The notes under the pieces are model-generated. The model had not been told where the DNA came from. It saw only the letters and a list, made by a program, of their open reading frames with translations, and did no database searches. From NCBI GenBank assembly GCA_903932145.1, contig CAIZFE010000076.1, positions 1 to 64,000 on the forward strand: a DNA stretch of 64,000 nucleotides, given 5' to 3'. The translations under genes and the position numbers were made by a program. The DNA is from an uncultured Rhodopila sp. (GTDB lineage: Bacteria; Pseudomonadota; Alphaproteobacteria; Acetobacterales; Acetobacteraceae). Below are positions 1 through 64,000 of this stretch, piece by piece; the first letter of the stretch is position 1, and the number at the start of each line of letters is the position of its first letter.

Positions 1-150
1 CCCCTCAATCAAGGCCTTCTGAAACGCCGCTACAGCCGCATCGATCGTGGCCCCCGTCATCGGACCCGTCAGGAAATGCTCAACCAAACCCTTCGGTACC
101 GAAGGCTGGTTGGATACGTCACGGTCTACTCTCTTCGATTTGCTCAGCAT
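1..150 (-). CDS. IS256-family transposase, N-terminal 50 residues (cut by window edge)
   Basis: An ATG at 150 opens a frame that stays open to base 1. The peptide has the typical start of mutator-type (IS256) transposases: a short basic leader, then a segment reading 'VPKGLVEHFLTGPMT' followed by an alanine-rich helix ending 'FQKALIEG'. In the family this part binds DNA, and the DDE catalytic domain follows later, outside the window. The assignment rests on remembered similarity of a short segment, so it is probable rather than certain. Whether the full gene is intact cannot be judged here. Confidence 0.6.
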   Translation of the reverse strand, partial: MLSKSKRVDRDVSNQPSVPKGLVEHFLTGPMTGATIDAAVAAFQKALIEG

Positions 151-203
151 AATACGCTCCTTGGCGTTCGTTATGCCTCGCACACAGAATTACGGACAGG
201 CTC
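1..203 (-). mobile_element. IS256-family insertion sequence, right end only
   Basis: The left edge holds the beginning of an IS256-type transposase reading leftward, preceded by what looks like the terminal sequence of the element. Read on the minus strand, the stretch near 181-203 (GAGCCTGTCCGTAATTCTGTG) resembles IS256-family terminal inverted repeats as I recall them. The boundary lies at about 203, a few bases from the stop codon of the neighbouring GxxExxY gene at 206, so insertion seems to have occurred right at that gene's 3' end. The other end and any target duplication lie outside the window, so the exact boundary is an estimate. Confidence 0.55.
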
Positions 204-205
204 GA

Positions 206-589
206 TCACGGATTTGCGGCCACACGGCGGATTTCTATGCGTGGTCTGCCGAAGTTGATCAGCAGGCACAAGCGTTTGTCGGCGGCGCGGAGATAGTTCG
301 TGCATTGCGCGACGTGCTGGTCGCCTAACGCTTTGGCGACTTTCAATTCGACCATCACCTCGTTTTCGACCATTAGGTCGGCGACGTATTCTCCGATGAC
401 GACAGTATCGAACCAGACTGTGACACCGATCTGCTGCAAGACGGCCAAGCCTTGCTTGAGCATTTCGTGCGCCAGGGCGTTTTCATAACATTTCTCAGAA
501 AATCCGATGCCCAAACCGTTGGCCACCGTAAACGCGCATCCGATGATCCGATCCGTAATGCCGTCCAATACAGCCCTATCCGGGTTCAT
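206..589 (-). CDS. GxxExxY family protein
   Basis: A 127-residue protein of the GxxExxY family, named after a conserved motif seen here as G-F-S-E-K-C-Y (about residues 29-35). The acidic 'ADLMVENEVMVELKVAK' segment (about 69-85) fits the D-ExK core that relates the family to PD-(D/E)xK nucleases; the biochemical role is not established. The C-terminus 'INFGRPRIEIRRV' is the usual family ending. The ATG at 589 lies inside a 10-base tandem repeat (571-610). The stop is only a few bases from the insertion-sequence end, so the last residues may have been altered by the insertion. A second family member is encoded at 3151-3549. Confidence 0.85.
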   Translation of the reverse strand: MNPDRAVLDGITDRIIGCAFTVANGLGIGFSEKCYENALAHEMLKQGLAVLQQIGVTVWFDTVVIGEYVADLMVENEVMVELKVAKALGDQHVAQCTNYLRAADKRLCLLINFGRPRIEIRRVAANP

Positions 590-610
590 CAGCGTTCATC
601 CGTGTTCATC
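571..610. repeat. 10-base tandem repeat across the GxxExxY start codon
   Basis: On the plus strand, blocks 581-590 (CGGGTTCATC), 591-600 (AGCGTTCATC) and 601-610 (CGTGTTCATC) are three consecutive 10-base units sharing GTTCATC. Block 571-580 (CAGCCCTATC) is a degenerate fourth. Read in the gene direction the unit is GATGAACNCN, and the ATG of the GxxExxY gene is the one inside the 581-590 unit. No comparable repeat precedes the second GxxExxY gene. Confidence 0.8.
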
Positions 611-764
611 TGCCTTCAAAAGACAAAACCACCCCATGCGCCACAGCCATGCAGGCATCGCAGAATCTAACACACAGAACGTTAACAAGCCGCTAACGGC
701 CACTGCGAAAAGCCCAACAAGGCCCACAACGCCCAACGTTCGCGGTGAACCCCCGTCAGAAACC

Positions 765-1496
765 CTACGCCGGGCGTTTTGCCGCGTAAGAACCGCCCGC
801 CGCCCGCACTTCCGCCGCGGTCGTGGCCGCCCGCAACCGAGCCAGATGGTCGGCCTCACCCGCCAGCATGGCGCGGGCGTTTTCCAGGATCTGTTCGGCT
901 TTGTCGGCGGGGAATTTGACGGCGCCGTTCTCGTCCATGTGGATCAAGTCACCGGGGGCCACGTCCATGCCGCCCACCGACACGGGCACGTTCACCGCCT
1001 GCACCGCCATTTCGCCGTGCCCGGCCGTTACGCCGCCGAGCAACATTTGAAAATCCAGACGACGGATCGCATCGACATCTCGGGACGGGCCGTTCGACAG
1101 CATGCCGATGCAGCCGACGGCTTTCATCGAGGTGACCATGATCTCACCGGCCAGCCCGGCCTTCGACATCAACTCTGCCGGCCATTTCTGCTGAATGATC
1201 AGGATGGTCGGCTTTTTCATCGCGTCCAGCGCGTCGATCACGTCCATGAAACTCAACCGCCCGCTGAAGTTCGGGTCGGGCAAGCCGTACACGCAGGTGA
1301 CGGCGTAGCCGACGGTCGGTGCCATCGAGGGATAAATGCAGCGGATCGAGGTGTCGGTGTACCAGTTCTCGGTCCACGGATTGTACAGCCCGAGACAGAG
1401 TGGGTTCTTGGGATAGGTCGCGACCACGTTAGTGATGGTCGGGGTATCGATTTCCCGCAAGCCGGCAAATATCTCGGTCGTTGGCACGTTGGCCAT
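765..1496 (-). CDS. RraA-like / 4-hydroxy-4-methyl-2-oxoglutarate aldolase family protein
   Basis: A 243-residue member of the RraA / HMG aldolase family (formerly 'dimethylmenaquinone methyltransferase'). Family members cleave 4-hydroxy-4-methyl-2-oxoglutarate or related keto acids with a divalent metal, or in the RraA branch inhibit RNase E. The core is clear: a 'SNGPSRDVDAIRRL' segment carrying the R-D metal/substrate pair, then 'GGMDVAPGDLIHMDENGAV'. The start is set at ATG 1496 because AGGAGG lies just upstream; longer in-frame starts lack a site. It begins 28 bases after the guaB stop on the same strand, so the two are probably co-transcribed. An aldolase role would fit the aromatic catabolism elsewhere in the window, but this is inference. 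Confidence 0.8.
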   Translation of the reverse strand: MANVPTTEIFAGLREIDTPTITNVVATYPKNPLCLGLYNPWTENWYTDTSIRCIYPSMAPTVGYAVTCVYGLPDPNFSGRLSFMDVIDALDAMKKPTILIIQQKWPAELMSKAGLAGEIMVTSMKAVGCIGMLSNGPSRDVDAIRRLDFQMLLGGVTAGHGEMAVQAVNVPVSVGGMDVAPGDLIHMDENGAVKFPADKAEQILENARAMLAGEADHLARLRAATTAAEVRAAGGSYAAKRPA

Positions 1497-1524
1497 GGCT
1501 ACGTTTCCTCCTGAAAAAACCGTC

Positions 1525-3057
1525 TTAGTCCGCTCGATAGTTGGGGGCCTCGCGATCGATCGCCACGTCGTGGACATGGCTTTCGCGCAGGCCCGCCCCG
1601 GTGACGCGGCGGAATTTCGTGTTGGTCTGCAACGACGCGATGTCAGCGCTGCCGGTGTAGCCCATGCCGGCCTTCAAGCCGCCGACGAGCTGATGCACCA
1701 CGTTGCCGACCGGTCCCTTGTAACCGACGCGGCCCTCGACGCCCTCCGGTACCAGTTTCAACTGGTCCTTGATGTCCTGCTGGAAATACCGGTCCGCCGA
1801 CCCGCGTGCCATGGCGCCCAGACTGCCCATGCCGCGATAGGATTTGTACGACCGGCCCTGATACAGGAACACCTCACCGGGAGCCTCGTCGGTGCCGGCG
1901 AGCAGGCTGCCGATCATGCAGCAATCGGCACCCGCCGCAATGGCCTTCACCACGTCGCCGCTGGTGCGCATGCCGCCATCGGCGATGGCCGGGACGCCAT
2001 GTTCGCGGCAAGCCGCGGCGGTTTCCATCACGGCGGTGAACTGCGGCACACCGACACCCGCGACAATGCGCGTGGTGCAGATGCTGCCCGGTCCGATGCC
2101 GATCTTCACCGCATCAACGCCTGCCTCGATCAACGCCCTGGCTCCTTCCGGAGTCGCCACGTTGCCGGCAATCACCTGGGCGGTGTTGGAGGCTTTCTTG
2201 ATCGCCTCCACCGCCCGCAACACACCAGCAGAATGGCCGTGTGCGGTATCCACGACGATAATATCGGTTTCCGCCGCGAGCAGCACGCGGGCGCGGGCCT
2301 CGCCGTCGGCTCCAACACCGGTTGCCGCCGCAACGCGGAGGCGGCCCAGTTCATCTTTGTTGGCGAGCGGGTGCGATTCGGCCTTGTCCATGTCTTTGAC
2401 GGTGATCAGGCCGATGCAGCGGAACTGCTCATCGACGACGATCAGCTTCTCGATCCGGTGCTTGTGCAGCAAATGCCGCGCCCGTTCGGCGCCGACATCG
2501 GATGTAACGGTGACCAGACCCTCCCGCGTCATCAGTTCATAGACTTTAAGGCCGGGATCAGTGGCGAATCGGACGTCACGGTTGGTGACGATGCCGACCA
2601 GCCGGTTGGTCTCGCGCTCGACCACCGGGATGCCGCTGATGCGATGCGTCGTCATCAGGGCTTTGACGTCGGCCAAGGTCTGGTCGGGGTGGATGGTGAG
2701 CGGGTTCACCACCATACCCGACTCGAACTTCTTGACGCTGCGGACCTGGGCGGCCTGCTCCTCCGGCGTCATGTTCTTGTGGATAACGCCCATACCGCCG
2801 AGTTGCGCCATGATGATCGCCATCTGGGCCTCGGTGACGGTGTCCATCGCGGCCGAGATCAGCGGGATGTTCAGTGAGATGGTGCGGGTCAGCCGGCTGA
2901 CCGTGCTGGTGGCCGATGGAAGCACCTGCGAATACGCTGGCACGACGAGCACATCGTCGAACGCGAGGGCTTCTTCCACGCGGGACATCAGTCCTGCATG
3001 GGCCGGGGTGGAGAGAGGGGGGATGGGCAGAGTCTGCTGGGGAATATCGAACGCCAT
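1525..3057 (-). CDS. guaB: IMP dehydrogenase
   Basis: Converts IMP to XMP with NAD+, the committed step of guanine nucleotide synthesis, in the cytoplasm. The 510-residue length fits bacterial enzymes. Order of domains: N-terminal part of the TIM barrel with '[11 protein letters not shown]'; two CBS domains at about 105-215 ('[12 protein letters not shown]', '[12 protein letters not shown]'); then the catalytic barrel with the cysteine loop '[13 protein letters not shown]' and flap residues near '[13 protein letters not shown]'. ATG 3057 was chosen because GAAAGG lies upstream and the peptide from here matches family starts; a longer frame adds a 21-residue basic leader without support. The RraA-like gene follows in the same transcript direction. 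No anomaly is seen. Confidence 0.97.
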
Positions 3058-3150
3058 GGGCGGGTGAGCCTTTCCGCTACCTTGGCGCCCCCACATAGGG
3101 GTGTGTCGGTGAGTCCGCAAGCGTCTGGTTTGTGACGGCCCGGGTATGCG

Positions 3151-3549
3151 TCAGTTCATGAATCGGCGAATGCCGTCTTTCAGCATTGGCGCGCTGAAAT
3201 TCATCAGCAGGGCGAGGCGGCAATCGCTGAGCTTAAGGTAGGATCGCGTTTGCGCCTCGTGCACCGGCAGGACACGTTCCACTGCCTTGATTTCGAGCAG
3301 GACCGATTGCTCGACGACGATGTCGGCCAGGAAACCCTTGTCCAGGCGGACGCCCTGATAGACGACGGCGAACGGGACTTCGCGTTCATAGGCCAGACCG
3401 CTGTTGATGAGTTCCCAACAGAGGCACTGGTTGTACACGCTTTCCAGCAGGCCGGGACCGAGGATGCGGTGCACCTTGATGCCAAGGCCGATGATCTTTT
3501 CGGTGAGTGCGGCGCGGTCTGCGTCGCACCGTCCGGAGCCGGATACCAA
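3151..3549 (-). CDS. GxxExxY family protein (second copy)
   Basis: A 132-residue GxxExxY family protein. The signature is complete: 'GPGLLESVYNQCL' with G-LLES-VY, followed by 'LADIVVEQSVLLEIKAVE' (D and E-x-K of a PD-(D/E)xK-like core) and the C-terminal 'LLMNFSAPMLKDGIRRF'. It starts with TTG at 3549, the only usable start before the conserved region. It is much closer to the classical family sequence than the copy at 206-589, so the two are not a recent duplication. It lies upstream of guaB on the same strand, 93 bases away. Function of the family is unknown; toxin-antitoxin-like or nuclease roles are only speculation. Confidence 0.85.
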   Translation of the reverse strand: MVSGSGRCDADRAALTEKIIGLGIKVHRILGPGLLESVYNQCLCWELINSGLAYEREVPFAVVYQGVRLDKGFLADIVVEQSVLLEIKAVERVLPVHEAQTRSYLKLSDCRLALLMNFSAPMLKDGIRRFMN

Positions 3550-3589
3550 GCCGCGTAGCGGCCGAGCCGCCCTAACAAGGAGCTTTCGT

Positions 3590-3748
3590 GTGAAGGAAAT
3601 CCGGTTGCGGCTGACCGTGACGGCCGAGAACGACGATCTGATAGAGCAGGCCCAGGCCCGGTTGCGGGAGGCGCTAGCCGGCCTTGGTAACGAGAGCCTT
3701 GGCGCGGGAGGGGCGGACAGGCTCCATCGAGGTTCGAACCCTGGCTAA
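3590..3748 (+). CDS. small hypothetical protein (52 residues)
   Basis: A short frame starting at GTG 3590 with an AAGGAG ribosome site at 3578-3583. The product begins 'KEIRLRLTVTAENDDLIEQAQ' (shortened here to the readable part) and continues as an amphipathic helix 'ARLREALAGLG', then a glycine-rich tail. The beta-strand plus helix pattern looks like a genuine small protein rather than a chance frame. Its last four bases overlap the 3' end of the convergent MFS gene. I do not recognise a family. Confidence 0.45.
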   Translation: MKEIRLRLTVTAENDDLIEQAQARLREALAGLGNESLGAGGADRLHRGSNPG

Positions 3749-5100
3749 GAAGCGATGTCTTCCAGCCGCATGTTTCGCGTTTCGATCATCCGCGTCGAGG
3801 CGATCAGACCCAGCACCGCGACGCCGGCGAACATCAGGAAAACGGAATCGACGCCACCTTTGCCGATCATGAACCCGATCAGGGTGGGGCCGATGGCAGA
3901 GGCGGCGCGCAACCAGGATGTGGCGACGCCCGTGCCGATCGCCCGCATTCGGGTCGGGTAGATCTCCGGCGTATAGAGATAGACCACCGCCGCGATCGAG
4001 CCGATCAGTCCGTAACTCAGGGTGGACAGGACGATCACCACCGACACATTCCCGGTGCCGCCGAACGCCAGTATACCCAGCAGCACGGCGCCGGTGCCGA
4101 ACGCGCCCATCATCCAGTATTTCCGGCCGGTGCGGTCGATCAGCAACGCCGCGACCAGCAGCAGTGCGACCTGGGCGACGTTGGTCATGGACGCGGCACG
4201 TAACGCCTCGGCCAGTCCGAGGTGATAGACGGTGGTGTACAGCGTCGGCATCCAGTTGTTCAGGCTGTTGGCGATCAGGAACGCGCTCGCCCACAGCACC
4301 CAGACGATCAGCGTGCGGCCGCGATAGGCGGGGGACAGCAACTCGCTCCACTGGCCGCGCGCCCGGACCGGCAGTGGCCGGGGCGTTGGATTGCCGCGGA
4401 CGACCGCGGGTGACGTGCGTGCGGATGCCTCCATACCGGCGATGACGCGTTCGGCGTCGGACAGGCGGCCCTTGCCGATCAGCCAGCGCGGTGACTCGGG
4501 CAGGCGCAGCAGCATCGCGGCGATGATCAGGCCGGGCAGGCCGCCGATCAGGAACATCGTCTTCCAGCCCCATACCGGCACCAGCAGCGCGCCGACCTGG
4601 CCCGTGACCATCAGGCCAATGGGAAAGATCATTTCGTACAACAGGAAGAAACGGCCCCGCCCCCGCGCTTTGGACAATTCGCTGATATAGACCGCGGCGA
4701 CGGGCATTTCGCCGCCGACACCTATGCCCTGGATGAAGCGGCAGATCAGCAGCACATCGAAGTCCCGGGCTCCGGCGCAGGCCAGGCTCATGGCCGCGAA
4801 GATGGCGGTGGCGGCGGCGGCGCACGGCACGCGGCCCCAGCGTTCCGCCGCCCAACTGAAGACCAACGCGCCGACGAACTGGCCCATGTAGCTGGCGCCG
4901 ATCATGACGCCGATCTGTGGGGCGGAGATATGCCAGTCGCGCACCAGGATGGGCAGCACGAAGGCGATCGACAGCGCATTGAACGCGTCGAAGAACGTGG
5001 CACTGCCCATCACGATGCGGGCGCGGATGTGCCAGATCGACGACGGCACAGCCTCCAGCCGAGCGATCAGCGTGGATTCCCGGGTCGCGGTGTTTGTCAC
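3745..5100 (-). CDS. MFS transporter, aromatic-acid/sugar-type
   Basis: A 451-residue major facilitator superfamily carrier of the inner membrane with the expected twelve hydrophobic segments. The loop between helices 2 and 3 ('SWAAERWGRVPCAA') and the equivalent in the second half ('LLIDRTGRKYWMMG') are the duplicated MFS A-motifs. 'YTPEIYPTRMRAIGTG' near the C-terminal part is typical of the metabolite:H+ symporter and sugar/benzoate branches. GTG 5100 is taken as start (GAGAG upstream); the longer frame from 5184 would overlap the preceding gene. It follows the NicC-like monooxygenase by 23 bases, so it probably imports that enzyme's substrate. The substrate itself cannot be read from sequence. 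Confidence 0.85.
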   Translation of the reverse strand: MTNTATRESTLIARLEAVPSSIWHIRARIVMGSATFFDAFNALSIAFVLPILVRDWHISAPQIGVMIGASYMGQFVGALVFSWAAERWGRVPCAAAATAIFAAMSLACAGARDFDVLLICRFIQGIGVGGEMPVAAVYISELSKARGRGRFFLLYEMIFPIGLMVTGQVGALLVPVWGWKTMFLIGGLPGLIIAAMLLRLPESPRWLIGKGRLSDAERVIAGMEASARTSPAVVRGNPTPRPLPVRARGQWSELLSPAYRGRTLIVWVLWASAFLIANSLNNWMPTLYTTVYHLGLAEALRAASMTNVAQVALLLVAALLIDRTGRKYWMMGAFGTGAVLLGILAFGGTGNVSVVIVLSTLSYGLIGSIAAVVYLYTPEIYPTRMRAIGTGVATSWLRAASAIGPTLIGFMIGKGGVDSVFLMFAGVAVLGLIASTRMIETRNMRLEDIAS

Positions 5101-5123
5101 CGTCTTGCTCTCGCTTGGTTGGA

Positions 5124-6266
5124 TTATGGCGTCGGGGCTGGCGCGTCGAGGTTCACGCCCCAGGCATCGTAACCGTACAGCCAACTTGGATCATCATTAC
5201 CGTCGCTCATCCAGGTGTTGGCGCTGGAGATTGCCTGGATCTTCGACGTTCTTGGCTTCCGGTGCGCCTCGAATCGCTGGAACGCGGCTTCCAGGCCATC
5301 GACCGCAACGTCCTTCAAACAGCGCGCCAAGACGGCTGCGTCCTCGATCGAGGTGGCGGCGCCTTGCGCCATATAGGGCGTCATCGGATGGCAGGCATCG
5401 CCGATCAGCACGACGCGCCCCTTGCTCCATGTTGGCAATGGATCGCGCTCCAGGATCGCCCACTTATGGCATTCGGTGGCGGCGTCCAGCACCATGCGGA
5501 CTTCCTCGTGGAATCCCGCGTAGGCGGCGCGCAGTTCGACAATATCGCCCTTAGCCGACCAGGATTCCGGCGTGATCCAGTCGCCCGGTTCGGGCACACT
5601 GGTAACAAGGTAAACTTCGCTGCGGTCACGGGTGGTGTAGTAGATGACGATGTGGCGGTCCTCGCCCCACCATTTGGTGCGCGAGCCGGAGATTTGTTTC
5701 GGCATCCGGTCGGCGGCGAACACCGCGCGATAGGCGATGCGGCCGCGGTGGATGGGCTTGTCCGGGCCGATGACGATGTCGCGCACCAGCGAATGCACGC
5801 CGTCGGCACCGATCACCGCATCCGCCGTGGCGGTCGTGCCGTCGGCGAAGGACAGCGTTACCGAACCGCCGTTCTGCTCCAGCCCGACCAGCTTCTTGTT
5901 CAGGTGGATGATCTCGTTCGGTACCACCGACATCAGCGCTTCGTGCAGATCACCGCGATGCATGCACAGGAAGGGCGCGCCATACAGGTCTTCCGGCATC
6001 GGCAGTTCGCGCTTGATCTCTCCGGTGTCGCCGACACGGTTGAGGTGGGAGTAAGGGGCGTGCGCCCGTTCGCGCAGAATGCCCTCGACGCCGATGCCGC
6101 GCAGCACCTTCATCGAGTTCGGCAGCATCTGGATGCCGGCACCGATTCGGCCGAACCGCTGCGCCTGCTCATAGACCTGGACGTCGATGCCGGCCTGCCG
6201 AAGCGTTGCGGCGGCGGCCATGCCGCCCATGCCCGCGCCGACGATCGCCATTTTTGGTTTTGTCAC
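5124..6266 (-). CDS. FAD-dependent monooxygenase, 6-hydroxynicotinate 3-monooxygenase (NicC)-like
   Basis: A 380-residue class A flavoprotein hydroxylase. It shows the FAD dinucleotide site 'IVGAGMGGMAAAATLRQ' at the N-terminus, the D-G motif 'VIGADGVHSLVRD' at about 157-169, and the second FAD site 'RVVLIGDACHPMTPYMAQGA' at about 285-305. The blocks 'TKWWGEDRHIVIYYTT' and 'SANTWMSDGNDDPSWLYGYD' closely resemble NicC of nicotinate degradation as I recall it, so hydroxylation (possibly decarboxylative) of a pyridine or benzoate acid is likely. Salicylate hydroxylases are the next alternative. It is transcribed with the MFS carrier and diverges from the Crp/Fnr gene. No other nic genes are visible nearby, so the exact substrate stays open. 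Confidence 0.85.
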   Translation of the reverse strand: MTKPKMAIVGAGMGGMAAAATLRQAGIDVQVYEQAQRFGRIGAGIQMLPNSMKVLRGIGVEGILRERAHAPYSHLNRVGDTGEIKRELPMPEDLYGAPFLCMHRGDLHEALMSVVPNEIIHLNKKLVGLEQNGGSVTLSFADGTTATADAVIGADGVHSLVRDIVIGPDKPIHRGRIAYRAVFAADRMPKQISGSRTKWWGEDRHIVIYYTTRDRSEVYLVTSVPEPGDWITPESWSAKGDIVELRAAYAGFHEEVRMVLDAATECHKWAILERDPLPTWSKGRVVLIGDACHPMTPYMAQGAATSIEDAAVLARCLKDVAVDGLEAAFQRFEAHRKPRTSKIQAISSANTWMSDGNDDPSWLYGYDAWGVNLDAPAPTP

Positions 6267-6596
6267 GAACCTGTTCCCTCTGCGTCCTGAGCGAAAGAGT
6301 CCTTATTCGGTGACAAGGCCCGCCGCCAACTGATTCCCCAAACCTGACGCGGCGTCCCCGATTGATCGTACCGAGTATCCGATGCATCCCAGCTAAGGTG
6401 TTATTCATCAATGCCTTAGTCTGGCTTAGTAGGTGGGTCAAGGGCAGGGCGGGCACACCGTGATCCGGACGCTTGGGTCGCCAGCGGCAGAGCGGGCAGG
6501 GGACACATGTTTGGTATCAGGCACGGCGTGCGCTTCCCTTCCGCCGCGGCTTCAACCATCAATTCACTGAACCCTGGTCGGCGGGATATTTGTTCC
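6267..6596. promoter_or_regulatory. divergent control region between monooxygenase and Crp/Fnr genes
   Basis: A 330-base non-coding stretch that must hold promoters for both directions. The only clear structure is a spaced inverted repeat, CTAAGG (6393-6398) and CCTTAG (6414-6419), about 125 bases upstream of the monooxygenase start and 180 upstream of crp. Its dyad form could be a regulator site, but arm length is short and no match to the Fnr (TTGAT-N4-ATCAA) consensus is seen. No RNA gene is recognised. Confidence 0.35.
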
Positions 6597-7292
6597 ATGA
6601 AAGTACCAGATCATGACGCGAGGCGGGCCGCCCTGGTGCGGGCGCCGATTTTTCAATCGCTCCAACCCTCGGATATCGACGCGATTCTCGCGCGCGCCAT
6701 CATGCGGCGGGCGGCGCGGAACGACGTGATCCTGCGCCGCGGTGATGCCAACAGCGGCATGATCGTGATCATGACCGGCCGCGTCCGCATCGGTGTCGTT
6801 TCGGAAGATGGCAAGGAAGTGACGCTGAGCGTTCTGGGTGCCGGCGAGGTTCTGGGGGAAATGTCGTTGCTTGACGGCGAGCCATGCAGTGCGGATGTCA
6901 CCGCCCAGGAAGACTGCGCGCTGCTGCTGATAGAGCGCGGCCAGTTTCTGAATCTTTTGCGCGGCAACAGCGAACTGTGTCTGCGGTTGATGAGCTTTCT
7001 GACCCGCCGGCTGCGCCGGGCGAACGCGGCGCTGGAGGATATGGCTGTCCTCGATCTGCCGACCCGGCTGGCTCGGCTGCTGTCCAGGTTGGCCGCTGAT
7101 TACGGCGTACCGGTTCGTTCGGGTACCCGTATCGAAGTCAGGCTGTCGCAAAAAGACCTCAGTACGCTGGTCGGTGCTTCGCGGGAAAAGGTGAACCGGC
7201 AAATCCGGCAGTGGGAGGAAGAAGGGGTGCTGACAAAGGACGCCGGCCGGCTGGTCATCGCCGATGCCCGGGCACTGCCGTCGTTGCATTGA
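6597..7292 (+). CDS. Crp/Fnr family transcriptional regulator
   Basis: A 231-residue cyclic-nucleotide-type regulator. Residues about 20-115 form the cNMP-binding beta roll, with 'LGAGEVLGEMSLLDGEPCSADVTA' matching the phosphate-binding cassette (G-E-x-S-L and a downstream Ala where Crp has R-[ST]). A long dimer helix follows, then a winged helix-turn-helix, 'LSQKDLSTLVGASREKVNRQI', near 180-200. No cysteine cluster like that of Fnr is present, so an oxygen-sensing iron-sulfur role is unlikely. ATG 6597 fits family starts. Its stop overlaps the predicted start of the cyclase gene, which strongly suggests that this regulator senses that enzyme's cyclic nucleotide. Confidence 0.92.
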   Translation: MKVPDHDARRAALVRAPIFQSLQPSDIDAILARAIMRRAARNDVILRRGDANSGMIVIMTGRVRIGVVSEDGKEVTLSVLGAGEVLGEMSLLDGEPCSADVTAQEDCALLLIERGQFLNLLRGNSELCLRLMSFLTRRLRRANAALEDMAVLDLPTRLARLLSRLAADYGVPVRSGTRIEVRLSQKDLSTLVGASREKVNRQIRQWEEEGVLTKDAGRLVIADARALPSLH

Positions 7293-8995
7293 CCCGCTCT
7301 TTCAACCCGTCCCGAGTGCGGACGCTGCGGCTGATCACCGGCCTGACCCTGTTCACCTATGTCGCGACCCATCTGACGAATCACTCACTGGGCAACGTCT
7401 CCATTCCCGCGATGGAAGCTGGAATGATGATCCAGAAGTGGATATGGCAAGGATTGATCGGCACCGCGGCGTTATATTGCGCCCTGACAATTCATTACGT
7501 CCTTGGACTCCGGGCGTTTTATGAACGCCGCCACTTCGGTTGGACCGTAACTGAGATTGTACAACTCGTACTCGGTCTCAGCATCCCCTTCCTGTTGATG
7601 AACCATCTGTTCGTCACGCGCATATCGCTGGCCGTGTTCGGTACTGAAAAAGGATACGCCCAGGAACTGTACTCTTTCTGGGTCGCTGCTCCCTGGCTCG
7701 GGGTGCTTCAGGTTTCGGTCCTGATCGTGGCCTGGATTCATGGGTGCATCGGCCTGTATCAATGGTTGCGCCTGAAACCGATGTTCAGCCGTTGGATGCC
7801 CGCCCTGTTATGCGGCGCCGTTCTGTTGCCGGTCCTCGCATTGCTGGGTTTTTTCCAAGGCGGCCGGACGTTGCTGAGTCTGGCGCGGGATCCGGCGTGG
7901 CGCGCCGCCAACCTCAATCCGGGGCAGATTGGCACCCCGATGCAGAATTACCAATTGGTCGCGTGGCGTGACGACAGTCTGCTGACCGCCCTCGCCCTGT
8001 TGGTGTTGGTGCTGCTGGCGCGGTTGTTCCGATTCTGGAAGGAGCGGCGAGGGGCGGCCATTCGGGTGAGCTACCCCAACGGGCAATCCGTTCGGGTGCC
8101 GATCGGATTCACCGTGCTGGACGCAAGCCGCAGCGCCCGCGTTCCACATGCCAGCATTTGCGGCGGCCGCGGCCGCTGTTCCACATGCCGCATTCGCGTG
8201 CTGGCCGGCGCGGGTCTGATCCCGGGACCGGCATCGGGCGAGCTGGCGGTGCTGAAGCGGGTCAAGGTCGAACCCGGCGTCCGCCTCGCATGCCAATCCC
8301 GGCCGTCCGGCGATGTAAGCGTCGCACCATTGTTGCCCTCCAATTGGCCCGTGGCGGCGCTGCGCCGAGGCGAATGGCCGATGCCCGGTGAGGAACGTTT
8401 CATTGTGGTTCTGATGGTCGATATGCGGAATTCGACCCGTCTGGCGGAAACCCGTTTGCCGTTCGACGCCGTGTTCATCGTGGACCGCTTCGTGACGGCG
8501 GCGGGTGCGGCCGTCGAAAGCAGCGGCGGCCGGGTCAGTCACTTTCTTGGCGACGGCCTGATGGCGACGTTCGGCTTGCGGTGCGATCCAACGGAGGCGT
8601 GCCGCCAGGCAGTTTCCGCGGTCGTCGCAATTGGACAGGGCGTTGCGGCGTTGAACCGCGTATTGATCGCCGAAACCGGCGAAGGCATAGGCTTCGGCAT
8701 CGGCGTACATTGCGGGAAGGCCGTGGTGGGTGAAATTGGCTTCGGATCGACCCGGACGTTCACCACCCTCGGGGATGCTGCCAACGTGGCGGCGCGACTT
8801 GACGAACGATGCAAGGAATTCAGGTGCCAGGCTGTGATATCCGATGACGTGTGGCAGATGGCGGGTCTTGCTTCAGTGGACTGTCCGGAAGTGGAGGTGA
8901 CGTTGCGGGGAAGAACGGAGCCTTTGTTGGTGCATCCGGTGCAGACTGTGGAGACATTGATCGCGGCCGGTTCGGTGTCGATGCAGTCGGGTTAA
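7289..8995 (+). CDS. membrane-anchored [2Fe-2S]-class III adenylate/guanylate cyclase
   Basis: A 568-residue three-part protein. Residues about 1-235 hold five to six membrane helices with histidines ('THLTNHSLG') that resemble the heme-binding cytochrome b anchor of succinate dehydrogenase/fumarate reductase. Residues about 250-340 are a plant-type ferredoxin domain with the cluster ligands C-x5-C-x2-C in 'CGGRGRCSTC' and a fourth cysteine in 'RLACQS'. The rest is a class III cyclase: metal aspartates in 'MVDMRNST' and 'FLGDGLMATFG', and the transition-state pair N/R in 'GDAANVAARL'. All catalytic positions look intact. The start is uncertain: TTG 7289, overlapping the crp stop, or GTG 7316. 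Likely role: convert redox state at the membrane into a cyclic nucleotide read by the overlapping Crp/Fnr protein. Confidence 0.88.
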   Translation: MTRSFNPSRVRTLRLITGLTLFTYVATHLTNHSLGNVSIPAMEAGMMIQKWIWQGLIGTAALYCALTIHYVLGLRAFYERRHFGWTVTEIVQLVLGLSIPFLLMNHLFVTRISLAVFGTEKGYAQELYSFWVAAPWLGVLQVSVLIVAWIHGCIGLYQWLRLKPMFSRWMPALLCGAVLLPVLALLGFFQGGRTLLSLARDPAWRAANLNPGQIGTPMQNYQLVAWRDDSLLTALALLVLVLLARLFRFWKERRGAAIRVSYPNGQSVRVPIGFTVLDASRSARVPHASICGGRGRCSTCRIRVLAGAGLIPGPASGELAVLKRVKVEPGVRLACQSRPSGDVSVAPLLPSNWPVAALRRGEWPMPGEERFIVVLMVDMRNSTRLAETRLPFDAVFIVDRFVTAAGAAVESSGGRVSHFLGDGLMATFGLRCDPTEACRQAVSAVVAIGQGVAALNRVLIAETGEGIGFGIGVHCGKAVVGEIGFGSTRTFTTLGDAANVAARLDERCKEFRCQAVISDDVWQMAGLASVDCPEVEVTLRGRTEPLLVHPVQTVETLIAAGSVSMQSG

Positions 8996-9003
8996 TGAGT
9001 AAC

Positions 9004-9033
9004 GGGGGGAGGTGGAGGCCCACCTCTCCCCCC
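9004..9033. terminator. bidirectional hairpin between cyclase and HlyD genes
   Basis: A GC-rich palindrome (GGGGGGAGGTGG, loop AGGC, then CCACCTCTCCCCCC) with one interruption sits between two convergent genes, 9 bases after the cyclase stop and 15 bases before the HlyD stop. There is no long T run, so it may act as a factor-independent or merely transcript-stabilising hairpin in both directions. Confidence 0.6.
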
Positions 9034-9047
9034 GCTCGACGATATCC

Positions 9048-10406
9048 TTACGGTTCCCGCATGCCCTCCGTCAGCGTCGGCACGATCCGCGACAGCATGT
9101 AAGCCAGCACCGTACGGCGTCCGACCTTGATGTCCGCAGTCACCGGCATGCCCGGAGTCATGCGGAACCCTGCCGGCAGGTTGTGCAGTTTCATTTCGTC
9201 CATCGATAAACCGGCTTTGAAGAACGCCGCGCCGCCATCTGCCTCGGGCTGCGACATCGCCGGCCGGCCAGGACGGTCGCGTCCGTTCTGCGGGCTGGAG
9301 AAGCTGTCAGCACTGACGTTTTCCAGCGACCCGGTCGCAAAGCCGTAGGTGGTGTATGGGAAGGTGTCGAACTTGATGACCGCATGGTTGCCCGTTTGGA
9401 CGAAACCGGCATCGCGAGCCGGAATGCTGGCCTCGATCGCCAGTGGCGCATTGGTTGGCACCAGGGTGATCAATTCGTCGCCGGACTGCACCACCGAACC
9501 GACCGATACTTTGGCGACGCTCAACACCACGGCGTCACGATCGGCCCGCAGATCGACCAGGGTGCGGCGCAGGCGAGCTTTATTCTGCTGCTCCAACGCA
9601 TCCGCCAGCTTCCGGCCTTGTTCGGTCAATTGCTGAGCGGTCTCGCCCATCACCTGCTGGATATAGCCGTCGCGTTCGGCGGTCATCCCCTGCAGATCGC
9701 TTTTCGCCGCGGCATTATTGGCAATTGCTGTCTGTAACGACCGGTTGACCTCCGCCCGTTGCGCCCCGGCATCAATGGTGTTCAGCTTACTGCCGATTTG
9801 CATCTGCTCCAACTGCTTGCGCATGTTCTCTTTCGTTTGCGCTGCGCGCAGTTCTTCGGTGTAGCTTGCAATGTCGCTTTCGGTTTGAGCAACCTTGGAT
9901 TTGGTGCTGTCGATACGCTGCCGATAACTCTCCAACCGGGCGGCCCGTTCGGCATGTTTCTGGGCATAAATCATGGCTTGCAGTTGGCCGGCGGGGCTGC
10001 CGTTACCAAGATAAGGCCGGCCATGCGCCTCGGCTTCCAGCCGGTCCACCTCGGCTTGCAGGCTGGCAACCTGGGATTCCAAAGACTCCGCATCGGCGGC
10101 GACGAATGTTGGGTCCAGCATCGCCAGGCGGTCGCCGGCATGCACCAACTGGCCTTCACGCACGTCGATCTTACGCACGATAGCGGTCTCAAGCGGTTGC
10201 ACCACCATGTTGGGTATTTTTGCGACGACTTTGCCGGGAACAGTAACAACCCGATCGACCGAGTAAAACCCCATGGTGCCGACCGCCGATAGAATAGTGG
10301 CGGCGATCACCCAAATCGTCAGGCGTCCGGTCATGGGAATGCGTTCCGCGATGACGGCGGCTGTGGGAGACTGGAACTCAAGCAAAGCCTGTGTAGTGGC
10401 GGACAT
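9048..10406 (-). CDS. type I secretion membrane-fusion protein (HlyD family)
   Basis: A 452-residue periplasmic adaptor. A short cytoplasmic tail is followed by one membrane helix (about 27-48, 'TIWVIAATILSAVGTMGFY'), a first lipoyl half ('VVQPLETAIVRKIDVREGQLVHAGD'), a long alpha-helical hairpin rich in Gln, Ala and Glu (about 95-260), the second lipoyl half and a beta-barrel. The end, 'TPGMPVTADIKVGRRTVLAYML', is the HlyD-family C-terminal block. ATG 10406 is preceded by GAAAGGA. It lies downstream of the ATPase gene on the same strand, separated by a palindromic repeat. The two would form the inner-membrane part of a type I secretion system; the outer-membrane TolC-like channel is not in the window. 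Confidence 0.92.
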   Translation of the reverse strand: MSATTQALLEFQSPTAAVIAERIPMTGRLTIWVIAATILSAVGTMGFYSVDRVVTVPGKVVAKIPNMVVQPLETAIVRKIDVREGQLVHAGDRLAMLDPTFVAADAESLESQVASLQAEVDRLEAEAHGRPYLGNGSPAGQLQAMIYAQKHAERAARLESYRQRIDSTKSKVAQTESDIASYTEELRAAQTKENMRKQLEQMQIGSKLNTIDAGAQRAEVNRSLQTAIANNAAAKSDLQGMTAERDGYIQQVMGETAQQLTEQGRKLADALEQQNKARLRRTLVDLRADRDAVVLSVAKVSVGSVVQSGDELITLVPTNAPLAIEASIPARDAGFVQTGNHAVIKFDTFPYTTYGFATGSLENVSADSFSSPQNGRDRPGRPAMSQPEADGGAAFFKAGLSMDEMKLHNLPAGFRMTPGMPVTADIKVGRRTVLAYMLSRIVPTLTEGMREP

Positions 10407-10473
10407 TTCAAAAAATCCTTTCCATGGTGTTATAGCCAATCGGCGATCACTTTTACGCACGGATATTCCACAT

Positions 10474-10554
10474 CCGTCATGGCCCGGCTTGTCCGGGCCA
10501 CCCGTGACTGGATGGTGCCGCTATAGGTGGCCCGAACAAGCCGGGCCATGACGG
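10474..10554. repeat. dispersed intergenic palindrome, copy A
   Basis: Perfect 19-base arms, CCGTCATGGCCCGGCTTGT (10474-10492) and its complement at 10536-10554, enclose an inner region with a second GGGCCACC/GGTGGCCC pairing. The element fills the space between the secretion ATPase and HlyD genes. Similar copies occur at 44454-44543, 57478-57553, 59276-59322 and 62333-62413, always between genes. A hairpin here might reduce read-through from the ATPase gene to the adaptor gene. Confidence 0.9.
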
Positions 10555-10589
10555 TGAGACGCAAGATTCGGCCTCAACGTGGGTTGGTG

Positions 10590-12803
10590 TTACTGTGCGG
10601 CGGCAAGCATGTGGCGGTTTTGCTGGTGCCAGAGTTGCTGATAGACCGGGCAGCGGCCGATCAGCTCACGGTGCGGCCCGAGGTCCAGAACGCGGCCCTG
10701 ATCCATCACCAGGATCGCGTCGCAATCGGTCAGCGAGGACAACCGGTGGGAGACGATCACCATCGTTCGCCCGGCGGCCATTTTCGCGAGATTGGCATTC
10801 ACCAGTGCCTCACTTTCGGGATCTAAAGCACTGGTCGCTTCGTCCAGGATCAGGATGCGCGGATCGTGCACAAGCGCCCGGGCGATGGCCAGCCGTTGGC
10901 GCTGACCGCCGGAGAGGTTGGGAGAACCTTCCTCGATGATCGTTTCATAGCCGTTCGGCAGCCGCTCGATGAACTCCGCCGCACCGGCAAGTCTTGCGGC
11001 ATGGACGGCATCGGACAGTGTCAAACCAGGGCGGCCAGCCAGGATATTTTCCGAAATGGTCCCGCGGAACAGGAAGTTCTCCTGCAACACCACGCCGAGG
11101 TTGCGCCGCAGATGCGCCAGGTTGATGTCGCGCAGATCGATGCCGTCGATGCTGAGGTGCCCTTGATAGTCGCGGGTGATCCCTTGCAGCAGGCGGGTGA
11201 TGGTGGACTTGCCTGAGCCGCTGCGGCCAACGATGCCCAGGACCGTTCCCGGTCCGACCCCGAAGCTCAGCCGCTCCAGCGCAGGGTTGGAGGCTCCGGG
11301 GTAGCTGTAGGACACCTTGTTGAACGCAATCGCGCCGTGAAAGCGTGGGCGCAGGCCAGCCGCCGGATCAGCCGTTTCCGGGCGTTGGTTCAGCACAGAG
11401 GCTGCCAGAGCGGTCGCGGTGCGGACCTCGCCAATGTCCTCCATCAGCTTTGCTAGACTGGCCAACGGTTGAGCAACGCGGGCGCTGAGCATCATGAACG
11501 CAACCAGGCCACCGACCGCGACCGTCCCGGGATCGACCAGCGTGATGTAAGCGCCCACAAGCAACACGCCACGCTGCATGAAGCCTTCAATTGGCGTAAT
11601 CAGCATCTGTGGCAGATTGGAGAATCGGCCGGCGGCGATTTTTGCCTGTGTCGCCTCGGCGACCCGGGCGTCCCAACGCTCTCTCTGTTGCGGCTCCAGT
11701 GCAAGAGATTTCACCGTGCGGATGCCGTGCAGGGTTTCGACCATGACACTGGATTTCGCGGTCTCAGCATCGATAAACCGCTTCACGCGCCGGCTCATGG
11801 GCTTCATGAACGCAACGATGATGCCGGCGATCAGGGCGGCCGCGATCAGAACCATCCACGACAGTGTCGGCTGCAGGACAAAAAGAATTGGTAGAAGAAC
11901 GATCAGCGTGACCAGATCCAACATCGTCGTCAGCAGCTTTCCGGTCAGGAACTCGCGAATTTTGCTGATCTGCAGGCCGGTCATGGACCATATGTAGCCG
12001 GCCTGATGACGCTCAAAGTAGTCCAGCGGCAGCCGTAGCAGTCTTTGGAAGACATGCAGGTTCAGTTTGGCATCGACGCGGGCGCCGACGACCAGGATCA
12101 ATTGGCGGCGGGCGTAACCAAGCAGGGTCTCGGACAGCAGCGCCACGCAGATCAGGATGGACATCAGGACCAGGGTGGACAGGCTTTGATGGGTCACAAC
12201 CTGATCGATGACGGTCATCACCATTAGGGCCGGCAGGATCGTCAGAATGCTCAACACCAGGGATGCCAGCAGGACATCGCGCATCGCGTGCCGCTCCATC
12301 CACACCAGTTCGGCAACCCAGCCCAGGCTGAACGGAGCGTCCACGGCTGCGGCGGTACGCTTGGCGCGCATCAATACGGCTTCACCGCTCCAGACCTTCG
12401 CGAGGTCGTCACGGCCGACCGCGACATGGGGATCGGATGGCGTCAGGCGGGAATGCCGGATGAAGACGAGGTCACGTTTTTTGTCGTTGGCGACCATCAG
12501 GACGGCGCTGCCATCGTTCAACAGCAACACGACCGGAGACGACAGTTCCATGCCGATCAACTGCTTCCAAGGCAGGCGTACCGCTTTTGCCCAAAGGCCG
12601 CCACCACGCAGCCATTCGGTCAGCGCGGCGGGGGACGCCAGATCGCCGGCGGGAACGCGAAGGTCAGTGCGTTCAAGCTCGGCACCATGAAACCGCGCGG
12701 CTGCCGCGATCGCCATCAAACGAATTTGGATCGCCACCTCACCGCCCGGTGTGGGCAGCAAGCCTTCTTCGACTGTTTCCAGAATACCGGCTGCTTCGTC
12801 CAT
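10590..12803 (-). CDS. type I secretion ABC transporter (C39-like domain, permease, ATPase)
   Basis: A 737-residue HlyB-type exporter. Residues about 15-135 form a C39-peptidase-like domain without the catalytic cysteine, as in HlyB, where it binds cargo instead of cleaving it. The six-helix ABC transmembrane domain follows (about 165-450). The C-terminal nucleotide-binding domain has Walker A 'GRSGSGKST', signature 'LSGGQRQRLAIARAL', Walker B 'ILILDEATSALDPES' and the switch histidine in 'VSHRLSS'. ATG 12803 is preceded by GGGAGAG. It diverges from the repeat-protein gene at 13083, its most likely cargo, and precedes the HlyD adaptor. The missing cysteine implies cargo with an uncleaved C-terminal signal rather than a double-glycine leader. 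Confidence 0.94.
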   Translation of the reverse strand: MDEAAGILETVEEGLLPTPGGEVAIQIRLMAIAAAARFHGAELERTDLRVPAGDLASPAALTEWLRGGGLWAKAVRLPWKQLIGMELSSPVVLLLNDGSAVLMVANDKKRDLVFIRHSRLTPSDPHVAVGRDDLAKVWSGEAVLMRAKRTAAAVDAPFSLGWVAELVWMERHAMRDVLLASLVLSILTILPALMVMTVIDQVVTHQSLSTLVLMSILICVALLSETLLGYARRQLILVVGARVDAKLNLHVFQRLLRLPLDYFERHQAGYIWSMTGLQISKIREFLTGKLLTTMLDLVTLIVLLPILFVLQPTLSWMVLIAAALIAGIIVAFMKPMSRRVKRFIDAETAKSSVMVETLHGIRTVKSLALEPQQRERWDARVAEATQAKIAAGRFSNLPQMLITPIEGFMQRGVLLVGAYITLVDPGTVAVGGLVAFMMLSARVAQPLASLAKLMEDIGEVRTATALAASVLNQRPETADPAAGLRPRFHGAIAFNKVSYSYPGASNPALERLSFGVGPGTVLGIVGRSGSGKSTITRLLQGITRDYQGHLSIDGIDLRDINLAHLRRNLGVVLQENFLFRGTISENILAGRPGLTLSDAVHAARLAGAAEFIERLPNGYETIIEEGSPNLSGGQRQRLAIARALVHDPRILILDEATSALDPESEALVNANLAKMAAGRTMVIVSHRLSSLTDCDAILVMDQGRVLDLGPHRELIGRCPVYQQLWHQQNRHMLAAAQ

Positions 12804-13082
12804 CGCCTTGCTCTCCCTGATCTGTGCAGCGTGCTCGCTGCGCCCGGGAGAGAAGTGCCATCGCAGGCCCGGGCCGGACGTGACCAGGGGCACACGAATT
12901 AACGAAAAACCGCCGCGGCAAAAAATTCCGGCAATCGACGTGAAACGTGACCGCTGTCACCTCGGGACTTCGACGGCCGGGGCATTGTCCGTCTCGCCAA
13001 CTGCATCGGACTTACCCGGTTCAGTTAGAGGCATGACCGGATGACCATCCGGAAAGTAACGCGACACAACAGGAGAAGACAA

Positions 13083-13952
13083 ATGGACCTCACCTTCAAG
13101 ACCATCAACGACGCCGCCGACCCGACCTTCAACCAGGATCTCGGCATCAACAACAGTGGCAAGATTGCCGGATACTTTGGCAGCGGCATGCCGGGCCATC
13201 CCAACAAGGGCTATACTGTGAACTCCCCCTACGCCCAGGGCAACTTCACCAACGAAAACTTCCCGGGGTCCGCGCAGACCCAGGTCACCGGTATCAACAA
13301 CAACGATCGCACCGTGGGCTTCTGGGTTGATGGCAATGGCAACAACTTTGGCTTCATCGACCACGACGGCCAGTTCACCAATGTGGTCGATCCGCTTGCC
13401 AAGGGTGCGGCAGCGGGTGGTTCGACGTTCGAACAGCTTCTTGGCGTCAACGACAAGGACGTATCCGTCGGCTTCTACAACGATGCTAACGGCAACGCCC
13501 ACGGCTTCACCTACGACGCCAAGGACGGCAGCTTCGATGCAGTCAACGTTGCCGGATTTGCCAGCGTGACCACGACCGCGATCAACAATAAGGGCGATAT
13601 TGCCGGGTTTGCCGCGAATGGCGGAGCGGACACATCGTTCATCAAGGATGGCAACAAGCTCGAATGGCTGACGGGTCCGAAAGGCGCGGTGTCGGTGCAG
13701 GCTCTTGGTATCAACAGCAGCGATGACGTCGTTGGATCGTTCACCGACGGTACCGGAGCAATGCATGGCTTCCTGTTCGATGAACAGTCCAAGTCCTACA
13801 CCGTGATCGACGATCCGAACGGCGTGAAGGGCCCGACCGCGATGACGGTAGCCAACGGGATCAACGACAAGGGCCAGATCGTCGGCTTCTACCTTGATGC
13901 CAACGGCAATACTGACGGCATGCTGGTCACTGTATCCAACCACAAGAGCTGA
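13083..13952 (+). CDS. HAF-like repeat protein, probable type I secretion cargo
   Basis: A 289-residue acidic protein rich in Asn, Gly and Asp, with no N-terminal signal peptide. It is built of about six repeats of 40-50 residues, each with a 'GINxxGxIxGFxxDxxGxxHGF' pattern: 'GINNSGKIAGYF', 'GINNNDRTVGFW', 'GVNDKDVSVGFY', 'AINNKGDIAGFA', 'GINSSDDVVGSF' and 'GINDKGQIVGFY'. This is the HAF/beta-propeller type of extracellular repeat, not the RTX nonapeptide. ATG 13083 follows AGGAG. Absence of a Sec signal and divergence from a type I ATPase suggest export by the neighbouring secretion genes through its C-terminal segment. That link is inferred from position. Confidence 0.75.
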   Translation: MDLTFKTINDAADPTFNQDLGINNSGKIAGYFGSGMPGHPNKGYTVNSPYAQGNFTNENFPGSAQTQVTGINNNDRTVGFWVDGNGNNFGFIDHDGQFTNVVDPLAKGAAAGGSTFEQLLGVNDKDVSVGFYNDANGNAHGFTYDAKDGSFDAVNVAGFASVTTTAINNKGDIAGFAANGGADTSFIKDGNKLEWLTGPKGAVSVQALGINSSDDVVGSFTDGTGAMHGFLFDEQSKSYTVIDDPNGVKGPTAMTVANGINDKGQIVGFYLDANGNTDGMLVTVSNHKS

Positions 13953-13968
13953 TGAAAGGATGACGAGC

Positions 13969-13997
13969 GTGGCGTCCGTTACTTAAGCGGACGCCAC
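13969..13997. terminator. perfect hairpin between convergent genes
   Basis: A perfect 10-base stem, GTGGCGTCCG (13969-13978) and CGGACGCCAC (13988-13997), with a 9-base AT-rich loop. It follows the repeat-protein stop by 16 bases and precedes the convergent gentisate dioxygenase stop by 14. Only a weak T-rich tail follows on the plus strand, so it is a likely bidirectional terminator. Confidence 0.75.
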
Positions 13998-14010
13998 AGT
14001 CTTGTGCGCC

Positions 14011-15063
14011 TCAGGAACGGTGTTCGCGGAACAGACCGAGCTTCTCCTGGGCCACGCGGTCAGAATACCCGAACAGCACCAATTCCGTATCGGCTTGAAA
14101 CACCAGTTCGCGCCAGGATGGGACGACCAAAGTGTCTCGCTCTTGCAGCGTTATTTCCTTTCCCCCAACCCGCGCGACACCTTTGCCCTCCACGACCACG
14201 AACACCGTGCCATCGGTGGATAACCTTGGCCGCGAGGTGAAGCCTGCGGGCAACAGCCGCACATGCGCCGAGATCGTTGGCATGACCGCGCCGCCATGGG
14301 CAGGGTTGGTAAACTCCAGGGCATGGCCGAAATGCGGATCGGGATCTCCGGACTGTGCCAGGTTCTCCAGACTCTCCCGCCATTCCGAATACGGATAATG
14401 GAACAATGGCTGCGCGCCAGGCCGCCGGTCGGACGCCGTTCCTCGCATCGGCCGCATGTTGCGACCATACCGCAACGTAGTGTCTCCGGGAGGCACGGTT
14501 TCCGGATGCGCCGATTCCGGCCAATGTTCGGCGAAGCTGGCGTCGAAGTGCATCACCGTCGGGATATCCAACCCGTCCAGCCAGATCATCGGCTGGGCCG
14601 AGGTATTGCCGTGATCATGCCACTGCCAGCCCGGTGTCAGCACCAGATCGAACGGCCGCATCACCGCTTTCTCGCCATCGACGGCGGTGAAAGCGCCTTC
14701 GCCCTCCATCACAAACCGCAAAGCGCATTGAGCGTGCCGGTGGCAGGGAGCGATCTCGCCCGGCAGGATCAACTGCAATCCGGCGTACAGACTGGATGTG
14801 GCGCAGGATGTGCCTGGAAGGCCCGGGTTCTCCATGATCAGCACACGGCGTTCCGCCTGGGCCGCGGTGATCAGGTCGCCGGCGCGCAACAGGTAATCCC
14901 GCGCATCGGCATAGGTCCACCGGTGCACTTGAGCAGGGGAGCGCGGTGTCGGCGTGACCAAGGCGCTCAGCACCTCCCACAGCGGATACAGGCTTTGCGG
15001 CTGCATTTCGGCGTACAGCGCCTTTAGTTGGGTGGCGGCGTCGTTGCTCAGGGCGGCTGACAT
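14011..15063 (-). CDS. gentisate 1,2-dioxygenase-like bicupin
   Basis: A 350-residue Fe(II) ring-cleavage enzyme that would open gentisate (2,5-dihydroxybenzoate) to maleylpyruvate. The N-terminal cupin carries the iron-binding set in 'CHRHAQCALRFVMEGEG' and 'WQWHDHGN'. The second cupin (about 250-340) has 'VFVVVEGKGVARVGG'. 'LYPLWEVLSALVTPTP' at the start is typical of gentisate rather than homogentisate or 1-hydroxy-2-naphthoate enzymes, although the last remains an alternative. The gene is last in an operon after the hydroxylase alpha and beta subunits (11-base gap), which fits salicylate to gentisate to maleylpyruvate. Maleylpyruvate isomerase and fumarylpyruvate hydrolase are not in the window. 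Confidence 0.9.
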   Translation of the reverse strand: MSAALSNDAATQLKALYAEMQPQSLYPLWEVLSALVTPTPRSPAQVHRWTYADARDYLLRAGDLITAAQAERRVLIMENPGLPGTSCATSSLYAGLQLILPGEIAPCHRHAQCALRFVMEGEGAFTAVDGEKAVMRPFDLVLTPGWQWHDHGNTSAQPMIWLDGLDIPTVMHFDASFAEHWPESAHPETVPPGDTTLRYGRNMRPMRGTASDRRPGAQPLFHYPYSEWRESLENLAQSGDPDPHFGHALEFTNPAHGGAVMPTISAHVRLLPAGFTSRPRLSTDGTVFVVVEGKGVARVGGKEITLQERDTLVVPSWRELVFQADTELVLFGYSDRVAQEKLGLFREHRS

Positions 15064-15074
15064 GGCGGGTTCCT

Positions 15075-15536
15075 TTACGCGGGATAGATGAGGCTGTTCG
15101 GAATCATCTCGGAATCGAAGACCACGACCCGTTCGCTCAGACGCAGCCGGTCATCGGGCACCAGGACATCGTGGCAGACGGCGGACAACACGATCTCGGT
15201 TGGCTTGTCGATCAGCGTCTGCACCACCAGCAGATTGTGCCGGACGCGAACCGCGTCGCCATCGCGCGAGACAATCCGCAACGGCCCCGGAAACCGCCGG
15301 TAGGTGCGCGGCGCATACATCTGCGTCCGCGTCAGCCCCATCACCCGATCGATCAGCATTCCCCGGCTGTCCGCATAGATCGTAGAAAGTGTATATCCAG
15401 CCTCGTAATTCTCCCGTGGGATCACGCGGTAGATGCAATCTTCGGTGAAGAACGCCGGCCATTCGTTCAGCCGCACCTCGTCCAGCACCGCGTAGTAATC
15501 GTCATAGAAATCGCGGATCGCGTCCCGGTCGATCAT
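15075..15536 (-). CDS. aromatic-ring-hydroxylating oxygenase beta subunit (salicylate 5-hydroxylase small subunit-like)
   Basis: A 153-residue SnoaL/NTF2-fold beta subunit of a Rieske non-heme iron oxygenase; it has a structural role. The opening 'IRDFYDDYYAVLDEVRLNEWPAFFTEDCIYRVIPRENY' region (about residues 7-45) and 'SRGMLIDRVMGLTRTQMYAPRTYRR' are typical of NagH-like and small anthranilate/salicylate oxygenase subunits. The ATG overlaps the last codon of the alpha subunit by four bases, so translation is coupled and subunit stoichiometry likely balanced. Confidence 0.88.
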   Translation of the reverse strand: MIDRDAIRDFYDDYYAVLDEVRLNEWPAFFTEDCIYRVIPRENYEAGYTLSTIYADSRGMLIDRVMGLTRTQMYAPRTYRRFPGPLRIVSRDGDAVRVRHNLLVVQTLIDKPTEIVLSAVCHDVLVPDDRLRLSERVVVFDSEMIPNSLIYPA

Positions 15537-16759
15537 AGCCCCATGACCTCCCGCCAGTAACGATACATGCCGCGAATACCGACCTCGGTCGCCATGTGGT
15601 CGGCGCTTGCGAAGTCGCGACCGCCCATCGTCACCAGTGCGGACTCCTCGACGGAATGTGCAAAACCTTGCTGGTTCATCTCGATGATCTCGCTGTCGTC
15701 GGCCGACACCAACCCCGCCGGGCCAAACAAATTGGCCTGCCGTGTTCGCCGCAACCGCATCTCTGCCGTGTCATCCGCATAGCACCAGTGGGTCCAATGA
15801 AAGTCGAACCCGTCCGGCCCTGTCGGCACGATCTGCCGCGTCGTCAGCGAGTTCACCTGCTGCTGCAGAATCGCGCTCGGGAACAGGGTGATCATGCCAA
15901 CCGTGTCCTCGCCGGGGAACTCCTTCACCACGTCCAACAAGCGCGGATCGGCCAGCTTGATGTCGCCTTTGTAGTTACGCATGTCGGCGGTGACATCGTT
16001 GACCTCCTGCTCTCCCCGACGGCTGCGCAGGATGCCGTGGCGGCCAGTTTCATCCACTTCGGTGGCGGATTTCTGGTCGGCGCGGAACAGGCCGAAGGTA
16101 ACGAAGAACACGTGCAGCAGGGACGCGTGATACGGGTCCTTGATATTTTCCTGCATCAGCTTCCAGTTTCCCGGGATGTGCTGGCGGTTGTAACCGAGCA
16201 CTTCGAGTTTCCGCCCGTCATAGACACGGGTGTAATGTTGCCAGAACCGCTCGCCCAGATATTCCCGGAACGGTGGCGTATCGTCCGAGAAAGTCGCCCA
16301 GACCAGGCCGTTGACAACCTCCACCCGCAGTTTGCGAAGGCCGTGATTTTTCGGATCGAAGTCGGGAGGCATACCGCCCTGGCCACGGACCCCCCGGCGG
16401 AACGGCGCGCCCTGCAGGTCACCGCGCAGACTGTAGTTCCACTGGTGGTAGGGGCAGAGCAGGTCTTTCACATGCCCCTTGCGCTCCTGGCAGAATTTGA
16501 CGCCGCGGTGGGCGCAGCGGTTCTCCACCACGCTGACCTCATCGGCTCCGCTGCGCACCACAACGACCGGGCGTTCGCCCAGGGTGGTGGTCTTGAAGTC
16601 GCCAACCTTGGGGATCTCGGCTTCCAGCGCGCAGTACAGCCAATGCGGGCCATACCAGACCCGCTCCAGTTCCAAGGCATAGACGTCCGGATCGGAATAG
16701 ACCCAGTAAGGCACTCGGCCCGCGGCATCGTTCGGCCAGGTTCGTTCGATCGGGTTCAT
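15533..16759 (-). CDS. Rieske oxygenase alpha subunit (salicylate 5-hydroxylase large subunit-like)
   Basis: A 408-residue catalytic subunit. The Rieske [2Fe-2S] ligands are present as C-x-H in 'NRCAHRGVKFC' and C-x2-H in 'LLCPYHQW', 17 residues apart. The mononuclear iron site is in 'IKDPYHASLLHVFF', with the bridging Asp and two His. Overall the sequence resembles NagG, which with NagH hydroxylates salicylate at C5 to gentisate; anthranilate-type substrates are possible. ATG 16759 is chosen because GGAGG precedes it and 'MNPIERTWP' is a normal family start; upstream frame overlaps the divergent dioxygenase. The ferredoxin and reductase it needs are not adjacent, so they must be shared or distant. 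Confidence 0.9.
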   Translation of the reverse strand: MNPIERTWPNDAAGRVPYWVYSDPDVYALELERVWYGPHWLYCALEAEIPKVGDFKTTTLGERPVVVVRSGADEVSVVENRCAHRGVKFCQERKGHVKDLLCPYHQWNYSLRGDLQGAPFRRGVRGQGGMPPDFDPKNHGLRKLRVEVVNGLVWATFSDDTPPFREYLGERFWQHYTRVYDGRKLEVLGYNRQHIPGNWKLMQENIKDPYHASLLHVFFVTFGLFRADQKSATEVDETGRHGILRSRRGEQEVNDVTADMRNYKGDIKLADPRLLDVVKEFPGEDTVGMITLFPSAILQQQVNSLTTRQIVPTGPDGFDFHWTHWCYADDTAEMRLRRTRQANLFGPAGLVSADDSEIIEMNQQGFAHSVEESALVTMGGRDFASADHMATEVGIRGMYRYWREVMGL

Positions 16760-16887
16760 GGCGCGCCTCCGACGGCATTTTTGGCCTCCGAACCGGGCCA
16801 TGTCAAAACACAGACCATCACACTGATAGACAGCGCCTGGACGGACGGCCGGTAACTTGCGAAGCTTCCCGAAAGCGGAGGAAACAA

Positions 16888-17745
16888 ATGCCAATTTCGG
16901 TTCTGCCCAGCGGCGCGGCGCTCGGTGCCGAGATTGATGTCGATCTGTCGCAATCCATTGACGACGCGATGTTCAGGGAAATCGTGGATGCGTTCCACGA
17001 CAACATCGTCGTCGTCTTCCGCAATCAGCATCTGTCCAACGCGCAACACGTGGCGTTCAGCCGCCGCTTCGGCGAACTGGAAATCCACATCGTCAAAAAA
17101 TACCTGCTGTCGGATTATCCGGAAATCCTGTTGGTCACCAACATCCGAAACGACGCCGGCGAGAATATCGGTCTGGCCGATGCCGGCTTCACCTGGCACA
17201 GCGACGTGTCCTATCGGAAGCACCCGAGCCGCTGCTCGTTGTTGTATGCGATCGAGGTCCCTGAAATGGACGGAACAACGCTCGGCAGCACGCTCTTCGC
17301 CAACACGATCCGCGCCTATGAGGCATTGCCGCGGTCGATGAAAACCTGGCTGACCGGCCGCAAAGCGATCCACCGCTATTCCGAACGGATGCGCGTCGCC
17401 AACAGCCCGCGCCCGAAGCTAACGGCGGCTCAGTTGGCTGAAACGCCCGACATCGCCCACCCGATCGTCCGCACGCATCCGTTCACCGGCCGCAGGTCGC
17501 TGTATGTCACCAAGGGCGAGTGCATCGGCATCGAAGGGGTGCCGGATGACGAGGGCAGGGCGGTGATCGAGGCACTGCACGACCACTGCATCAAGGACGC
17601 GTTCCTGTACCGGCACACATGGCGCGTCGGCGACTTGCTGATGTGGGACAACGCTGCGGCGATGCATCTGGCGATCTGCGATTACGACCTGCCGCAGCGC
17701 CGGCTGATGCACAGGACGACGGTAATCGGTTCTGTGCCGTTTTAG
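16888..17745 (+). CDS. TauD/TfdA family Fe(II)/2-oxoglutarate dioxygenase
   Basis: A 285-residue 2-oxoglutarate-dependent oxygenase. The iron facial triad is visible as H-x-D in 'FTWHSDVSYRK' (about residues 107-117) and the distal His in 'NAAAMHLAICDY'. The 2-oxoglutarate-binding Arg is in 'RRLMHRTTVIG'. 'NIVVVFRNQHLS' is the usual family N-terminal block. It diverges from the salicylate-hydroxylase operon across 128 bases, so co-regulation is likely. Substrates in this family include taurine, alkyl sulfates and phenoxyacetates; sequence alone does not decide. A distant paralogue lies at 38062-38940. Confidence 0.88.
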   Translation: MPISVLPSGAALGAEIDVDLSQSIDDAMFREIVDAFHDNIVVVFRNQHLSNAQHVAFSRRFGELEIHIVKKYLLSDYPEILLVTNIRNDAGENIGLADAGFTWHSDVSYRKHPSRCSLLYAIEVPEMDGTTLGSTLFANTIRAYEALPRSMKTWLTGRKAIHRYSERMRVANSPRPKLTAAQLAETPDIAHPIVRTHPFTGRRSLYVTKGECIGIEGVPDDEGRAVIEALHDHCIKDAFLYRHTWRVGDLLMWDNAAAMHLAICDYDLPQRRLMHRTTVIGSVPF

Positions 17746-17820
17746 GGGCGAGGCTGCGGGCAAGTTCAATTTTGATCACCGCCGCCCCCAATCATGCGGT
17801 CACCGGCCTGGCATCCGCAT

Positions 17821-18201
17821 TCACCGCACCAGTTCCACCTGAACGCCAACGGCGTCCGCCACATTCAACCAATCGCGGTCGGCCGTCAGAATTACCTGTC
17901 CGCTGCGCTGGCCGAGCGCGAGGCAGATCCTGTCCCCCATCGACAACCCAAAGGGCCGGGTTAAATCTGCCATCAAGGCGGACCGCACCGCCAAATCTTC
18001 GTCCACGGCAATCAAAGTCACCGGCAGCCTATCGGACAGCGACTCCGCCTGAGCCTTGGCGCCGCGCAGAACGTATTTCGTCGCAACTTCGGCGAAGTTG
18101 ACCGTGGTCATCGTCGCACCCTCGATCAGCGCATCCGCCACGCGTTCCTTGCCCGGTTCGGACAGCAGGAACGCCAGCAAGGCGGAGGCATCCAGGATCA
18201 T
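17821..18201 (-). CDS. vapC: PIN-domain toxin, VapC-type
   Basis: A 126-residue PIN-domain ribonuclease. The acidic residues that hold the metal are seen in 'MILDASALLAFLL' (Asp 4), 'NFAEVATK' (Glu near 38), 'GLSMGDRICLAL' (Asp near 93) and 'ILTADRDW' (Asp near 110). Family members cleave tRNA or rRNA when unopposed. Its ATG overlaps the stop of the preceding AbrB-type gene by four bases, the usual antitoxin-first order. The module sits between the TauD gene and the transhydrogenase operon with no mobile element next to it. Confidence 0.9.
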   Translation of the reverse strand: MILDASALLAFLLSEPGKERVADALIEGATMTTVNFAEVATKYVLRGAKAQAESLSDRLPVTLIAVDEDLAVRSALMADLTRPFGLSMGDRICLALGQRSGQVILTADRDWLNVADAVGVQVELVR

Positions 18202-18461
18202 GCGGCCAAATCGCCTTCACGGGCTGCTTCCTCACGGCGTTCGGCCAGGAAGCGATCCACGGTTTCGCCAGAGCCGGCAAATACGTCGCGGGCTTCGTCC
18301 TGTAGGTCGGTCAGGACATTGCGCAGCACACGTATACGGATTTCGCCGCCGACGACGGACACCATGACCGGACCGCCGTGCTCAAGGCCAACTTCACGCC
18401 GTATATAAGCGGGTATGTTCATCTTGCCCCCTTCGGAGACCCTTGCGACAGAACCCATCAT
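18198..18461 (-). CDS. vapB: AbrB/SpoVT-type antitoxin, VapB-like
   Basis: An 87-residue swapped-hairpin AbrB DNA-binding protein. The N-terminal part, 'VARVSEGGKMNIPAYIRREVGL', is the classical AbrB/MazE motif; the C-terminal half, rich in Glu and Arg ('VDRFLAERREEAARE'), would wrap the toxin. It should bind its own promoter and neutralise the adjacent PIN toxin. Two adjacent ATG codons (18461, 18458) and an upstream TTG (18470) are possible starts. No strong ribosome site separates them, so the first ATG was used. Confidence 0.85.
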   Translation of the reverse strand: MMGSVARVSEGGKMNIPAYIRREVGLEHGGPVMVSVVGGEIRIRVLRNVLTDLQDEARDVFAGSGETVDRFLAERREEAAREGDLAA

Positions 18462-18676
18462 GGCACCCAATAGTTAACAAATACCTAACATCGGCATGGT
18501 TACCATAAAAATTATCGGAACCAAACCCTTTTTAGGGCAAGATATCAGACTTGTGCCCCATCCGCCCCCCCCTTGCACAGGTCGCGTCCACCGTGCAATC
18601 AGGCGCTGCAATTAGTCTGGGGACACAGGCGCATGCCCGGCGTTTCTCGATTCCCCATACGTAAAGGATCACAAGC

Positions 18677-19816
18677 ATGCGCCTAGCGGTGCTGAAAGAA
18701 CGGCGAGCCGCCGAAACGCGCGTCGCAGCGACCCCCGACACGGTCAAAAAGCTGATCGCGCTCGGTTTGACCGTCGCGGTTGAAACCGGGGCAGGAGTCA
18801 CTGCCGCGATCTCCGACGCCGAATTCGCGGCTGCCGGTGCGGAAATCGCCGCCGATCCGGCCTCCACCCTGGCCGGTGCCGGCGTGGTCTTCGCGGTGCA
18901 AGCCCCAAACCCCGAGGAGCGGGCGCTGATCCAGCGCGGTGCGTTGTTGGTGTGCATCGCCGGTGCGTTCGCTGATCCCGAACTGATACCGAGCCTGGCC
19001 GCCGCCGGCATCGATGCCGCCGCAATGGAATTGCTGCCGCGCATCACCCGCGCCCAGTCGATGGACGTGCTGTCCAGCCAGGCGAACCTCGCCGGCTACC
19101 GGGCGGTCGTGGAATCCGCGACGACGTTCCAGCGCGGGTTCCCGATGATGATGACCGCCGCCGGCACCGTTCCGCCGGCCCGGGTGTTCGTCATCGGCGC
19201 CGGGGTTGCCGGTTTGCAGGCCATCGCGACTGCTCGGCGCCTGGGTGCGATCGTGTCCGCGACCGACGTGCGTCCTGCCGCCAAGGAAGAAATCAAGTCG
19301 CTCGGTGCCACCTATGTGGGCGTCGAGGACGCGGAAACCGCCACTCAGACCGGTGCCTACGCCCGCGAGATGACCGATGCGTTCCGCCAGAAGCAGGCCG
19401 AACTGATGGCCACGACTATTGCCAAGAATGACATCGTCATCTGCACGGCGCTGGTGATGGGCCGCAAGGCGCCCGTTATTGTCACCCAACCGATGGTCGA
19501 TAGCATGCGCGCCGGCAGCGTGATTATCGATCTCGCGGCCGAAGCCGGTGGCAACTGCGCGGCGACCGTCCCCGGCCAAAGCACCACGACAGCGAACGGC
19601 GTTACCGTCCTTGGCTACGCCAACTGGCCCGGCCGCATTCCGGTTGCCGCCTCGGCACTGTATGCCCGCAATCTGCTGACCTTCCTGACCACGTTCTGGG
19701 ACAAGGACAGCAAGGCGCCGAAACTGCCGGAGACGGACGACATTGTTAAGGGCGTCATGCTGACCCGCGGCGGTGCCATCGTTCACCCGAATTTCCTGCC
19801 CCAACAGGCTGCCTGA
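18677..19816 (+). CDS. pntAA: NAD(P) transhydrogenase alpha subunit 1 (NAD-binding)
   Basis: A 379-residue soluble domain I of the proton-translocating transhydrogenase, which reduces NADP+ with NADH using the proton gradient. The NAD(H) Rossmann site is 'VFVIGAGVAGLQAIATARRLGA' (read in part) at about 170-190, followed by 'VSATDVRPAAKEEIKSLGA'. The mobile loop region 'LAAEAGGNCAAT' and the C-terminal linker also fit. It is separate from the membrane parts, as in Rhodospirillum rubrum, whereas in enterics they are fused. The next gene begins 22 bases downstream. The 197 bases upstream (18480-18676) are AT-richer and probably hold the operon promoter. Confidence 0.96.
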   Translation: MRLAVLKERRAAETRVAATPDTVKKLIALGLTVAVETGAGVTAAISDAEFAAAGAEIAADPASTLAGAGVVFAVQAPNPEERALIQRGALLVCIAGAFADPELIPSLAAAGIDAAAMELLPRITRAQSMDVLSSQANLAGYRAVVESATTFQRGFPMMMTAAGTVPPARVFVIGAGVAGLQAIATARRLGAIVSATDVRPAAKEEIKSLGATYVGVEDAETATQTGAYAREMTDAFRQKQAELMATTIAKNDIVICTALVMGRKAPVIVTQPMVDSMRAGSVIIDLAAEAGGNCAATVPGQSTTTANGVTVLGYANWPGRIPVAASALYARNLLTFLTTFWDKDSKAPKLPETDDIVKGVMLTRGGAIVHPNFLPQQAA

Positions 19817-19837
19817 GCGTCTGGAGACCAAACGCAG

Positions 19838-20233
19838 ATGAACCCCAATCAACTGGCAGACGAAGCCGCGCGCCTCGCTGGCAATGCGCTGGAACTCGCC
19901 GACCATGCCCGGACGATAGCGATGAACGTGTCCACAAGCGTGGCACCGGAGGTGAACCCCTTCATCTTCCTGCTCGCCATTTTCCTGATGGCCTGCTTCG
20001 TCGGCTACTACGTCGTGTGGAACGTCACCCCGGCGCTGCATTCGCCGCTGATGGCGGTGACGAACGCGATTTCCTCGGTGATCGTCGTCGGCGCCATGTT
20101 GGCGACCGGTCTTGCCACCTCCGGCTGGGCGATGTTTTTCGGATTCATCGCCGTCACCCTGGCCTCGGTGAATATTTTCGGAGGGTTCATGGTGACGCAA
20201 CGCATGCTCTCGATGTTCAAGAAGAAGCAATAA
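19838..20233 (+). CDS. pntAB: NAD(P) transhydrogenase alpha subunit 2 (membrane)
   Basis: A 131-residue integral membrane subunit with three to four helices. After an amphipathic N-terminus rich in Ala and Glu come '[20 protein letters not shown]', '[20 protein letters not shown]' and '[20 protein letters not shown]'. '[19 protein letters not shown]' is the conserved loop of this subunit. With PntB it makes the proton channel. Only one base separates its stop from the next ATG. Confidence 0.95.
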
Positions 20234-20234
20234 G

Positions 20235-21641
20235 ATGTCCGCCAGTCTGACTTCTCTCGCTTATCTGGTCGCGGCCGTCCTGTTCATCCTGGCGCTGCGC
20301 GGTCTTTCGTCCCCGGTTACCTCCCGGGAGGGTAACCGCTTCGGCATGATCGGCATGACCATCGCCGTGGTCGCGACCTTGCTTCAGCACGGTATGAGCG
20401 GCTGGGGTTATGGGCTGATCCTGTGCGGCATTCTGATCGGCGGCGGTATTGGGATCACGGTCGCGCAGCGCATCCAAATGACGGCGCTGCCGCAACTGGT
20501 CGCGGCATTCCACTCGTTGGTCGGCTTGGCCGCGGTGTTCGTGGCGGCGGCGGCGTTGAACGCCCCCGAGGCCTTCAACATCGGCACCCCCGGCGCGATC
20601 CACGCGGAAAGCCTGGTCGAGATGTCGCTCGGCCTGGCCATCGGCGCGATTACATTTTCCGGCAGCCTGATCGCGTTCGCCAAGTTGCAGGCGCTGATGA
20701 AGGGTGCGCCGATCACGTTCAAATTCCAACATCAACTGAACCTCGGACTCGGCATCTTGCTGCTGATCCTGGTGGTCTCGTTCGTGATTTCGGGCGGTCA
20801 TCAGGTGTTGTTCTGGATGATCGCGGTTCTGGCGCTGGGCCTCGGCTTCCTGCTCATCATCCCGATCGGCGGCGCCGACATGCCGGTCGTGGTGTCGATG
20901 CTGAACTCCTATTCCGGCTGGGCGGCAGCGGGCATCGGCTTCACAATCCAGAATTTGGCACTGATCATCACCGGTTCGCTGGTTGGCGCGTCGGGCGCGA
21001 TCCTGTCCTACATCATGTGTAAGGGCATGAACCGCAGCATCATCAACGTGTTGCTGGGCGGTTTCGGTTCGGAAAGCGGCGGCGCGGCGGCGGCGGGAGC
21101 CACCGGCGATCAGAGCGTGCGTGCCGGCAATGCCGAGGATGCGGCGTTCATCATGAAGAACGCGTCGAAAGTTATCATCGTGCCGGGTTACGGCATGGCG
21201 GTCGCACAGGCTCAGCATGCGCTGCGGGAAATGGCGGATACGCTGAAGAAGGAAGGGGTGGAGGTGAAGTACGCCATCCATCCGGTCGCCGGCCGTATGC
21301 CGGGCCATATGAACGTGCTGCTGGCCGAGGCCAACGTGCCTTACGACGAAGTGTTCGAGCTCGAAGAGATCAACAACGAGTTCTCCACCGCTGACGTTGT
21401 GTACGTCATCGGCGCTAACGACGTGACCAACCCGGCCGCGAAGACAGATCCTTCCTCGGCGATTTACGGCATGCCGATTTTGGATGTTGAAAAGGCGCGG
21501 ACGGTCCTGTTCGTGAAACGCTCGATGGCGTCGGGTTATGCCGGGGTGGACAACGTCCTGTTCTTCCGGCCGAACACGATGATGCTGTTCGGCGACGCCA
21601 AGAAGATGACGGAAGAAATCGTGCAGGCGCTGAATCACTGA
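20235..21641 (+). CDS. pntB: NAD(P) transhydrogenase beta subunit
   Basis: A 468-residue subunit with about nine membrane helices (residues 1-260) forming most of the proton path and the NADP(H)-binding domain III at the C-terminus. The NADP site shows 'IIVPGYGMAVAQAQHALREM', then 'YAIHPVAGRMPGHMNVLLAEA', 'VIGANDVTNPAA' and the lid 'SGYAGVDNVLFFRPNTMMLFG' (in part). The order alpha1-alpha2-beta and the tight spacing mark a single operon. The operon supplies NADPH, which the many monooxygenases encoded in this window consume. Confidence 0.97.
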   Translation: MSASLTSLAYLVAAVLFILALRGLSSPVTSREGNRFGMIGMTIAVVATLLQHGMSGWGYGLILCGILIGGGIGITVAQRIQMTALPQLVAAFHSLVGLAAVFVAAAALNAPEAFNIGTPGAIHAESLVEMSLGLAIGAITFSGSLIAFAKLQALMKGAPITFKFQHQLNLGLGILLLILVVSFVISGGHQVLFWMIAVLALGLGFLLIIPIGGADMPVVVSMLNSYSGWAAAGIGFTIQNLALIITGSLVGASGAILSYIMCKGMNRSIINVLLGGFGSESGGAAAAGATGDQSVRAGNAEDAAFIMKNASKVIIVPGYGMAVAQAQHALREMADTLKKEGVEVKYAIHPVAGRMPGHMNVLLAEANVPYDEVFELEEINNEFSTADVVYVIGANDVTNPAAKTDPSSAIYGMPILDVEKARTVLFVKRSMASGYAGVDNVLFFRPNTMMLFGDAKKMTEEIVQALNH

Positions 21642-21651
21642 TCGGGTGAGC

Positions 21652-21677
21652 GGGAGGCGGATCGGGTTCCGCCTCCC
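21652..21677. terminator. hairpin between pntB and NUDIX genes
   Basis: A perfect 9-base stem, GGGAGGCGG (21652-21660) and CCGCCTCCC (21669-21677), with an 8-base loop, followed by CTCTC. It sits 11 bases after the pntB stop and just before the stop of the convergent NUDIX gene, so it can serve both. Confidence 0.75.
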
Positions 21678-21680
21678 CTC

Positions 21681-22310
21681 TCAGTCGAATTCCGTCGCCA
21701 ACCCCGGTTCCCGCCAATGCGCGAACATTCGGGTGATGTGAATCGGTAACGTCCGGCGCATCGACAAATCCCCGGGCACATCGGCCTCGGCGAACCAGCC
21801 GACCTCGCTCGTTTCGATACTGGTCGTGGGTGATCCGCCCTCCAACGCGCAGATAAAGAACATCCGCACGATCGAGAACGCCAGCGGAGGATGCACCTGC
21901 CGAGCACGGTCCCACACCGCCGCCAGTTTCACCGCACGAACATGATAGCCGGATTCCTCGAAGACCTCGCGCACGGCGGACTGGGCCGGGGTTTGGTTGA
22001 CATCGGCCCATCCGCCCGGCAGCGACCAGCGGTGCTCATCGACGGTTTCCCGCACCATCAGAATGCGCCCCTCGGAATCGAACACCGCGGCCCGGACGCC
22101 GACTTTCGGGGTCGCGTATCCTGTTTCGGCGTCGAATAACTGCTCGATGCGGCCAAGATCCGCGCTGGTGTGCTCCGCCATGATCCGAGCGGACAGACGG
22201 CGCAGGGCGGCGTAACGGTCGCGGTCGAACGGGTCCTGGCTGAATGTCAGGCCGGTTTGCGCGACGGCCTGAATCTCGCGCGCCCATACCAGCCAATCAG
22301 GGTCCGGCAT
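21681..22310 (-). CDS. NUDIX hydrolase with N-terminal NUDIX_N-type domain
   Basis: A 209-residue pyrophosphohydrolase. Residues about 5-65 form the small helical domain found before the catalytic fold in this branch ('WAREIQAVAQTGLTFS'). The NUDIX box is 'GGWADVNQTPAQSAVREVFEESGY' split at about residues 98-121: the R-E-x2-E-E core is intact, whereas the first Glu is Gln, as is common in this subfamily. Likely substrates are ADP-ribose or other nucleoside diphosphate derivatives. It lies convergent to pntB and is followed, after 50 bases, by the stop of the bpt gene in the same direction. Confidence 0.88.
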   Translation of the reverse strand: MPDPDWLVWAREIQAVAQTGLTFSQDPFDRDRYAALRRLSARIMAEHTSADLGRIEQLFDAETGYATPKVGVRAAVFDSEGRILMVRETVDEHRWSLPGGWADVNQTPAQSAVREVFEESGYHVRAVKLAAVWDRARQVHPPLAFSIVRMFFICALEGGSPTTSIETSEVGWFAEADVPGDLSMRRTLPIHITRMFAHWREPGLATEFD

Positions 22311-22360
22311 GGATGTATCCTATAATCAAAAGGGCGCGCACAGGACGGCGGCCACACGTG

Positions 22361-23143
22361 TCAACCGGCCGATTCCGTCACCAGCGCCATCTCCGCGGCA
22401 TGAGAACCGGCGATCTCGGCTTCCGTCAGCACCCGCCAGGTCCCGTTCATCAGCACTTCGCTTGGGCGGAACCGCGCTTTGTAGGCCATCTTCCGGCTTT
22501 CCGGCACCCAATAGCCCAGATAGACATACGGCAAGCCCAACGCGCGCGCGCGATCGATCAGCCACAGCACCGCGTGTGTCCCAAGCGAGCGCTTTTCCAA
22601 CCCGGGTTCGAAGAAGCTGTAAACCGCTGATAGTCCGTCGCCCAACTTGTCCGTCAGGCACGCACTCAGCAGCCGGTCCTGGTCGTCGCGGAATTCGATG
22701 ATGAAGGTTTCGATCGGCGTGTCCTCGACCATCGCGCGATAGTCGTAGAAACTCATGCTCGCCATGTCGCCTTCGCCGTGGCGGACCTTCTGGTAGCGTT
22801 GAAACAACTGAAACTGCTCGGCAGTCGCTCGGGCCGGGACACGGTATCCCTCCAGACCCGCATTCGCCTTGGCGATCTTTCGCAATGTCCGGTCCGGCAG
22901 AAACGAATCGACGGGAACACGGATCGGCACGCACGCCTGGCACGACGGACACACCGGCGCGTAGGCAATATTGTGGCTGCGGCGGAACCCGGCTCGGGAC
23001 AAACGATCATGCAGCGCCTCGGCACCCGGCCCGGCGATCTCGGTCACCACCTTGCGTTCGATGCGGCCCGCCAGATACGGGCAGGGCAGCGGCGCTGTCG
23101 TGTAGAAAAACTGCGGCCGGCGAGGGGGCTTGTATAAGCTCAC
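22361..23143 (-). CDS. bpt: aspartate/glutamate leucyltransferase (Bpt)
   Basis: A 260-residue ATE-type aminoacyl-tRNA-protein transferase. Bpt attaches leucine to N-terminal Asp or Glu of proteins and so feeds the ClpS/ClpAP N-degron pathway. Diagnostic blocks: 'PCPYLAGRIERKV' near the start, the cysteine-containing 'CPSCQACVPIRVP' (about 68-80), 'RYQKVRHGEGDM' and 'VYLGYWVPESRKMAYKARFRP' (in part) near the C-terminus. The ATG overlaps the stop of the preceding RDD gene by four bases, so expression is coupled to a membrane protein and an acylase. Confidence 0.95.
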   Translation of the reverse strand: MSLYKPPRRPQFFYTTAPLPCPYLAGRIERKVVTEIAGPGAEALHDRLSRAGFRRSHNIAYAPVCPSCQACVPIRVPVDSFLPDRTLRKIAKANAGLEGYRVPARATAEQFQLFQRYQKVRHGEGDMASMSFYDYRAMVEDTPIETFIIEFRDDQDRLLSACLTDKLGDGLSAVYSFFEPGLEKRSLGTHAVLWLIDRARALGLPYVYLGYWVPESRKMAYKARFRPSEVLMNGTWRVLTEAEIAGSHAAEMALVTESAG

Positions 23144-23616
23144 AGAAGCCCGGCTCCCGCGCCTGCCGTCAACGCCCTGACCCGCACCACCACCAAACCG
23201 CTCACCAGATCGTGCAGGGTGCGATGGCTCGTGGTGAACAAGGCCACCACCAGCAACAGGCCGGACGTGGCCAGCGTCAGGTAGAACAGCAGCACCGATA
23301 TCAGCGCCTGCAGGCCGGTCGGCGGGCCCAGATCATAGTCGCGCCGCACCGTCAGCCCCATCATCTGCTGGCCGGGTGTCGCGCTGGAGGCACCGAGCAG
23401 CGACAGGAAATGGTAGCAGAACGGGACGAACGGCAGGATGGCCATGGCCCCGAAACCGAGGCCGAAGGTCAGGAACCCGAACATCACCAGGACCCACCAC
23501 AAGGCGAACAGCAGCACCGCGATCAGGAAGGCGTCGAACACCCACGCGATGCAGCGGCGGGACATGACGCCCTCGGTCAGGAAGTACCTATCGGGGTAGG
23601 GTGTGCCAAAGCTCAT
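23140..23616 (-). CDS. RDD family membrane protein
   Basis: A 158-residue protein with an N-terminal R/D-containing helix ('SRRCIAWVFDAFLIAVLLF'), a second hydrophobic helix pair, and the C-terminal RDD signature 'RTLHDLVSGLVVVR'. 'SATPGQQMMGLTVRR' is the central P-G-Q-x2-G-L motif of the family. Function is unknown; some members bind or transport ions. It starts at ATG 23616, overlapping the acylase stop, and ends overlapping the bpt start, so it is the middle gene of a translationally coupled trio. Confidence 0.88.
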   Translation of the reverse strand: MSFGTPYPDRYFLTEGVMSRRCIAWVFDAFLIAVLLFALWWVLVMFGFLTFGLGFGAMAILPFVPFCYHFLSLLGASSATPGQQMMGLTVRRDYDLGPPTGLQALISVLLFYLTLATSGLLLVVALFTTSHRTLHDLVSGLVVVRVRALTAGAGAGLL

Positions 23617-25922
23617 GGGATCAACCGAATCGTTCCAGTGACGTCGGCCGCCACCGGCCCGAGTATGATTGTAGCACCGTCGCGCCATCGTATGGCAAAA
23701 TCTCTCGCATGCGTGCTGAACGGATTGCCCGATTGACCGGGGGTGATCATGAAAAGACTGCGATCAAGGTCGGCCAGATCATAGACGCCCCGATAGGCGG
23801 CGCCATGCACCGATTGGAAGGCTGCGTTGGCGCCGCCGCGATCCAGGGTGTTGTCATCGCCAGGGCTGGGGATGCTGATCGTGGTGAGCGAGCCGAGTAC
23901 CGGAATCGAACGCAGGAAGGGATGCGCGAACACGGCCTGATGCGCGTCCCCCCAGCGCCATGCCGCCGGATCGTTTCCGAATCGGGCGCTCAAACCCTGC
24001 ATCGCCTCCGTCAGCGAGTCGCGCAGCATTGGTTCGCAATCCCCGTCGCACCAATGAGCACCGTCCGGAGTCAGCACCGACGCCACGAAGTCCGAAATCG
24101 GCGCCCCGACGCCCGACGTCAGGCCGGCATGGCGCAAGACCGCCGCGTAGAATGCGTCCATCCAGGCATTGAAGATCAGCGGCGCGGGCGAGTCCATCAC
24201 CGCCGATCCATCCCATTCGCGCAGCAATCCGATGGCCTGTTCCGAAGCGCCTTTGACTGCGAGCAGCGTCGGCAACACCTGCCGGGCGAAGCCATCCACG
24301 GTATCCACCTGCATCGCGGCAAAGCCGGCTGCGGTGTGCCGATCGGACGTCGCCAGCATCGCGCGAATGCGTTTGGCCCGCCAGTCACCGAACGTGTCGC
24401 GGCCCATGAACACAGGAAAATCGGCTGGCCAGACAGGCTCGTTCGCGTTCACCAGACGGCCGCTGGCGGGGGAGATGCTGTGCGGCAACTGCTCGCCGGA
24501 GGCCCAGCCGACCCAATCGTAACGTCCGTCACCCGGCACCGGCGCCGACCCGTCGCCGGCCTTGCGGATCGGCACGCGGCCGGTGATGAACAGCCCGATG
24601 GTTTTGGCATCCGCCACCAGCAGGTTCTGCACCGGCGACGAAATCGTCGAATCTGCCGCCCCGGCCTCTTGCACCGTCGCCGCCCGGTTGAGCGCCAACA
24701 GTCCGGCGGCGGCGGTGTCGCCGGGTTGCAGATTGGCCATCGCCACTGCCATGATCGGGCCGTCCGGGTGGTCTAAATCGCTGATCACCGGCCCATGGCG
24801 GGTTTCGCGAACGGTTATCACCACATCGGCCTGGCCGCGCACCTTGATCCGCTCCTCCCGCACGACGAATGGTTTGGGGCCGTCCGGGGTCTGGTATTCT
24901 CCCGGCCCGGCGGCGGTTTCGACAAAAATGTCCTGCACGTCGGCGCCGGTGGTCGTGAACGTCCAGCCGATCTTGCCGTTGTGTCCGATCACCAGGAACG
25001 GGACGCCCGGCGCGGTCGCTCCGGCCAAGGTCCAGGGTGCCGCGCCGGCGATATCGATCCGCGCGAGGTACCAAATGCCGGGAAAGCCGAACGCCAGATG
25101 CGGATCGCCGGCCAACAAGGGCGCGCCCGTCGCGGTATGGCGTCCATCGACCGCCCATTCGTTCGACGCCGAGGATGGCAATGTATAAGGCGCCGGGAAA
25201 TCCGGCAGCACCGCGTTCAGCCGCGATGCAGCCAGCGCGAACCGCGACAGTGGCTCATTCATCGCATCCGGCGCCGTCACGCCCGGCTGGCGCGGCCAAA
25301 GCTGATCCAACAGCGTGGCCGGCACCTTTCCGGCGAGTGCCTGCCGCGCCAACTCCTGCCGCCAGTTCATCGACAGCCATAGCCCCATGGTCTTCGCCCA
25401 GAGCAGGCTGTCGGTTGCCTCCCATTTTTCCGGCGTGCCGAGGACGAGAAACTCCGGGGCGATGAACCGGCCTTTGCGATCGATCGCGGCGTTCACGCCG
25501 CGCGCATAGGCTTCCAGCACCGCCCGTGTGTCGGCCGGCAATGCGGCCAAATCTGCGACCGCGTGCTGGCGCAGGCCCAAAGTACGCATCATGCGGTCGA
25601 TCGGCAGTGTCGCCGGCCCGGCGATCTCCGACAGCCGGCCCGAGGCCGCTCGGCGCATCAAGTCCATCTGGAACATCCGGTCGCTGGCATGCAGAAAGCC
25701 CAGCGCGGCGGCGGCGTCCTGCTCCGATCCGGCGCGAACGCGCGGCACTCGGTCGGCATCGTAGGTGATATCGACCGCGCCCGACAGCCCGGGGATCTGA
25801 ACGGTCTGCTGCCGGCCGGGCAGCGTCAGCCAGATCGCGCCGGCCAGGGATGCCGCCAACAGCAGGATCAACACGCCGACGCCAGCCAGCACGCGGGTAA
25901 ATGTTCGGACCAGGGAATTCAT
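23613..25922 (-). CDS. penicillin acylase family N-terminal nucleophile hydrolase
   Basis: A 769-residue exported amidase of the S45 family. A membrane helix or signal anchor at about 5-30 ('VLAGVGVLILLLAASLAGA') is followed by the alpha chain. The autocatalytic cleavage point and Ser nucleophile are in 'SSASNEWAVDG' (about 270-280), then the beta chain with 'PLLAGDPHLAFGFPGIWY' and the oxyanion-type Asn region 'RGGANAAFQ'. Substrates in the family range from beta-lactams to N-acyl homoserine lactones and cannot be told from sequence. Start ATG 25922; a longer frame to 26510 would overlap the Lrp gene and is rejected. It diverges from an Lrp/AsnC regulator. Confidence 0.92.
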   Translation of the reverse strand: MNSLVRTFTRVLAGVGVLILLLAASLAGAIWLTLPGRQQTVQIPGLSGAVDITYDADRVPRVRAGSEQDAAAALGFLHASDRMFQMDLMRRAASGRLSEIAGPATLPIDRMMRTLGLRQHAVADLAALPADTRAVLEAYARGVNAAIDRKGRFIAPEFLVLGTPEKWEATDSLLWAKTMGLWLSMNWRQELARQALAGKVPATLLDQLWPRQPGVTAPDAMNEPLSRFALAASRLNAVLPDFPAPYTLPSSASNEWAVDGRHTATGAPLLAGDPHLAFGFPGIWYLARIDIAGAAPWTLAGATAPGVPFLVIGHNGKIGWTFTTTGADVQDIFVETAAGPGEYQTPDGPKPFVVREERIKVRGQADVVITVRETRHGPVISDLDHPDGPIMAVAMANLQPGDTAAAGLLALNRAATVQEAGAADSTISSPVQNLLVADAKTIGLFITGRVPIRKAGDGSAPVPGDGRYDWVGWASGEQLPHSISPASGRLVNANEPVWPADFPVFMGRDTFGDWRAKRIRAMLATSDRHTAAGFAAMQVDTVDGFARQVLPTLLAVKGASEQAIGLLREWDGSAVMDSPAPLIFNAWMDAFYAAVLRHAGLTSGVGAPISDFVASVLTPDGAHWCDGDCEPMLRDSLTEAMQGLSARFGNDPAAWRWGDAHQAVFAHPFLRSIPVLGSLTTISIPSPGDDNTLDRGGANAAFQSVHGAAYRGVYDLADLDRSLFMITPGQSGNPFSTHARDFAIRWRDGATIILGPVAADVTGTIRLIP

Positions 25923-26114
25923 GTGTATCAACGTGGCCCGGCAAGGGGTGCCCGGGAAGTGATGAGATGACGAAATTCGCGAGCGTCTTACGAAATATGC
26001 GGCCAGCGGCGGGTATTTGACAAAAGGCGTGATTGATGGCTTGCAGGCGCCCCGGTACGCAATAATATTGTGCGTCTCGTCGCGGCCAGGAAACGTCTGT
26101 TCAAAATATAAGCC

Positions 26115-26597
26115 ATGAAGCCGCCCAACTCCGACACACCGATTCTGCTCGATGCGATTGATCGCCGCATCCTTTCCTCGCTGCAGGAGGACGGCCGCAT
26201 GACCAACGTGGACCTGTCCAGGCACGCGGGCATCTCGGCACCACCTTGTCTGCGCCGGGTGCGCGCGTTGGAGGAGGCGGGCGTCATCCGTGGCTACCAC
26301 GCCGACACCGATCCGCAGAAACTGGGCTGGGAAATCACCTTCTTCGCCGTCGTCGGACTGGAGAGCCAGAAGGAAGCCGTGCTGTCCGCGTTCGAGCAGC
26401 TCGCCGGCAGTTGGGCCGAAGTGCGGGAGTGTCATATGATCCGCGGCGGCGGCGACTTCCTGCTGAAACTGGTGGCACGTGACACCGCGCACGAGAATCA
26501 GCTCACGCAAAAACTGACCGGTTTGCCCACCGTCAGCCGGGTCCAGACTCTTCAGACCATTCGCACCAGCCGCAGCCTGTCCGGCGTTCCGCTTTAG
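26115..26597 (+). CDS. Lrp/AsnC family transcriptional regulator
   Basis: A 160-residue feast/famine regulator. The N-terminal helix-turn-helix is 'IDRRILSSLQEDGRMTNVDLS' with recognition part 'GISAPPCLRRVRALEEAGVI', and the C-terminal half is the RAM amino-acid-binding beta-alpha sandwich ending 'LPTVSRVQTLQTIRTSRSL'. It diverges from the penicillin acylase operon across 192 bases, so that operon is its likely target. Its last four bases overlap the end of the convergent PEP-CTERM gene. Confidence 0.93.
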   Translation: MKPPNSDTPILLDAIDRRILSSLQEDGRMTNVDLSRHAGISAPPCLRRVRALEEAGVIRGYHADTDPQKLGWEITFFAVVGLESQKEAVLSAFEQLAGSWAEVRECHMIRGGGDFLLKLVARDTAHENQLTQKLTGLPTVSRVQTLQTIRTSRSLSGVPL

Positions 26598-27958
26598 GCG
26601 CGCGGTTTTGCGGGCTTATCGCCGTGCCGGCGGCGGTTGCGCCGCACGGCAGCCAGACCGGCAAGTCCCGAACCGATCAAAAACAGGCTGGCGGGTTCCG
26701 GCGCCGCCGTTGCGCTAACCGTCGATCCGGCGCTGCTGCCATCCGGCAAGGTTCCGGTGAACGGGTGGCTGTGGATTTCACCGTTGCCGGTGTAGCTCGC
26801 CGCCACCAGGGTGCCGTCGATAGGCGAGCTGTTAGTCACCGACGCCAGAGGGGCGAGCACCGACCCGCCGAACTCAGTTGGAAAATTCAGGCTGGTCGCA
26901 TTGACAAAATTCCACAGCACGGTGGCGGCGTAGCCGGTGGGATTGTTGAAATTCACGCTGTTCGGCAGCGCGAACGCGCAGTTGGTGGACACGCAGCTAT
27001 CGACGTTCACGTTGATAATCACAGTCGTCGCACCGCCCAGATTGACGGTAACGGTCGAATTCGCCGTGAACAGCGACGTATTGATGTCGAAGACCGCCTC
27101 CCCCGCGTTGTTCGGCGCGGCATTGAAGATCAGGGCATTGCGCGACGCCGTCGCCGTGCTGTTCGCCGTGAGCGTATCCAATTGCGTGGACAACGCTGTT
27201 AATGGCGTCTGGAAGGTGCTCGCGAACGAACCGAGCGTGCTGACGGGCGCCGTGAGGCTGAGGCTGCCGACCTTGGTCGCGGTGGCGCCACCGTTCAGGT
27301 TCAGGTTGCCCCTGTTGCCGGTATAGGTCAGGGAGCCGCCGCTCAGGCTGATTGTGCCGAAATTGCTGCCATTCAGCGCGACGGTGCCGCCGCCGTTCAG
27401 ATTCAGGTTGGCGCTGTTGCTGCCGTTGATCCGCACCGCTGTGCTGCCGCTGGCGTTGATCCCCCCGCTGTTGGCGCCGGTATAGACGCTGCCGCCACTG
27501 TTCAGGGTCAGGTTGCCGCTGTTGCTGCCCCCGACCGTCATCGAAGCCGTCGCACCGCTCAGGTTGCCGCTGTTGTTGCCGCCCACATAGGCCGATCCAC
27601 CGCCGTTGAGGTTGAACGACACGTTGTTCGTGCCGCCGATGGCAACCCCGCCGCCGTTGTTAATGTTGAAGTTTCCGCCAGCGGTGGCGTTTCCGTAAAC
27701 CGACAGAGCGGCGAACGAGGACGCGGCGACGCCGGCCGGATTGTTGTTGAAGGTGGCACCGCCGACCAGATTGCCGCCTACCACCGTGCGCCCCTCGACA
27801 TCCGAGGTGCTGCTGAAATTGCCGAAGATCACGGCGTCGAACTGGCTGAAGATCGTCGCGTCGGTCAGCGTGCCCGCCTGTGCCGGTCCATTTGCAACGG
27901 TGGCCCCGGCCATCGCCATCACGGCCAGTCCGGCAAGTCGGGATGTGATCGTGGCCAT
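26594..27958 (-). CDS. choice-of-anchor A domain protein with PEP-CTERM tail
   Basis: A 454-residue exported surface protein. A signal peptide (about 1-29, ending near 'PAQAG') is followed by 'FDAVIFGNFSSTSDVEGRTVVGGN', the start of the choice-of-anchor A domain. The middle (about 85-235) is a low-complexity ladder of Asn/Gly repeats such as 'GGNNSGNL', 'GGSNSGNL' and 'NLNLNGGG', which likely forms a beta solenoid. The tail 'APEPASLFLIGSGLAGLAAVRR' (in part) is a full PEP-CTERM sorting signal for exosortase processing, common in exopolysaccharide producers. No exosortase is present here. The nearby glycosyltransferases fit a cell-envelope theme. Confidence 0.9.
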   Translation of the reverse strand: MATITSRLAGLAVMAMAGATVANGPAQAGTLTDATIFSQFDAVIFGNFSSTSDVEGRTVVGGNLVGGATFNNNPAGVAASSFAALSVYGNATAGGNFNINNGGGVAIGGTNNVSFNLNGGGSAYVGGNNSGNLSGATASMTVGGSNSGNLTLNSGGSVYTGANSGGINASGSTAVRINGSNSANLNLNGGGTVALNGSNFGTISLSGGSLTYTGNRGNLNLNGGATATKVGSLSLTAPVSTLGSFASTFQTPLTALSTQLDTLTANSTATASRNALIFNAAPNNAGEAVFDINTSLFTANSTVTVNLGGATTVIINVNVDSCVSTNCAFALPNSVNFNNPTGYAATVLWNFVNATSLNFPTEFGGSVLAPLASVTNSSPIDGTLVAASYTGNGEIHSHPFTGTLPDGSSAGSTVSATAAPEPASLFLIGSGLAGLAAVRRNRRRHGDKPAKPRA

Positions 27959-28167
27959 GGCGGTTGGGGAGACTCCGAAACGAGGCTGAGATTATGTCGG
28001 AGTTAGTCTCATTATTTCAAGTAGATTCTTTAATTGCTTGGATTCAGCTACCTTGGGTTGTTATTGCGGCATTCCCCTTGACCGCCACGGTAGGTCTTGT
28101 ATCTCCCCCGTTGCCGGACTCGCCCGTGGACTCAACCGGTCCGGCGTATGCAACCGATCGGAAACCG

Positions 28168-29304
28168 ATGCCCGACTCTTCTTCAACCAGCGATACGGTC
28201 GTCCCTCCGCCGTCGATCATCCCGGTGCTGAGCGTGATCGTTCCGTGCTTCAACGAACGCCCGAATGTCGCGCCGATGATCGCGGCGTTGGACGCCGCAC
28301 TGACCGGCGTCGCCTGGGAGGTCATCTATGTGGATGACAACAGCCCCGACGGCACGACGCAGGAGGTGCGGCGCATCGCTCGGTTGGACTCCCGGGTGCG
28401 CTGCATTCGCCGGATTGGCCGCCGTGGCCTGGCCTCGGCGGTGATCGAGGGGGCGTTGTCTTCCTCGGCCGACTACGTGGCGGTGATCGACGGCGACCTG
28501 CAACATGACGAAACGCGCCTGCCCGTCATGCTGAAAGCCTTACGTACCGGTGCCTACGATATTGCCGTCGCCAGCCGGCATGTGGCGGGCGGCGACAATG
28601 CCGGCCTGTCCGGCCGCTTCCGCCACGTTCTGTCCGATGGCGGCATCTGGCTGGCGCAGGCGTTCATGCCGGTTCGCCTGACCGACCCCATGAGCGGCTT
28701 CTTCATGCTGCCGCGTTCACTGTTCGAGGACCTCGCGCGCGGCCTGAACGGCCAGGGCTTCAAAATCCTGCTCGACCTGATCCTCAGCAGCCCGGCTCCG
28801 TTGCGGGTGCTGGAAGTCCCGGCCCGGTTCCGCGAGCGCGCCGCTGGTGAAAGCAAAATGGACGCTCTGGTCATGGTCCAGTTCGCCGGTCTGCTGCTCG
28901 ACAAGGTGTTGGGCGGATTTCTGCCGCTGCGTTTCTTCTCCTTCGCGCTCGTCGGAGCCCTCGGCATCCTCGTCCACCTCGCCGTGCTCGGTTTGTTGCG
29001 AGAGAGTACCATGTTGGGATTCGAAACCGAGCAGGCACTCGGGACGGTGGTTGCGATGGTGTTCAATTTTCAGCTCAACAATGCTGTCACCTATCGGGAC
29101 CAACGCCTGAAAGGTCCCCGGCTGTGGCGCGGTTTGCTGCTGTTCATGATCGTGTGCGGCTTCGGCGCGGTTGCCAATGTCGGCATCGCGCAGATGCTGT
29201 ATGAACAGCATACCAACTGGACCGTCGCGGGCGGCATCGGTGCGATGATCGGTGTGGTGTGGAACTATGCGGTGTCGGCGACGCTCGTCTGGCGCACCCG
29301 GTGA
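28168..29304 (+). CDS. family 2 glycosyltransferase fused to GtrA-like membrane domain
   Basis: A 378-residue dolichol-phosphate-mannose-synthase-type enzyme. The GT2 domain has 'LSVIVPCFNERPNVAP' and the D-D / D-x-D metal sites in 'VIYVDDNSPDG' and 'VAVIDGDLQHDE'. After about residue 245 come four hydrophobic helices of GtrA type ('FFSFALVGALGILVHLAVLGLL'), probably flipping or anchoring the lipid-linked sugar. It should charge polyprenyl phosphate with a hexose. ATG 28168 begins the recognisable domain; an in-frame ATG at 27994 would add a poorly conserved leader. The next gene begins with GTG overlapping its stop by four bases, so both act together. Confidence 0.88.
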   Translation: MPDSSSTSDTVVPPPSIIPVLSVIVPCFNERPNVAPMIAALDAALTGVAWEVIYVDDNSPDGTTQEVRRIARLDSRVRCIRRIGRRGLASAVIEGALSSSADYVAVIDGDLQHDETRLPVMLKALRTGAYDIAVASRHVAGGDNAGLSGRFRHVLSDGGIWLAQAFMPVRLTDPMSGFFMLPRSLFEDLARGLNGQGFKILLDLILSSPAPLRVLEVPARFRERAAGESKMDALVMVQFAGLLLDKVLGGFLPLRFFSFALVGALGILVHLAVLGLLRESTMLGFETEQALGTVVAMVFNFQLNNAVTYRDQRLKGPRLWRGLLLFMIVCGFGAVANVGIAQMLYEQHTNWTVAGGIGAMIGVVWNYAVSATLVWRTR

Positions 29305-30719
29305 ACCGGCTGTCCGCCGCGCTGGCGGCGGTGACGCTGATCCGACTGGTGGTGGCGGCGACCGCGCCGCTGGCTCCGGATGAGACGTATTACTGGGTCT
29401 GGTCACATGCCCTGGCGGCGGGATACCTCGATCATCCGCCCATGGTGGCGCTGTGGATCAAGGCGGGGACGCTGATCGCGGGGCAGACCGCTCTGGGTGT
29501 CCGGCTGGTGGGGCCGCTGGCGGCGGCACTGGCGTCGTGGATGCTGTTCGATACCGGCCGCGTCCTGTTTCCCGGCACGAAAGCGGGCGTTGTCGCGGCG
29601 GTGCTGTTGAACGCGTCGCTGCTGCTGGGTGTTGGCACCGTCATCATGACTCCCGATTCGCCGCTGCTGTTCTTTTGGACCGCGACACTGTGGGCGATGG
29701 CTCGTCTGGCGGCTGGCGGGGAAGGGGGCTGGTGGCTGGCGGCGGGCGTGTTCGGCGGTCTGGCGTTGGACAGCAAATACACCGGGCTGTTCCTGTGGGT
29801 CGGCGTCGGGCTGTGGGTTCTGCTGGTCCCTGCCGTTCGGTTTTGGCTGCGGCGCTGGCAACCCTGGGCGGCTGGCGCGATCGGGCTGGCGTTGTTTTCG
29901 CCCGTCCTGGTGTGGAATGCGGAGCATGGCTGGGCCGGGTTCGCCAAACAGGGCGGCCGCGTTGGCGACTGGAAGCCAGCCCGCGCGGTGGGGTTTCTCG
30001 CCGAGTTGGTGGGCGGGCAGATCGGGTTGGCGACTCCGCTGGTGTGGGCGTTGTGTATGATCGGGCTTGTTGTGGCGGTTCGCCGATCATGGCGCGGACG
30101 CGATGCCGGTTGGCCGCTGCTGGTGGCGCTGTCGCTGCCGCCGGTGCTGGTGTTCGTGCAACATGCGGTCGGCGACCGGGTGCAGGGCAACTGGCCGGCG
30201 ATTATTTATCCCGCCTTGGCGGTAGCGGCGGGCGGCATGGCCGTGCCGAAACGGTGGTGGACCGGTGCCGCCGGACTGGGGTTCGCGATCACCGTGCTGG
30301 CCTACGTGCAGGCCACGACCGGACTGATCCCGTTACCGCCGAAACTCGATCCGATCGCGATGCGGCTGGCCGGGTGGGATGCTGTGGCGAAGCAGGTGTC
30401 TCGGAAGGCGAGAGATGCCGCATTCGTCGCGGTGGATGGGTATGCGGTTGCGAGTGAACTGGCCTGGTGGATGCCGGGCGGGGTGCCGATTGTTGGAATG
30501 GATGACCGGTGGAAGCTAACCGATCTGCCCGTTGCGACGATGATGCATGGGTCCGGACTGCTGGTGCGGGATGCGCGCCGTACTGACGCGCCCGATGCCG
30601 CGCTGTGGGCGACGGCGGAACAGATCGGCACCGCGACCCGTCCAAGCGGGGCGTTCGCCATCTACCGGGTGACCGCGACGGCCAACGCCGAACAAGCGAT
30701 GTTACTGCCGCAGCGGTAA
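29301..30719 (+). CDS. family 39-type glycosyltransferase (ArnT/PMT-like), membrane
   Basis: A 472-residue polytopic enzyme with about ten membrane helices. The first periplasmic loop has the acidic catalytic pair in 'LAPDETYYWVWSHALAAGYLDHPPMVA' (read in part), characteristic of ArnT and protein mannosyltransferases, and 'GLALDSKYTGLFLW' is a conserved downstream block. It should transfer the sugar from the polyprenyl-phosphate donor made by the preceding GT2-GtrA enzyme to a periplasmic acceptor such as lipid A, another glycolipid or a protein. GTG 29301 overlaps the previous stop (GTGA). Confidence 0.88.
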   Translation: MNRLSAALAAVTLIRLVVAATAPLAPDETYYWVWSHALAAGYLDHPPMVALWIKAGTLIAGQTALGVRLVGPLAAALASWMLFDTGRVLFPGTKAGVVAAVLLNASLLLGVGTVIMTPDSPLLFFWTATLWAMARLAAGGEGGWWLAAGVFGGLALDSKYTGLFLWVGVGLWVLLVPAVRFWLRRWQPWAAGAIGLALFSPVLVWNAEHGWAGFAKQGGRVGDWKPARAVGFLAELVGGQIGLATPLVWALCMIGLVVAVRRSWRGRDAGWPLLVALSLPPVLVFVQHAVGDRVQGNWPAIIYPALAVAAGGMAVPKRWWTGAAGLGFAITVLAYVQATTGLIPLPPKLDPIAMRLAGWDAVAKQVSRKARDAAFVAVDGYAVASELAWWMPGGVPIVGMDDRWKLTDLPVATMMHGSGLLVRDARRTDAPDAALWATAEQIGTATRPSGAFAIYRVTATANAEQAMLLPQR

Positions 30720-30748
30720 ATTGCTGACCCCGTATCTGATCGGGCCTT

Positions 30749-31858
30749 CTACGACTCCGTCCGCGAAACCTCCAGCACATGATCGGCGATCGCCAGGGAC
30801 GCGGTCAGGCCCGGGCTTTCAATCCCGAACAGGTTGATCAACCCGGGCACCCCGTGCGTCTGCGGCCCCTGCACGACAAAATCCTGGCCCGCGGCGCCCT
30901 TCGGCACTGTCTTGGGACGGATACCGGAATACCCTGGTTGCAATCCGCCGTCCTTCAATCCCGGCCAGTACCGCCGCACCGCCGCGTAGAAACTGTCCGA
31001 TCGGGACGGATCGACAGTGTAATCGATCGAGTCGATCCACTCCACATCAGGTCCAAACCGAGCCTGACCGCCCAGATCGACCGTCAGATGCACGCCCAGA
31101 CCGCCCGGCACCGGCACCGGATAGATCAACCGCGAGAACGGTGATTTACCGGTCAGGGTGAAATAGTTGCCCTTCGCATAATACGCTCCCGGTACCCGAT
31201 CCGGCGGCATCCCGGCGATCCGCCCCGCCAGGCCAGGCGCATGCAACCCGGCGGAGTTGATCAGTAACCGGCACCGCAGCGTCATCGGATCGGCACCACC
31301 AACATCGATCTCGATCCCGCGCCCGGCCACGCGTCCACCGAGCACGGGGCTGTAGAAGACCGGCACGGCTCCGGCGTTCTCGGCGTCGCCTTGCAACGCA
31401 ACCATGTATCCGTGCGAATCGATGATGCCGGTGGCGGGTGAGAACAGCGCGCTGGTGCACACCAGGTTCGGCTCCATCGCCACCGCCTCGGCGGCGGTCA
31501 ATACCCGCATGCCCTCGACGCCGTTGGCTTCCGCCCGCTGTTTGATCCCGGCCAGCAAGGCGTCTTCCTGCGCGCTGGTCGCTACGATCAACTTGCCGCA
31601 GTTGATGTGTGGCACGCCTTTCTCGATGCAATACGCATACAGCTTCCGCCGCCCGGCGACGCAGAATCGAGCCATCAGGCTGTTGGCGGGGTAGTAGATG
31701 CCGGCGTGGATGACCTCGCTGTTGCGGGATGAGGTTTCGGTTCCGATCGCCTCGGCCGCTTCCAGGATGATGACCTCTCGCCCGGCCATCGCCAAAGCGC
31801 GTGCCACCGCCAGGCCGACGACCCCGGCACCCACAACGACGCAATCGACTTCCTCCAC
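30749..31858 (-). CDS. FAD-dependent L-2-hydroxyglutarate oxidase-like oxidoreductase
   Basis: A 369-residue DAO-family flavoprotein. It opens with the FAD site '[19 protein letters not shown]' and the '[25 protein letters not shown]' block that is characteristic of LhgO/YgaF-type L-2-hydroxyglutarate dehydrogenases. '[12 protein letters not shown]' and the C-terminal '[20 protein letters not shown]' also fit. It would oxidise L-2-hydroxyglutarate to 2-oxoglutarate, passing electrons to quinone or oxygen; other 2-hydroxy acids are possible. Start GTG 31858 is fixed by AGGAGG directly upstream. It diverges from the aldose epimerase gene across 79 bases. Confidence 0.88.
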
Positions 31859-31937
31859 GCCTGATTCCTCCTGGTAAAACGTTGGCTGACGAACGGTTGT
31901 CCAACGGGTTAGGCTGGGTGCGAACCGGAGTCCATAC

Positions 31938-32807
31938 ATGCTGACCTTGTCGTCGGGCGCGTCCTCGCTTGTCGTCGCGCCCGAGTATGGTGCCGGCATC
32001 ACCGGCTGGATGCTGGGATCGACCCCGCTGCTGCGGCGCGCCCTGCCGCAAGCCTCGACCTTCGGCGATCGCCACGGCATGGGATGCTTTCCCTTGTTGC
32101 CGTATGGCAACCGCCTCGGGCATGCCCGGTTTCACTGGCTTGGCACGGACTACAGCCTGAAGCGTAATTTTGGCGATCAGCCGCATACCATCCATGGCGT
32201 CGGCTGGCAGCGTGCCTGGCCGGTCACCGAAGCCACCTCGCGATCCGTGACGCTGGCTCTGGATCATCAGCCAGACGAGTCCTGGCCGTTCGCCTTTCAG
32301 GCCACGGTTGCCTACAGCCTGTCGGAAGCGGCCCTGACGGTGACGATGGGCCTGACCAACCGCCACGCAACACCGGCCCCGGCCGGGATCGGTCTGCATC
32401 CTTTCTTCCCCAAAGCGCATGAACCCGCGCTCTGCTTTCACGCGTCAGGCGTGTGGGCTAACGGCGCCGATGCCCTGCCGCATCATCACACGGCACTGCC
32501 GGCGGAGTGGCGGCACGACGAGCCACGGCCGGTGTTGGCCTCCCGGTTGGACAACTGCTTCACCGGATGGTCCGGTTCGGCCGATATCCTCGCCGGCCCC
32601 GCCAGTCTGCGGATCGAGGCCAGCGCGGTATTTCGCAATGTCCAGGTGTTCACGCCGGTTTGGGCTGATTTCTTCTGCGTTGAACCGGTGAGCCATGTGC
32701 CGGACGCGCTCAACCGCCCTGACCTGCCGCCGGATCAGGCGATGCACGTCCTGGCGCCGGACGAAACGCTGGCCGGTACTGTGCGGTTCTGCCCGTCCGA
32801 ACGCTGA
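31938..32807 (+). CDS. aldose 1-epimerase family protein
   Basis: A 289-residue galactose-mutarotase-like enzyme that interconverts alpha and beta anomers of hexoses. '[18 protein letters not shown]' holds the conserved N-R substrate residues, '[14 protein letters not shown]' the first catalytic His region, '[10 protein letters not shown]' the second His, and '[17 protein letters not shown]' the catalytic Glu. Length is close to YihR-like members. No sugar transporter is next to it, so the physiological sugar is unclear. Confidence 0.9.
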
Positions 32808-32856
32808 TCGCCTGTTGCGGACCAAAGCGCTCGGCAGTGAGGCCGGCCAACCGCGC

Positions 32857-34104
32857 TCAACGCGACCCGGGGCCGAGCAGCGCGAGGGCCGCATCGGACC
32901 CGGCGAGGATTTCCACCAGCCGGGCCTGATCGGCCACCGACAGACGTTCCTGCACGGCAGGGCTCTCAATCGCCGCAGCCGCCTTGCCCAGCAACAGATC
33001 GTAGGTGACGCCGCCGCCGATTTTGCGTGCCTCGGATTCCAGCACGCGCAGACCCCGCGCCACGGTCTCCAACGCGGACATCTGTGCCGCGTCCGGCAGG
33101 CTGGCCAGCCGCCCTAACGGCAGCAGCAGGTCGTCCTGGAGTTCGGACGCGAACCGCTGCCGGCATCCGGTATCCAGCCGATCGCGCACCGCATGCAGTT
33201 GGGCGCGACGTGAGGACGGCGCGTTGGCCTTTTCCAGCGATCCAAGCAGCGCGGCGATGTCTTTCACCGCGCCGGCGGAGTCCGCCAGTGACCCCGTGGC
33301 GATTCTGGTCTCGACCCCGCCTGCCACCTCCAACCTCTGCAATAGCAGATCCGTTGCCTGATCTGAGGCGGCCTGCACCGCCGGCGCGTCCAGTCCCGTC
33401 TGCAAGGCTGCCAATACTGCCGCCGCCTGCGGCAAACGCGTCAACAGAAGCGTGATCATCATCGGCAGGGCGTTGCTGTTCGCGGCCCGGATACGGCCCA
33501 AAATCTCACCGATGGCCTCGGCCCGGGGCGGCAACAGGCCATTGGCGGTTGCGGCGCACATCGCATCCAGCGCCGGGGCCTGCGCGAGCAAGGCGGAGAT
33601 CGTGCCAGCGAGCTGGCGGTAGGCGGTGTCTCCAAGTTCGGTTACGGACCAGGAGTCCGGCACGTCCGGTTCCGCCAGGATGAGGGCCGCCGCCGGCCAA
33701 AGCGATTGGCCGAGACGGGCGATCAGGTCGGTCTCGGCATCGGTATGGCCGGACCCGCCGGCGTCGATCGCGGCCCCCGCCTGAGCCATGCTCCGGAGCA
33801 CATGGGCCGCGATGGGCGTCACCGCCGTGCGGGGTATCGTCAGATGGTCAGGCCGCCACTTTGGCGCCGGTACGATCAGCGGATCGAGCGGATGAAACAG
33901 CAATCTGGCAAAGCGCAATGGTCTGGGCGGCCGCAGTTCGACCAGACGTTGCCGCAGCGGGGCGATCAGATCGTCGGCGGCGCCGCGTGCCATCAAGGCA
34001 TCGACAGTTGCCACGATGCGCATGACCTGAGGGTCGCTGGCCTGCGCGAGTTCCTGCCGCAGCGCGCGTATCGCAGGCTCGCCGGTTCGCGCGGATTCCG
34101 TCAT
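32857..34104 (-). CDS. hypothetical protein, alpha-helical (415 residues)
   Basis: I do not recognise a family. The 415-residue protein is almost entirely helical and rich in Ala, Leu and Arg, with no signal peptide or membrane helix. The N-terminal part includes 'PPRPLRFARLLFHPLDPLIVPAPKWRP', a proline-rich block (about 58-84). Its ATG and the stop of the preceding gene share one base (TGATG), so translation is tightly coupled and the two products probably work together. Clean codon usage and the coupled arrangement argue that it is a real gene. It has no terminal features to suggest secretion. Confidence 0.7.
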   Translation of the reverse strand: MTESARTGEPAIRALRQELAQASDPQVMRIVATVDALMARGAADDLIAPLRQRLVELRPPRPLRFARLLFHPLDPLIVPAPKWRPDHLTIPRTAVTPIAAHVLRSMAQAGAAIDAGGSGHTDAETDLIARLGQSLWPAAALILAEPDVPDSWSVTELGDTAYRQLAGTISALLAQAPALDAMCAATANGLLPPRAEAIGEILGRIRAANSNALPMMITLLLTRLPQAAAVLAALQTGLDAPAVQAASDQATDLLLQRLEVAGGVETRIATGSLADSAGAVKDIAALLGSLEKANAPSSRRAQLHAVRDRLDTGCRQRFASELQDDLLLPLGRLASLPDAAQMSALETVARGLRVLESEARKIGGGVTYDLLLGKAAAAIESPAVQERLSVADQARLVEILAGSDAALALLGPGSR

Positions 34105-35219
34105 CAGAGGCTCATGGCGCGCAGCGTTTCGTTGCGCTCGACCAGGCCGAACGACGCGCTGCCGTTGCGCCAGGTGTTGTCATGGCTGGTCACCCGGCAC
34201 ACCGGATCCATTGCGGCGGCCGGGATGGCGATGCCGTCCCAGTCCATCGCCTCGCGCGGAAGGACCGGTATCACCGGGATCATTTCGAACAAGGCGGCCC
34301 GCCGCGTTGCGTCGGTGGCGGCCGCCAGCCAGAGCAAGGCGACCCGTTCCCATCCGTCCAGCAGCGCATCGCAGCGCCCCGACCGGGCGATGACCTCGGT
34401 GCGGGCCGAACACCAGGATTTCAATAGTCCCACCGGATCGGCGAATGGCAGTCGGGTCGCCTGGAGCAGCGCCGCTCCGGTGTCGCCGGCCGATTGCATC
34501 GCTGCCGTCACCAACCGGCCAAGCCCGGCGATTTCGTCGTTTGGCCCGTCGGACAGCCAGGATGCCATCGCGGCGGAGGTTTCCCGCAGGCGGAGGATCA
34601 GGCGGGGAATGCGCGCGGCCTGATCGTCGGCGGCGACGCCAATCGGGGAGAAGGCGTCGCCCATCGCGGCGAGACCGCCGGCCAGATACGACGCCGGACG
34701 GCCGATCTCCTTCGCGACAAGATGCACGGCGGCGCTCGCTCGGCGGTCGCGATCGGGCGTTCGTTCCAGCAGCGATGTGGCCTTGATGCCGTCCGGGTCA
34801 ACCTGTTCCACCACGCCCATCAGCAGCAGGAAATGGGAGAGCAGGCGCTGGGACCGATCCGCCGCGATGGAAGTCTCCGCCGCGGCGGCGGCGTCGCGCC
34901 CGGCGTGGCCTTCCAGCGCGACGTCCAGCGCGGCGGCCCGAATGCTGGCGGTATCGATGTCGCGCAGGGCGGAGCAGCGGCGGAACAGCATGGTGTCATG
35001 CACGGTCGGCTTGCACAGCGCACCGACTCCCGGCCAGTGCACGATATAGACGCCGCGTCCGCCGGAGGGGTTCGGCACCACCAATTCGATACCGGTGCGG
35101 CTGGATTCCCGGATGCGGGCGCCGGCCAACAGCGGCGTCGTGAACGGGGCGGCGATCCCCCGGGTTCGGAAGGTCGCCGGCTGATGGTTTTCGATCAACG
35201 GGATCGCGGTTTCGGTCAT
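34104..35219 (-). CDS. hypothetical protein, partner of the downstream helical protein (371 residues)
   Basis: No family is recognised. The first 90 residues look like a beta-rich domain ('GIELVVPNPSGGRGVYIVHWPG'), whereas the remainder is helical and Ala/Arg-rich, similar in texture to the following gene product. No signal peptide, membrane helix or known catalytic motif is visible. It is first of a two-gene unit; its stop overlaps the next ATG by one base. Upstream, 35220-35342 contains only a hairpin (35295-35315). Confidence 0.7.
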   Translation of the reverse strand: MTETAIPLIENHQPATFRTRGIAAPFTTPLLAGARIRESSRTGIELVVPNPSGGRGVYIVHWPGVGALCKPTVHDTMLFRRCSALRDIDTASIRAAALDVALEGHAGRDAAAAAETSIAADRSQRLLSHFLLLMGVVEQVDPDGIKATSLLERTPDRDRRASAAVHLVAKEIGRPASYLAGGLAAMGDAFSPIGVAADDQAARIPRLILRLRETSAAMASWLSDGPNDEIAGLGRLVTAAMQSAGDTGAALLQATRLPFADPVGLLKSWCSARTEVIARSGRCDALLDGWERVALLWLAAATDATRRAALFEMIPVIPVLPREAMDWDGIAIPAAAMDPVCRVTSHDNTWRNGSASFGLVERNETLRAMSL

Positions 35220-35294
35220 CCGGGCAGTATTGCCGCAAAAAGATGAACAAAAGGTTACCTGAAGCGATTTTTTTCCAGATTTATGAATGGGATC

Positions 35295-35315
35295 AAAGGG
35301 TGCGTCGCACCCTTT
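35295..35315 (-). terminator. hairpin after the M20 amidohydrolase gene
   Basis: A 9-base stem AAAGGGTGC (35295-35303) and GCACCCTTT (35307-35315) with a 3-base loop lies 27 bases beyond the stop of the minus-strand amidohydrolase gene. Only a modest T-rich stretch follows (GATCCCATTC), so termination is likely but not certain. Confidence 0.5.
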
Positions 35316-35342
35316 GCGGGTTCGGGCATAGCCCGACCTGTC

Positions 35343-36545
35343 TCATGCCTTGGCGAGAATGGCCGCCGCCGCGTCGGCAAACACCTGGCACCCCAGCACG
35401 ATATCCTCGTCCCGCGTATTCTCCGTATAGTGATGGCTGATGCCCCCAATGCTGGGCACGAACAGCATCGCCGACGGCAGCACCTGAGCCAGGATTTGCG
35501 CGTCATGTCCTGCCCCGGAGGGCATCGGCTGGGACAGGCCGGGCGCATGGGTTTGCGCGGCGGCCTGGAGAGCGCTTCGAAATCCCGGGTCCATGATGCT
35601 TGGATCAGTAGCGCTGCGATAGACGATGCTGACCTCGCAGGGGCCTTTGGCCGCCTCCGCCACCAGTTCAGTCAGCGTGGCATCCAGCGCTTCCAGCGTG
35701 GCCTGTTCAGTATCGCGGAACTGGAACACCAGTTCCGCGCCGCCCGGCACGATGCTCGCCGCACCCGGTTCCAGCTTGATGTCGCCCGTCGTCCACACCG
35801 TCCGGGGTCCGGCGATCTTCGGAAACCGGTCCTCGATCGCCGCCACAAGTTTCACCAAGGCGACGCCGGCATCCTTGCGCACTGACATCCGGGTGGTGCC
35901 CGCATGGTTCTGCTGGCCCTTGAACTGGATGCGGAACCGCCGACTGCCGACAATCGCGGTGACGATCCCAAGGCGCAGATGGTGATCCTCCAGGTCGGCG
36001 CCCTGCTCGATATGCGCCTCCAGATAGCCCCGGTACCGCGCCGTATCGATCTTCTGACGCGGCCGGCCGGAGAAGCCGGCCTGGCGCAACGCGTCCCGCA
36101 ACGACACGCCCGTTTCCCGGTTGCCGCACACATCGATTTCTTGCTCGGTCAGCAATCCGCAGAATGACCGGCTGCCGGGGAAGGAGCCGAAATGGCCTTC
36201 CTCATCCGCCCAGGTGGCGACGTCGATGCCGCGCCCGAGGGTGCGAGCGACTTCCAGCCCGTAGATGACGCCCATGACGCCGTCGAGCCAGCCGGCGTGA
36301 TTTTGGGTCTCCATATGGCTGCCCATCAGCAACTTGCGGCCCGGCCGGGGATCACGGCCATAGACGTTGCCGATGCCGTCGATCGAACTGTCCAGCCCGG
36401 CCTCGGTCATTCGGCCGGCGAGCCAGTGGCGAGCCTGCACGTCTTCGGGCGAGAAGGTGGGACGATGCACGCCGGTTTTGTAACGTCCGATGTCTCGCGC
36501 CGCGTAGAGGTCACGCAGTAGCCGGTCACCGTCAATCGCGGGCAT
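35343..36545 (-). CDS. M20-family Zn-dependent amidohydrolase (N-carbamoyl-L-amino acid hydrolase/allantoate amidohydrolase type)
   Basis: A 400-residue binuclear metal hydrolase. Metal ligands and catalytic residues are visible: 'GSHMETQNHAGWLDGVMGV' (His and bridging Asp, where the family has GSHLDTQ), 'WADEEGHFGSFPGS' (catalytic and metal Glu), 'LEAHIEQG' (His) and 'GISHHYTE' (His). The middle 'QNHAGTTRMSVRKDA' belongs to the dimerisation domain. Enzymes of this group release CO2 and NH3 from N-carbamoyl amino acids, ureidoglycolate or allantoate. It diverges from the binding protein gene at 36852 and could process the imported compound. Confidence 0.88.
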   Translation of the reverse strand: MPAIDGDRLLRDLYAARDIGRYKTGVHRPTFSPEDVQARHWLAGRMTEAGLDSSIDGIGNVYGRDPRPGRKLLMGSHMETQNHAGWLDGVMGVIYGLEVARTLGRGIDVATWADEEGHFGSFPGSRSFCGLLTEQEIDVCGNRETGVSLRDALRQAGFSGRPRQKIDTARYRGYLEAHIEQGADLEDHHLRLGIVTAIVGSRRFRIQFKGQQNHAGTTRMSVRKDAGVALVKLVAAIEDRFPKIAGPRTVWTTGDIKLEPGAASIVPGGAELVFQFRDTEQATLEALDATLTELVAEAAKGPCEVSIVYRSATDPSIMDPGFRSALQAAAQTHAPGLSQPMPSGAGHDAQILAQVLPSAMLFVPSIGGISHHYTENTRDEDIVLGCQVFADAAAAILAKA

Positions 36546-36851
36546 GCAAACACTCCAATTTCAGGGGGCAATGCAGCATGTTTTGGCGCCTTGCGTCCAG
36601 CGAGGAAAGTCGATTCCGCGGCTCTCGATTTAGCATCCAGGGCCGAGGATGCCGCCCTTGTTGTCACACCTCGATTCACCGAAGCGATCTTTGCTTAAAG
36701 TGTCGCGTTGGCTACCGGGAGAGGGGTGCCGGATTCTCGTTGAGGGTTTCTCCTCCTCCATGAGATTGGCGCCCTCGACCGGTGTCGGCCGGCGTGACTC
36801 GGTGACGGTAAAGGTCGAATGTATCGCCAAGGATATCGGGGAGGATACGCG
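36546..36851. other. divergent intergenic region, no gene seen
   Basis: These 306 bases separate the amidohydrolase and binding-protein genes and should hold both promoters. I see no RNA gene, repeat or clear dyad. The only firm signal is GGGGAGGA at 36838-36845, which sets the downstream TTG start. Confidence 0.4.
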
Positions 36852-38042
36852 TTGCTCAGGAGTCTGGCTTATCTGGCTGTTGCCTGCCTATTGCTGGCCG
36901 TCAGCGCGCGGGCGGAAGAACCCGGCATCACCGCCACGTCGATCAAGATCGGTAACACCGCCCCCTATGGCGGCCCCGTTTCCGCCTACAGCAACATCGC
37001 CAAGGCCGAGGCGGCATATTTCGCCATGTTGAACGATCAGGGCGGCATCAACGGCCGCAAAATCGAGTTCGACTCGCTGGATGACGGCTACAGCCCGCCA
37101 CGCGCGGTTGAGCAAACGCGCCGGCTGGTCGAACAGGACGGCGTGGCCTTCATCGGCGGTTCGGTCGGGACTCCATCGCTGGCGGCCACCGAACCGTATC
37201 TGAACAGCCGCAAGGTGCCACAGATTTTCGTGGTCAGCGGTGTGGACCGGATGCATCAGCCGAAAACCTATCCCTGGACCGTTGGCTGGCCGCCCAGTTA
37301 TCGCGGCGAAGCTCGGGTCTTCGTTCGTCATATCCTGCACGACGCACCGGATGCGAAAATCGCGCTGATCTACCAGAACGACGACCTCGGGAAGGATGAA
37401 CTGCAAGGGGTCAAGGATCTGCTGGGCGATGCGTTCGACCGAAGCGTGACGGTTGCGTCTTACGAGGTCACCGATCCGACAGCGGACTCACAGGTCGCCA
37501 GCCTGCAGGCCGGCGGCGCACGCTTCCTGCTGATCGCGGCGACGCCGAAATTCGCGGCGCAGATTATTCGCAAAGCGTATGATACCGGCTGGAAACCCCA
37601 GATTTACATGAGTTTTGTTGCCAGTTCCATCACCGGAACCCTGGTCCCGGCCGGCGTGGAACGGGCGGTCGGCGTCATCAGCAGCGCCTACCTGAAAGAC
37701 CCCAACGACCCGACGTGGCGCGACGATGCCGACATGGCGGCCTATCGGGCCTTTTTCGCCAAATACATGCCCGGCAGCGACATCGGCGATAGTTTCTTCG
37801 AAAGCGGCTACACTATTGGCAAAGCCATCGTCGCCACGCTGCGGCAATGCGGCGATGATCTGTCGCGGGAGAACATCATGCGTCAGGCATTGCATCTGGA
37901 CGGTGTGGGGTCCGAGGTTCTGCTGCCGGGGATCAGGATGAGCACGACGCCGGCCGAGAACGATCCGCTGCACCAGCTTCAGCTTGTCCGCTTCGATGGC
38001 AAGACCTGGGTGCGGTTTGGAGAGATGCTGAGTAGCCGGTAA
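36852..38042 (+). CDS. periplasmic branched-chain amino acid-type ABC substrate-binding protein
   Basis: A 396-residue type I binding protein (LivK/Peripla_BP_6). The chosen TTG start at 36852 has GGGGAGGA six bases upstream and gives a clean Sec signal, 'LLRSLAYLAVACLLLAVSARA'. An in-frame ATG at 36819 would add an unneeded charged leader. 'ITIKIGN-T-PYGGPVSAYS'-like ligand-pocket start, 'MLNDQGGINGRKIEF' and 'ALIYQNDDLGKDELQG' are the typical lobes. No permease or ATPase gene follows, so it is an orphan binding protein and may use distant components. A TauD dioxygenase follows 19 bases later, probably in the same transcript. Confidence 0.88.
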   Translation: MLRSLAYLAVACLLLAVSARAEEPGITATSIKIGNTAPYGGPVSAYSNIAKAEAAYFAMLNDQGGINGRKIEFDSLDDGYSPPRAVEQTRRLVEQDGVAFIGGSVGTPSLAATEPYLNSRKVPQIFVVSGVDRMHQPKTYPWTVGWPPSYRGEARVFVRHILHDAPDAKIALIYQNDDLGKDELQGVKDLLGDAFDRSVTVASYEVTDPTADSQVASLQAGGARFLLIAATPKFAAQIIRKAYDTGWKPQIYMSFVASSITGTLVPAGVERAVGVISSAYLKDPNDPTWRDDADMAAYRAFFAKYMPGSDIGDSFFESGYTIGKAIVATLRQCGDDLSRENIMRQALHLDGVGSEVLLPGIRMSTTPAENDPLHQLQLVRFDGKTWVRFGEMLSSR

Positions 38043-38061
38043 AATCACGAAAGAGGAAACT

Positions 38062-38940
38062 ATGTCTTTGGAACTCCGCCCGCTTCATCCACTGTTTGCC
38101 GCTGAGGCCAGTGATATCGATCTGCGTCAGGCGCTGGAACCGTCGCAGGTAAGCGCGATCGAACGCGCGATGGACGAATATGCCGTGCTGGTGTTTCGCA
38201 ACCAGGCGCTCAGCCAGACGGAGCAGGTGCGGTTCGCCGAATCCTTCGGCCCGCTGGATCTCGGTCTGCGGAAGCTGCATGGCGGCGCCGCGCATCGGCT
38301 GGATTACGAGGCGCTGATCGACATCTCCAACGTCGCGCCGGACGGATCGCTGGCGCAGCGGGATTCGCGAAAGGTGGTCAGCAACATCGCCAACCAGCTC
38401 TGGCACAGCGACAGTTCGTTCCAGCAACCAAAGGCTCAATATTCCATGCTGTCGGCGGTCGTCTTGCCTTCCAAAGGCGGCGAAACCGAGTTCGCCGATC
38501 TGCGGGCGGCCTATGACGCGCTTCCGGACGATCTTCGGGGCGAGATCGCGGGGCTGGAGGCGGAACATTACGCGCTGCACTCGCGTATTTTGTTGGGCGA
38601 CACGAACTACACCGCCGAACAGATGGCCACGATCCCGCCGGTGCGGTGGCCGTTGGCGCAGATCCATCCCGGCTCCGGCCGGCCGTTGCTGTTCGTCGGC
38701 GTGCATGCGCGGGAGATCGTCGGATATTCGTTGGCGGAAGGCCGCATGCTGCTGTCCGATCTGCTGGAGCACGCGACGCAGCGTGAATTCGTCTATCACC
38801 ACGGATGGCAGGTCGGCGATCTGGTGATGTGGGACAACCGCAGCACGATCCATCGCGGCCGGCGCTATGATCTGACCGAGCGGCGGGAACTGCGGCGGAG
38901 CACGACGGAAGATTTGCTGCCGGTTAGAATGGTTGCATAG
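38062..38940 (+). CDS. TauD/TfdA family dioxygenase (second copy)
   Basis: A 292-residue Fe(II)/2-oxoglutarate oxygenase. H-x-D is in 'NQLWHSDSSFQQ', the distal His in 'WDNRSTIHRGRRYD' and the 2-oxoglutarate Arg in 'ELRRSTTEDL'. The insertion after the H-x-D motif and the 'LFVGVHAREIVGYSL' block are closer to TfdA/alpha-ketoglutarate 2,4-D dioxygenase-like enzymes than the copy at 16888. GAAAGAGGAAACT precedes the ATG. It follows the orphan binding protein, suggesting uptake plus oxidation of the same organic acid. Confidence 0.88.
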   Translation: MSLELRPLHPLFAAEASDIDLRQALEPSQVSAIERAMDEYAVLVFRNQALSQTEQVRFAESFGPLDLGLRKLHGGAAHRLDYEALIDISNVAPDGSLAQRDSRKVVSNIANQLWHSDSSFQQPKAQYSMLSAVVLPSKGGETEFADLRAAYDALPDDLRGEIAGLEAEHYALHSRILLGDTNYTAEQMATIPPVRWPLAQIHPGSGRPLLFVGVHAREIVGYSLAEGRMLLSDLLEHATQREFVYHHGWQVGDLVMWDNRSTIHRGRRYDLTERRELRRSTTEDLLPVRMVA

Positions 38941-38955
38941 ACAAAGGAATGGTGC

Positions 38956-39129
38956 ATGGGGAAAAGTCCGGTCCAGCGCGTGGTCATGCAGAAAAGCAAA
39001 AAAAACGTCGCGCAGGATCGTTTGGGTGATTTCTTCCGATATCGGCTATCGTTCCAATCTATCATTACGACGAGCGCGTCTGAGACGCGACAATCTGATT
39101 CACAACCCGGTGGTTTCAGATTTAGCTAG
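38956..39129 (+). CDS. possible small protein (57 residues)
   Basis: A short frame with AAAGGA seven bases upstream of its ATG. The product is basic at the N-terminus ('VMQKSKKNVAQDRLGDFFRYRL') and Ser/Gln-rich after that. No family is recognised and chance cannot be excluded; base composition here is lower in GC than in neighbouring genes. Confidence 0.25.
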   Translation: MGKSPVQRVVMQKSKKNVAQDRLGDFFRYRLSFQSIITTSASETRQSDSQPGGFRFS

Positions 39130-39291
39130 GCGAATCGGTGAGATTGTGATTTTGTGGCATCGTTGTTCGACCCTAGCAGGGCCGTTCGACCGGCGAATGA
39201 TATTAGCGGCCTCGCCGAAATCAGCCACCGTTTCGGGACTGGTTGGATACGCCTAAGTCTGCCCTCTAGGTTCGGTCGCCGCTACCAGAGC

Positions 39292-39483
39292 ATGGAGATA
39301 CCTTCGCTCAATCCCGAGCGCCGGTGTCTTCTTATGCTCGAGTATCTGATGAAAATCGAAATCACGAACCCGAAGGTCGTCATCGCCGTGTCTATCGGAG
39401 TAGGACTGGTGATACTGGTGATTTACCATCCAGACGTCTTCTTATCGGTGCTCCCGAGCGTCTTGAAATCCGTGCTCCGCTGA
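39292..39483 (+). CDS. possible small single-span membrane protein
   Basis: A 63-residue frame (or 44 residues from the ATG at 39349) with one hydrophobic segment, 'VVIAVSIGVGLVILVIYHPDVF', preceded by a short charged leader. No ribosome site is convincing. The rest of 39130-39629 shows nothing that I can support. Low-GC composition of 38941-39630 suggests recently acquired or decaying DNA. Confidence 0.25.
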   Translation: MEIPSLNPERRCLLMLEYLMKIEITNPKVVIAVSIGVGLVILVIYHPDVFLSVLPSVLKSVLR

Positions 39484-39629
39484 AAGCAGAATCTGATCGG
39501 AGTTCGGCTCCAAGTCGGCCGATACATTTATCGCCGCTCGCCTTGAGCAAACCCGCGCGTTGCCCATCGAAGAACACTGAGGCTTGCGTAAGCCGCCAAC
39601 CAAGCGGCACGGGAACGATGGGCGGAAGA

Positions 39630-39653
39630 ACCCCGCCGTTCGACGGGCGGGGT
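39630..39653 (-). terminator. intrinsic terminator downstream of the LIN-repeat peptide gene
   Basis: An 8-base perfect stem, ACCCCGCC (39630-39637) and GGCGGGGT (39646-39653), with an 8-base loop. Read on the minus strand it is followed by TTCTTCC. It begins 9 bases after the stop codon of the small gene at 39663, so it supports that gene being transcribed leftward. Confidence 0.65.
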
Positions 39654-39662
39654 ATTTGACGG

Positions 39663-39842
39663 CTAGCCGTTGATCAGTGGTTTGCCCATCAGAGGTTTGG
39701 CAGGCAGCACGTTGGCGGTCCGGGACGAATTGATCAGCCCCTTGGAAATCTGGTCGGTAGGCGTCGGAGGATTGGCCGGCGGCTCGGCGGCAGGCGGTGT
39801 CGAGTTGATCAGGCCCATGGGGATCAGAAGGTTGTCGGTCAC
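39663..39842 (-). CDS. small peptide with repeated LIN motifs (59 residues)
   Basis: GTG 39842 opens a 59-residue frame preceded by GAAAG. The product begins 'TDNLLIPMGLINSTPPAAEPP', continues with a Pro/Ala/Thr stretch, then 'QISKGLINSS', and ends 'LMGKPLING'. The tripeptide LIN recurs three times (twice as GLINS), separated by proline-rich linkers, and the last copy is at the very C-terminus. A terminator follows. No homologue is recognised. It could be a ribosomally made peptide precursor, a motif-bearing adaptor with repeated short binding motifs, or an orphan small protein. No modification enzyme is adjacent. Confidence 0.5.
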   Translation of the reverse strand: MTDNLLIPMGLINSTPPAAEPPANPPTPTDQISKGLINSSRTANVLPAKPLMGKPLING

Positions 39843-39944
39843 ATTTGGCTTTCAATTGCGAAATCGACAATATATTATTATGGCTACGATTCGCGCTATC
39901 GGTTTGTGATGGCGCCGCTTACTGACACATTCGAGCTTGAACCG

Positions 39945-40244
39945 CTAAGGCGACGTGCATTGTGTTATCATGCCGGTGTGAAAGCATGTTGTCGGTGCCG
40001 GTCGGCTCTGTGTGTAGCCATTAGCGAAAGCCGAAGCGCCGAGCAGTAGCATTGCGGGCGCGGCGTCGTTCTCGCTTGCCTGTTGCGCTTTCCGTGCCTC
40101 GTTTCTGGCGTTATGCTGTTCGATGCAACGGTCCCACGTAGGAACGTCGAAGGCTTTTTGGCATTCGCGGACCTCCATTTCGTCTTGGGAAACGCAGCCC
40201 GACAGTGCAAGCAGAAGTGCGACGACAGGTGCCATTTTCGTCAT
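39945..40244 (-). CDS. small lipoprotein
   Basis: A 99-residue protein with a lipoprotein signal: 'MTKMAPVVALLLALSGC' has the lipobox L-S-G-C with Cys at residue 17. The mature part is polar, with 'VRECQKAFDVPTWDRCIEQHNARNEARKAQQ' (in part) forming a helix with two cysteines, then a Gly/Ala-rich segment and a C-terminal pair of cysteines. GGAGG lies eight bases before the ATG. Family unknown. It is likely anchored in the envelope. Confidence 0.72.
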   Translation of the reverse strand: MTKMAPVVALLLALSGCVSQDEMEVRECQKAFDVPTWDRCIEQHNARNEARKAQQASENDAAPAMLLLGASAFANGYTQSRPAPTTCFHTGMITQCTSP

Positions 40245-40617
40245 TCGTGATCCTCCATTATTTCACTTGGCACATAACCATGCCGAGCCGAGAATGTGCA
40301 ATCTCCGGTTAGGGTCATTGTGATCGCGTCAAAGTCGCAACGGATGTCCTGGCCGGCAACTACGATGTTCGGCGATACCAATCAGCCCCACGCGCGTCAG
40401 CAGCACGAAACTATCATCATGCCGAACCTTCGTCCGATCGCACGCCTGGTTCCAGACCCCATCGTCCAACAGGACGGAAAGCGGGAGTGATCAAAGAAAT
40501 CGACCCACTTCGTTATGCAACTGGTAAGACGCCGCTCGACGAACTGCTGTCCTTGCGCCACGAAGGCCGTCGGTATTGAATCTGCTTTAAGTTCGCTGAC
40601 CCTGTTTCGGAGTTCCC
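40245..40617. other. intergenic stretch with a doubtful 30-residue frame
   Basis: These 373 bases hold no clear gene. One short plus-strand frame, GTG 40487 to 40579, encodes 30 residues ('IKEIDPLRYATGKTPLDELL' and a short basic end) that look protein-like and have GGAAAG upstream. It may be a small gene or the leftover tail of a lost one. The rest shows no RNA or repeat. Confidence 0.3.
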
Positions 40618-42261
40618 ATGCCCCGCATGACCACGGCCGAGGCCGTTATCGAATCCCTGATCGCGCATGGGATCGACACTCTGTTCGCTCTACCGGGCGT
40701 GCATAACGACCACCTGTTCGACGCCGCTCACAAAGCCTCCGACCGCATCCGCGTCATCCACCCGCGCCACGAGCAAACCGCCGCCTACATGGCGCTCGGT
40801 GCCGCTTTGGTCACCGGCAAACCGCAGGCATTCGCCGTAGTGCCGGGGCCGGGCATTCTGAACGCCTCGGCCGCGTTGCTGCTGGCCTCCGCGATGGGCG
40901 CGCCGGTGATCGCACTGGCCGGGCAAATCCCGTCCTTCGCGATCGACCAGGGCCACGGCCATCTGCACGAAATCCACGACCAGATCGGCCTGCTGCGCCA
41001 CATCGTCAAACTGGGTGAGCGTATCCGCTCCCCGGAAGAAGCATCCGCCCGCGTGGCCACGGCCATTTCCGTCGCCTTGTCTGGCCGCACCGGGCCGGTC
41101 GCCCTGGAATGCGCCATCGACACCTGGGGGCAGTCGGCCGAAGTCACCCTGACCGCACCCTTTGTCCAAACCGCGCCCTGCGCCGACCCCGCTACGATCG
41201 CCGCCGCCGCCGACATCCTGGCGAACGCCAAACGCCCGCTGATCGTTGTAGGCGGCGGCGCCCTGGATGCCGGCCCGGAACTCCAGGCGGTTGCGGAATT
41301 GCTGCACGCGCCGGTTTCGTCATTCCGCCGGGGCAGGGGAGCGATCCCGACCAGCCATCCGCTCGCGGTGTCGTTCACCGAGGGCCACGCGTTATGGAAA
41401 ACCGCCGACGCGGTGTTGGCCGTCGGCACGCGACTATACTGGCAACAAAGCAACTGGGGCGTGGACGACGCGCTGAAAATCGTTCGTCTGGACATCGACC
41501 CCGACGAAATCTCGCGTTATCGCCGCCCCGCCTGCGGTTTACTCGGTGACGCGGCAGTAACGTTGCGAGCACTGGCGGTGGAACTGCGCGGAAAGGGCAC
41601 CGCATGGCAGCCCAATCCGGACCTGCCCGCCGTCCGCGCCGCCTTCGCTGATCGCCTGACCCGCCAGGAGCCGCCGATGGCCTTCCTGCGCGCCATCCGC
41701 GCCGCATTGCCCATGGACGGAATCTATGTCGAGGAAGTGACACAGGTCGGGTTCGCCAGCCGGTTGGCGCTGCCGGTCCACGCCCCCCGCACCTACCTGT
41801 CGCCCGGTTATCAGGACACGCTCGGTTGGGGTTACGGTACTGCACTGGGGGCTCAGGCGGCGGCGCCCGGGCGGAAAGTGGTGCTGGTGAGCGGTGACGG
41901 CGGGTTCATGTTCCAGGCGACCGAACTGGCGACCGCGATGCATCACAAATTGCCGGTCGTGGCGGTGGTGTTCGACGACGGCGCGTTCGGCAACGTGCGG
42001 CGCATCCAGGCGCAGGCCTATGGCAACCGCCTGATCGCCAGCGACCTGACCAACCCGGATTTCGTCAAATTCGCCGAAAGCTTCGGCATGGCCGCGTTCC
42101 GCGCCACCACGCCGGACGCGCTGGAGGACGCGCTGCGCAAAGCGTTCGCGTTGAACGCTCCGGCCCTGGTGCATGTGCCGGTGGGCGAGATGCCGAGCCC
42201 GTGGGATATGATTCTGCTGCCAAGAGTACGCGGGACCGAAACGCGGCCACCGCTGCCATAA
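40618..42261 (+). CDS. thiamine diphosphate-dependent enzyme, acetolactate synthase-like
   Basis: A 547-residue three-domain ThDP enzyme. The catalytic Glu is in 'HPRHEQTAAYMALGAA' (about 45-60), the middle Rossmann-type domain begins near 'ADILANAKRPLIVVGGGA', and the C-terminal domain carries the ThDP/Mg motif from 'VSGDGGFMFQATELATA' to 'VVFDDGAFGNVRR'. It resembles benzoylformate decarboxylase and acetolactate-synthase-like large subunits; the regulatory small subunit is absent, so a catabolic decarboxylase or lyase is more likely than branched-chain amino acid synthesis. The next gene starts 17 bases downstream. Confidence 0.88.
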   Translation: MPRMTTAEAVIESLIAHGIDTLFALPGVHNDHLFDAAHKASDRIRVIHPRHEQTAAYMALGAALVTGKPQAFAVVPGPGILNASAALLLASAMGAPVIALAGQIPSFAIDQGHGHLHEIHDQIGLLRHIVKLGERIRSPEEASARVATAISVALSGRTGPVALECAIDTWGQSAEVTLTAPFVQTAPCADPATIAAAADILANAKRPLIVVGGGALDAGPELQAVAELLHAPVSSFRRGRGAIPTSHPLAVSFTEGHALWKTADAVLAVGTRLYWQQSNWGVDDALKIVRLDIDPDEISRYRRPACGLLGDAAVTLRALAVELRGKGTAWQPNPDLPAVRAAFADRLTRQEPPMAFLRAIRAALPMDGIYVEEVTQVGFASRLALPVHAPRTYLSPGYQDTLGWGYGTALGAQAAAPGRKVVLVSGDGGFMFQATELATAMHHKLPVVAVVFDDGAFGNVRRIQAQAYGNRLIASDLTNPDFVKFAESFGMAAFRATTPDALEDALRKAFALNAPALVHVPVGEMPSPWDMILLPRVRGTETRPPLP

Positions 42262-42278
42262 ACGAAGGAGACGCCGGA

Positions 42279-43247
42279 ATGTCCGAGATCACGCACCGCT
42301 TCATCGAAACCAACGGCATCCGCATGCACATCGCGGAGAAGGGCACCGGGCCGCTGGTCCTGCTCTGCCACGGCTTTCCGGAGTCCTGGTATTCCTGGCG
42401 GCACCAGATCGACGCGCTCGCCGCCGCCGGCTTCCACGCTGTTGCCCCGGACATGCGCGGTTACGGCCAGACCGAGCAGCCTGAGGCCATCGACCAATAC
42501 ACGATGCTGCATCTGGTCGGCGACATGGTCGGCGTCCTGGATGCCCTGGGTGAGGAAACCGCCGTCATTGCCGGCCACGACTGGGGGGCTCCCGTCGCTT
42601 GGCATACGGCTTTGCTGCGGCCGGATCGGTTTCGGGCGGTGATCGGGCTTAGCGTGCCGTACCGGCCGCGCGGCAAGGTGCGCCCCACCAGCGTCATGCC
42701 GCAGACCGACGACGCGGTTTTCTACCAGTTGCACTTCCAGACACCGGGCGTGGCGGAGGCGGAACTGGAGGCCGACGTCCCGACTTCCATGCGCGGCGTC
42801 CTGCTGCGGATATCGGGCGAGACCTCGGTGGCGGGCGGCGGGTTCAGCATGGTGCCGCGGGCTGGCGGCATGGCGCCCCGCACGCGGGAGGCCAGTCTGG
42901 CGCCGCTGCCCGCATGGCTGACCGACGCCGATCTGGCGTTCTACGCTGCGGAATTCACCCGGACAGGCTTTCGTGGCGGTCTGAACTGGTACCGCAACAT
43001 CGATCGCAACTGGGAGCTGACGGCGCCGTTCGCCGGCGCCAAAGTCACTGTTCCGGCCCTGTATGTGGCCGGGGAACGCGATCTGGTGCTGGCATTCCCT
43101 GGAGCGAAGGAACTGGTGGCGAACCTGAAAATGTTCGTTCCAAACCTACAGCAGACGATCCTGTTGCCGGGTTGCGGTCACTGGACGCAGCAGGAACGCC
43201 CACAAGAGGTGAACGCCGCGATGATCGATTTCCTTCGGGCACTTTGA
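42279..43247 (+). CDS. alpha/beta hydrolase, epoxide hydrolase-like
   Basis: A 322-residue soluble epoxide-hydrolase-type enzyme. The oxyanion motif is 'CHGFPESWYSWRHQI', the nucleophile Asp is in 'IAGHDWGAPVAW' (position usually filled by D in epoxide hydrolases and haloalkane dehalogenases), and the catalytic His in 'LPGCGHWTQQERP'. Tyrosines in the cap ('NWYRNIDRNWEL') fit ring-opening Tyr residues. GAAGGAG precedes ATG 42279. It is likely co-transcribed with the ThDP enzyme upstream. Confidence 0.9.
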   Translation: MSEITHRFIETNGIRMHIAEKGTGPLVLLCHGFPESWYSWRHQIDALAAAGFHAVAPDMRGYGQTEQPEAIDQYTMLHLVGDMVGVLDALGEETAVIAGHDWGAPVAWHTALLRPDRFRAVIGLSVPYRPRGKVRPTSVMPQTDDAVFYQLHFQTPGVAEAELEADVPTSMRGVLLRISGETSVAGGGFSMVPRAGGMAPRTREASLAPLPAWLTDADLAFYAAEFTRTGFRGGLNWYRNIDRNWELTAPFAGAKVTVPALYVAGERDLVLAFPGAKELVANLKMFVPNLQQTILLPGCGHWTQQERPQEVNAAMIDFLRAL

Positions 43248-43350
43248 CGCGATAGGTCGCTTGTATTCGGGCGACGCACAGGCGAGACAGCGGCGTAGCG
43301 TGCCGTTTCCCGCGATCACGGGCGACCAGGCCGTTGGGGAGAAACCGAGA

Positions 43351-44373
43351 ATGTTACGTACCACGATCGCCGGCAGCCTGCCGAAGCCGGAATGGCTGGC
43401 GGAACCGAACAAGCTCTGGGCGCCCTGGAAGGGAACCGGTGAGACACTGGCCGCCGCGAAACGCGATGCCACGCTGTTGTGGTTGAAGCGCCAGGAAGAC
43501 GCCGGGATCGACATCGTCACGGATGGCGAGCAATCGCGCCAGCATTTCGTGCATGGCTTCCTGGAACGCGTGGAAGGCATCGATTTTGACAATAAGGTCG
43601 AAATGGGCATACGCAACGATCGCTATAAGGCGATGGTGCCGACCGTCACCGGCGCCCTGCGCCTCTCCGGTCGCGTCCACGAAACCGAGGCTCGGTTGGC
43701 CCGCGCGCACACCGGGAATAAACTGAAATTCACGCTGCCCGGACCGATGACGCTGGTTGATACCATCGCCGATCAATACTACGGCGATAAGGTTGCCCTG
43801 GCCATGGCATTCGCCGATCTGCTCAACCAGGAAGCGCGCGCCCTGGAAGCCGACGGCGTCGATACGATCCAGTTCGATGAGCCCGCGTTCAACGTCTATA
43901 TGAATGAGGTCGCCACCTGGGGCATCCAGGCACTGGAACGCGCCGCGGCCGGGCTGCAATGCACCACGGCCGTGCATATCTGTTACGGCTACGGCATTCA
44001 GGCCAATATCGACTGGAAAAACTCGCTCGGCACCGAATGGAGCCAATACGAGCAGACCTTCCCGGTGCTGGCCGCCAGCTCGATCAACCAGGTGTCGCTG
44101 GAGTGCCGCAACGCCCGCGTGCCACTACGGCTGCTGAAACTGCTGGAAGGCAAGGACGTGCTGGTCGGCGTGATCGATGTCGCCACGGAGGTGGTGGAAA
44201 CGCCCGAACAGGTCGCCGCGGTCATCGAGGCGGCACTGGCCTATGTACCGGCCGATCGGCTGTTTCCCTGCACGAACTGTGGCCTGGCGCCGATGCCGGT
44301 CGATGTCGCCGCGGCCAAACTGGTCGCCCTGGGGCAGGGGGCCGAGCTGGCGAGGAAGCGCCTGGGCGCGTAA
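43351..44373 (+). CDS. MetE C-terminal-like methyltransferase (short methionine synthase homologue)
   Basis: A 340-residue protein corresponding to the catalytic half of cobalamin-independent methionine synthase. Zinc ligands are visible as H-x-C in 'AVHICYGYG' and the final Cys in 'FPCTNCGLAPMP', with 'IQFDEPAFNVY' giving the substrate Asp/Glu. The N-terminal half of MetE is missing, as in archaeal and core-MetE proteins. These may use methylcobamide or another methyl donor rather than folate polyglutamate. No DUF1852-type partner is next to it. ATG 43351 has GGGGAGAAACC upstream; it lies 103 bases after the hydrolase gene. Confidence 0.82.
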   Translation: MLRTTIAGSLPKPEWLAEPNKLWAPWKGTGETLAAAKRDATLLWLKRQEDAGIDIVTDGEQSRQHFVHGFLERVEGIDFDNKVEMGIRNDRYKAMVPTVTGALRLSGRVHETEARLARAHTGNKLKFTLPGPMTLVDTIADQYYGDKVALAMAFADLLNQEARALEADGVDTIQFDEPAFNVYMNEVATWGIQALERAAAGLQCTTAVHICYGYGIQANIDWKNSLGTEWSQYEQTFPVLAASSINQVSLECRNARVPLRLLKLLEGKDVLVGVIDVATEVVETPEQVAAVIEAALAYVPADRLFPCTNCGLAPMPVDVAAAKLVALGQGAELARKRLGA

Positions 44374-44412
44374 CGGTTTGTCTGTCCGATAGGGGGCGGG
44401 ATCGACCCCATA

Positions 44413-44647
44413 GGCATCAGGATAAGACGTCTGGTGGGGAGGATTTACCCATTCGTCATGGCCGGGCTTGGCCCGGCCACCCACGACTTCCTGTGTCGTG
44501 CCAGGCAACGTCCCGGGTGACAGGGCCAAGCCCGGTCATGACGGAAAAGATAACGCCGCGGCCGGAGAAAGAATTTTCTCCCCAACTCGCTTATCCTGAT
44601 GCCCACGGGGCTTGGCCCGGTCATGACGAATTAGGCAAATCCTCCCC
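44413..44647. repeat. palindrome-rich spacer with dispersed repeat, copy B plus half copy
   Basis: CGTCATGGCCGGGCTTGGCCC (44454-44474) pairs with 44523-44543 with one mismatch, giving a copy of the dispersed palindrome. A further half (GGCTTGGCCCGGTCATGACG) ends near 44628. Around these, GGCATCAGGATAAG (44413-44426) is the exact complement of 44590-44603, and GGGGAGGATTT (44436-44446) of 44637-44647. The region is thus a nest of inverted duplications. It fills the gap between two convergent genes and may act as a terminator. Confidence 0.85.
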
Positions 44648-44689
44648 GTCCATCACCAATAGGGCTAACCTGCCAACAAAGCCTTATCC

Positions 44690-46303
<1,614 letters not shown>

Positions 46304-46376
46304 TGATTTTCACTCCCGTGTCGGAGGCGCATTCGCGTTCGGCGTGCCGTTGCAAATCGCCGGAATAGTGAAAATC

Positions 46377-46405
46377 CTCATAATGAGAGATTTTTGGCCC
46401 GTCAA
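46377..46405 (-). promoter_or_regulatory. monooxygenase promoter with IclR-type operator 1
   Basis: The palindrome CTCATAATGAG (46377-46387) is identical to the one at 46452-46462. On the minus strand a TTGACG hexamer (46405-46400) is followed after 17 bases by TATGAG (46382-46377), a fair sigma-70-type promoter whose -10 element lies within the operator. It is placed 74 bases upstream of the monooxygenase start. Confidence 0.6.
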
Positions 46406-46430
46406 GGTTTTCGGAATTGAAACCCCCGAT

Positions 46431-46463
46431 TTGACGCATATTTTTATGTTTCTCATAATGAGA
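46431..46463 (+). promoter_or_regulatory. iclR promoter with operator 2
   Basis: TTGACG (46431-46436), a 17-base AT-rich spacer and CATAAT (46454-46459) form a good promoter for the regulator gene. The -10 element lies inside a 13-base palindrome TCTCATAATGAGA (46451-46463). The same 11-base core occurs at operator 1, so one protein should bind both and control both directions. Confidence 0.65.
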
Positions 46464-46530
46464 GAATGACGCTACGTTCAGCGTTCCGCGGGTCTGACCC
46501 GCCATGCGTCCCGGTCGCAAGGTCAAGCCA

Positions 46531-47370
46531 ATGGATCAACTCAGCCCCGCCGAAACGGGCCGCACCGCACAGGGCGATACCAGTATCACGCGCGTCCTCG
46601 GCATCCTCGACCTGTTCACGCCGGATACCCCGGTCTGGACCGTGGACATGCTCGTCGAACACCTCTCGCTCGGTCGCGCCACCATCTACCGGTATATCAG
46701 GGCGCTGTGCGACGCGGGTTTTTTGGTGCCGGTGGCGGGGGCCGGCTATGTCCTGGGGCCACGATTCATCGAGTTCGACCGTAGCATCCGGTTGGCCGAT
46801 CCGCTGCTGCACATCGTGCCGCCGGTGATGGCGGAGCTTCGCGAGGTGGTCAACGGCGCGCAGTTACTGTGCGGGTTCTACGGCCTGCGCGTGCTGACCG
46901 TGCTACAGGATAAGACCGACCCCAACATTACTATGAGTATGGAGCGCGGACGGCCATTTTCCCTGTTCCTGGGCTGTCCATCGCGGGTGATCCTGGCGCA
47001 TCTGTCGACCTACCAGTTGCGCAATCTGGCGCTGAACCAACAAAAAGAGATCGCGGCGGCCGGGCTCGGTGAGAACTGGGCCGAGTTCCGCGACACCATG
47101 CGGGCCATCCGCAAGACCGGCTATCTCGTGGCGAGCGACATCGACAAAGACCTGGTTGGCATCGCGGCGCCCATCTTCCACGCGCCGGGAGCGGTTGCGG
47201 CCAGTCTGTGTCTGGTGCGATTGAAAGAGAACGTGACGCCAGAGGATGCCGCTTTCCTGGGTGGGGTCGCGGTCGAGGCCTGCCAGCGGATTTCCGCCGA
47301 ACTGCAGGCGTTCCGGCCGGGCAACGCCGACACGGCGGCGCCGGCGTTTCCCATTTCCCGGGCGCGTTAA
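46531..47370 (+). CDS. IclR family transcriptional regulator
   Basis: A 279-residue regulator. The N-terminal winged helix has 'TSITRVLGILDLFTPDTPVWTV' and the recognition helix in 'LSLGRATIYRYIRALCDAGFL'; the C-terminal GAF-like effector domain (about 95-265) includes 'TMSMERGRPFSLFLGCPSRVILA' and 'GIAAPIFHAPGAVAASLCLV'. It lies divergent to the Baeyer-Villiger monooxygenase. Start ATG 46531 has AAGG upstream; ATG 46504 is a longer alternative. Probable effector: the ketone substrate or a product of the divergent enzyme. Confidence 0.9.
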   Translation: MDQLSPAETGRTAQGDTSITRVLGILDLFTPDTPVWTVDMLVEHLSLGRATIYRYIRALCDAGFLVPVAGAGYVLGPRFIEFDRSIRLADPLLHIVPPVMAELREVVNGAQLLCGFYGLRVLTVLQDKTDPNITMSMERGRPFSLFLGCPSRVILAHLSTYQLRNLALNQQKEIAAAGLGENWAEFRDTMRAIRKTGYLVASDIDKDLVGIAAPIFHAPGAVAASLCLVRLKENVTPEDAAFLGGVAVEACQRISAELQAFRPGNADTAAPAFPISRAR

Positions 47371-47372
47371 GA

Positions 47373-47642
47373 TCAACCGCCGCTGATCGCTGTCATCACA
47401 AACACCTCGGCGCCGGGGGCAATCCGCGTCTCCAGCGTCGCGCGTTCACCGTCGATGAAAATGTTGATGTGGCGTCGAACGCGCGGCGTGGAATCGCACA
47501 GGCGGTCGCGCATCCCCGGCCAGCGCGCGTCCAACGCATCCACCATTTCGTCAACTGTTGTGGCGGACACGGCCGGTTCGGGGTCGCAACCGGGGAACAG
47601 GCGCAACAGGGCAGGGGGCAGCAGGACCGTCACGGCGGCCAT
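47373..47642 (-). CDS. MoaD/ThiS-type ubiquitin-like sulfur-carrier protein
   Basis: An 89-residue beta-grasp protein ending in the diagnostic di-glycine 'TAISGG'. 'VTVLLPPALLRLFPG' is strand one and 'HINIFIDGERATLETRIAPGAEVFVM' (read in part) the central fold. In this superfamily the terminal Gly is adenylated and thiocarboxylated by an E1-like enzyme and then donates sulfur. No molybdopterin, thiamine or cysteine synthase gene is adjacent. Instead its ATG follows directly on the stop of the BNR-repeat gene (TAAATG-type junction), so the two are co-expressed. Confidence 0.88.
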   Translation of the reverse strand: MAAVTVLLPPALLRLFPGCDPEPAVSATTVDEMVDALDARWPGMRDRLCDSTPRVRRHINIFIDGERATLETRIAPGAEVFVMTAISGG

Positions 47643-48719
47643 TTACAGCACCAGCGTTTCCACTGACAGGATTGGCGGCAAGTGGTGGGCGATGTCGGTC
47701 CAGGTCTCGCCCTCATCGGCGCTGGCGAACAGCGTGCCGGTATTGGTGCCGGCATAGATCCCGGCTGGCTCCAGCCGATCCGCCGCCATCGCCTGGCGCA
47801 GCACGCCGAAGAACGCATTCTGCTGCGGCAAGCCGGTTCGCATCGCCTGCCATTCGGTGCCGCCGTCGCGGGTGCGGTACACGGCAGCCTTGCCGTCGGG
47901 AACGTAACGGCCGGCGATGTCGCCATTCAGGGGCACCAGGAACAGCGTCGATGGATCGCGCGGATGGGTGACGGCGGGAAAACCGAAGCTGGAGGGCAGG
48001 CCGGATTCGATACTCTCCCAATGCTGACCACCGTCGTCGGAGCGGTACATGCCGCAGTGGTTCTGCTGATACAGCCGGCTTGGATGGTTTGGCGCGATAA
48101 CGATGCAATGCACGCATTGGCCAAATTCGGGATAGCGTTCCGCTTCTGGTAGGTAGTCGCAGCGTGTGCCGGTGTTGCGGGGCGCCCAGGTCTGTCCGCC
48201 GTCTGCCGTATAGAATACGCCGGCTGAGGAAATCCCGATCCAGATCTGGTCCGCGTCATCCGGGTGAGGAACGATCGAGTGCAGGATCAAACCGGCCCCG
48301 CCCGGCTGCCAGTTCGGCGCGGTGGGGTGCGCGCGCAGGCCGGCGACATGGGACCAGGACGCCCCGCCATCATCGCTGCTGAACAACCCGGCCGGTTGCA
48401 CGCCGGCATACAGGCGGCCGTTACGCGGCGCGAGGCTCCAGACCGATTTGATCGCCTCCTCTCCGGCCTGATAGGCCAGACCTTCACTGGAATGCGTCCA
48501 GGTGGTGCCGAGATCGGTGGACTTCCAAACCGCGGGACCGAACCATTCGTTGCCGCCACCGGCGTAGATCGTTCCGGATACCGGGTCGGCGATGACGTGG
48601 TTCATCGGCCACGTCTCGCAGAACGGGCCTTTCAGTGACCACCCGGTTCGGCGTTCGTCGCTTTCCAGGATAAAGGCACCCTTCTTTGTCCCGAGCAGGA
48701 CGAAAACACGAGCTGTCAT
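47643..48719 (-). CDS. BNR/sialidase-like beta-propeller protein, cytoplasmic
   Basis: A 358-residue propeller with Asp-box repeats: 'SSDDGGASWSH', 'TADGGQTWAP', 'RSDDGGQHWES', 'RTRDGGTEWQA' and 'SADEGETWTD' (S/T-x-D-x-G-x-T/x-W pattern). It is often annotated as exo-alpha-sialidase or glycosyl hydrolase, but the catalytic Arg triad and Tyr/Glu pair of sialidases are not evident. There is no signal peptide: the product starts 'MTARVFVLLGTKKGAF'. GGAGG precedes ATG 48719. Tight linkage to a MoaD-like protein and to a divergent MarR regulator suggests a cytoplasmic role, possibly as a sulfur-transfer partner; this is inference. Confidence 0.85.
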   Translation of the reverse strand: MTARVFVLLGTKKGAFILESDERRTGWSLKGPFCETWPMNHVIADPVSGTIYAGGGNEWFGPAVWKSTDLGTTWTHSSEGLAYQAGEEAIKSVWSLAPRNGRLYAGVQPAGLFSSDDGGASWSHVAGLRAHPTAPNWQPGGAGLILHSIVPHPDDADQIWIGISSAGVFYTADGGQTWAPRNTGTRCDYLPEAERYPEFGQCVHCIVIAPNHPSRLYQQNHCGMYRSDDGGQHWESIESGLPSSFGFPAVTHPRDPSTLFLVPLNGDIAGRYVPDGKAAVYRTRDGGTEWQAMRTGLPQQNAFFGVLRQAMAADRLEPAGIYAGTNTGTLFASADEGETWTDIAHHLPPILSVETLVL

Positions 48720-48751
48720 GGCTTTTCCTCCCTTTGCCGGCGTCAGGTTCC

Positions 48752-48781
48752 TGGACAGATAGGTTGATGTCAACCTATAAT
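48752..48781. promoter_or_regulatory. MarR operator overlapping divergent promoters
   Basis: A perfect 8-base inverted repeat, TAGGTTGA (48760-48767) and TCAACCTA (48770-48777) with a 2-base centre. A consensus TATAAT lies at 48776-48781 with TGGACA at 48752-48757 (18-base spacer) for the rightward marR gene. On the other strand TTGACA (48773-48768) lies in the dyad and could be the -35 of the leftward gene pair, although its -10 is weak. Binding would block both. Confidence 0.75.
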
Positions 48782-48786
48782 TGGTC

Positions 48787-49233
48787 ATGCCGCCGCTGGA
48801 TGACCTCTCTTTCACCACCACGTTAACTGTTCGGGATTCCTGTCTGTGTCTGCACGTCCAGAGGGCAGCGCGGGCACTGGCCCGGCGGTTCGATGAGGCG
48901 CTGCGGCCGGCCGGGCTGACCAGCGGGCAGTTCTCGCTGCTGATGGCGCTGAACCGGCCGCAGCCGGCGGGGATCGCTCAGGTCGCGGCATTGCTGGCGA
49001 TGGATCGAACGACGCTGACGGCGAATCTGAAGCCGTTGCAGCGGCTTGGGTTTGTTCATGTGTTGGCGGGGGAGAAGGATAAGCGACGGCGCGTGCTGGT
49101 TTTGACTCCGGCCGGCCGGTCAGCTCTGGCGGCGGCGGTGCCGATCTGGCGGCAGACGCATCAGGCGATTGAGGGGGCGCTTGGGGACTCCAACCCCGAC
49201 CGGCTGCGGGCGGATTTGATGGCGCTAAGCTAA
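48787..49233 (+). CDS. MarR family transcriptional regulator
   Basis: A 148-residue winged-helix regulator: 'AGLTSGQFSLLMALNRP' is helix alpha 2-3, 'GIAQVAALLAMDRTTLTANLKPLQRLGFV' (in part) the DNA-binding helices, and 'GEKDKRRRVLVLTPAGR' the wing. ATG 48787 is used; the TATAAT at 48776-48781 would place the transcript start at about 48788, so the mRNA may have almost no leader. It diverges from the BNR and MoaD-type genes and should control them through the palindrome at 48760-48777. Confidence 0.9.
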   Translation: MPPLDDLSFTTTLTVRDSCLCLHVQRAARALARRFDEALRPAGLTSGQFSLLMALNRPQPAGIAQVAALLAMDRTTLTANLKPLQRLGFVHVLAGEKDKRRRVLVLTPAGRSALAAAVPIWRQTHQAIEGALGDSNPDRLRADLMALS

Positions 49234-49838
49234 CTGGACGCTAGGCAGATGTGCGCGACGACCCGCCAATGTGAACCCAATCATGCTATTAGTGCGAGCT
49301 GGAGCGCGAGGTCAGATGGGTGGTGATGGAAGCCGCGACGCCCGAACCCGATCTGCCTCACCGGTTGGAGCGGGCGTATTTCGGTCAGGATGCGGTTAGT
49401 CCGCTGGAAGCGTGATCCTGTCCGCGGCGCGCTTTATCGCTATGGTACCTATCTGCATCCGCATGAAGCTGGTTGGGACCATTTTGCCGCTAATCTCGGT
49501 GTCGGGCCATGGCTCGTAATTGAAATACCGCACATCAACGTCAATGTGGCCGGCTTTTAAATTGCATTTTGAAAATGAAATCCGATTTATTGCCGCGAAT
49601 TCGGCCGTGTGTTCCGAAAATATATTGAATTTTTTCAGAACTTGTCCGATGGCCAGAAAATATGGCCCTTTCCGCAGTGCCGATCGTAATATTGAAATCA
49701 TTTCCTGTAAATGAACTATCTTTAATTTGAATTGTAGTACAGCCACAGACGCCGACCATTTGATGCGGGACATCGAAAATACTTGCGTTGCCCTAAAAGA
49801 AAATCCGTCCAGTCACAAAACCAGTGAGGAATGCCGAG
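49234..49838. other. AT-rich gap, possible gene remnants
   Basis: No firm gene lies in these 605 bases. A minus-strand frame at 49396-49773 could give 125 residues ('HIDVDVRYFNYEPWPDTEI' in its C-terminal half), while overlapping frames also stay open, a sign of low-GC non-coding or decayed DNA. At 49293-49412 a plus-strand frame reads 'MEAATPEPDLPHRLERAYFG' from about 49326 to a stop, like the tail of a lost gene. Between 49550 and 49740 the GC content drops clearly below that of the surroundings. Confidence 0.4.
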
Positions 49839-51065
49839 ATGATCAAAATAAAACGTATTGCGTTGTCGGCGGTGCCCATGATGTTGCTTTCCGGATACAT
49901 TGGCGGTGCGCGTGCTGACGAGCACATGGTACTTGTCGATACGATCGATGTCGGCGGCAACGGTCTGGGCACCTTTGACATCAGCTTCGTCGATCCGAAA
50001 CTCGACCTTTACGTGCTGTCCGACCGCACAAACGGATCAATCGACTTTTTTGACGCAAGCGATGATACGTTCATCTCGCGTGTTGCCGGCTTTGCCGGCC
50101 AGAAATTTAAGGCCGATGGGGTCACTGCCGACAACACGATTTCCGGCCCGGACGGGGTGACGATCGTCAATAATCAACAGGTCTGGGCAGGTGACGGCGA
50201 CAGCACGGTGAAGGTTATCGACTTAGCCAGTCATCAGATTGTCGATACGATCTCGACCGGTGGTAAGTTTCGCTGCGACGAAATGGCTTGGGACTCGGCC
50301 GACCATATTCTCGCCGTCGCGAACAATGCCGACGTACCGCCGTTCGTTACGATGATCAATACCGATACCCATGTGGTCATTGGTAAAATCGTATTCGACG
50401 GTTCGAACGGAACGCCGGATGCGACGCAAACCGGCATCGAGCAATCCCAGTGGTCGCCGCAGACGGGCCTTTTTTATGTATCCGTACCGCAGATTGTTCC
50501 GAGCGATGCGACAGAAGGCGGGGTGTCCGTGATCGACCCCAGTTCGATGAGCGTGAAGGCGACCTATCCGGTGCTGAACTGCTCCCCGGCCGGCCTGACA
50601 CTCGGTCCGAATCATCAGGCGATGATCGGCTGTGGCTCGTCGTTCACCGTGCCGCCGGCCACGGTTGCCACTACCCAGTCGATCGTGATCGATCTGAGTA
50701 ATGGTGACATTCTCGCGAACATCACCCAGGCCGGCGGCAACGACGAGGTCTGGTACGACAAGGGGACAGCCCATTACTATCTGGCGGCCAGGAGCACTCT
50801 TACGGCCGGGAAGGTGACGCCGATCCTCGGCACCGTAGACGCCAAGACAAATGCCTGGGATAGCGGTGTATCAACATCGACGACGGCACATTCGGTTGCG
50901 GCGGACAGCCGTTCGCATCATGTCTTCGTGCCGATCGGGTTCGTGCCGCCCGGCAGCGCGGCCGGGACCGACTCGACCAATCCTTGCCCGACGCGGGGCT
51001 GCATCGCGGTGTATCTGCCGTCATCGATCGATGACGATGATGGCACGGCGCAGGCCAGCCAGTAG
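49839..51065 (+). CDS. exported YncE-like beta-propeller protein
   Basis: A 408-residue secreted or periplasmic protein. The signal peptide (about 1-26, 'IKRIALSAVPMMLLSGYIGGARA') is followed by blades of a seven-fold YVTN/NHL-like propeller: 'LDLYVLSDRTNGSIDFFDASDD', 'VWAGDGDSTVKVIDLASHQIVD', 'LFYVSVPQ...GGVSVIDPSSMSV' and 'HHVFVPIGFVPP'. ATG 49839 is chosen because GAGGA lies eight bases before it. Function in the family is unclear (scaffolding, substrate binding). It is monocistronic with a strong terminator. Confidence 0.82.
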   Translation: MIKIKRIALSAVPMMLLSGYIGGARADEHMVLVDTIDVGGNGLGTFDISFVDPKLDLYVLSDRTNGSIDFFDASDDTFISRVAGFAGQKFKADGVTADNTISGPDGVTIVNNQQVWAGDGDSTVKVIDLASHQIVDTISTGGKFRCDEMAWDSADHILAVANNADVPPFVTMINTDTHVVIGKIVFDGSNGTPDATQTGIEQSQWSPQTGLFYVSVPQIVPSDATEGGVSVIDPSSMSVKATYPVLNCSPAGLTLGPNHQAMIGCGSSFTVPPATVATTQSIVIDLSNGDILANITQAGGNDEVWYDKGTAHYYLAARSTLTAGKVTPILGTVDAKTNAWDSGVSTSTTAHSVAADSRSHHVFVPIGFVPPGSAAGTDSTNPCPTRGCIAVYLPSSIDDDDGTAQASQ

Positions 51066-51092
51066 GCCGTAGATCCCGCGCATAACGATACG

Positions 51093-51124
51093 AGGCCCGG
51101 CGGCGGAACCGCCGGGCCTTTATT
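51093..51124 (+). terminator. strong intrinsic terminator
   Basis: An 11-base perfect stem, AGGCCCGGCGG (51093-51103) and CCGCCGGGCCT (51109-51119), with a 5-base loop and a T-rich tail (TTTATT). It lies 27 bases after the propeller gene stop. Confidence 0.9.
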
Positions 51125-51314
51125 GTGACTTGTCCCATAGGATGGACCGAACCACACTCAAGCTTATCTGCGATTTGACACGATCACCTCGCCGGCGCAG
51201 CGTCGCTTTCAAGAGCGGAGACGTGCGTCCAAAATACGGGGTGACCGATAACGAAACGGTACAAACATCTTGTCCGCCGACCTAGCGTGAGTCTGCCAAA
51301 ACAGGAGTATGCCC

Positions 51315-52844
51315 ATGTCCAGAGCTGTCACATACGACGAGTCCATTGAGCCTTTGGTGCGGTTCATCGAAGAGACACCGCGCGCCGAAATCATCGATAA
51401 AACCATGGAAAAACTGCGCGCCGGGGTGCCGGTGAAGACGATGCTGACCGCCTCCGCCCTGGCCGTCACGCGGTCCTGCGATTTGCCCCCGGGTCATCAT
51501 GGCGGACCGCTGCATCCGATCGCCGGCATTTACGCGGTGACGAAATTGCATGAGCGCATGCAGGGCGACGACCGGTTTTTTCCGATCGTGCAGCAGGTGG
51601 CGCTGGCCAACAAACATGTGCATGACCCCGTCACCGGCCCCTTCAGGCTGATGGAATTCGCGCCCCTCGATGTGACCGGCGGCAGCGAAACTCAACTGGA
51701 GCACCTGGCCGCCGACGGCACCGGCAAAGTATCGAACGCCAAAGGACTCGAAGCCGCGAAAGCGGCTTTCCTGAAGGCCTGCGACCGCGGCGAGTCGAAC
51801 AAGGCCGATCATCTCTATCAATGGATGTGGGACAACATGCCCCGCATGGAATGTTTCGACCTGTTGATGTCGATTGCGATTCCCAAGAACGCCCTGGACG
51901 ATCATTATTTTATTTACCCAGCCTACACATGGCGGGCAATGCATGAGGTGATTGGTACCGACCACCTGAAACACCTGATGCGCGGATCGGTTCGTTACAC
52001 CGCGCGGCTGCCGGCGCCTCGCGCGATGCCGGCCGTGGAGGAATTGATCCAAAAGCACGGCTTGATGGACCGTATCATTCCGGTCAAAGCCAGCCAGGAC
52101 GAAGGCGCGGTCATCGGGCCTCTGGGCGAAGCGATTTACGGCGTCGAGGACTACAACACCATCCCGGTCCTGCTGGCCGAGGCGCTGGCCGATGGTTTGT
52201 CGCTGGAAGGTGCCGGCGAAGCTTTGTCCATTGGCGCCGCCGGACTGTTCCTGCGCTCGCTGACCGGCAACCCGATGGATGTGCATCTGCATACCAGCGT
52301 CAATCTGCGCCGCTGGCTGTTGCGGCTGGACGGGCTCAGCCGTTGGAACAAGTTGATGATCCTGCTGACCTGGCATACCGGACCGGAGGTCAAATCCACC
52401 CAGTACCGGATGGAATCGCAGCCGCAGATGGATGACGCGGCGGTCGCGGCGTTGCCGCACCGGACGCAGGAGGATCTGCTGGATGCGCTCGCCTACAGCA
52501 TTTACACGCAACCGCCGACCGACTGGTCCACGGTCACCAACCTTGGGCGTATGCGCGCGGTGCCGGAGGTGAAAAACACCATCAACCTCGCGTACCAGTA
52601 TGTGAAACTCGGTTACGACGCCGATGCGCTGATTAAACGTCTGGGTGAAATCGTCTGCCACGACAGTTTCACCGAGATGCATGCGTTCAAGCATCATCAG
52701 GCGATCGTGGAAGAGTTTCACGCGACTCGGGAGCCTTACCGCTGGATGCACCTGGTGTCCGGCGCCCAGGCGGCGGCGATTTCTTATGGTAAGAATATGG
52801 AAGTTTACGAGGGTGCGTTGGAGTTGATGCACGCGGCGGAGTAA
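51315..52844 (+). CDS. protein of unknown family (509 residues), His-rich motifs
   Basis: I do not recognise the family. The protein is long, mostly helical, soluble and well formed. It has several His-containing motifs that could bind metal or heme: 'PPGHHGGPLHPIAG' (about 56-69), 'LANKHVHD', 'LTWHTGPEVK' and 'HAFKHHQAIVEEFH' near the C-terminus. 'SQDEGAVIGPLGEAIYG' resembles a nucleotide- or cofactor-binding loop but no known signature is complete. ATG 51315 is preferred over ATG 51309 because AGGAG (51303-51307) is correctly spaced for it. It stands alone with its own terminator. No signal peptide is present. Confidence 0.8.
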   Translation: MSRAVTYDESIEPLVRFIEETPRAEIIDKTMEKLRAGVPVKTMLTASALAVTRSCDLPPGHHGGPLHPIAGIYAVTKLHERMQGDDRFFPIVQQVALANKHVHDPVTGPFRLMEFAPLDVTGGSETQLEHLAADGTGKVSNAKGLEAAKAAFLKACDRGESNKADHLYQWMWDNMPRMECFDLLMSIAIPKNALDDHYFIYPAYTWRAMHEVIGTDHLKHLMRGSVRYTARLPAPRAMPAVEELIQKHGLMDRIIPVKASQDEGAVIGPLGEAIYGVEDYNTIPVLLAEALADGLSLEGAGEALSIGAAGLFLRSLTGNPMDVHLHTSVNLRRWLLRLDGLSRWNKLMILLTWHTGPEVKSTQYRMESQPQMDDAAVAALPHRTQEDLLDALAYSIYTQPPTDWSTVTNLGRMRAVPEVKNTINLAYQYVKLGYDADALIKRLGEIVCHDSFTEMHAFKHHQAIVEEFHATREPYRWMHLVSGAQAAAISYGKNMEVYEGALELMHAAE

Positions 52845-52869
52845 TTCTTCCGGCAAGACCGGTGTGGAT

Positions 52870-52895
52870 GGGGAGCCGCGAGGCTCCCCATTTTC
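52870..52895 (+). terminator. intrinsic terminator
   Basis: GGGGAGCC (52870-52877), a GCGA loop and GGCTCCCC (52882-52889), followed by ATTTTCG. It lies 25 bases after the stop of the 509-residue gene. Confidence 0.85.
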
Positions 52896-53170
52896 GTTTG
52901 AAACGATCTACAATTGAAGCTTGCTTGGCGACGGCGGGCTGGCATTTTCCTATGCAGTGGTCGATTTGGCGCACGTTAAGGTTGTCATTTGTATTAGCCC
53001 TTGCGGCCATTTCCGCGAACCCCGTCGCGGCGTAAACATTATCTGGTACGAGATGGCTATTTATTCCGAACCGGCACACTGGCCTTTCCGCCAAACCCCT
53101 TGACGCCATCGTACCGACCCGCCATCAGACGACACCGCCCGGTAAGGGGCGTCCATAGAAAGGTACTCTG
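52896..53170. other. upstream region of the TRAP transporter operon
   Basis: These 275 bases contain no supported gene. TTGACG at 53101 and AT-rich blocks near 53030 could be promoter parts for the transporter operon, but no good -35/-10 pair can be fixed. AAAGG (53158 onward) is the ribosome site of the first gene. Confidence 0.35.
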
Positions 53171-54205
53171 ATGCCGCAAGGCCTGTCCCGCCGAACGCTT
53201 GGCCGTTCGGCCGTTGCTGTTGCTGGAACGTTTGGCATCCTGCGCCATGCGCGGGGTGAGGCTGCGCTAAAGATTCGCGTCTCGCTCGACACGGCGCCGT
53301 CCCACGTTCGCAACGTGTCCATCGCCGATTTCCTGGCCAAGCTGGAAGCCGCGACCGGCGGCCAGATCACCAGTGAGATCTTCGCCTCCGGCCAGCTTTA
53401 TCCCGATCTGAATGTCGGCAAGGCGCTGCTGCAAGGTCAGGTCGATATGGCCGCGCCCGGTGGCTGGACGCAGACCGGCATTGTCTCGGATTGTGACTTT
53501 TGTCAACTCCCGGTGTTTTATGGCAAGCCGCTGGAGGCAACACGGCGCGCCGCGGATGGCAAAGCCGGAGCGCTGATCGCCAAGCAGATCGAGGCCAAGC
53601 TGCGGGTGAAAATTATCGGTCCCTGGATCGAGCTTGGCTCGCAGAATTGGTACACGACCAAGAAGCCGCTCAACACCTCGGACGACATCAAAGGTCTGAA
53701 GATTCGCAGCCCCGGCGGCGCCGGCATCAGTTGGCGGATCAACTTCTTCGGTGGAATTCCGAACATCACCGCGTGGCCGAACGTGCCGTTGGCGCTGTCG
53801 CAAGGCACGTTTGACGGGTTCGTCTCCACCAACGAAAGCGTTTCCACCGCCAAGTTGTGGGAAGCCGGGGTCAAATACTCCTATCAGGACAGTCAATACG
53901 TCGGTCAGTACATGCCGATGATCAGTGAGACCTTTTGGGCGAAGCTGACGCCCGCATTGCAGACGCAGTTGATGGAAATTTGGGCGGCCAATATCGCCAC
54001 CTACCGCGACAACGCGGATGCGGCGCAAAAGCGGGCCCGCAAGTTGATGGAAGGCGTCGGCGTTATCTTCACCGATCCCTCGAAAGAGGTTCTGGACGCC
54101 GCGCGCAAAGCCATGCAGGCGGATGTCGGGACGCTGGCCCAGGCCGCCAAGTTGTCGCCCGAAGTCATCCGGTTGTCCGAGGACTCCGCGAACGGGGCCG
54201 TCTGA
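53171..54205 (+). CDS. TRAP transporter substrate-binding protein (DctP family)
   Basis: A 344-residue periplasmic binding protein. The N-terminus 'LSRRTLGRSAVAVAGTFGI' has a twin-arginine-type signal. The body shows DctP-family marks: 'FLAKLEAATGGQITSEIFASGQLYPD', 'VGKALLQGQVDMAAPGG', and 'LKIRSPGGAGISWRINFFGGIP' with the Arg that usually binds a carboxylate ('KIRSPGG'). A carboxylate or acidic ligand is likely. It is the first of three TRAP genes followed by a nucleoside phosphorylase. Confidence 0.92.
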   Translation: MPQGLSRRTLGRSAVAVAGTFGILRHARGEAALKIRVSLDTAPSHVRNVSIADFLAKLEAATGGQITSEIFASGQLYPDLNVGKALLQGQVDMAAPGGWTQTGIVSDCDFCQLPVFYGKPLEATRRAADGKAGALIAKQIEAKLRVKIIGPWIELGSQNWYTTKKPLNTSDDIKGLKIRSPGGAGISWRINFFGGIPNITAWPNVPLALSQGTFDGFVSTNESVSTAKLWEAGVKYSYQDSQYVGQYMPMISETFWAKLTPALQTQLMEIWAANIATYRDNADAAQKRARKLMEGVGVIFTDPSKEVLDAARKAMQADVGTLAQAAKLSPEVIRLSEDSANGAV

Positions 54206-54207
54206 CC

Positions 54208-54768
54208 ATGGCCGTCGCACGCCCCGACACGATGTGGGACACGATTGAGCGCACTTTGGTCGGCCTGCTTGGCGCCCTCGCCATGGTAGTCGGTCTCGCT
54301 CAGGTCCTGGGACGCTATTTTTTCCCCGCCCTGGCAATTTCCTGGGCCGAGGAAGTGATCGTCTATCTGGTCGTTTGGGGCGTGATGATTGTTTCCAGTC
54401 AGCTTGTCCGCTCTGACGGGCATGTGCGGCCCGATCTGGTGCTGCGTCTCGTGCCCCCTGGCGGGCAACGGATACTGGAGGCGTTCAACTGCGTCGTGGC
54501 GCTGATTTTCTGTGGCGGCATGGTTTGGTATGGCTGGGAGATCGTCGATACCTCCCTGATGCTGGACGAGCGGAGTTCCAGCGGGCTGCAATTCCCGATG
54601 TGGATCTATTACAGCGCCCTGCCGGCGGGTGGGGTGCTGATGACGGTTCGTTATCTGATCCGGCTATATCGGTTCGTATTCCACTTTGATCCGAAAACGA
54701 TGGTCGTGGGGCATCACATCCCGGACCACGAACTGCCGGTCAATCTCACCACGCTGACGGAACGCTGA
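54208..54768 (+). CDS. TRAP transporter small permease (DctQ family)
   Basis: A 186-residue membrane protein with four helices: 'LVGLLGALAMVVGLAQVLGRY', 'WAEEVIVYLVVWGVMIVSSQ', 'AFNCVVALIFCGGMVWYGW' and 'WIYYSALPAGGVLMTVRYL'. The 'ISWAEEV' and 'DGHVRPDLVLR' blocks are DctQ signatures. ATG 54208 lies two bases after the DctP stop; the large permease starts three bases after its own stop. Confidence 0.92.
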   Translation: MAVARPDTMWDTIERTLVGLLGALAMVVGLAQVLGRYFFPALAISWAEEVIVYLVVWGVMIVSSQLVRSDGHVRPDLVLRLVPPGGQRILEAFNCVVALIFCGGMVWYGWEIVDTSLMLDERSSSGLQFPMWIYYSALPAGGVLMTVRYLIRLYRFVFHFDPKTMVVGHHIPDHELPVNLTTLTER

Positions 54769-54771
54769 TCC

Positions 54772-56052
54772 ATGTACACCGTCGGCTTTATGGTGATGTT
54801 CTTCGGCCTTTTGGCTGCCGGCATGCCGATTTTCCTGGTGCTGGGTGCCTGCGCCGCGACGCTGTACGCGGTGTCGGGCCAGCCGATGATCGGCGTGGCG
54901 CAGGTCATCATCGACCATTTGAATTCCTCCACGCTGATGTCGCTGCCGTTGTTCGTCATGGCGGCGGCGTTTATGCGTCAGGGCGGCGTGGCGAAGGCGC
55001 TGGTCGATGTCTCGGCCGCCTGGATGGGCGGTATCAGGGGCTCGCTGGGTCTTGTGACCGTCGTCGCCTGCACCTTGTTCGCGGCGATCTGCGGATCATC
55101 CGTTGCGACCGCGCTGGCGATGGGCACGATCCTGCTGCCGGCGATGATCGAGCGTGGCTACCCGCGTAGCTTCGCCCTGGGCGTCATTGGGGCTTCAGGC
55201 ACCATCGGCATCGTCATTCCCCCCAGCCTGGCGCTGATCCTGTACGGCATCGTGGCGGAACAATCCGTGCCGCGCCTGTTCCTGGCTGGTATCCTGCCCG
55301 GTCTGCTACAGGCCGGTGCGTTCTTTGCCTGGGTCTGGTACGACGCCCGCCGCCGCAACTTCCCGCGCGAACCGTCGCTGCCGTACAACGAACGGCTGAT
55401 GGTGACGTTCCGGGCGCTTCCCGCTCTGGCGGTTCCAATCATCGTCCTGGTCGGTATCTACGGCGGTATCGTCACGGTCACCGAGGCGGCCGCGCTCGCC
55501 GCTGTCGTGGCGCTGCTGGTCAGCCTGATCTTTTATCGCGGATTCCGCTGGACCCAGACGTTATCGGTGATCGCCGATGCGCTGCGCAGTGCAGGAACGA
55601 TCATGCTGATCGTCGCCAGCGCGTTGGCATTCGGCCACTGGATGACGGAATCCGGTGCTCCGGCGAAGCTGGTCGAGTGGGTGTTGGCGCACAACATGCC
55701 GACCTGGATGTTCCTGCTCACGATGAACGTGTTGCTGCTGATTCTGGGCTGCTTCCTGGAGGTCGTCGCCGCCTTGCTGCTGGTGATTCCGATCCTGGCT
55801 CCGGCGTTGATACCGTTGGGCGTCGATCCGGTGCATTTTTCCATCATCTTCACGCACAACATGGAGATCGCACTGATCCATCCGCCGGTCGGGTTGAACC
55901 TGTATGTGCTTTCGACAATCTCGGACGCGCCAATCGGCGAAGTCATCCGCGGCATCCTGCCGTTCCTGATCCTGCTGCTGATCGTGCTCGGTATCATCAC
56001 ATACGTACCGGCGCTGACCATGTGGTTGCCGAATTTGGTCTATGGGCACTGA
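54772..56052 (+). CDS. TRAP transporter large permease (DctM family)
   Basis: A 426-residue polytopic permease with about twelve helices that couples import to the sodium or proton gradient. Motifs: 'GMPIFLVLGACAATLY', 'TLFAAICGSSVATALAMGTILLPAM' (the first hairpin), 'SGTIGIVIPPSLALILYG' and, in the second half, 'PVGLNLYVLSTISDAPIGEVIRG'. The nucleoside phosphorylase gene begins 11 bases before its stop, so it is part of the same translational unit. Confidence 0.95.
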   Translation: MYTVGFMVMFFGLLAAGMPIFLVLGACAATLYAVSGQPMIGVAQVIIDHLNSSTLMSLPLFVMAAAFMRQGGVAKALVDVSAAWMGGIRGSLGLVTVVACTLFAAICGSSVATALAMGTILLPAMIERGYPRSFALGVIGASGTIGIVIPPSLALILYGIVAEQSVPRLFLAGILPGLLQAGAFFAWVWYDARRRNFPREPSLPYNERLMVTFRALPALAVPIIVLVGIYGGIVTVTEAAALAAVVALLVSLIFYRGFRWTQTLSVIADALRSAGTIMLIVASALAFGHWMTESGAPAKLVEWVLAHNMPTWMFLLTMNVLLLILGCFLEVVAALLLVIPILAPALIPLGVDPVHFSIIFTHNMEIALIHPPVGLNLYVLSTISDAPIGEVIRGILPFLILLLIVLGIITYVPALTMWLPNLVYGH

Positions 56053-56857
56053 AACCGGGCGCCCACCGGCAACCACGCCGTTACTGCGAGACAAGAACCA
56101 CGCGGCGCCGTCCGTCTTCCAGCCGGAAAACATGCTGCGGGAGGCGCGCCGGCAAAAGAACGTGCCCGCCGGGAACGTGCCGGCGATCTGCGTGCTCGAT
56201 CCCGACGGAGACATCGTCCGGGCGTTGCAGGCGGACGGCACCGCCAAACGCGATCCATTCTGGGCCTGCTACCACACCGACATGTGGGACGTGGAGCATC
56301 AGGGCGAACGGGTCGGCGTTGTCGGCTGCGCGGTCGGCGCTTCGTTCGCCGTCCTGGTCGCCGAACAGATGTTCGCGTCGGGCTGCCAGTTGCTCATCAG
56401 CATCACGTCGTCCGGGCAAATTACCCCGGCGGGGGCGCCGCCGTATTTCATCCTGATCGACCGAGCGCTGAGGGATGAAGGCACCAGCTTGCATTATTTG
56501 CCGGCCGGGATGTTTGCAGACGCCGATCCGTTATTGGTTAACCAGATCGCCGCCGGCCTCGCGACGCACCAGCCGCCGGTTCGGCAGGGTGCGACCTGGA
56601 CGACCGACGCTCCGTTTCGCGAAACCGAGGCGGCGATCGAGGCAGCCCGTCAACTCGGCGTGCTGGCGGTGGAAATGGAGGCGGCTGCGCTGTATGCGTT
56701 CGCTGCGGCTCGCGGCCGGCCAGTGGTCTGCTTTGCCCATGTGACAAACCAAATGGCTCAGGTCGATGGCGATTTCGAAAAAGGTGAGGCTAACGGCGCC
56801 CGTGACGCGCTGAACCTGATCGCCGCGACGGCCAGAGCATGGAGAACGACCATTTGA
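56042..56857 (+). CDS. nucleoside phosphorylase (PNP/UDP family)
   Basis: A 271-residue member of the purine/uridine phosphorylase superfamily. Its ribose-binding and base-binding segment is 'LAVEMEAAALYAFAAARG', the E-M-E signature of the family; 'VGVVGCAVGASFAVLVAEQ' and 'LISITSSGQI' form the phosphate/ribose pocket. It should split nucleosides to base and ribose-1-phosphate. It overlaps dctM by 11 bases and the DoxX-like gene by 19, so the TRAP system may import a nucleoside or related ligand; alternatively it acts on an intermediate of another pathway. Confidence 0.88.
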   Translation: MGTETGRPPATTPLLRDKNHAAPSVFQPENMLREARRQKNVPAGNVPAICVLDPDGDIVRALQADGTAKRDPFWACYHTDMWDVEHQGERVGVVGCAVGASFAVLVAEQMFASGCQLLISITSSGQITPAGAPPYFILIDRALRDEGTSLHYLPAGMFADADPLLVNQIAAGLATHQPPVRQGATWTTDAPFRETEAAIEAARQLGVLAVEMEAAALYAFAAARGRPVVCFAHVTNQMAQVDGDFEKGEANGARDALNLIAATARAWRTTI

Positions 56858-57465
56858 AGCCAGAACCGAACCCGGTCAGCGACTTGCTGGTGTTCCTGAC
56901 CAATTCGATCTGGCCAACGGCAGTGTACTGGGTGCTGTTGTTGGCCAGCGTTGGTATCGCGTTCTCCGCGTGGCAGCGCGACCCGGCGCAGCGCACGGTT
57001 CGAACGGTTGGTGTTGCGGTGTTGCGCCTGATCATGGGGACGATGTGGTGGCAGCAATCGCTATGGAAGATCCCGCCGAACTACGACGGTCTGGTGTTTT
57101 GGATGAAGCAGATGGTGGCGCATTCGTCCATTCCGCTACAGGCTGCGGCGGTCGACCAATTCGTGGTCCCGCATATTAGCGTGTTCGGGCCGCTGGTGTA
57201 CCTGCTGGAGGTGCTGATCGGGGTGTCCCTGATGCTGGGCGTGGTCACCCGGTTGTTCGCCGTGCTGGGGTTGCTGATGGCGCTCAATCTTTGGGTTGGG
57301 CTGTATTCGGCACCGAACGAATGGCCCTGGACGTATGGGTACTTGATCGTGATCCAGGCGCTATTTGTTCTCGACCCGCCTGGCCGCCGCCTGGGACTGG
57401 AAAAGACCCCAGTCGAGATTGCCGAAGCAACGCGACGCGTGGAGTTGCTGCGTAAGCGGCTGTAG
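56839..57465 (+). CDS. DoxX-like membrane protein
   Basis: A 208-residue protein with four to five helices. 'VGVAVLRLIMGTMWWQQSLWKIP' and 'LVYLLEVLIGVSLMLGVVTRLFAVLGLLMALNLW' (read in part) are DoxX/DoxD-type helices. 'NEWPWTYGYLIVIQALFVLDPPGRRLGLE' closes the domain. Members include subunits of quinone-linked oxidoreductases and SURF4-like proteins; the function here is unknown. It overlaps the phosphorylase by 19 bases and ends the operon. Confidence 0.8.
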   Translation: MENDHLKPEPNPVSDLLVFLTNSIWPTAVYWVLLLASVGIAFSAWQRDPAQRTVRTVGVAVLRLIMGTMWWQQSLWKIPPNYDGLVFWMKQMVAHSSIPLQAAAVDQFVVPHISVFGPLVYLLEVLIGVSLMLGVVTRLFAVLGLLMALNLWVGLYSAPNEWPWTYGYLIVIQALFVLDPPGRRLGLEKTPVEIAEATRRVELLRKRL

Positions 57466-57477
57466 TTGGCCTGTCCT

Positions 57478-57553
57478 GTCTGGCCCGGCTTGTCCGGGGC
57501 ACCTGTCGCGGCGCCGTCAGGGCATAGGTGGCCCGGACACGCCGGACCATGAC
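57478..57553. repeat. dispersed intergenic palindrome, copy C
   Basis: TGGCCCGGCTTGTCCGGGGCACCTGTCGCGGC (from 57481) mirrors the right half ending GGCCCGGACACGCCGGACCATGAC near 57553. The inner part is almost identical to copy E at 62333-62413. The arms pair imperfectly. It separates the TRAP operon from the acyl-CoA synthetase gene. Confidence 0.85.
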
Positions 57554-57638
57554 TGAAGAGCGCGCGTTGCCTCCGACCCAACACCGCAGTATGTCCACCC
57601 CTGAGAAGCCGGTATCGCCGGAGCAGGGAGAAGCCGTC

Positions 57639-59270
57639 ATGACCAGCCCATTCGACGAACTGCCGAAGAACCAGGCAAATTACGCCGCACTGACGCCGCT
57701 GACGTTCATCGAACGCGCGGCATACGTCTATCCGAACAAGCTGTCCGTCGTGCATGGCGCCGATCGCTGGACCTGGAAGCAGACCTACGACCGTTGCCGG
57801 CAACTGGCCTCGGCCTTGTCCCGCCGCGGTATCGGCAAGAACGACACGGTCGCCGTCATGGCGCCGAACACGCCGCCGATGTACGAGGCCGCGTTCGGTG
57901 TGCCGATGTGCGGCGCGGTGCTGAACACGATGAACACCCGCCTGGATGCCGAGGCCATCGCCTTCCAGTTACAGCATGGCGGCGCCAAGGCACTGATCAC
58001 CGACCGCGAATTCTCACCCGTTGTCGAGGCCGCGCTGACCCTGATGGATGTCAAACCGCTGGTCATCGACATCGACGATCCGGCCTGGGTAGGCGGCAAG
58101 CTGGTGGGTGAAATCGAATACGAGGCGTTCCTTGCCGAAGGCGACCCCGAGTACGCCTGGCAGAACCCAGGCGACGAGTGGGATGCCATTGCGCTGAACT
58201 ACACCTCCGGCACCACCGGCGATCCGAAGGGTGTCGTCACCCACCATCGCGGCGCGCATCTGAACGCCGTCAACAACGTCCTGAGTTGGGGCATGCCGCA
58301 CCATGCGGTGTATCTCTGGACGCTGCCGATGTTCCACTGCAACGGTTGGTGTTTCCCCTGGACGATGGCGGAGCGGGCAGGGGTCAACGTCTGCCTGCGC
58401 CGGGTCGAGGCAAAGGCGATGCTCGACGCGATTCGCGACAACGAAGTGACGCATATGTGTGGCGCCCCGATCGTCTATTCGATGCTGATCAATGCGCCGG
58501 CGGAACTCCGCACCGGCATATCTCACCGCATCGCCGGACAGGTGGCCGGCGCGGCGCCTCCGGCCGCGATTATCGAAGGGGCCGAGGAAATCGGTATCGA
58601 ACTGACCCATGTTTATGGCCTGACCGAGGTCTATGGACCCGCGGGCGTGTGCTCCAAGCAAGAGCAATGGGCGCACATGCCGATCGACAAACGCGCCGAA
58701 CGCAACGGCCGTCAGGGCGTGCGGACTCCGTTGCAGGAAGCGATGGACGTGCTCGATCCCGAGACCATGCAGTCCGTCCCTTGGGATGGCGAAACAATGG
58801 GCGAGATCATGTTCCGCGGCAACATCACCATGAAGGGGTATTTGAAGAACCCATCGGCGACCGAGCAGGCGTTTGCCGGCGGCTGGTTCCATACCGGCGA
58901 TCTGGCGGTGATGCAGCCGGACGGTTATGCGAAAATCCGCGACCGGTCGAAGGATGTGATCATCAGTGGCGGCGAGAACATTTCGTCGATCGAAGTCGAG
59001 GAAACCCTGTACCGCCATCCCGCGGTGCTGAGTGCGGCCGTGGTCGCGCAGCCGGATGAAAAATGGGGTGAAACGCCGTGCGCGTTCATCGAACTCAAGT
59101 TCGGGGCCACTGTCACCGCCGACGAATTGCGCGATTTCTGCCGCCAGCATATGGCGCGGTTCAAGGTCCCGAAGACGTTCATTTTCCGCGAGATTCCGAA
59201 GACTTCGACAGGGAAGATTCAGAAATTCATGTTGCGGCAACTGGCGAAATCTTCTTCGGCGATTGATTAA
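57639..59270 (+). CDS. acyl-CoA synthetase / AMP-dependent ligase
   Basis: A 543-residue ANL-superfamily ligase (fatty-acid or short/medium-chain acid:CoA ligase). P-loop 'LNYTSGTTGDPKGVVTHHRG', A4 'HVYGLTEVYGPAG', A7 'GWFHTGDLAVMQPDGYAKIRDRSKD' (in part) and the C-terminal catalytic Lys region 'IPKTSTGKIQKFMLR' are all intact. Start ATG 57639 has GGGAG upstream; a longer frame runs into the palindromic repeat and is rejected. Alone between two repeats; it may activate an acid supplied by the oxygenases in the region. Confidence 0.93.
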   Translation: MTSPFDELPKNQANYAALTPLTFIERAAYVYPNKLSVVHGADRWTWKQTYDRCRQLASALSRRGIGKNDTVAVMAPNTPPMYEAAFGVPMCGAVLNTMNTRLDAEAIAFQLQHGGAKALITDREFSPVVEAALTLMDVKPLVIDIDDPAWVGGKLVGEIEYEAFLAEGDPEYAWQNPGDEWDAIALNYTSGTTGDPKGVVTHHRGAHLNAVNNVLSWGMPHHAVYLWTLPMFHCNGWCFPWTMAERAGVNVCLRRVEAKAMLDAIRDNEVTHMCGAPIVYSMLINAPAELRTGISHRIAGQVAGAAPPAAIIEGAEEIGIELTHVYGLTEVYGPAGVCSKQEQWAHMPIDKRAERNGRQGVRTPLQEAMDVLDPETMQSVPWDGETMGEIMFRGNITMKGYLKNPSATEQAFAGGWFHTGDLAVMQPDGYAKIRDRSKDVIISGGENISSIEVEETLYRHPAVLSAAVVAQPDEKWGETPCAFIELKFGATVTADELRDFCRQHMARFKVPKTFIFREIPKTSTGKIQKFMLRQLAKSSSAID

Positions 59271-59275
59271 GGACC

Positions 59276-59322
59276 CCTCGCCTCGTCATGGCCCGGACAA
59301 GCCGAACCATGACGGGGCGAGG
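59276..59322. repeat. dispersed intergenic palindrome, short copy D
   Basis: CCTCGCCTCGTCATGG (59276-59291) pairs with CCATGACGGGGCGAGG (59307-59322) with one mismatch; the inner GGCCCGGACAAGCC is the core shared with the other copies. It begins six bases after the synthetase stop and may terminate both convergent transcripts. Confidence 0.85.
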
Positions 59323-59349
59323 CTAGCCGCGCAGCCAGGACTGCATCAA

Positions 59350-62214
59350 TCACCCAACGCTATAGGACAACGCCGCCTCGTTCAGCCGCCTGCACATCGA
59401 CATCACCTCAGACGCGGGCCGCGCCGGGCTGAACAGATAGCCCTGCGCTTCCCGGCAACTGCCCACCCGCAGTTGCCGCAGTTGCTGTTCGGTTTCGACC
59501 CCCTCGGCGAGGGTGATCATCCCGAGCGTCTCGCACAGATCGGTGACGGCCGTGACGATCGCATCGCAGTCGCCACCCTGGCCCAGGCTATCGACGAAGC
59601 AACGATCGATCTTGACCTTGCTGAACGGAAACCGCCGCAGATAGCTTAGCGATGAATACCCGGTCCCGAAGTCGTCCATGGCGATGCCGACGCCAAGATC
59701 CCGCAGTTGGTGCAGGATCACAAGGATCGAATCCGTGTCGTCGAGCATCACCGTTTCGGTGATTTCAAGCTCCAGCCGCCAGGGTTCCAGGCCCGACGCT
59801 TCCAGGGCGGCCGCGACGTCTTCCACCAACGTGCCGCTGGTGAACTGGATCACCGAGACGTTCACAGCGACTTTCATCTTGTCGGGCCAGGTTACGGCAT
59901 CAAAGCAGGACTGGCGCAGCGCCCATTCTCCCAACGGCACAATCAGACCCATTTCTTCAGTGACAGGAATGAAACTGTTGGGCGGAATCAATCCCCGCTC
60001 CGGATGTTGCCAGCGCATCAGCGCCTCAAATCCCGAAACCTTGCAGGTCTTGAGGTCGATCAGCGGCTGGTAGAACATTACGAACTCGCCCTCGGCAAGC
60101 GCTTTGCGCAGGTCGATTTCCAACGCCCGGCGCGCCTGCATCAGCGCATCCATTCCCGGCTCGAAAAACCGGTAGCGGCCACGGCCATCGGATTTGGCGC
60201 GATGCAGCGCGATGGCCGCGTTCTTCAGGATCTGGTCAGGATCCTCGCCGTCCTCCGGCACGATGGCGATGCCGATGCTGGCGCCGATCAGCACCGGATG
60301 CCCGTTCAAAGTGTAAGGCGCGCCCAGAACCTCGATCAGCCGCGCGGCCAGGGCTTTCGCGTCCTGCGGTTGATCGACGCTCGACTGCACAACGGCAAAT
60401 TCGTCGCCACCCAGGCGCGCCAGTGTATCCGTCTCGCGCACCTCCCGGCGCAGACGTTCGGTGACCGCCTGCAGCAGGGCGTCCCCAACCGAATGACCGA
60501 GCGTATCGTTTATGATCTTGAAGTGGTCGAGGTTGAGATACAGGACGGCACATGCGTCCCCTCGCAGACTGCGGCCGAAGGCTTCATTTAGTCTGATTTG
60601 AAACAAAATGCGGTTTGGCAGGCTGGTCAGCCCGTCATGATGCGCCATATAGGCGATCTTCGCTTCAGCCAACATCCGCTCGGAGACGTCCTCCATCGTC
60701 AGCAGCCAGCCGTCGGCATCGGTGGGGACGAATGTCACCGCCAATGAGCGGCCATCCGCCAATTCCCTAATAACGGATGCGCGCTTACCTTCGGCCTTCA
60801 GCAGAAAGACGGCGCGGTGGATTGTTTCTGTGTCCGTCCATTGGAGTTTGGATTGCGTTGCCATCACGGTCCGAACGTGTTCGATATGCATTCCGGTGAT
60901 GATGCTTGTTGCCGGAGCGCCAAACATTTCGGTGGCGCGACCGTTCACGACGATCAGGTTATTATCCGGATCGAACATGAACAGCGCCTGCGACATGTTA
61001 CTGAGGGCAGCCCCGAACCGAGCGTTCTGGACTTCTTTTTCCCGTTCGGCCCGCTCCCGTTCGTAGGCTATGGCCAAAGACGCTTCCGCTTCAGACCTGG
61101 CTGCGCGCTCCTCGTTCAGCAACCGCTGGCGCTCGGCCGAGGCGGCGCGCGCGACCGCGGCTTCTTCGTCGAGCCGTCGCCGTTCGAGCATTTGCTCTTT
61201 GAACACCAGAACGGCCTGAGCCATGCTGCCGACCTCGTCCCCTCGATCGGTACCACCGATCTCGACCGTCAGATCATAGGCAGCGAGGGTTCGCATGGTG
61301 GCCGTCAATGCGCGCAACGCCTTGACGGCGCCAAGCTGGACGACGGTCAATACATAGAAAACCGCCAGGGTGAACAGCGCCAACGCGACCCCGGCGCTGG
61401 TCATCTCCGCCCAACGAAAGCCGTCGATACGGGCGTTCAGAAGGTGTTCCAACTCGCGCGCGTCGGCATCCCCCGCCGAGGTTATCGCGTCAAGCAACGG
61501 AAGGACGATCGATTGCGCATCGGCGACGTGGGTATGGTCGTCGGCCAAAGTCGCCAGAACCGTCCTCGCAACCTCGGTGACCCTCGCCACCAACGGGGTT
61601 AACGCACCTTCAACGGTATTGTCAGGGTTACCTCGTACGGAATTGCCTATGTCAGAGGCCAAACCACCCAGTGCCGGCTGGAGGGCGCCGGTTAGCACGC
61701 CGATGCTCACCCGGTCGGCGAGCGATATCTCGTGTCCAGCGGTATCCCTGACGGCAAGCGCCAGTGACGTGACGCTTGCGACCGCGGTTGGCACTTTTAC
61801 CGTCAGCGTATCCTGAGTGTAGAAACTGTCGAGATCGGGATCGAGGGTCAAATTCGAACCGTCGGCTGCCTTGCTCACCAGTTCGGTTGCGGCCTGCGCC
61901 GCGGCGGCGCGATCGGTACCATTCAACGCCTGGATGAGCGATTCGGTCGCTTCCGCCGTCTTCAGCTGCGCACCGAACGTGCGTTCGTTGGCGCTGATTC
62001 GTTCGGACAATGACGCCATGTCGCTGCCTCGGGCCACCGCGTCCTGAACCCGGCGTACGTCCGCGATATAGTGGACGCCGACGATTTCCTTTTCGGCGAA
62101 GGCGATATTTATTTCCGTGTCGGATATCATTTTGTATCCGAGATATCCGATCGGCGCCAGAAACAGCATGTAGGCCACTGCGAGTTTTGCGGCGATCGTT
62201 CGGTTGAAACGCAT
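59350..62214 (-). CDS. GGDEF-EAL sensor protein (cyclic di-GMP turnover)
   Basis: A 954-residue inner-membrane signalling protein. Two membrane helices (about 8-28 and 272-296) flank a helical periplasmic domain; a HAMP linker follows (about 297-350), then a coiled coil and a PAS-like domain (about 400-510). The GGDEF domain has the intact active site 'LARLGGDEFAVVQ', and the EAL domain has 'SGFEALMRWQHPERG' with 'DDFGTGYSSLSYL'. Both domains look catalytically competent, so it may make or degrade c-di-GMP according to its sensor. It is convergent with the acyl-CoA synthetase gene. Confidence 0.94.
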   Translation of the reverse strand: MRFNRTIAAKLAVAYMLFLAPIGYLGYKMISDTEINIAFAEKEIVGVHYIADVRRVQDAVARGSDMASLSERISANERTFGAQLKTAEATESLIQALNGTDRAAAAQAATELVSKAADGSNLTLDPDLDSFYTQDTLTVKVPTAVASVTSLALAVRDTAGHEISLADRVSIGVLTGALQPALGGLASDIGNSVRGNPDNTVEGALTPLVARVTEVARTVLATLADDHTHVADAQSIVLPLLDAITSAGDADARELEHLLNARIDGFRWAEMTSAGVALALFTLAVFYVLTVVQLGAVKALRALTATMRTLAAYDLTVEIGGTDRGDEVGSMAQAVLVFKEQMLERRRLDEEAAVARAASAERQRLLNEERAARSEAEASLAIAYERERAEREKEVQNARFGAALSNMSQALFMFDPDNNLIVVNGRATEMFGAPATSIITGMHIEHVRTVMATQSKLQWTDTETIHRAVFLLKAEGKRASVIRELADGRSLAVTFVPTDADGWLLTMEDVSERMLAEAKIAYMAHHDGLTSLPNRILFQIRLNEAFGRSLRGDACAVLYLNLDHFKIINDTLGHSVGDALLQAVTERLRREVRETDTLARLGGDEFAVVQSSVDQPQDAKALAARLIEVLGAPYTLNGHPVLIGASIGIAIVPEDGEDPDQILKNAAIALHRAKSDGRGRYRFFEPGMDALMQARRALEIDLRKALAEGEFVMFYQPLIDLKTCKVSGFEALMRWQHPERGLIPPNSFIPVTEEMGLIVPLGEWALRQSCFDAVTWPDKMKVAVNVSVIQFTSGTLVEDVAAALEASGLEPWRLELEITETVMLDDTDSILVILHQLRDLGVGIAMDDFGTGYSSLSYLRRFPFSKVKIDRCFVDSLGQGGDCDAIVTAVTDLCETLGMITLAEGVETEQQLRQLRVGSCREAQGYLFSPARPASEVMSMCRRLNEAALSYSVG

Positions 62215-62332
62215 GGCGTGTTCCGGGTCCTAAAATCAAACAACTGCGGTATAGCGATCAGACCTTCGAACCCGCCCCAGCGGTGAACGCCTTGGTATAC
62301 CAGTCCGCGTTGATGCCGACTCTCGCCCCCAT

Positions 62333-62413
62333 CGTCGTGGCCCGGCTTGTCCGGGCCACCTGTCGCGGCACCGTCAGGTCACAGGTGGCGCGGACAAGGT
62401 CGGGCCATGACGG
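62333..62413. repeat. dispersed intergenic palindrome, copy E
   Basis: GTCGTGGCCCGGCTTGTCCG (from 62334) and the mirrored half ACAGGTGGCGCGGACAAG...GGGCCATGACGG (62381-62413) form the repeat. The remainder of 62215-62771 is AT-rich, non-coding and otherwise featureless. It includes the probable promoter regions of the divergent signalling and glycosyltransferase genes. Confidence 0.85.
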
Positions 62414-62771
62414 CAGCGGAATAGACGTACGTCAGTCTCAAAGCGGATTGGTATTAATCGAGATTTTCCGGCCCCTCTCGGCCATTGCTTCCGACCTCAC
62501 ATATAGGACTCACATTTGAAAACACCCACAAAATGCCCAATAAGTCGAAATGTTTGATAAATCACAAACCGACCGAGAAACATCATCGATGCTGTCATTG
62601 CAAAACATCGAATATGTGGCTCTTTGGTAACGAAAACGACGCAAGGTGGAAGCGATTTGTTGCCTGACCCGCCGACGATTGGCGCGCGTCCGGCGGAGAC
62701 GCCTCTGAACATCCTTCCGTCCGCACCATCCTGATAGCGCCCGGCGACGCCCCCCGGTATAGACGCGGCCA

Positions 62772-63878
62772 ATGCCCAGTGCCCTCCCACACGTCGCCGT
62801 CGTCCTCCCGCCCCGCGAAGGTTTCGGCCCCGGGCGGACGGGCGCGATCGGTTTGCTGGTCCGCCGCCTGACGCAGACTCCGGGCTATGACACTATCGTT
62901 GTGGGCGGAAAGCAGGATGGAGCGATCTTTCCGGGTATCGAATACCAGACCATCACCCCGTCCATGTGGTCGCTCGGTAGCACCAACATGCGCTACGCCG
63001 GCGCGGTGGCGGATCGGCTGCGGCAGCATCCGCCGGCCTTGATCGAGGTTCACAATCGCCCCGAAATCGCTCTCGGCCTGGCCGCCCGGTTGCCCGGCAT
63101 CCCGGTGGTGGCGTTCCTGCATAATGACCCGCAGGAAATGCGCGAAGCCAGCTCCGCCGCCGAACGTACACGTATGCTGCGCCGCCTGGCGGGTGTCATC
63201 ACGCCGTCAGAATACCTGCGCCAGCGGGTGCTGGACGGCGTGACCAACCCGGCCGTCGATCCGGTGGTGCTGCCCAACTGCCTGGACCTGGATGAGTTGC
63301 CGCCGCGCGGGCGGCGGGAGCGGGTGATCCTGTTCGCCGGACGGGTCGTCGAAAACAAGGCGCCCGACGCGTTCGTCTCCGCCTGCGCCGCGGCGTTGCC
63401 GCATCTTCCGGGGTGGGGGGCCCAGATCATCGGCGCCGACCGGTTCAGCTTCGACAGTCCCGACACCGGGTTCGTCCAGATGGTGCGCGCCGCGGCCGAA
63501 GGCGCCAACGTGCGCATGTTGGGGTATCGCGACCACCCGGAAGTCCTGCAAGCCATGGCCCGGGCGGCGATCGTGGTGGTGCCAAGCCGCTGGCCAGAAC
63601 CGTTCGGTCTCGTGGCGCTGGAGGCATTGGCAAGCGGGGCCGCGCTGATCTGCTCGCCCCGGGGCGGGCTGCCCGAGGTGGCCGGCGACGCGGCAATCTA
63701 TGTCAACCCGGACGATCCCGGCGAGATCGCCGCCGCGATCCGGTTGCTGGCACATGACGACACCAGGCGGGCCGCGCTGGCCGAGGCGGGTTGGCAACGC
63801 GTCCAGCAGTTTGATGTCGTGCCTATTGCCGCGCGATTGGCTGCCCTGCGCGACCATGTGCTGACACGCCATGGTTGA
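62772..63878 (+). CDS. family 4 glycosyltransferase
   Basis: A 368-residue GT-B enzyme. The C-terminal nucleotide-sugar domain holds 'ILFAGRVVENKAPDAFVSA', 'NVRMLGYRDHPEVLQAM' and the E-x7-E motif 'WPEPFGLVALEALASG'. The N-terminal acceptor half begins with 'HVAVVLPPREGFGPGRTGAIGLLVRRL'. It transfers a sugar in envelope or exopolysaccharide synthesis. No signal peptide. Next gene begins about 90 bases downstream and may belong to the same unit. Confidence 0.9.
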   Translation: MPSALPHVAVVLPPREGFGPGRTGAIGLLVRRLTQTPGYDTIVVGGKQDGAIFPGIEYQTITPSMWSLGSTNMRYAGAVADRLRQHPPALIEVHNRPEIALGLAARLPGIPVVAFLHNDPQEMREASSAAERTRMLRRLAGVITPSEYLRQRVLDGVTNPAVDPVVLPNCLDLDELPPRGRRERVILFAGRVVENKAPDAFVSACAAALPHLPGWGAQIIGADRFSFDSPDTGFVQMVRAAAEGANVRMLGYRDHPEVLQAMARAAIVVVPSRWPEPFGLVALEALASGAALICSPRGGLPEVAGDAAIYVNPDDPGEIAAAIRLLAHDDTRRAALAEAGWQRVQQFDVVPIAARLAALRDHVLTRHG

Positions 63879-63967
63879 CGGGGTGGGCCACACCTATATT
63901 GCTCACCCGAACAGCGTGTTGTCCGCTTCCGCGGCGGAACCGTTAGACCGAACATAAGGAGCCGATG

Positions 63968-64000
63968 ATGGCTGAAACGATAACGCAGGTGCCGGTGACG
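63968..64000 (+). CDS. gene start, cut by window edge
   Basis: ATG 63968 has AAGGAG at 63956-63961, six bases upstream; ATG 63965 is a closer alternative. Only eleven residues are visible ('MAETITQVPVT'), so no family can be named. Confidence 0.5.
   Translation, partial: MAETITQVPVT

Follow-up and report, generated by a model that had tools for sequence, protein, structure and literature searches.

A MoaD-like sulfur carrier and an Asp-box beta-propeller form a conserved gene pair suggestive of a two-part enzyme system not yet described

Why should a small sulfur carrier of the MoaD/ThiS type be encoded hard against a beta-propeller, and what might the propeller do with it? The question is raised by a locus of the window (the whole 64,000-nucleotide stretch of Rhodopila DNA that was analysed), for which an earlier note proposed a "self-contained three-gene module" of carrier, propeller and MarR switch (Table 1). 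The coupled pair survives closer inspection; the rest of the module does not. The core of the system is two genes, not three: the MarR gene is lineage-specific, and the sole E1 over cut-off in this genome lies on another contig (C98).

The joint is as tight as had been claimed: the propeller TAA (47643-47645) abuts the MoaD ATG with 0 bases between them (CTG TAA ATG), and the carrier does end in a di-glycine (SGG). The MarR gene does diverge from the pair across a perfect palindrome lying between the two starts, its own start being less likely the TTG at 48781 originally chosen than the ATG at 48787, since several MarR relatives begin at the place of that ATG. The statement that no molybdopterin, thiamine or cysteine gene is nearby stands in so far as own-genome searches place no other ThiS-family, MoaE or E1 match on the contig; it passes over a gene resembling the MetE catalytic domain (PF01717) at 43345-44373, 3 kb from the pair.

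Table 1. Features of the locus, in window coordinates
Feature	Position	Strand	Remarks
IclR gene	46531-47370	+	Pfam; converges on MoaD 3' end; left out of the unit
MoaD/ThiS-like sulfur carrier gene	47373..47642	-	89 aa, C-terminal TAISGG; CysO/SAMP1-like; Pfam ThiS
Asp-box (BNR) seven-bladed beta-propeller gene	47643..48719	-	358 aa, ATG at 48719; 3b7f match
Sigma-70-like promoter TGGACA-18-TATAAT for marR	48752..48781	+	Overlaps palindrome; 11/12 matches
Palindrome TAGGTTGA-TG-TCAACCTA, presumed MarR operator	48760..48777	.	Between divergent starts
MarR-family regulator gene, lineage-specific partner	48787..49233	+	Pfam MarR; Cys19-x-Cys21

Failure to find the pair elsewhere had been named beforehand as the result that would count against the proposal, and the pair holds. 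A MoaD adjoins or is fused to 179 of 216 distinct propellers (all loci minus identical sequences and six re-fetched loci, a set in which close relatives of the window are over-represented), which rules out chance adjacency: it lies downstream of 132, upstream of 34, is fused in frame to 13, and is missing from 37, some of which stand near contig ends (e.g., L085 and L269). A scan of genome contigs yields at least 582 confirmed propeller relatives; among the best 80 of these, a MoaD match follows the propeller at 73 loci, starting within 100 bp at 72 of them and at 515 bp at the other. Two samples were drawn evenly, with no enrichment for close relatives. Of 398 Pseudomonadota genomes, 28 (the window's own included) carry the propeller, 17 of the 28 with linked MoaD; of 346 genomes from a second phylum, taken as Actinomycetota (the phylum of the Thermoleophilia locus G061), 83 carry it, with MoaD linked at 69 of 84 propeller matches. 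The pair is present in Pseudomonadota, Chloroflexota and Actinomycetota. Among more distant propellers (105-120 bits, from genomes of the same genera), MoaD accompanies 0 of 11 within flanks of about 1.5 kb on each side.

How durable is the association? On a FastTree phylogeny of 214 propellers (the 216 minus two fragments; midpoint-rooted, with long branches present) the downstream, upstream, fused and absent states change 14 times, and the partnership therefore outlives rearrangement; scored as binary characters on the same tree, upstream-or-fused versus the rest changes 4 times, absence versus presence 8 times, and fusion 5 times. All 13 fusions come from the Actinomycetota sample and run in the order MoaD, SGG, linker, propeller; linker length ranges from 4 to about 24 residues, yet all 13 retain the SGG. 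The di-glycine is likewise kept in 172 of the 179 linked MoaDs: three of the seven exceptions are cut by contig ends, leaving 172 of 176 and four true losses (L040, L044, L070 and L173). Judged from these sequences, it is nearly certain that MoaD and propeller are a functional pair, because the gene order flips, the genes fuse, and the GG is almost always retained. Extensions of 1-25 residues beyond the GG occur in 12 of 34 upstream MoaDs versus 6 of 125 GG-bearing downstream ones, and in the predicted model of one fusion (L213) the SGG falls in a disordered stretch (residues 83-87, pLDDT below 50). The pattern of fusions and tail extensions fits release of the carrier by cleavage.

What kind of carrier is it? 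The window MoaD scores 27.9 bits against Pfam ThiS (PF02597; cut-off 22.5) and so has the beta-grasp ThiS domain; its closest structures in the PDB by profile are 4n6e_B and CysO (3dwg, 3dwm), followed by SAMP1. The NCBIfam SAMP1 model matches 14 of 14 scanned members of the family and the archaeal MoaD model 8 of the same 14; the window protein itself falls short of the SAMP1 equivalog NF041918, reaching 36.9 bits where the cut-off is 60. Over 177 pair MoaDs, truncated rows included, conservation (window numbering) is 1.00, rounded, at R56, 0.99 at P42, and 0.98 and 0.96 at G88 and G89. The carrier lacks the marks of a canonical molybdopterin synthase small subunit, namely adjacency with MoaE and an FPPV.GG tail: MoaE is encoded on contig C42, and the canonical MoaD, with tail FPPVTGG, is another gene, on contig C73. 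That gene is one of three further ThiS-family matches in this genome; of the others, one (C111) adjoins a thiG-like gene and one (C86) sits behind a molybdo-hydroxylase-like gene, both named by reading. On these profile matches, the window MoaD is a CysO/SAMP1-like protein distinct from the genome's canonical MoaD. An E1 over cut-off is found in 37 of 38 pair genomes.

The propeller matches BNR and Sortilin/Vps10 models and is homologous over its full length to the protein of PDB entry 3b7f (phmmer, 3.8e-74 over residues 4-355); the predicted model of a Bosea homologue superimposes on it with a Foldseek TM-score of 0.90 by target. The 3b7f protein is Reut_B4987 (YP_299179.1), labelled 'putative glycosyl hydrolase with BNR repeats'; it is seven-bladed and of no known function according to the relevant part of a 2009 survey of Asp-box proteins (PMC2716378). 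By direct reading, the window propeller opens straight on a beta strand and lacks a signal peptide, features that agree with the cytoplasmic location suggested earlier. The RIP motif defines the sialidase family (GH33), and direct reading finds none in the window propeller. The verdict of the earlier note, that sialidase catalytic residues are lacking, holds for this motif only and misses an invariant His/Gln/Arg/Lys set: between 98 and 100% of the 214 propellers have K13, H147, H204, Q219, H221 and R308, and W137, F245, G246 and P263 reach 99-100%. In the predicted topology each of these charged or polar residues sits in a B-C turn or where an inner strand begins, so that they would line a pocket on the side of the propeller away from the Asp-boxes. 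The combination of three His and a Gln with an Arg recalls, as a lead only, the metal sites of propeller lyases such as oligogalacturonate lyase (PL22), a cytoplasmic propeller whose metal is held by three His and a Gln. Annotated members of the family go by the names 'exo-alpha-sialidase', 'sialidase family protein' or hypothetical protein; the sialidase names are probably misleading. Two annotated records place a 'MoaD/ThiS family protein' directly before an 'exo-alpha-sialidase', and pass over it with no comment.

(A technical note: in a set of 132 rows, F60, G111, F113, W122, R134, G184 and Q201 looked specific to MoaD linkage. Once the set grew to 214 rows, F113 alone proved to be relaxed, and this in two clades that lack MoaD, so that no docking site is claimed.)

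The partnership is not universal. Loss of linkage is clustered in a Rhodobacterales clade, a Stappia-type clade, a Streptomyces-like clade and four loci of another actinobacterial clade (the clade names being taken from few named members), and the conserved charged and polar set is kept equally well in the propellers of the four MoaD-less clades examined. Among 14 MoaD-less propeller genomes searched, Elioraea has a strong family MoaD at a distance of about 60 kb, three give weak matches, and the other ten have no family MoaD at E up to 0.001. Since the putative pocket residues are intact where MoaD is unlinked, and 10 of 14 such genomes lack a family MoaD, the propeller may act without a dedicated MoaD. 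No other result weighs as heavily against the pair's being strictly obligate.

What, then, might the pair do? We lean, at a little under even confidence, toward a two-component enzyme: a di-glycine sulfur carrier, activated by a housekeeping E1, that serves an active site on the propeller. The proposal builds on linkage, gene-order flips, fusions, GG retention and the conservation of residues and palindrome, all of them observed; its steps would be as follows. 1) The MoaD tail would be adenylated by the cell's one MoeB/ThiF-type E1. 2) By analogy with CysO-type relatives, the adenylated tail would be loaded with sulfur to give a thiocarboxylate. 3) The propeller would be the dedicated acceptor, using the tail or the sulfide released from it at the His/Gln/Arg/Lys pocket, placed by the predicted strand topology, to act on a small molecule of the cytoplasm by thiolation or some other conversion. 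4) The fused forms bury the GG inside the chain, which, like the four GG-less MoaDs, counts against the scheme and requires a putative cleavage; the carrier would probably be freed by a cut after the GG, on the analogy of MoaD-MoaE fusions, which exist and are cleaved. 5) In the lineage of the window, a Cys-x-Cys MarR would repress both operons from one palindrome until relieved by thiol oxidation.

Must the carrier do any chemistry at all? It might instead be a permanently bound beta-grasp subunit, structural or regulatory and innocent of sulfur, and the 13 natural fusions, the persistent linkage and the four GG-less MoaDs all suit such a physical complex; retention of the GG in 172 of 179 MoaDs and in every fusion, within a predicted disordered stretch rather than a confident interface, argues otherwise and makes this reading unlikely. 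AlphaFold comes to the aid neither of this reading nor of the two-component enzyme: two runs on the complex (pTM 0.74 each), with shallow alignments of 25 rows (13 read-through pairs plus 12 propeller-only rows) and 13 rows (the natural fusions), gave no fixed placement of MoaD on propeller. A viral fold search added nothing. Ubiquitin-like tagging, in which the SAMP1-like MoaD would be joined to target lysines and the propeller would be its dedicated binding, ligating or removing partner, draws on the SAMP1 model's matching every scanned member (the window's own protein being below the equivalog cut-off), on SAMP1 structures being among the closest in the PDB, and on JAMM-family proteases, which exceed the cut-off in all 44 of the Actinomycetota genomes searched for them, whatever the arrangement of the pair, and in 4 of 12 Pseudomonadota. 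The JAMM profile fails as a discriminator, however: in Actinomycetota it tracks neither fusion nor linkage and is present also where nothing needs cutting, and the window's own genome has no JAMM match. CysO-type carriers moreover outscore SAMP1 in the PDB, and archaeal SAMPs double as sulfur carriers. We regard tagging as rather unlikely.

The remaining two readings each demote one member of the pair. If the carrier were a second MoaD for the ordinary molybdopterin synthase, with the propeller a mere accessory, MoaE should accompany the pair, and so it does: all 38 pair genomes tested have it, as does each of the 28 genomes with a propeller in the sample of 398; but MoaE is found in 325 of those 398 genomes anyway, so its co-occurrence does not decide, and the MoaE profile fails as a discriminator. 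A canonical MoaD encoded elsewhere, a MoaE on yet another contig, and 13 fusions whose partner is in every case the propeller and not MoaE render this very improbable. Conversely, the propeller might be an enzyme in its own right (a metal lyase, or hydrolase-like) with MoaD as an accessory for thiol delivery or protection that some lineages have lost. The conserved residues that persist in the MoaD-less clades, and the relaxation of F113 in two of them, sit well with this; repeated fusion and re-linkage and the strict GG tail are less well explained, and we think it improbable.

The proposed carrier-fed two-component enzyme has parallels. The mycobacterial CysO-CysM system (3dwg) and the BexX sulfur-carrier pair (4n6e) include the closest solved relatives of the window MoaD, and both combine a MoaD-like GG carrier with a dedicated acceptor, as is proposed for the window pair. 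Their acceptors are a PLP enzyme or a ThiG-like barrel, whereas the acceptor here would be a beta-propeller, and the window's genome has no JAMM match. MoaD-MoaE and ThiS-ThiG also couple a small GG-tailed carrier with a partner, whose fold is a different one; the window's genome has its canonical MoaD and the ThiS-family gene beside the thiG-like gene at separate loci. On the propeller side, the seven-bladed Asp-box protein 3b7f is the full-length homologue.

The third gene of the original proposal is a local addition. A MarR relative lies within 3 kb of the propeller at only 13 of 80 loci (the best 80 of at least 582 relatives), and searches located this MarR at 24 loci, all distinct (27 rows minus three re-fetched copies); it is a lineage-specific, minority companion, and was rejected as a core part. 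Where it occurs, its presumed operator is firmly kept: of 22 distinct intergenic regions between divergent marR and propeller genes, 21 have the core GTTGA-N2-TCAAC, whose sole occurrence in the 64 kb is in the window palindrome (0.03 expected from base composition), and 19 are within 4 mismatches of that palindrome. For the marR promoter, a shuffled 2-kb region yields 0.4 sites on average. Cys19 is kept in 24 of 24 of these regulators and Cys21 in 23, so that they carry the Cys-x-Cys of thiol-switch MarR proteins of the OhrR/4fx0 type. The closest PDB entry is 4fx0 (1e-23, 87 bits), which like 4fx4 is MosR of M. tuberculosis; its Cys-x-Cys is in register, and the reactive Cys of OhrR (2pfb) aligns with Cys21. 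With the motif conserved and in register with both, it is a fair guess from sequence that the window-type MarR, where present, is a thiol-oxidation switch.

Nothing else joins the pair consistently. Clustering of neighbours at 80 loci (again the best 80 of at least 582) and at 83 Actinomycetota loci turned up no third conserved gene beyond MoaD, and neither a sulfurtransferase nor an E1 as a recurring linked partner, a result that speaks against the two-component enzyme. A minority group does recur, consisting of an ECF sigma factor with DUF6596, YCII, AHSA1 and VOC proteins (clusters of 9, 7, 5 and 4 of the 80 loci, identified by Pfam from one member each), and rhomboid-like and thioredoxin-like neighbours, named by reading, occur at 4 of the 83 Actinomycetota loci each. 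As a separate observation, egtB-egtD adjoin a propeller without MoaD in Rhodobacter (L172) and lie close to a pair at one other locus (L082); no further strong match to this ergothioneine connection was seen among the loci examined, many of which have short flanks.

A limited search of the open-licence literature, outside which most subscription journals lie, found no description of a MoaD-propeller pair. By word search, the available text of two surveys of ubiquitin-like proteins contains none of six propeller and sialidase terms, and that of a third paper has the propeller only among the abbreviations of one figure legend.

To our knowledge, every dedicated partner of a MoaD-like carrier has brought a pathway to light, be it for molybdopterin, thiamine, cysteine or thiosugars. 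The pair described here is of this carrier-and-partner type, with a propeller as the partner, and suggests an enzyme system of two parts that has so far gone undescribed. A fuller and frankly doubtful version can be put forward: a ubiquitin-like carrier, separate or cleaved from a fusion, would donate sulfur from its GG tail to a metal-type site on the propeller, to make a new sulfur metabolite and, in some lineages, under a thiol-redox MarR. If true, this would be the first case of a protein thiocarboxylate feeding a propeller enzyme, in a system widespread in bacteria. The natural MoaD-propeller fusions offer a single-chain reagent, and a carrier tied to a propeller across three phyla would amount to a missing sulfur pathway that is directly testable.

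Within the window, the gene resembling the catalytic domain of MetE lies 3 kb from the MoaD-propeller pair; an N-terminal half is not evident. When the neighbours of the 80 genome_contigs loci were clustered, none of the 40 largest clusters was seen to be of MetE-like genes; these loci are the best 80 of at least 582 confirmed propeller relatives. Two other window ORFs are also listed below: the 413-aa protein matches Pfam and NCBIfam models only weakly, and a scan of the 511-aa ORF against both collections at E values up to 1 returned no match.

Features of the window and of three other loci (locus-internal coordinates for L numbers)
Feature	Location	Positions	Strand	Model or tail
MetE catalytic-domain-like gene	window	43345-44373	+	PF01717
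YVTN/PQQ-repeat-like protein, 413 aa	window	49824-51065	+	
ORF, 511 aa	window	51309-52844	+	
Propeller without linked MoaD, divergent from egtB-egtD	L172 (Rhodobacter)	3601-7128		
MoaD-propeller pair, egtB-egtD downstream	L082 (Oceanibaculum)	1740-5760		
Another MoaD-like gene	L120 (window's own genome)	3572-3823		PKIGGG

The MoaD-like gene of L120 stands directly 3' of a large gene that by reading resembles one for a molybdo-hydroxylase. The egt genes at the Rhodobacter and Oceanibaculum loci are those of ergothioneine.

One record needs separate comment: L110, titled Enemella evansiae (Actinomycetota), is probably mislabelled, because its propeller is of Rhodobacterales type and because, when its genome served as the centre of a phylum search, the same places came up as in the search within the window's own phylum.

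Certain neighbours recur. Clusters with an ECF sigma factor (with DUF6596), YCII/YciI, AHSA1 and VOC genes contain or adjoin the pair at four loci (L060, L064, L075 and L179, the last a P. aeruginosa plasmid record). Some of the natural MoaD-propeller fusions are adjoined by rhomboid-like protease genes (L218, L241, L247, L251) and by thioredoxin-like genes (L218, L241, L243, L251), both named by reading.
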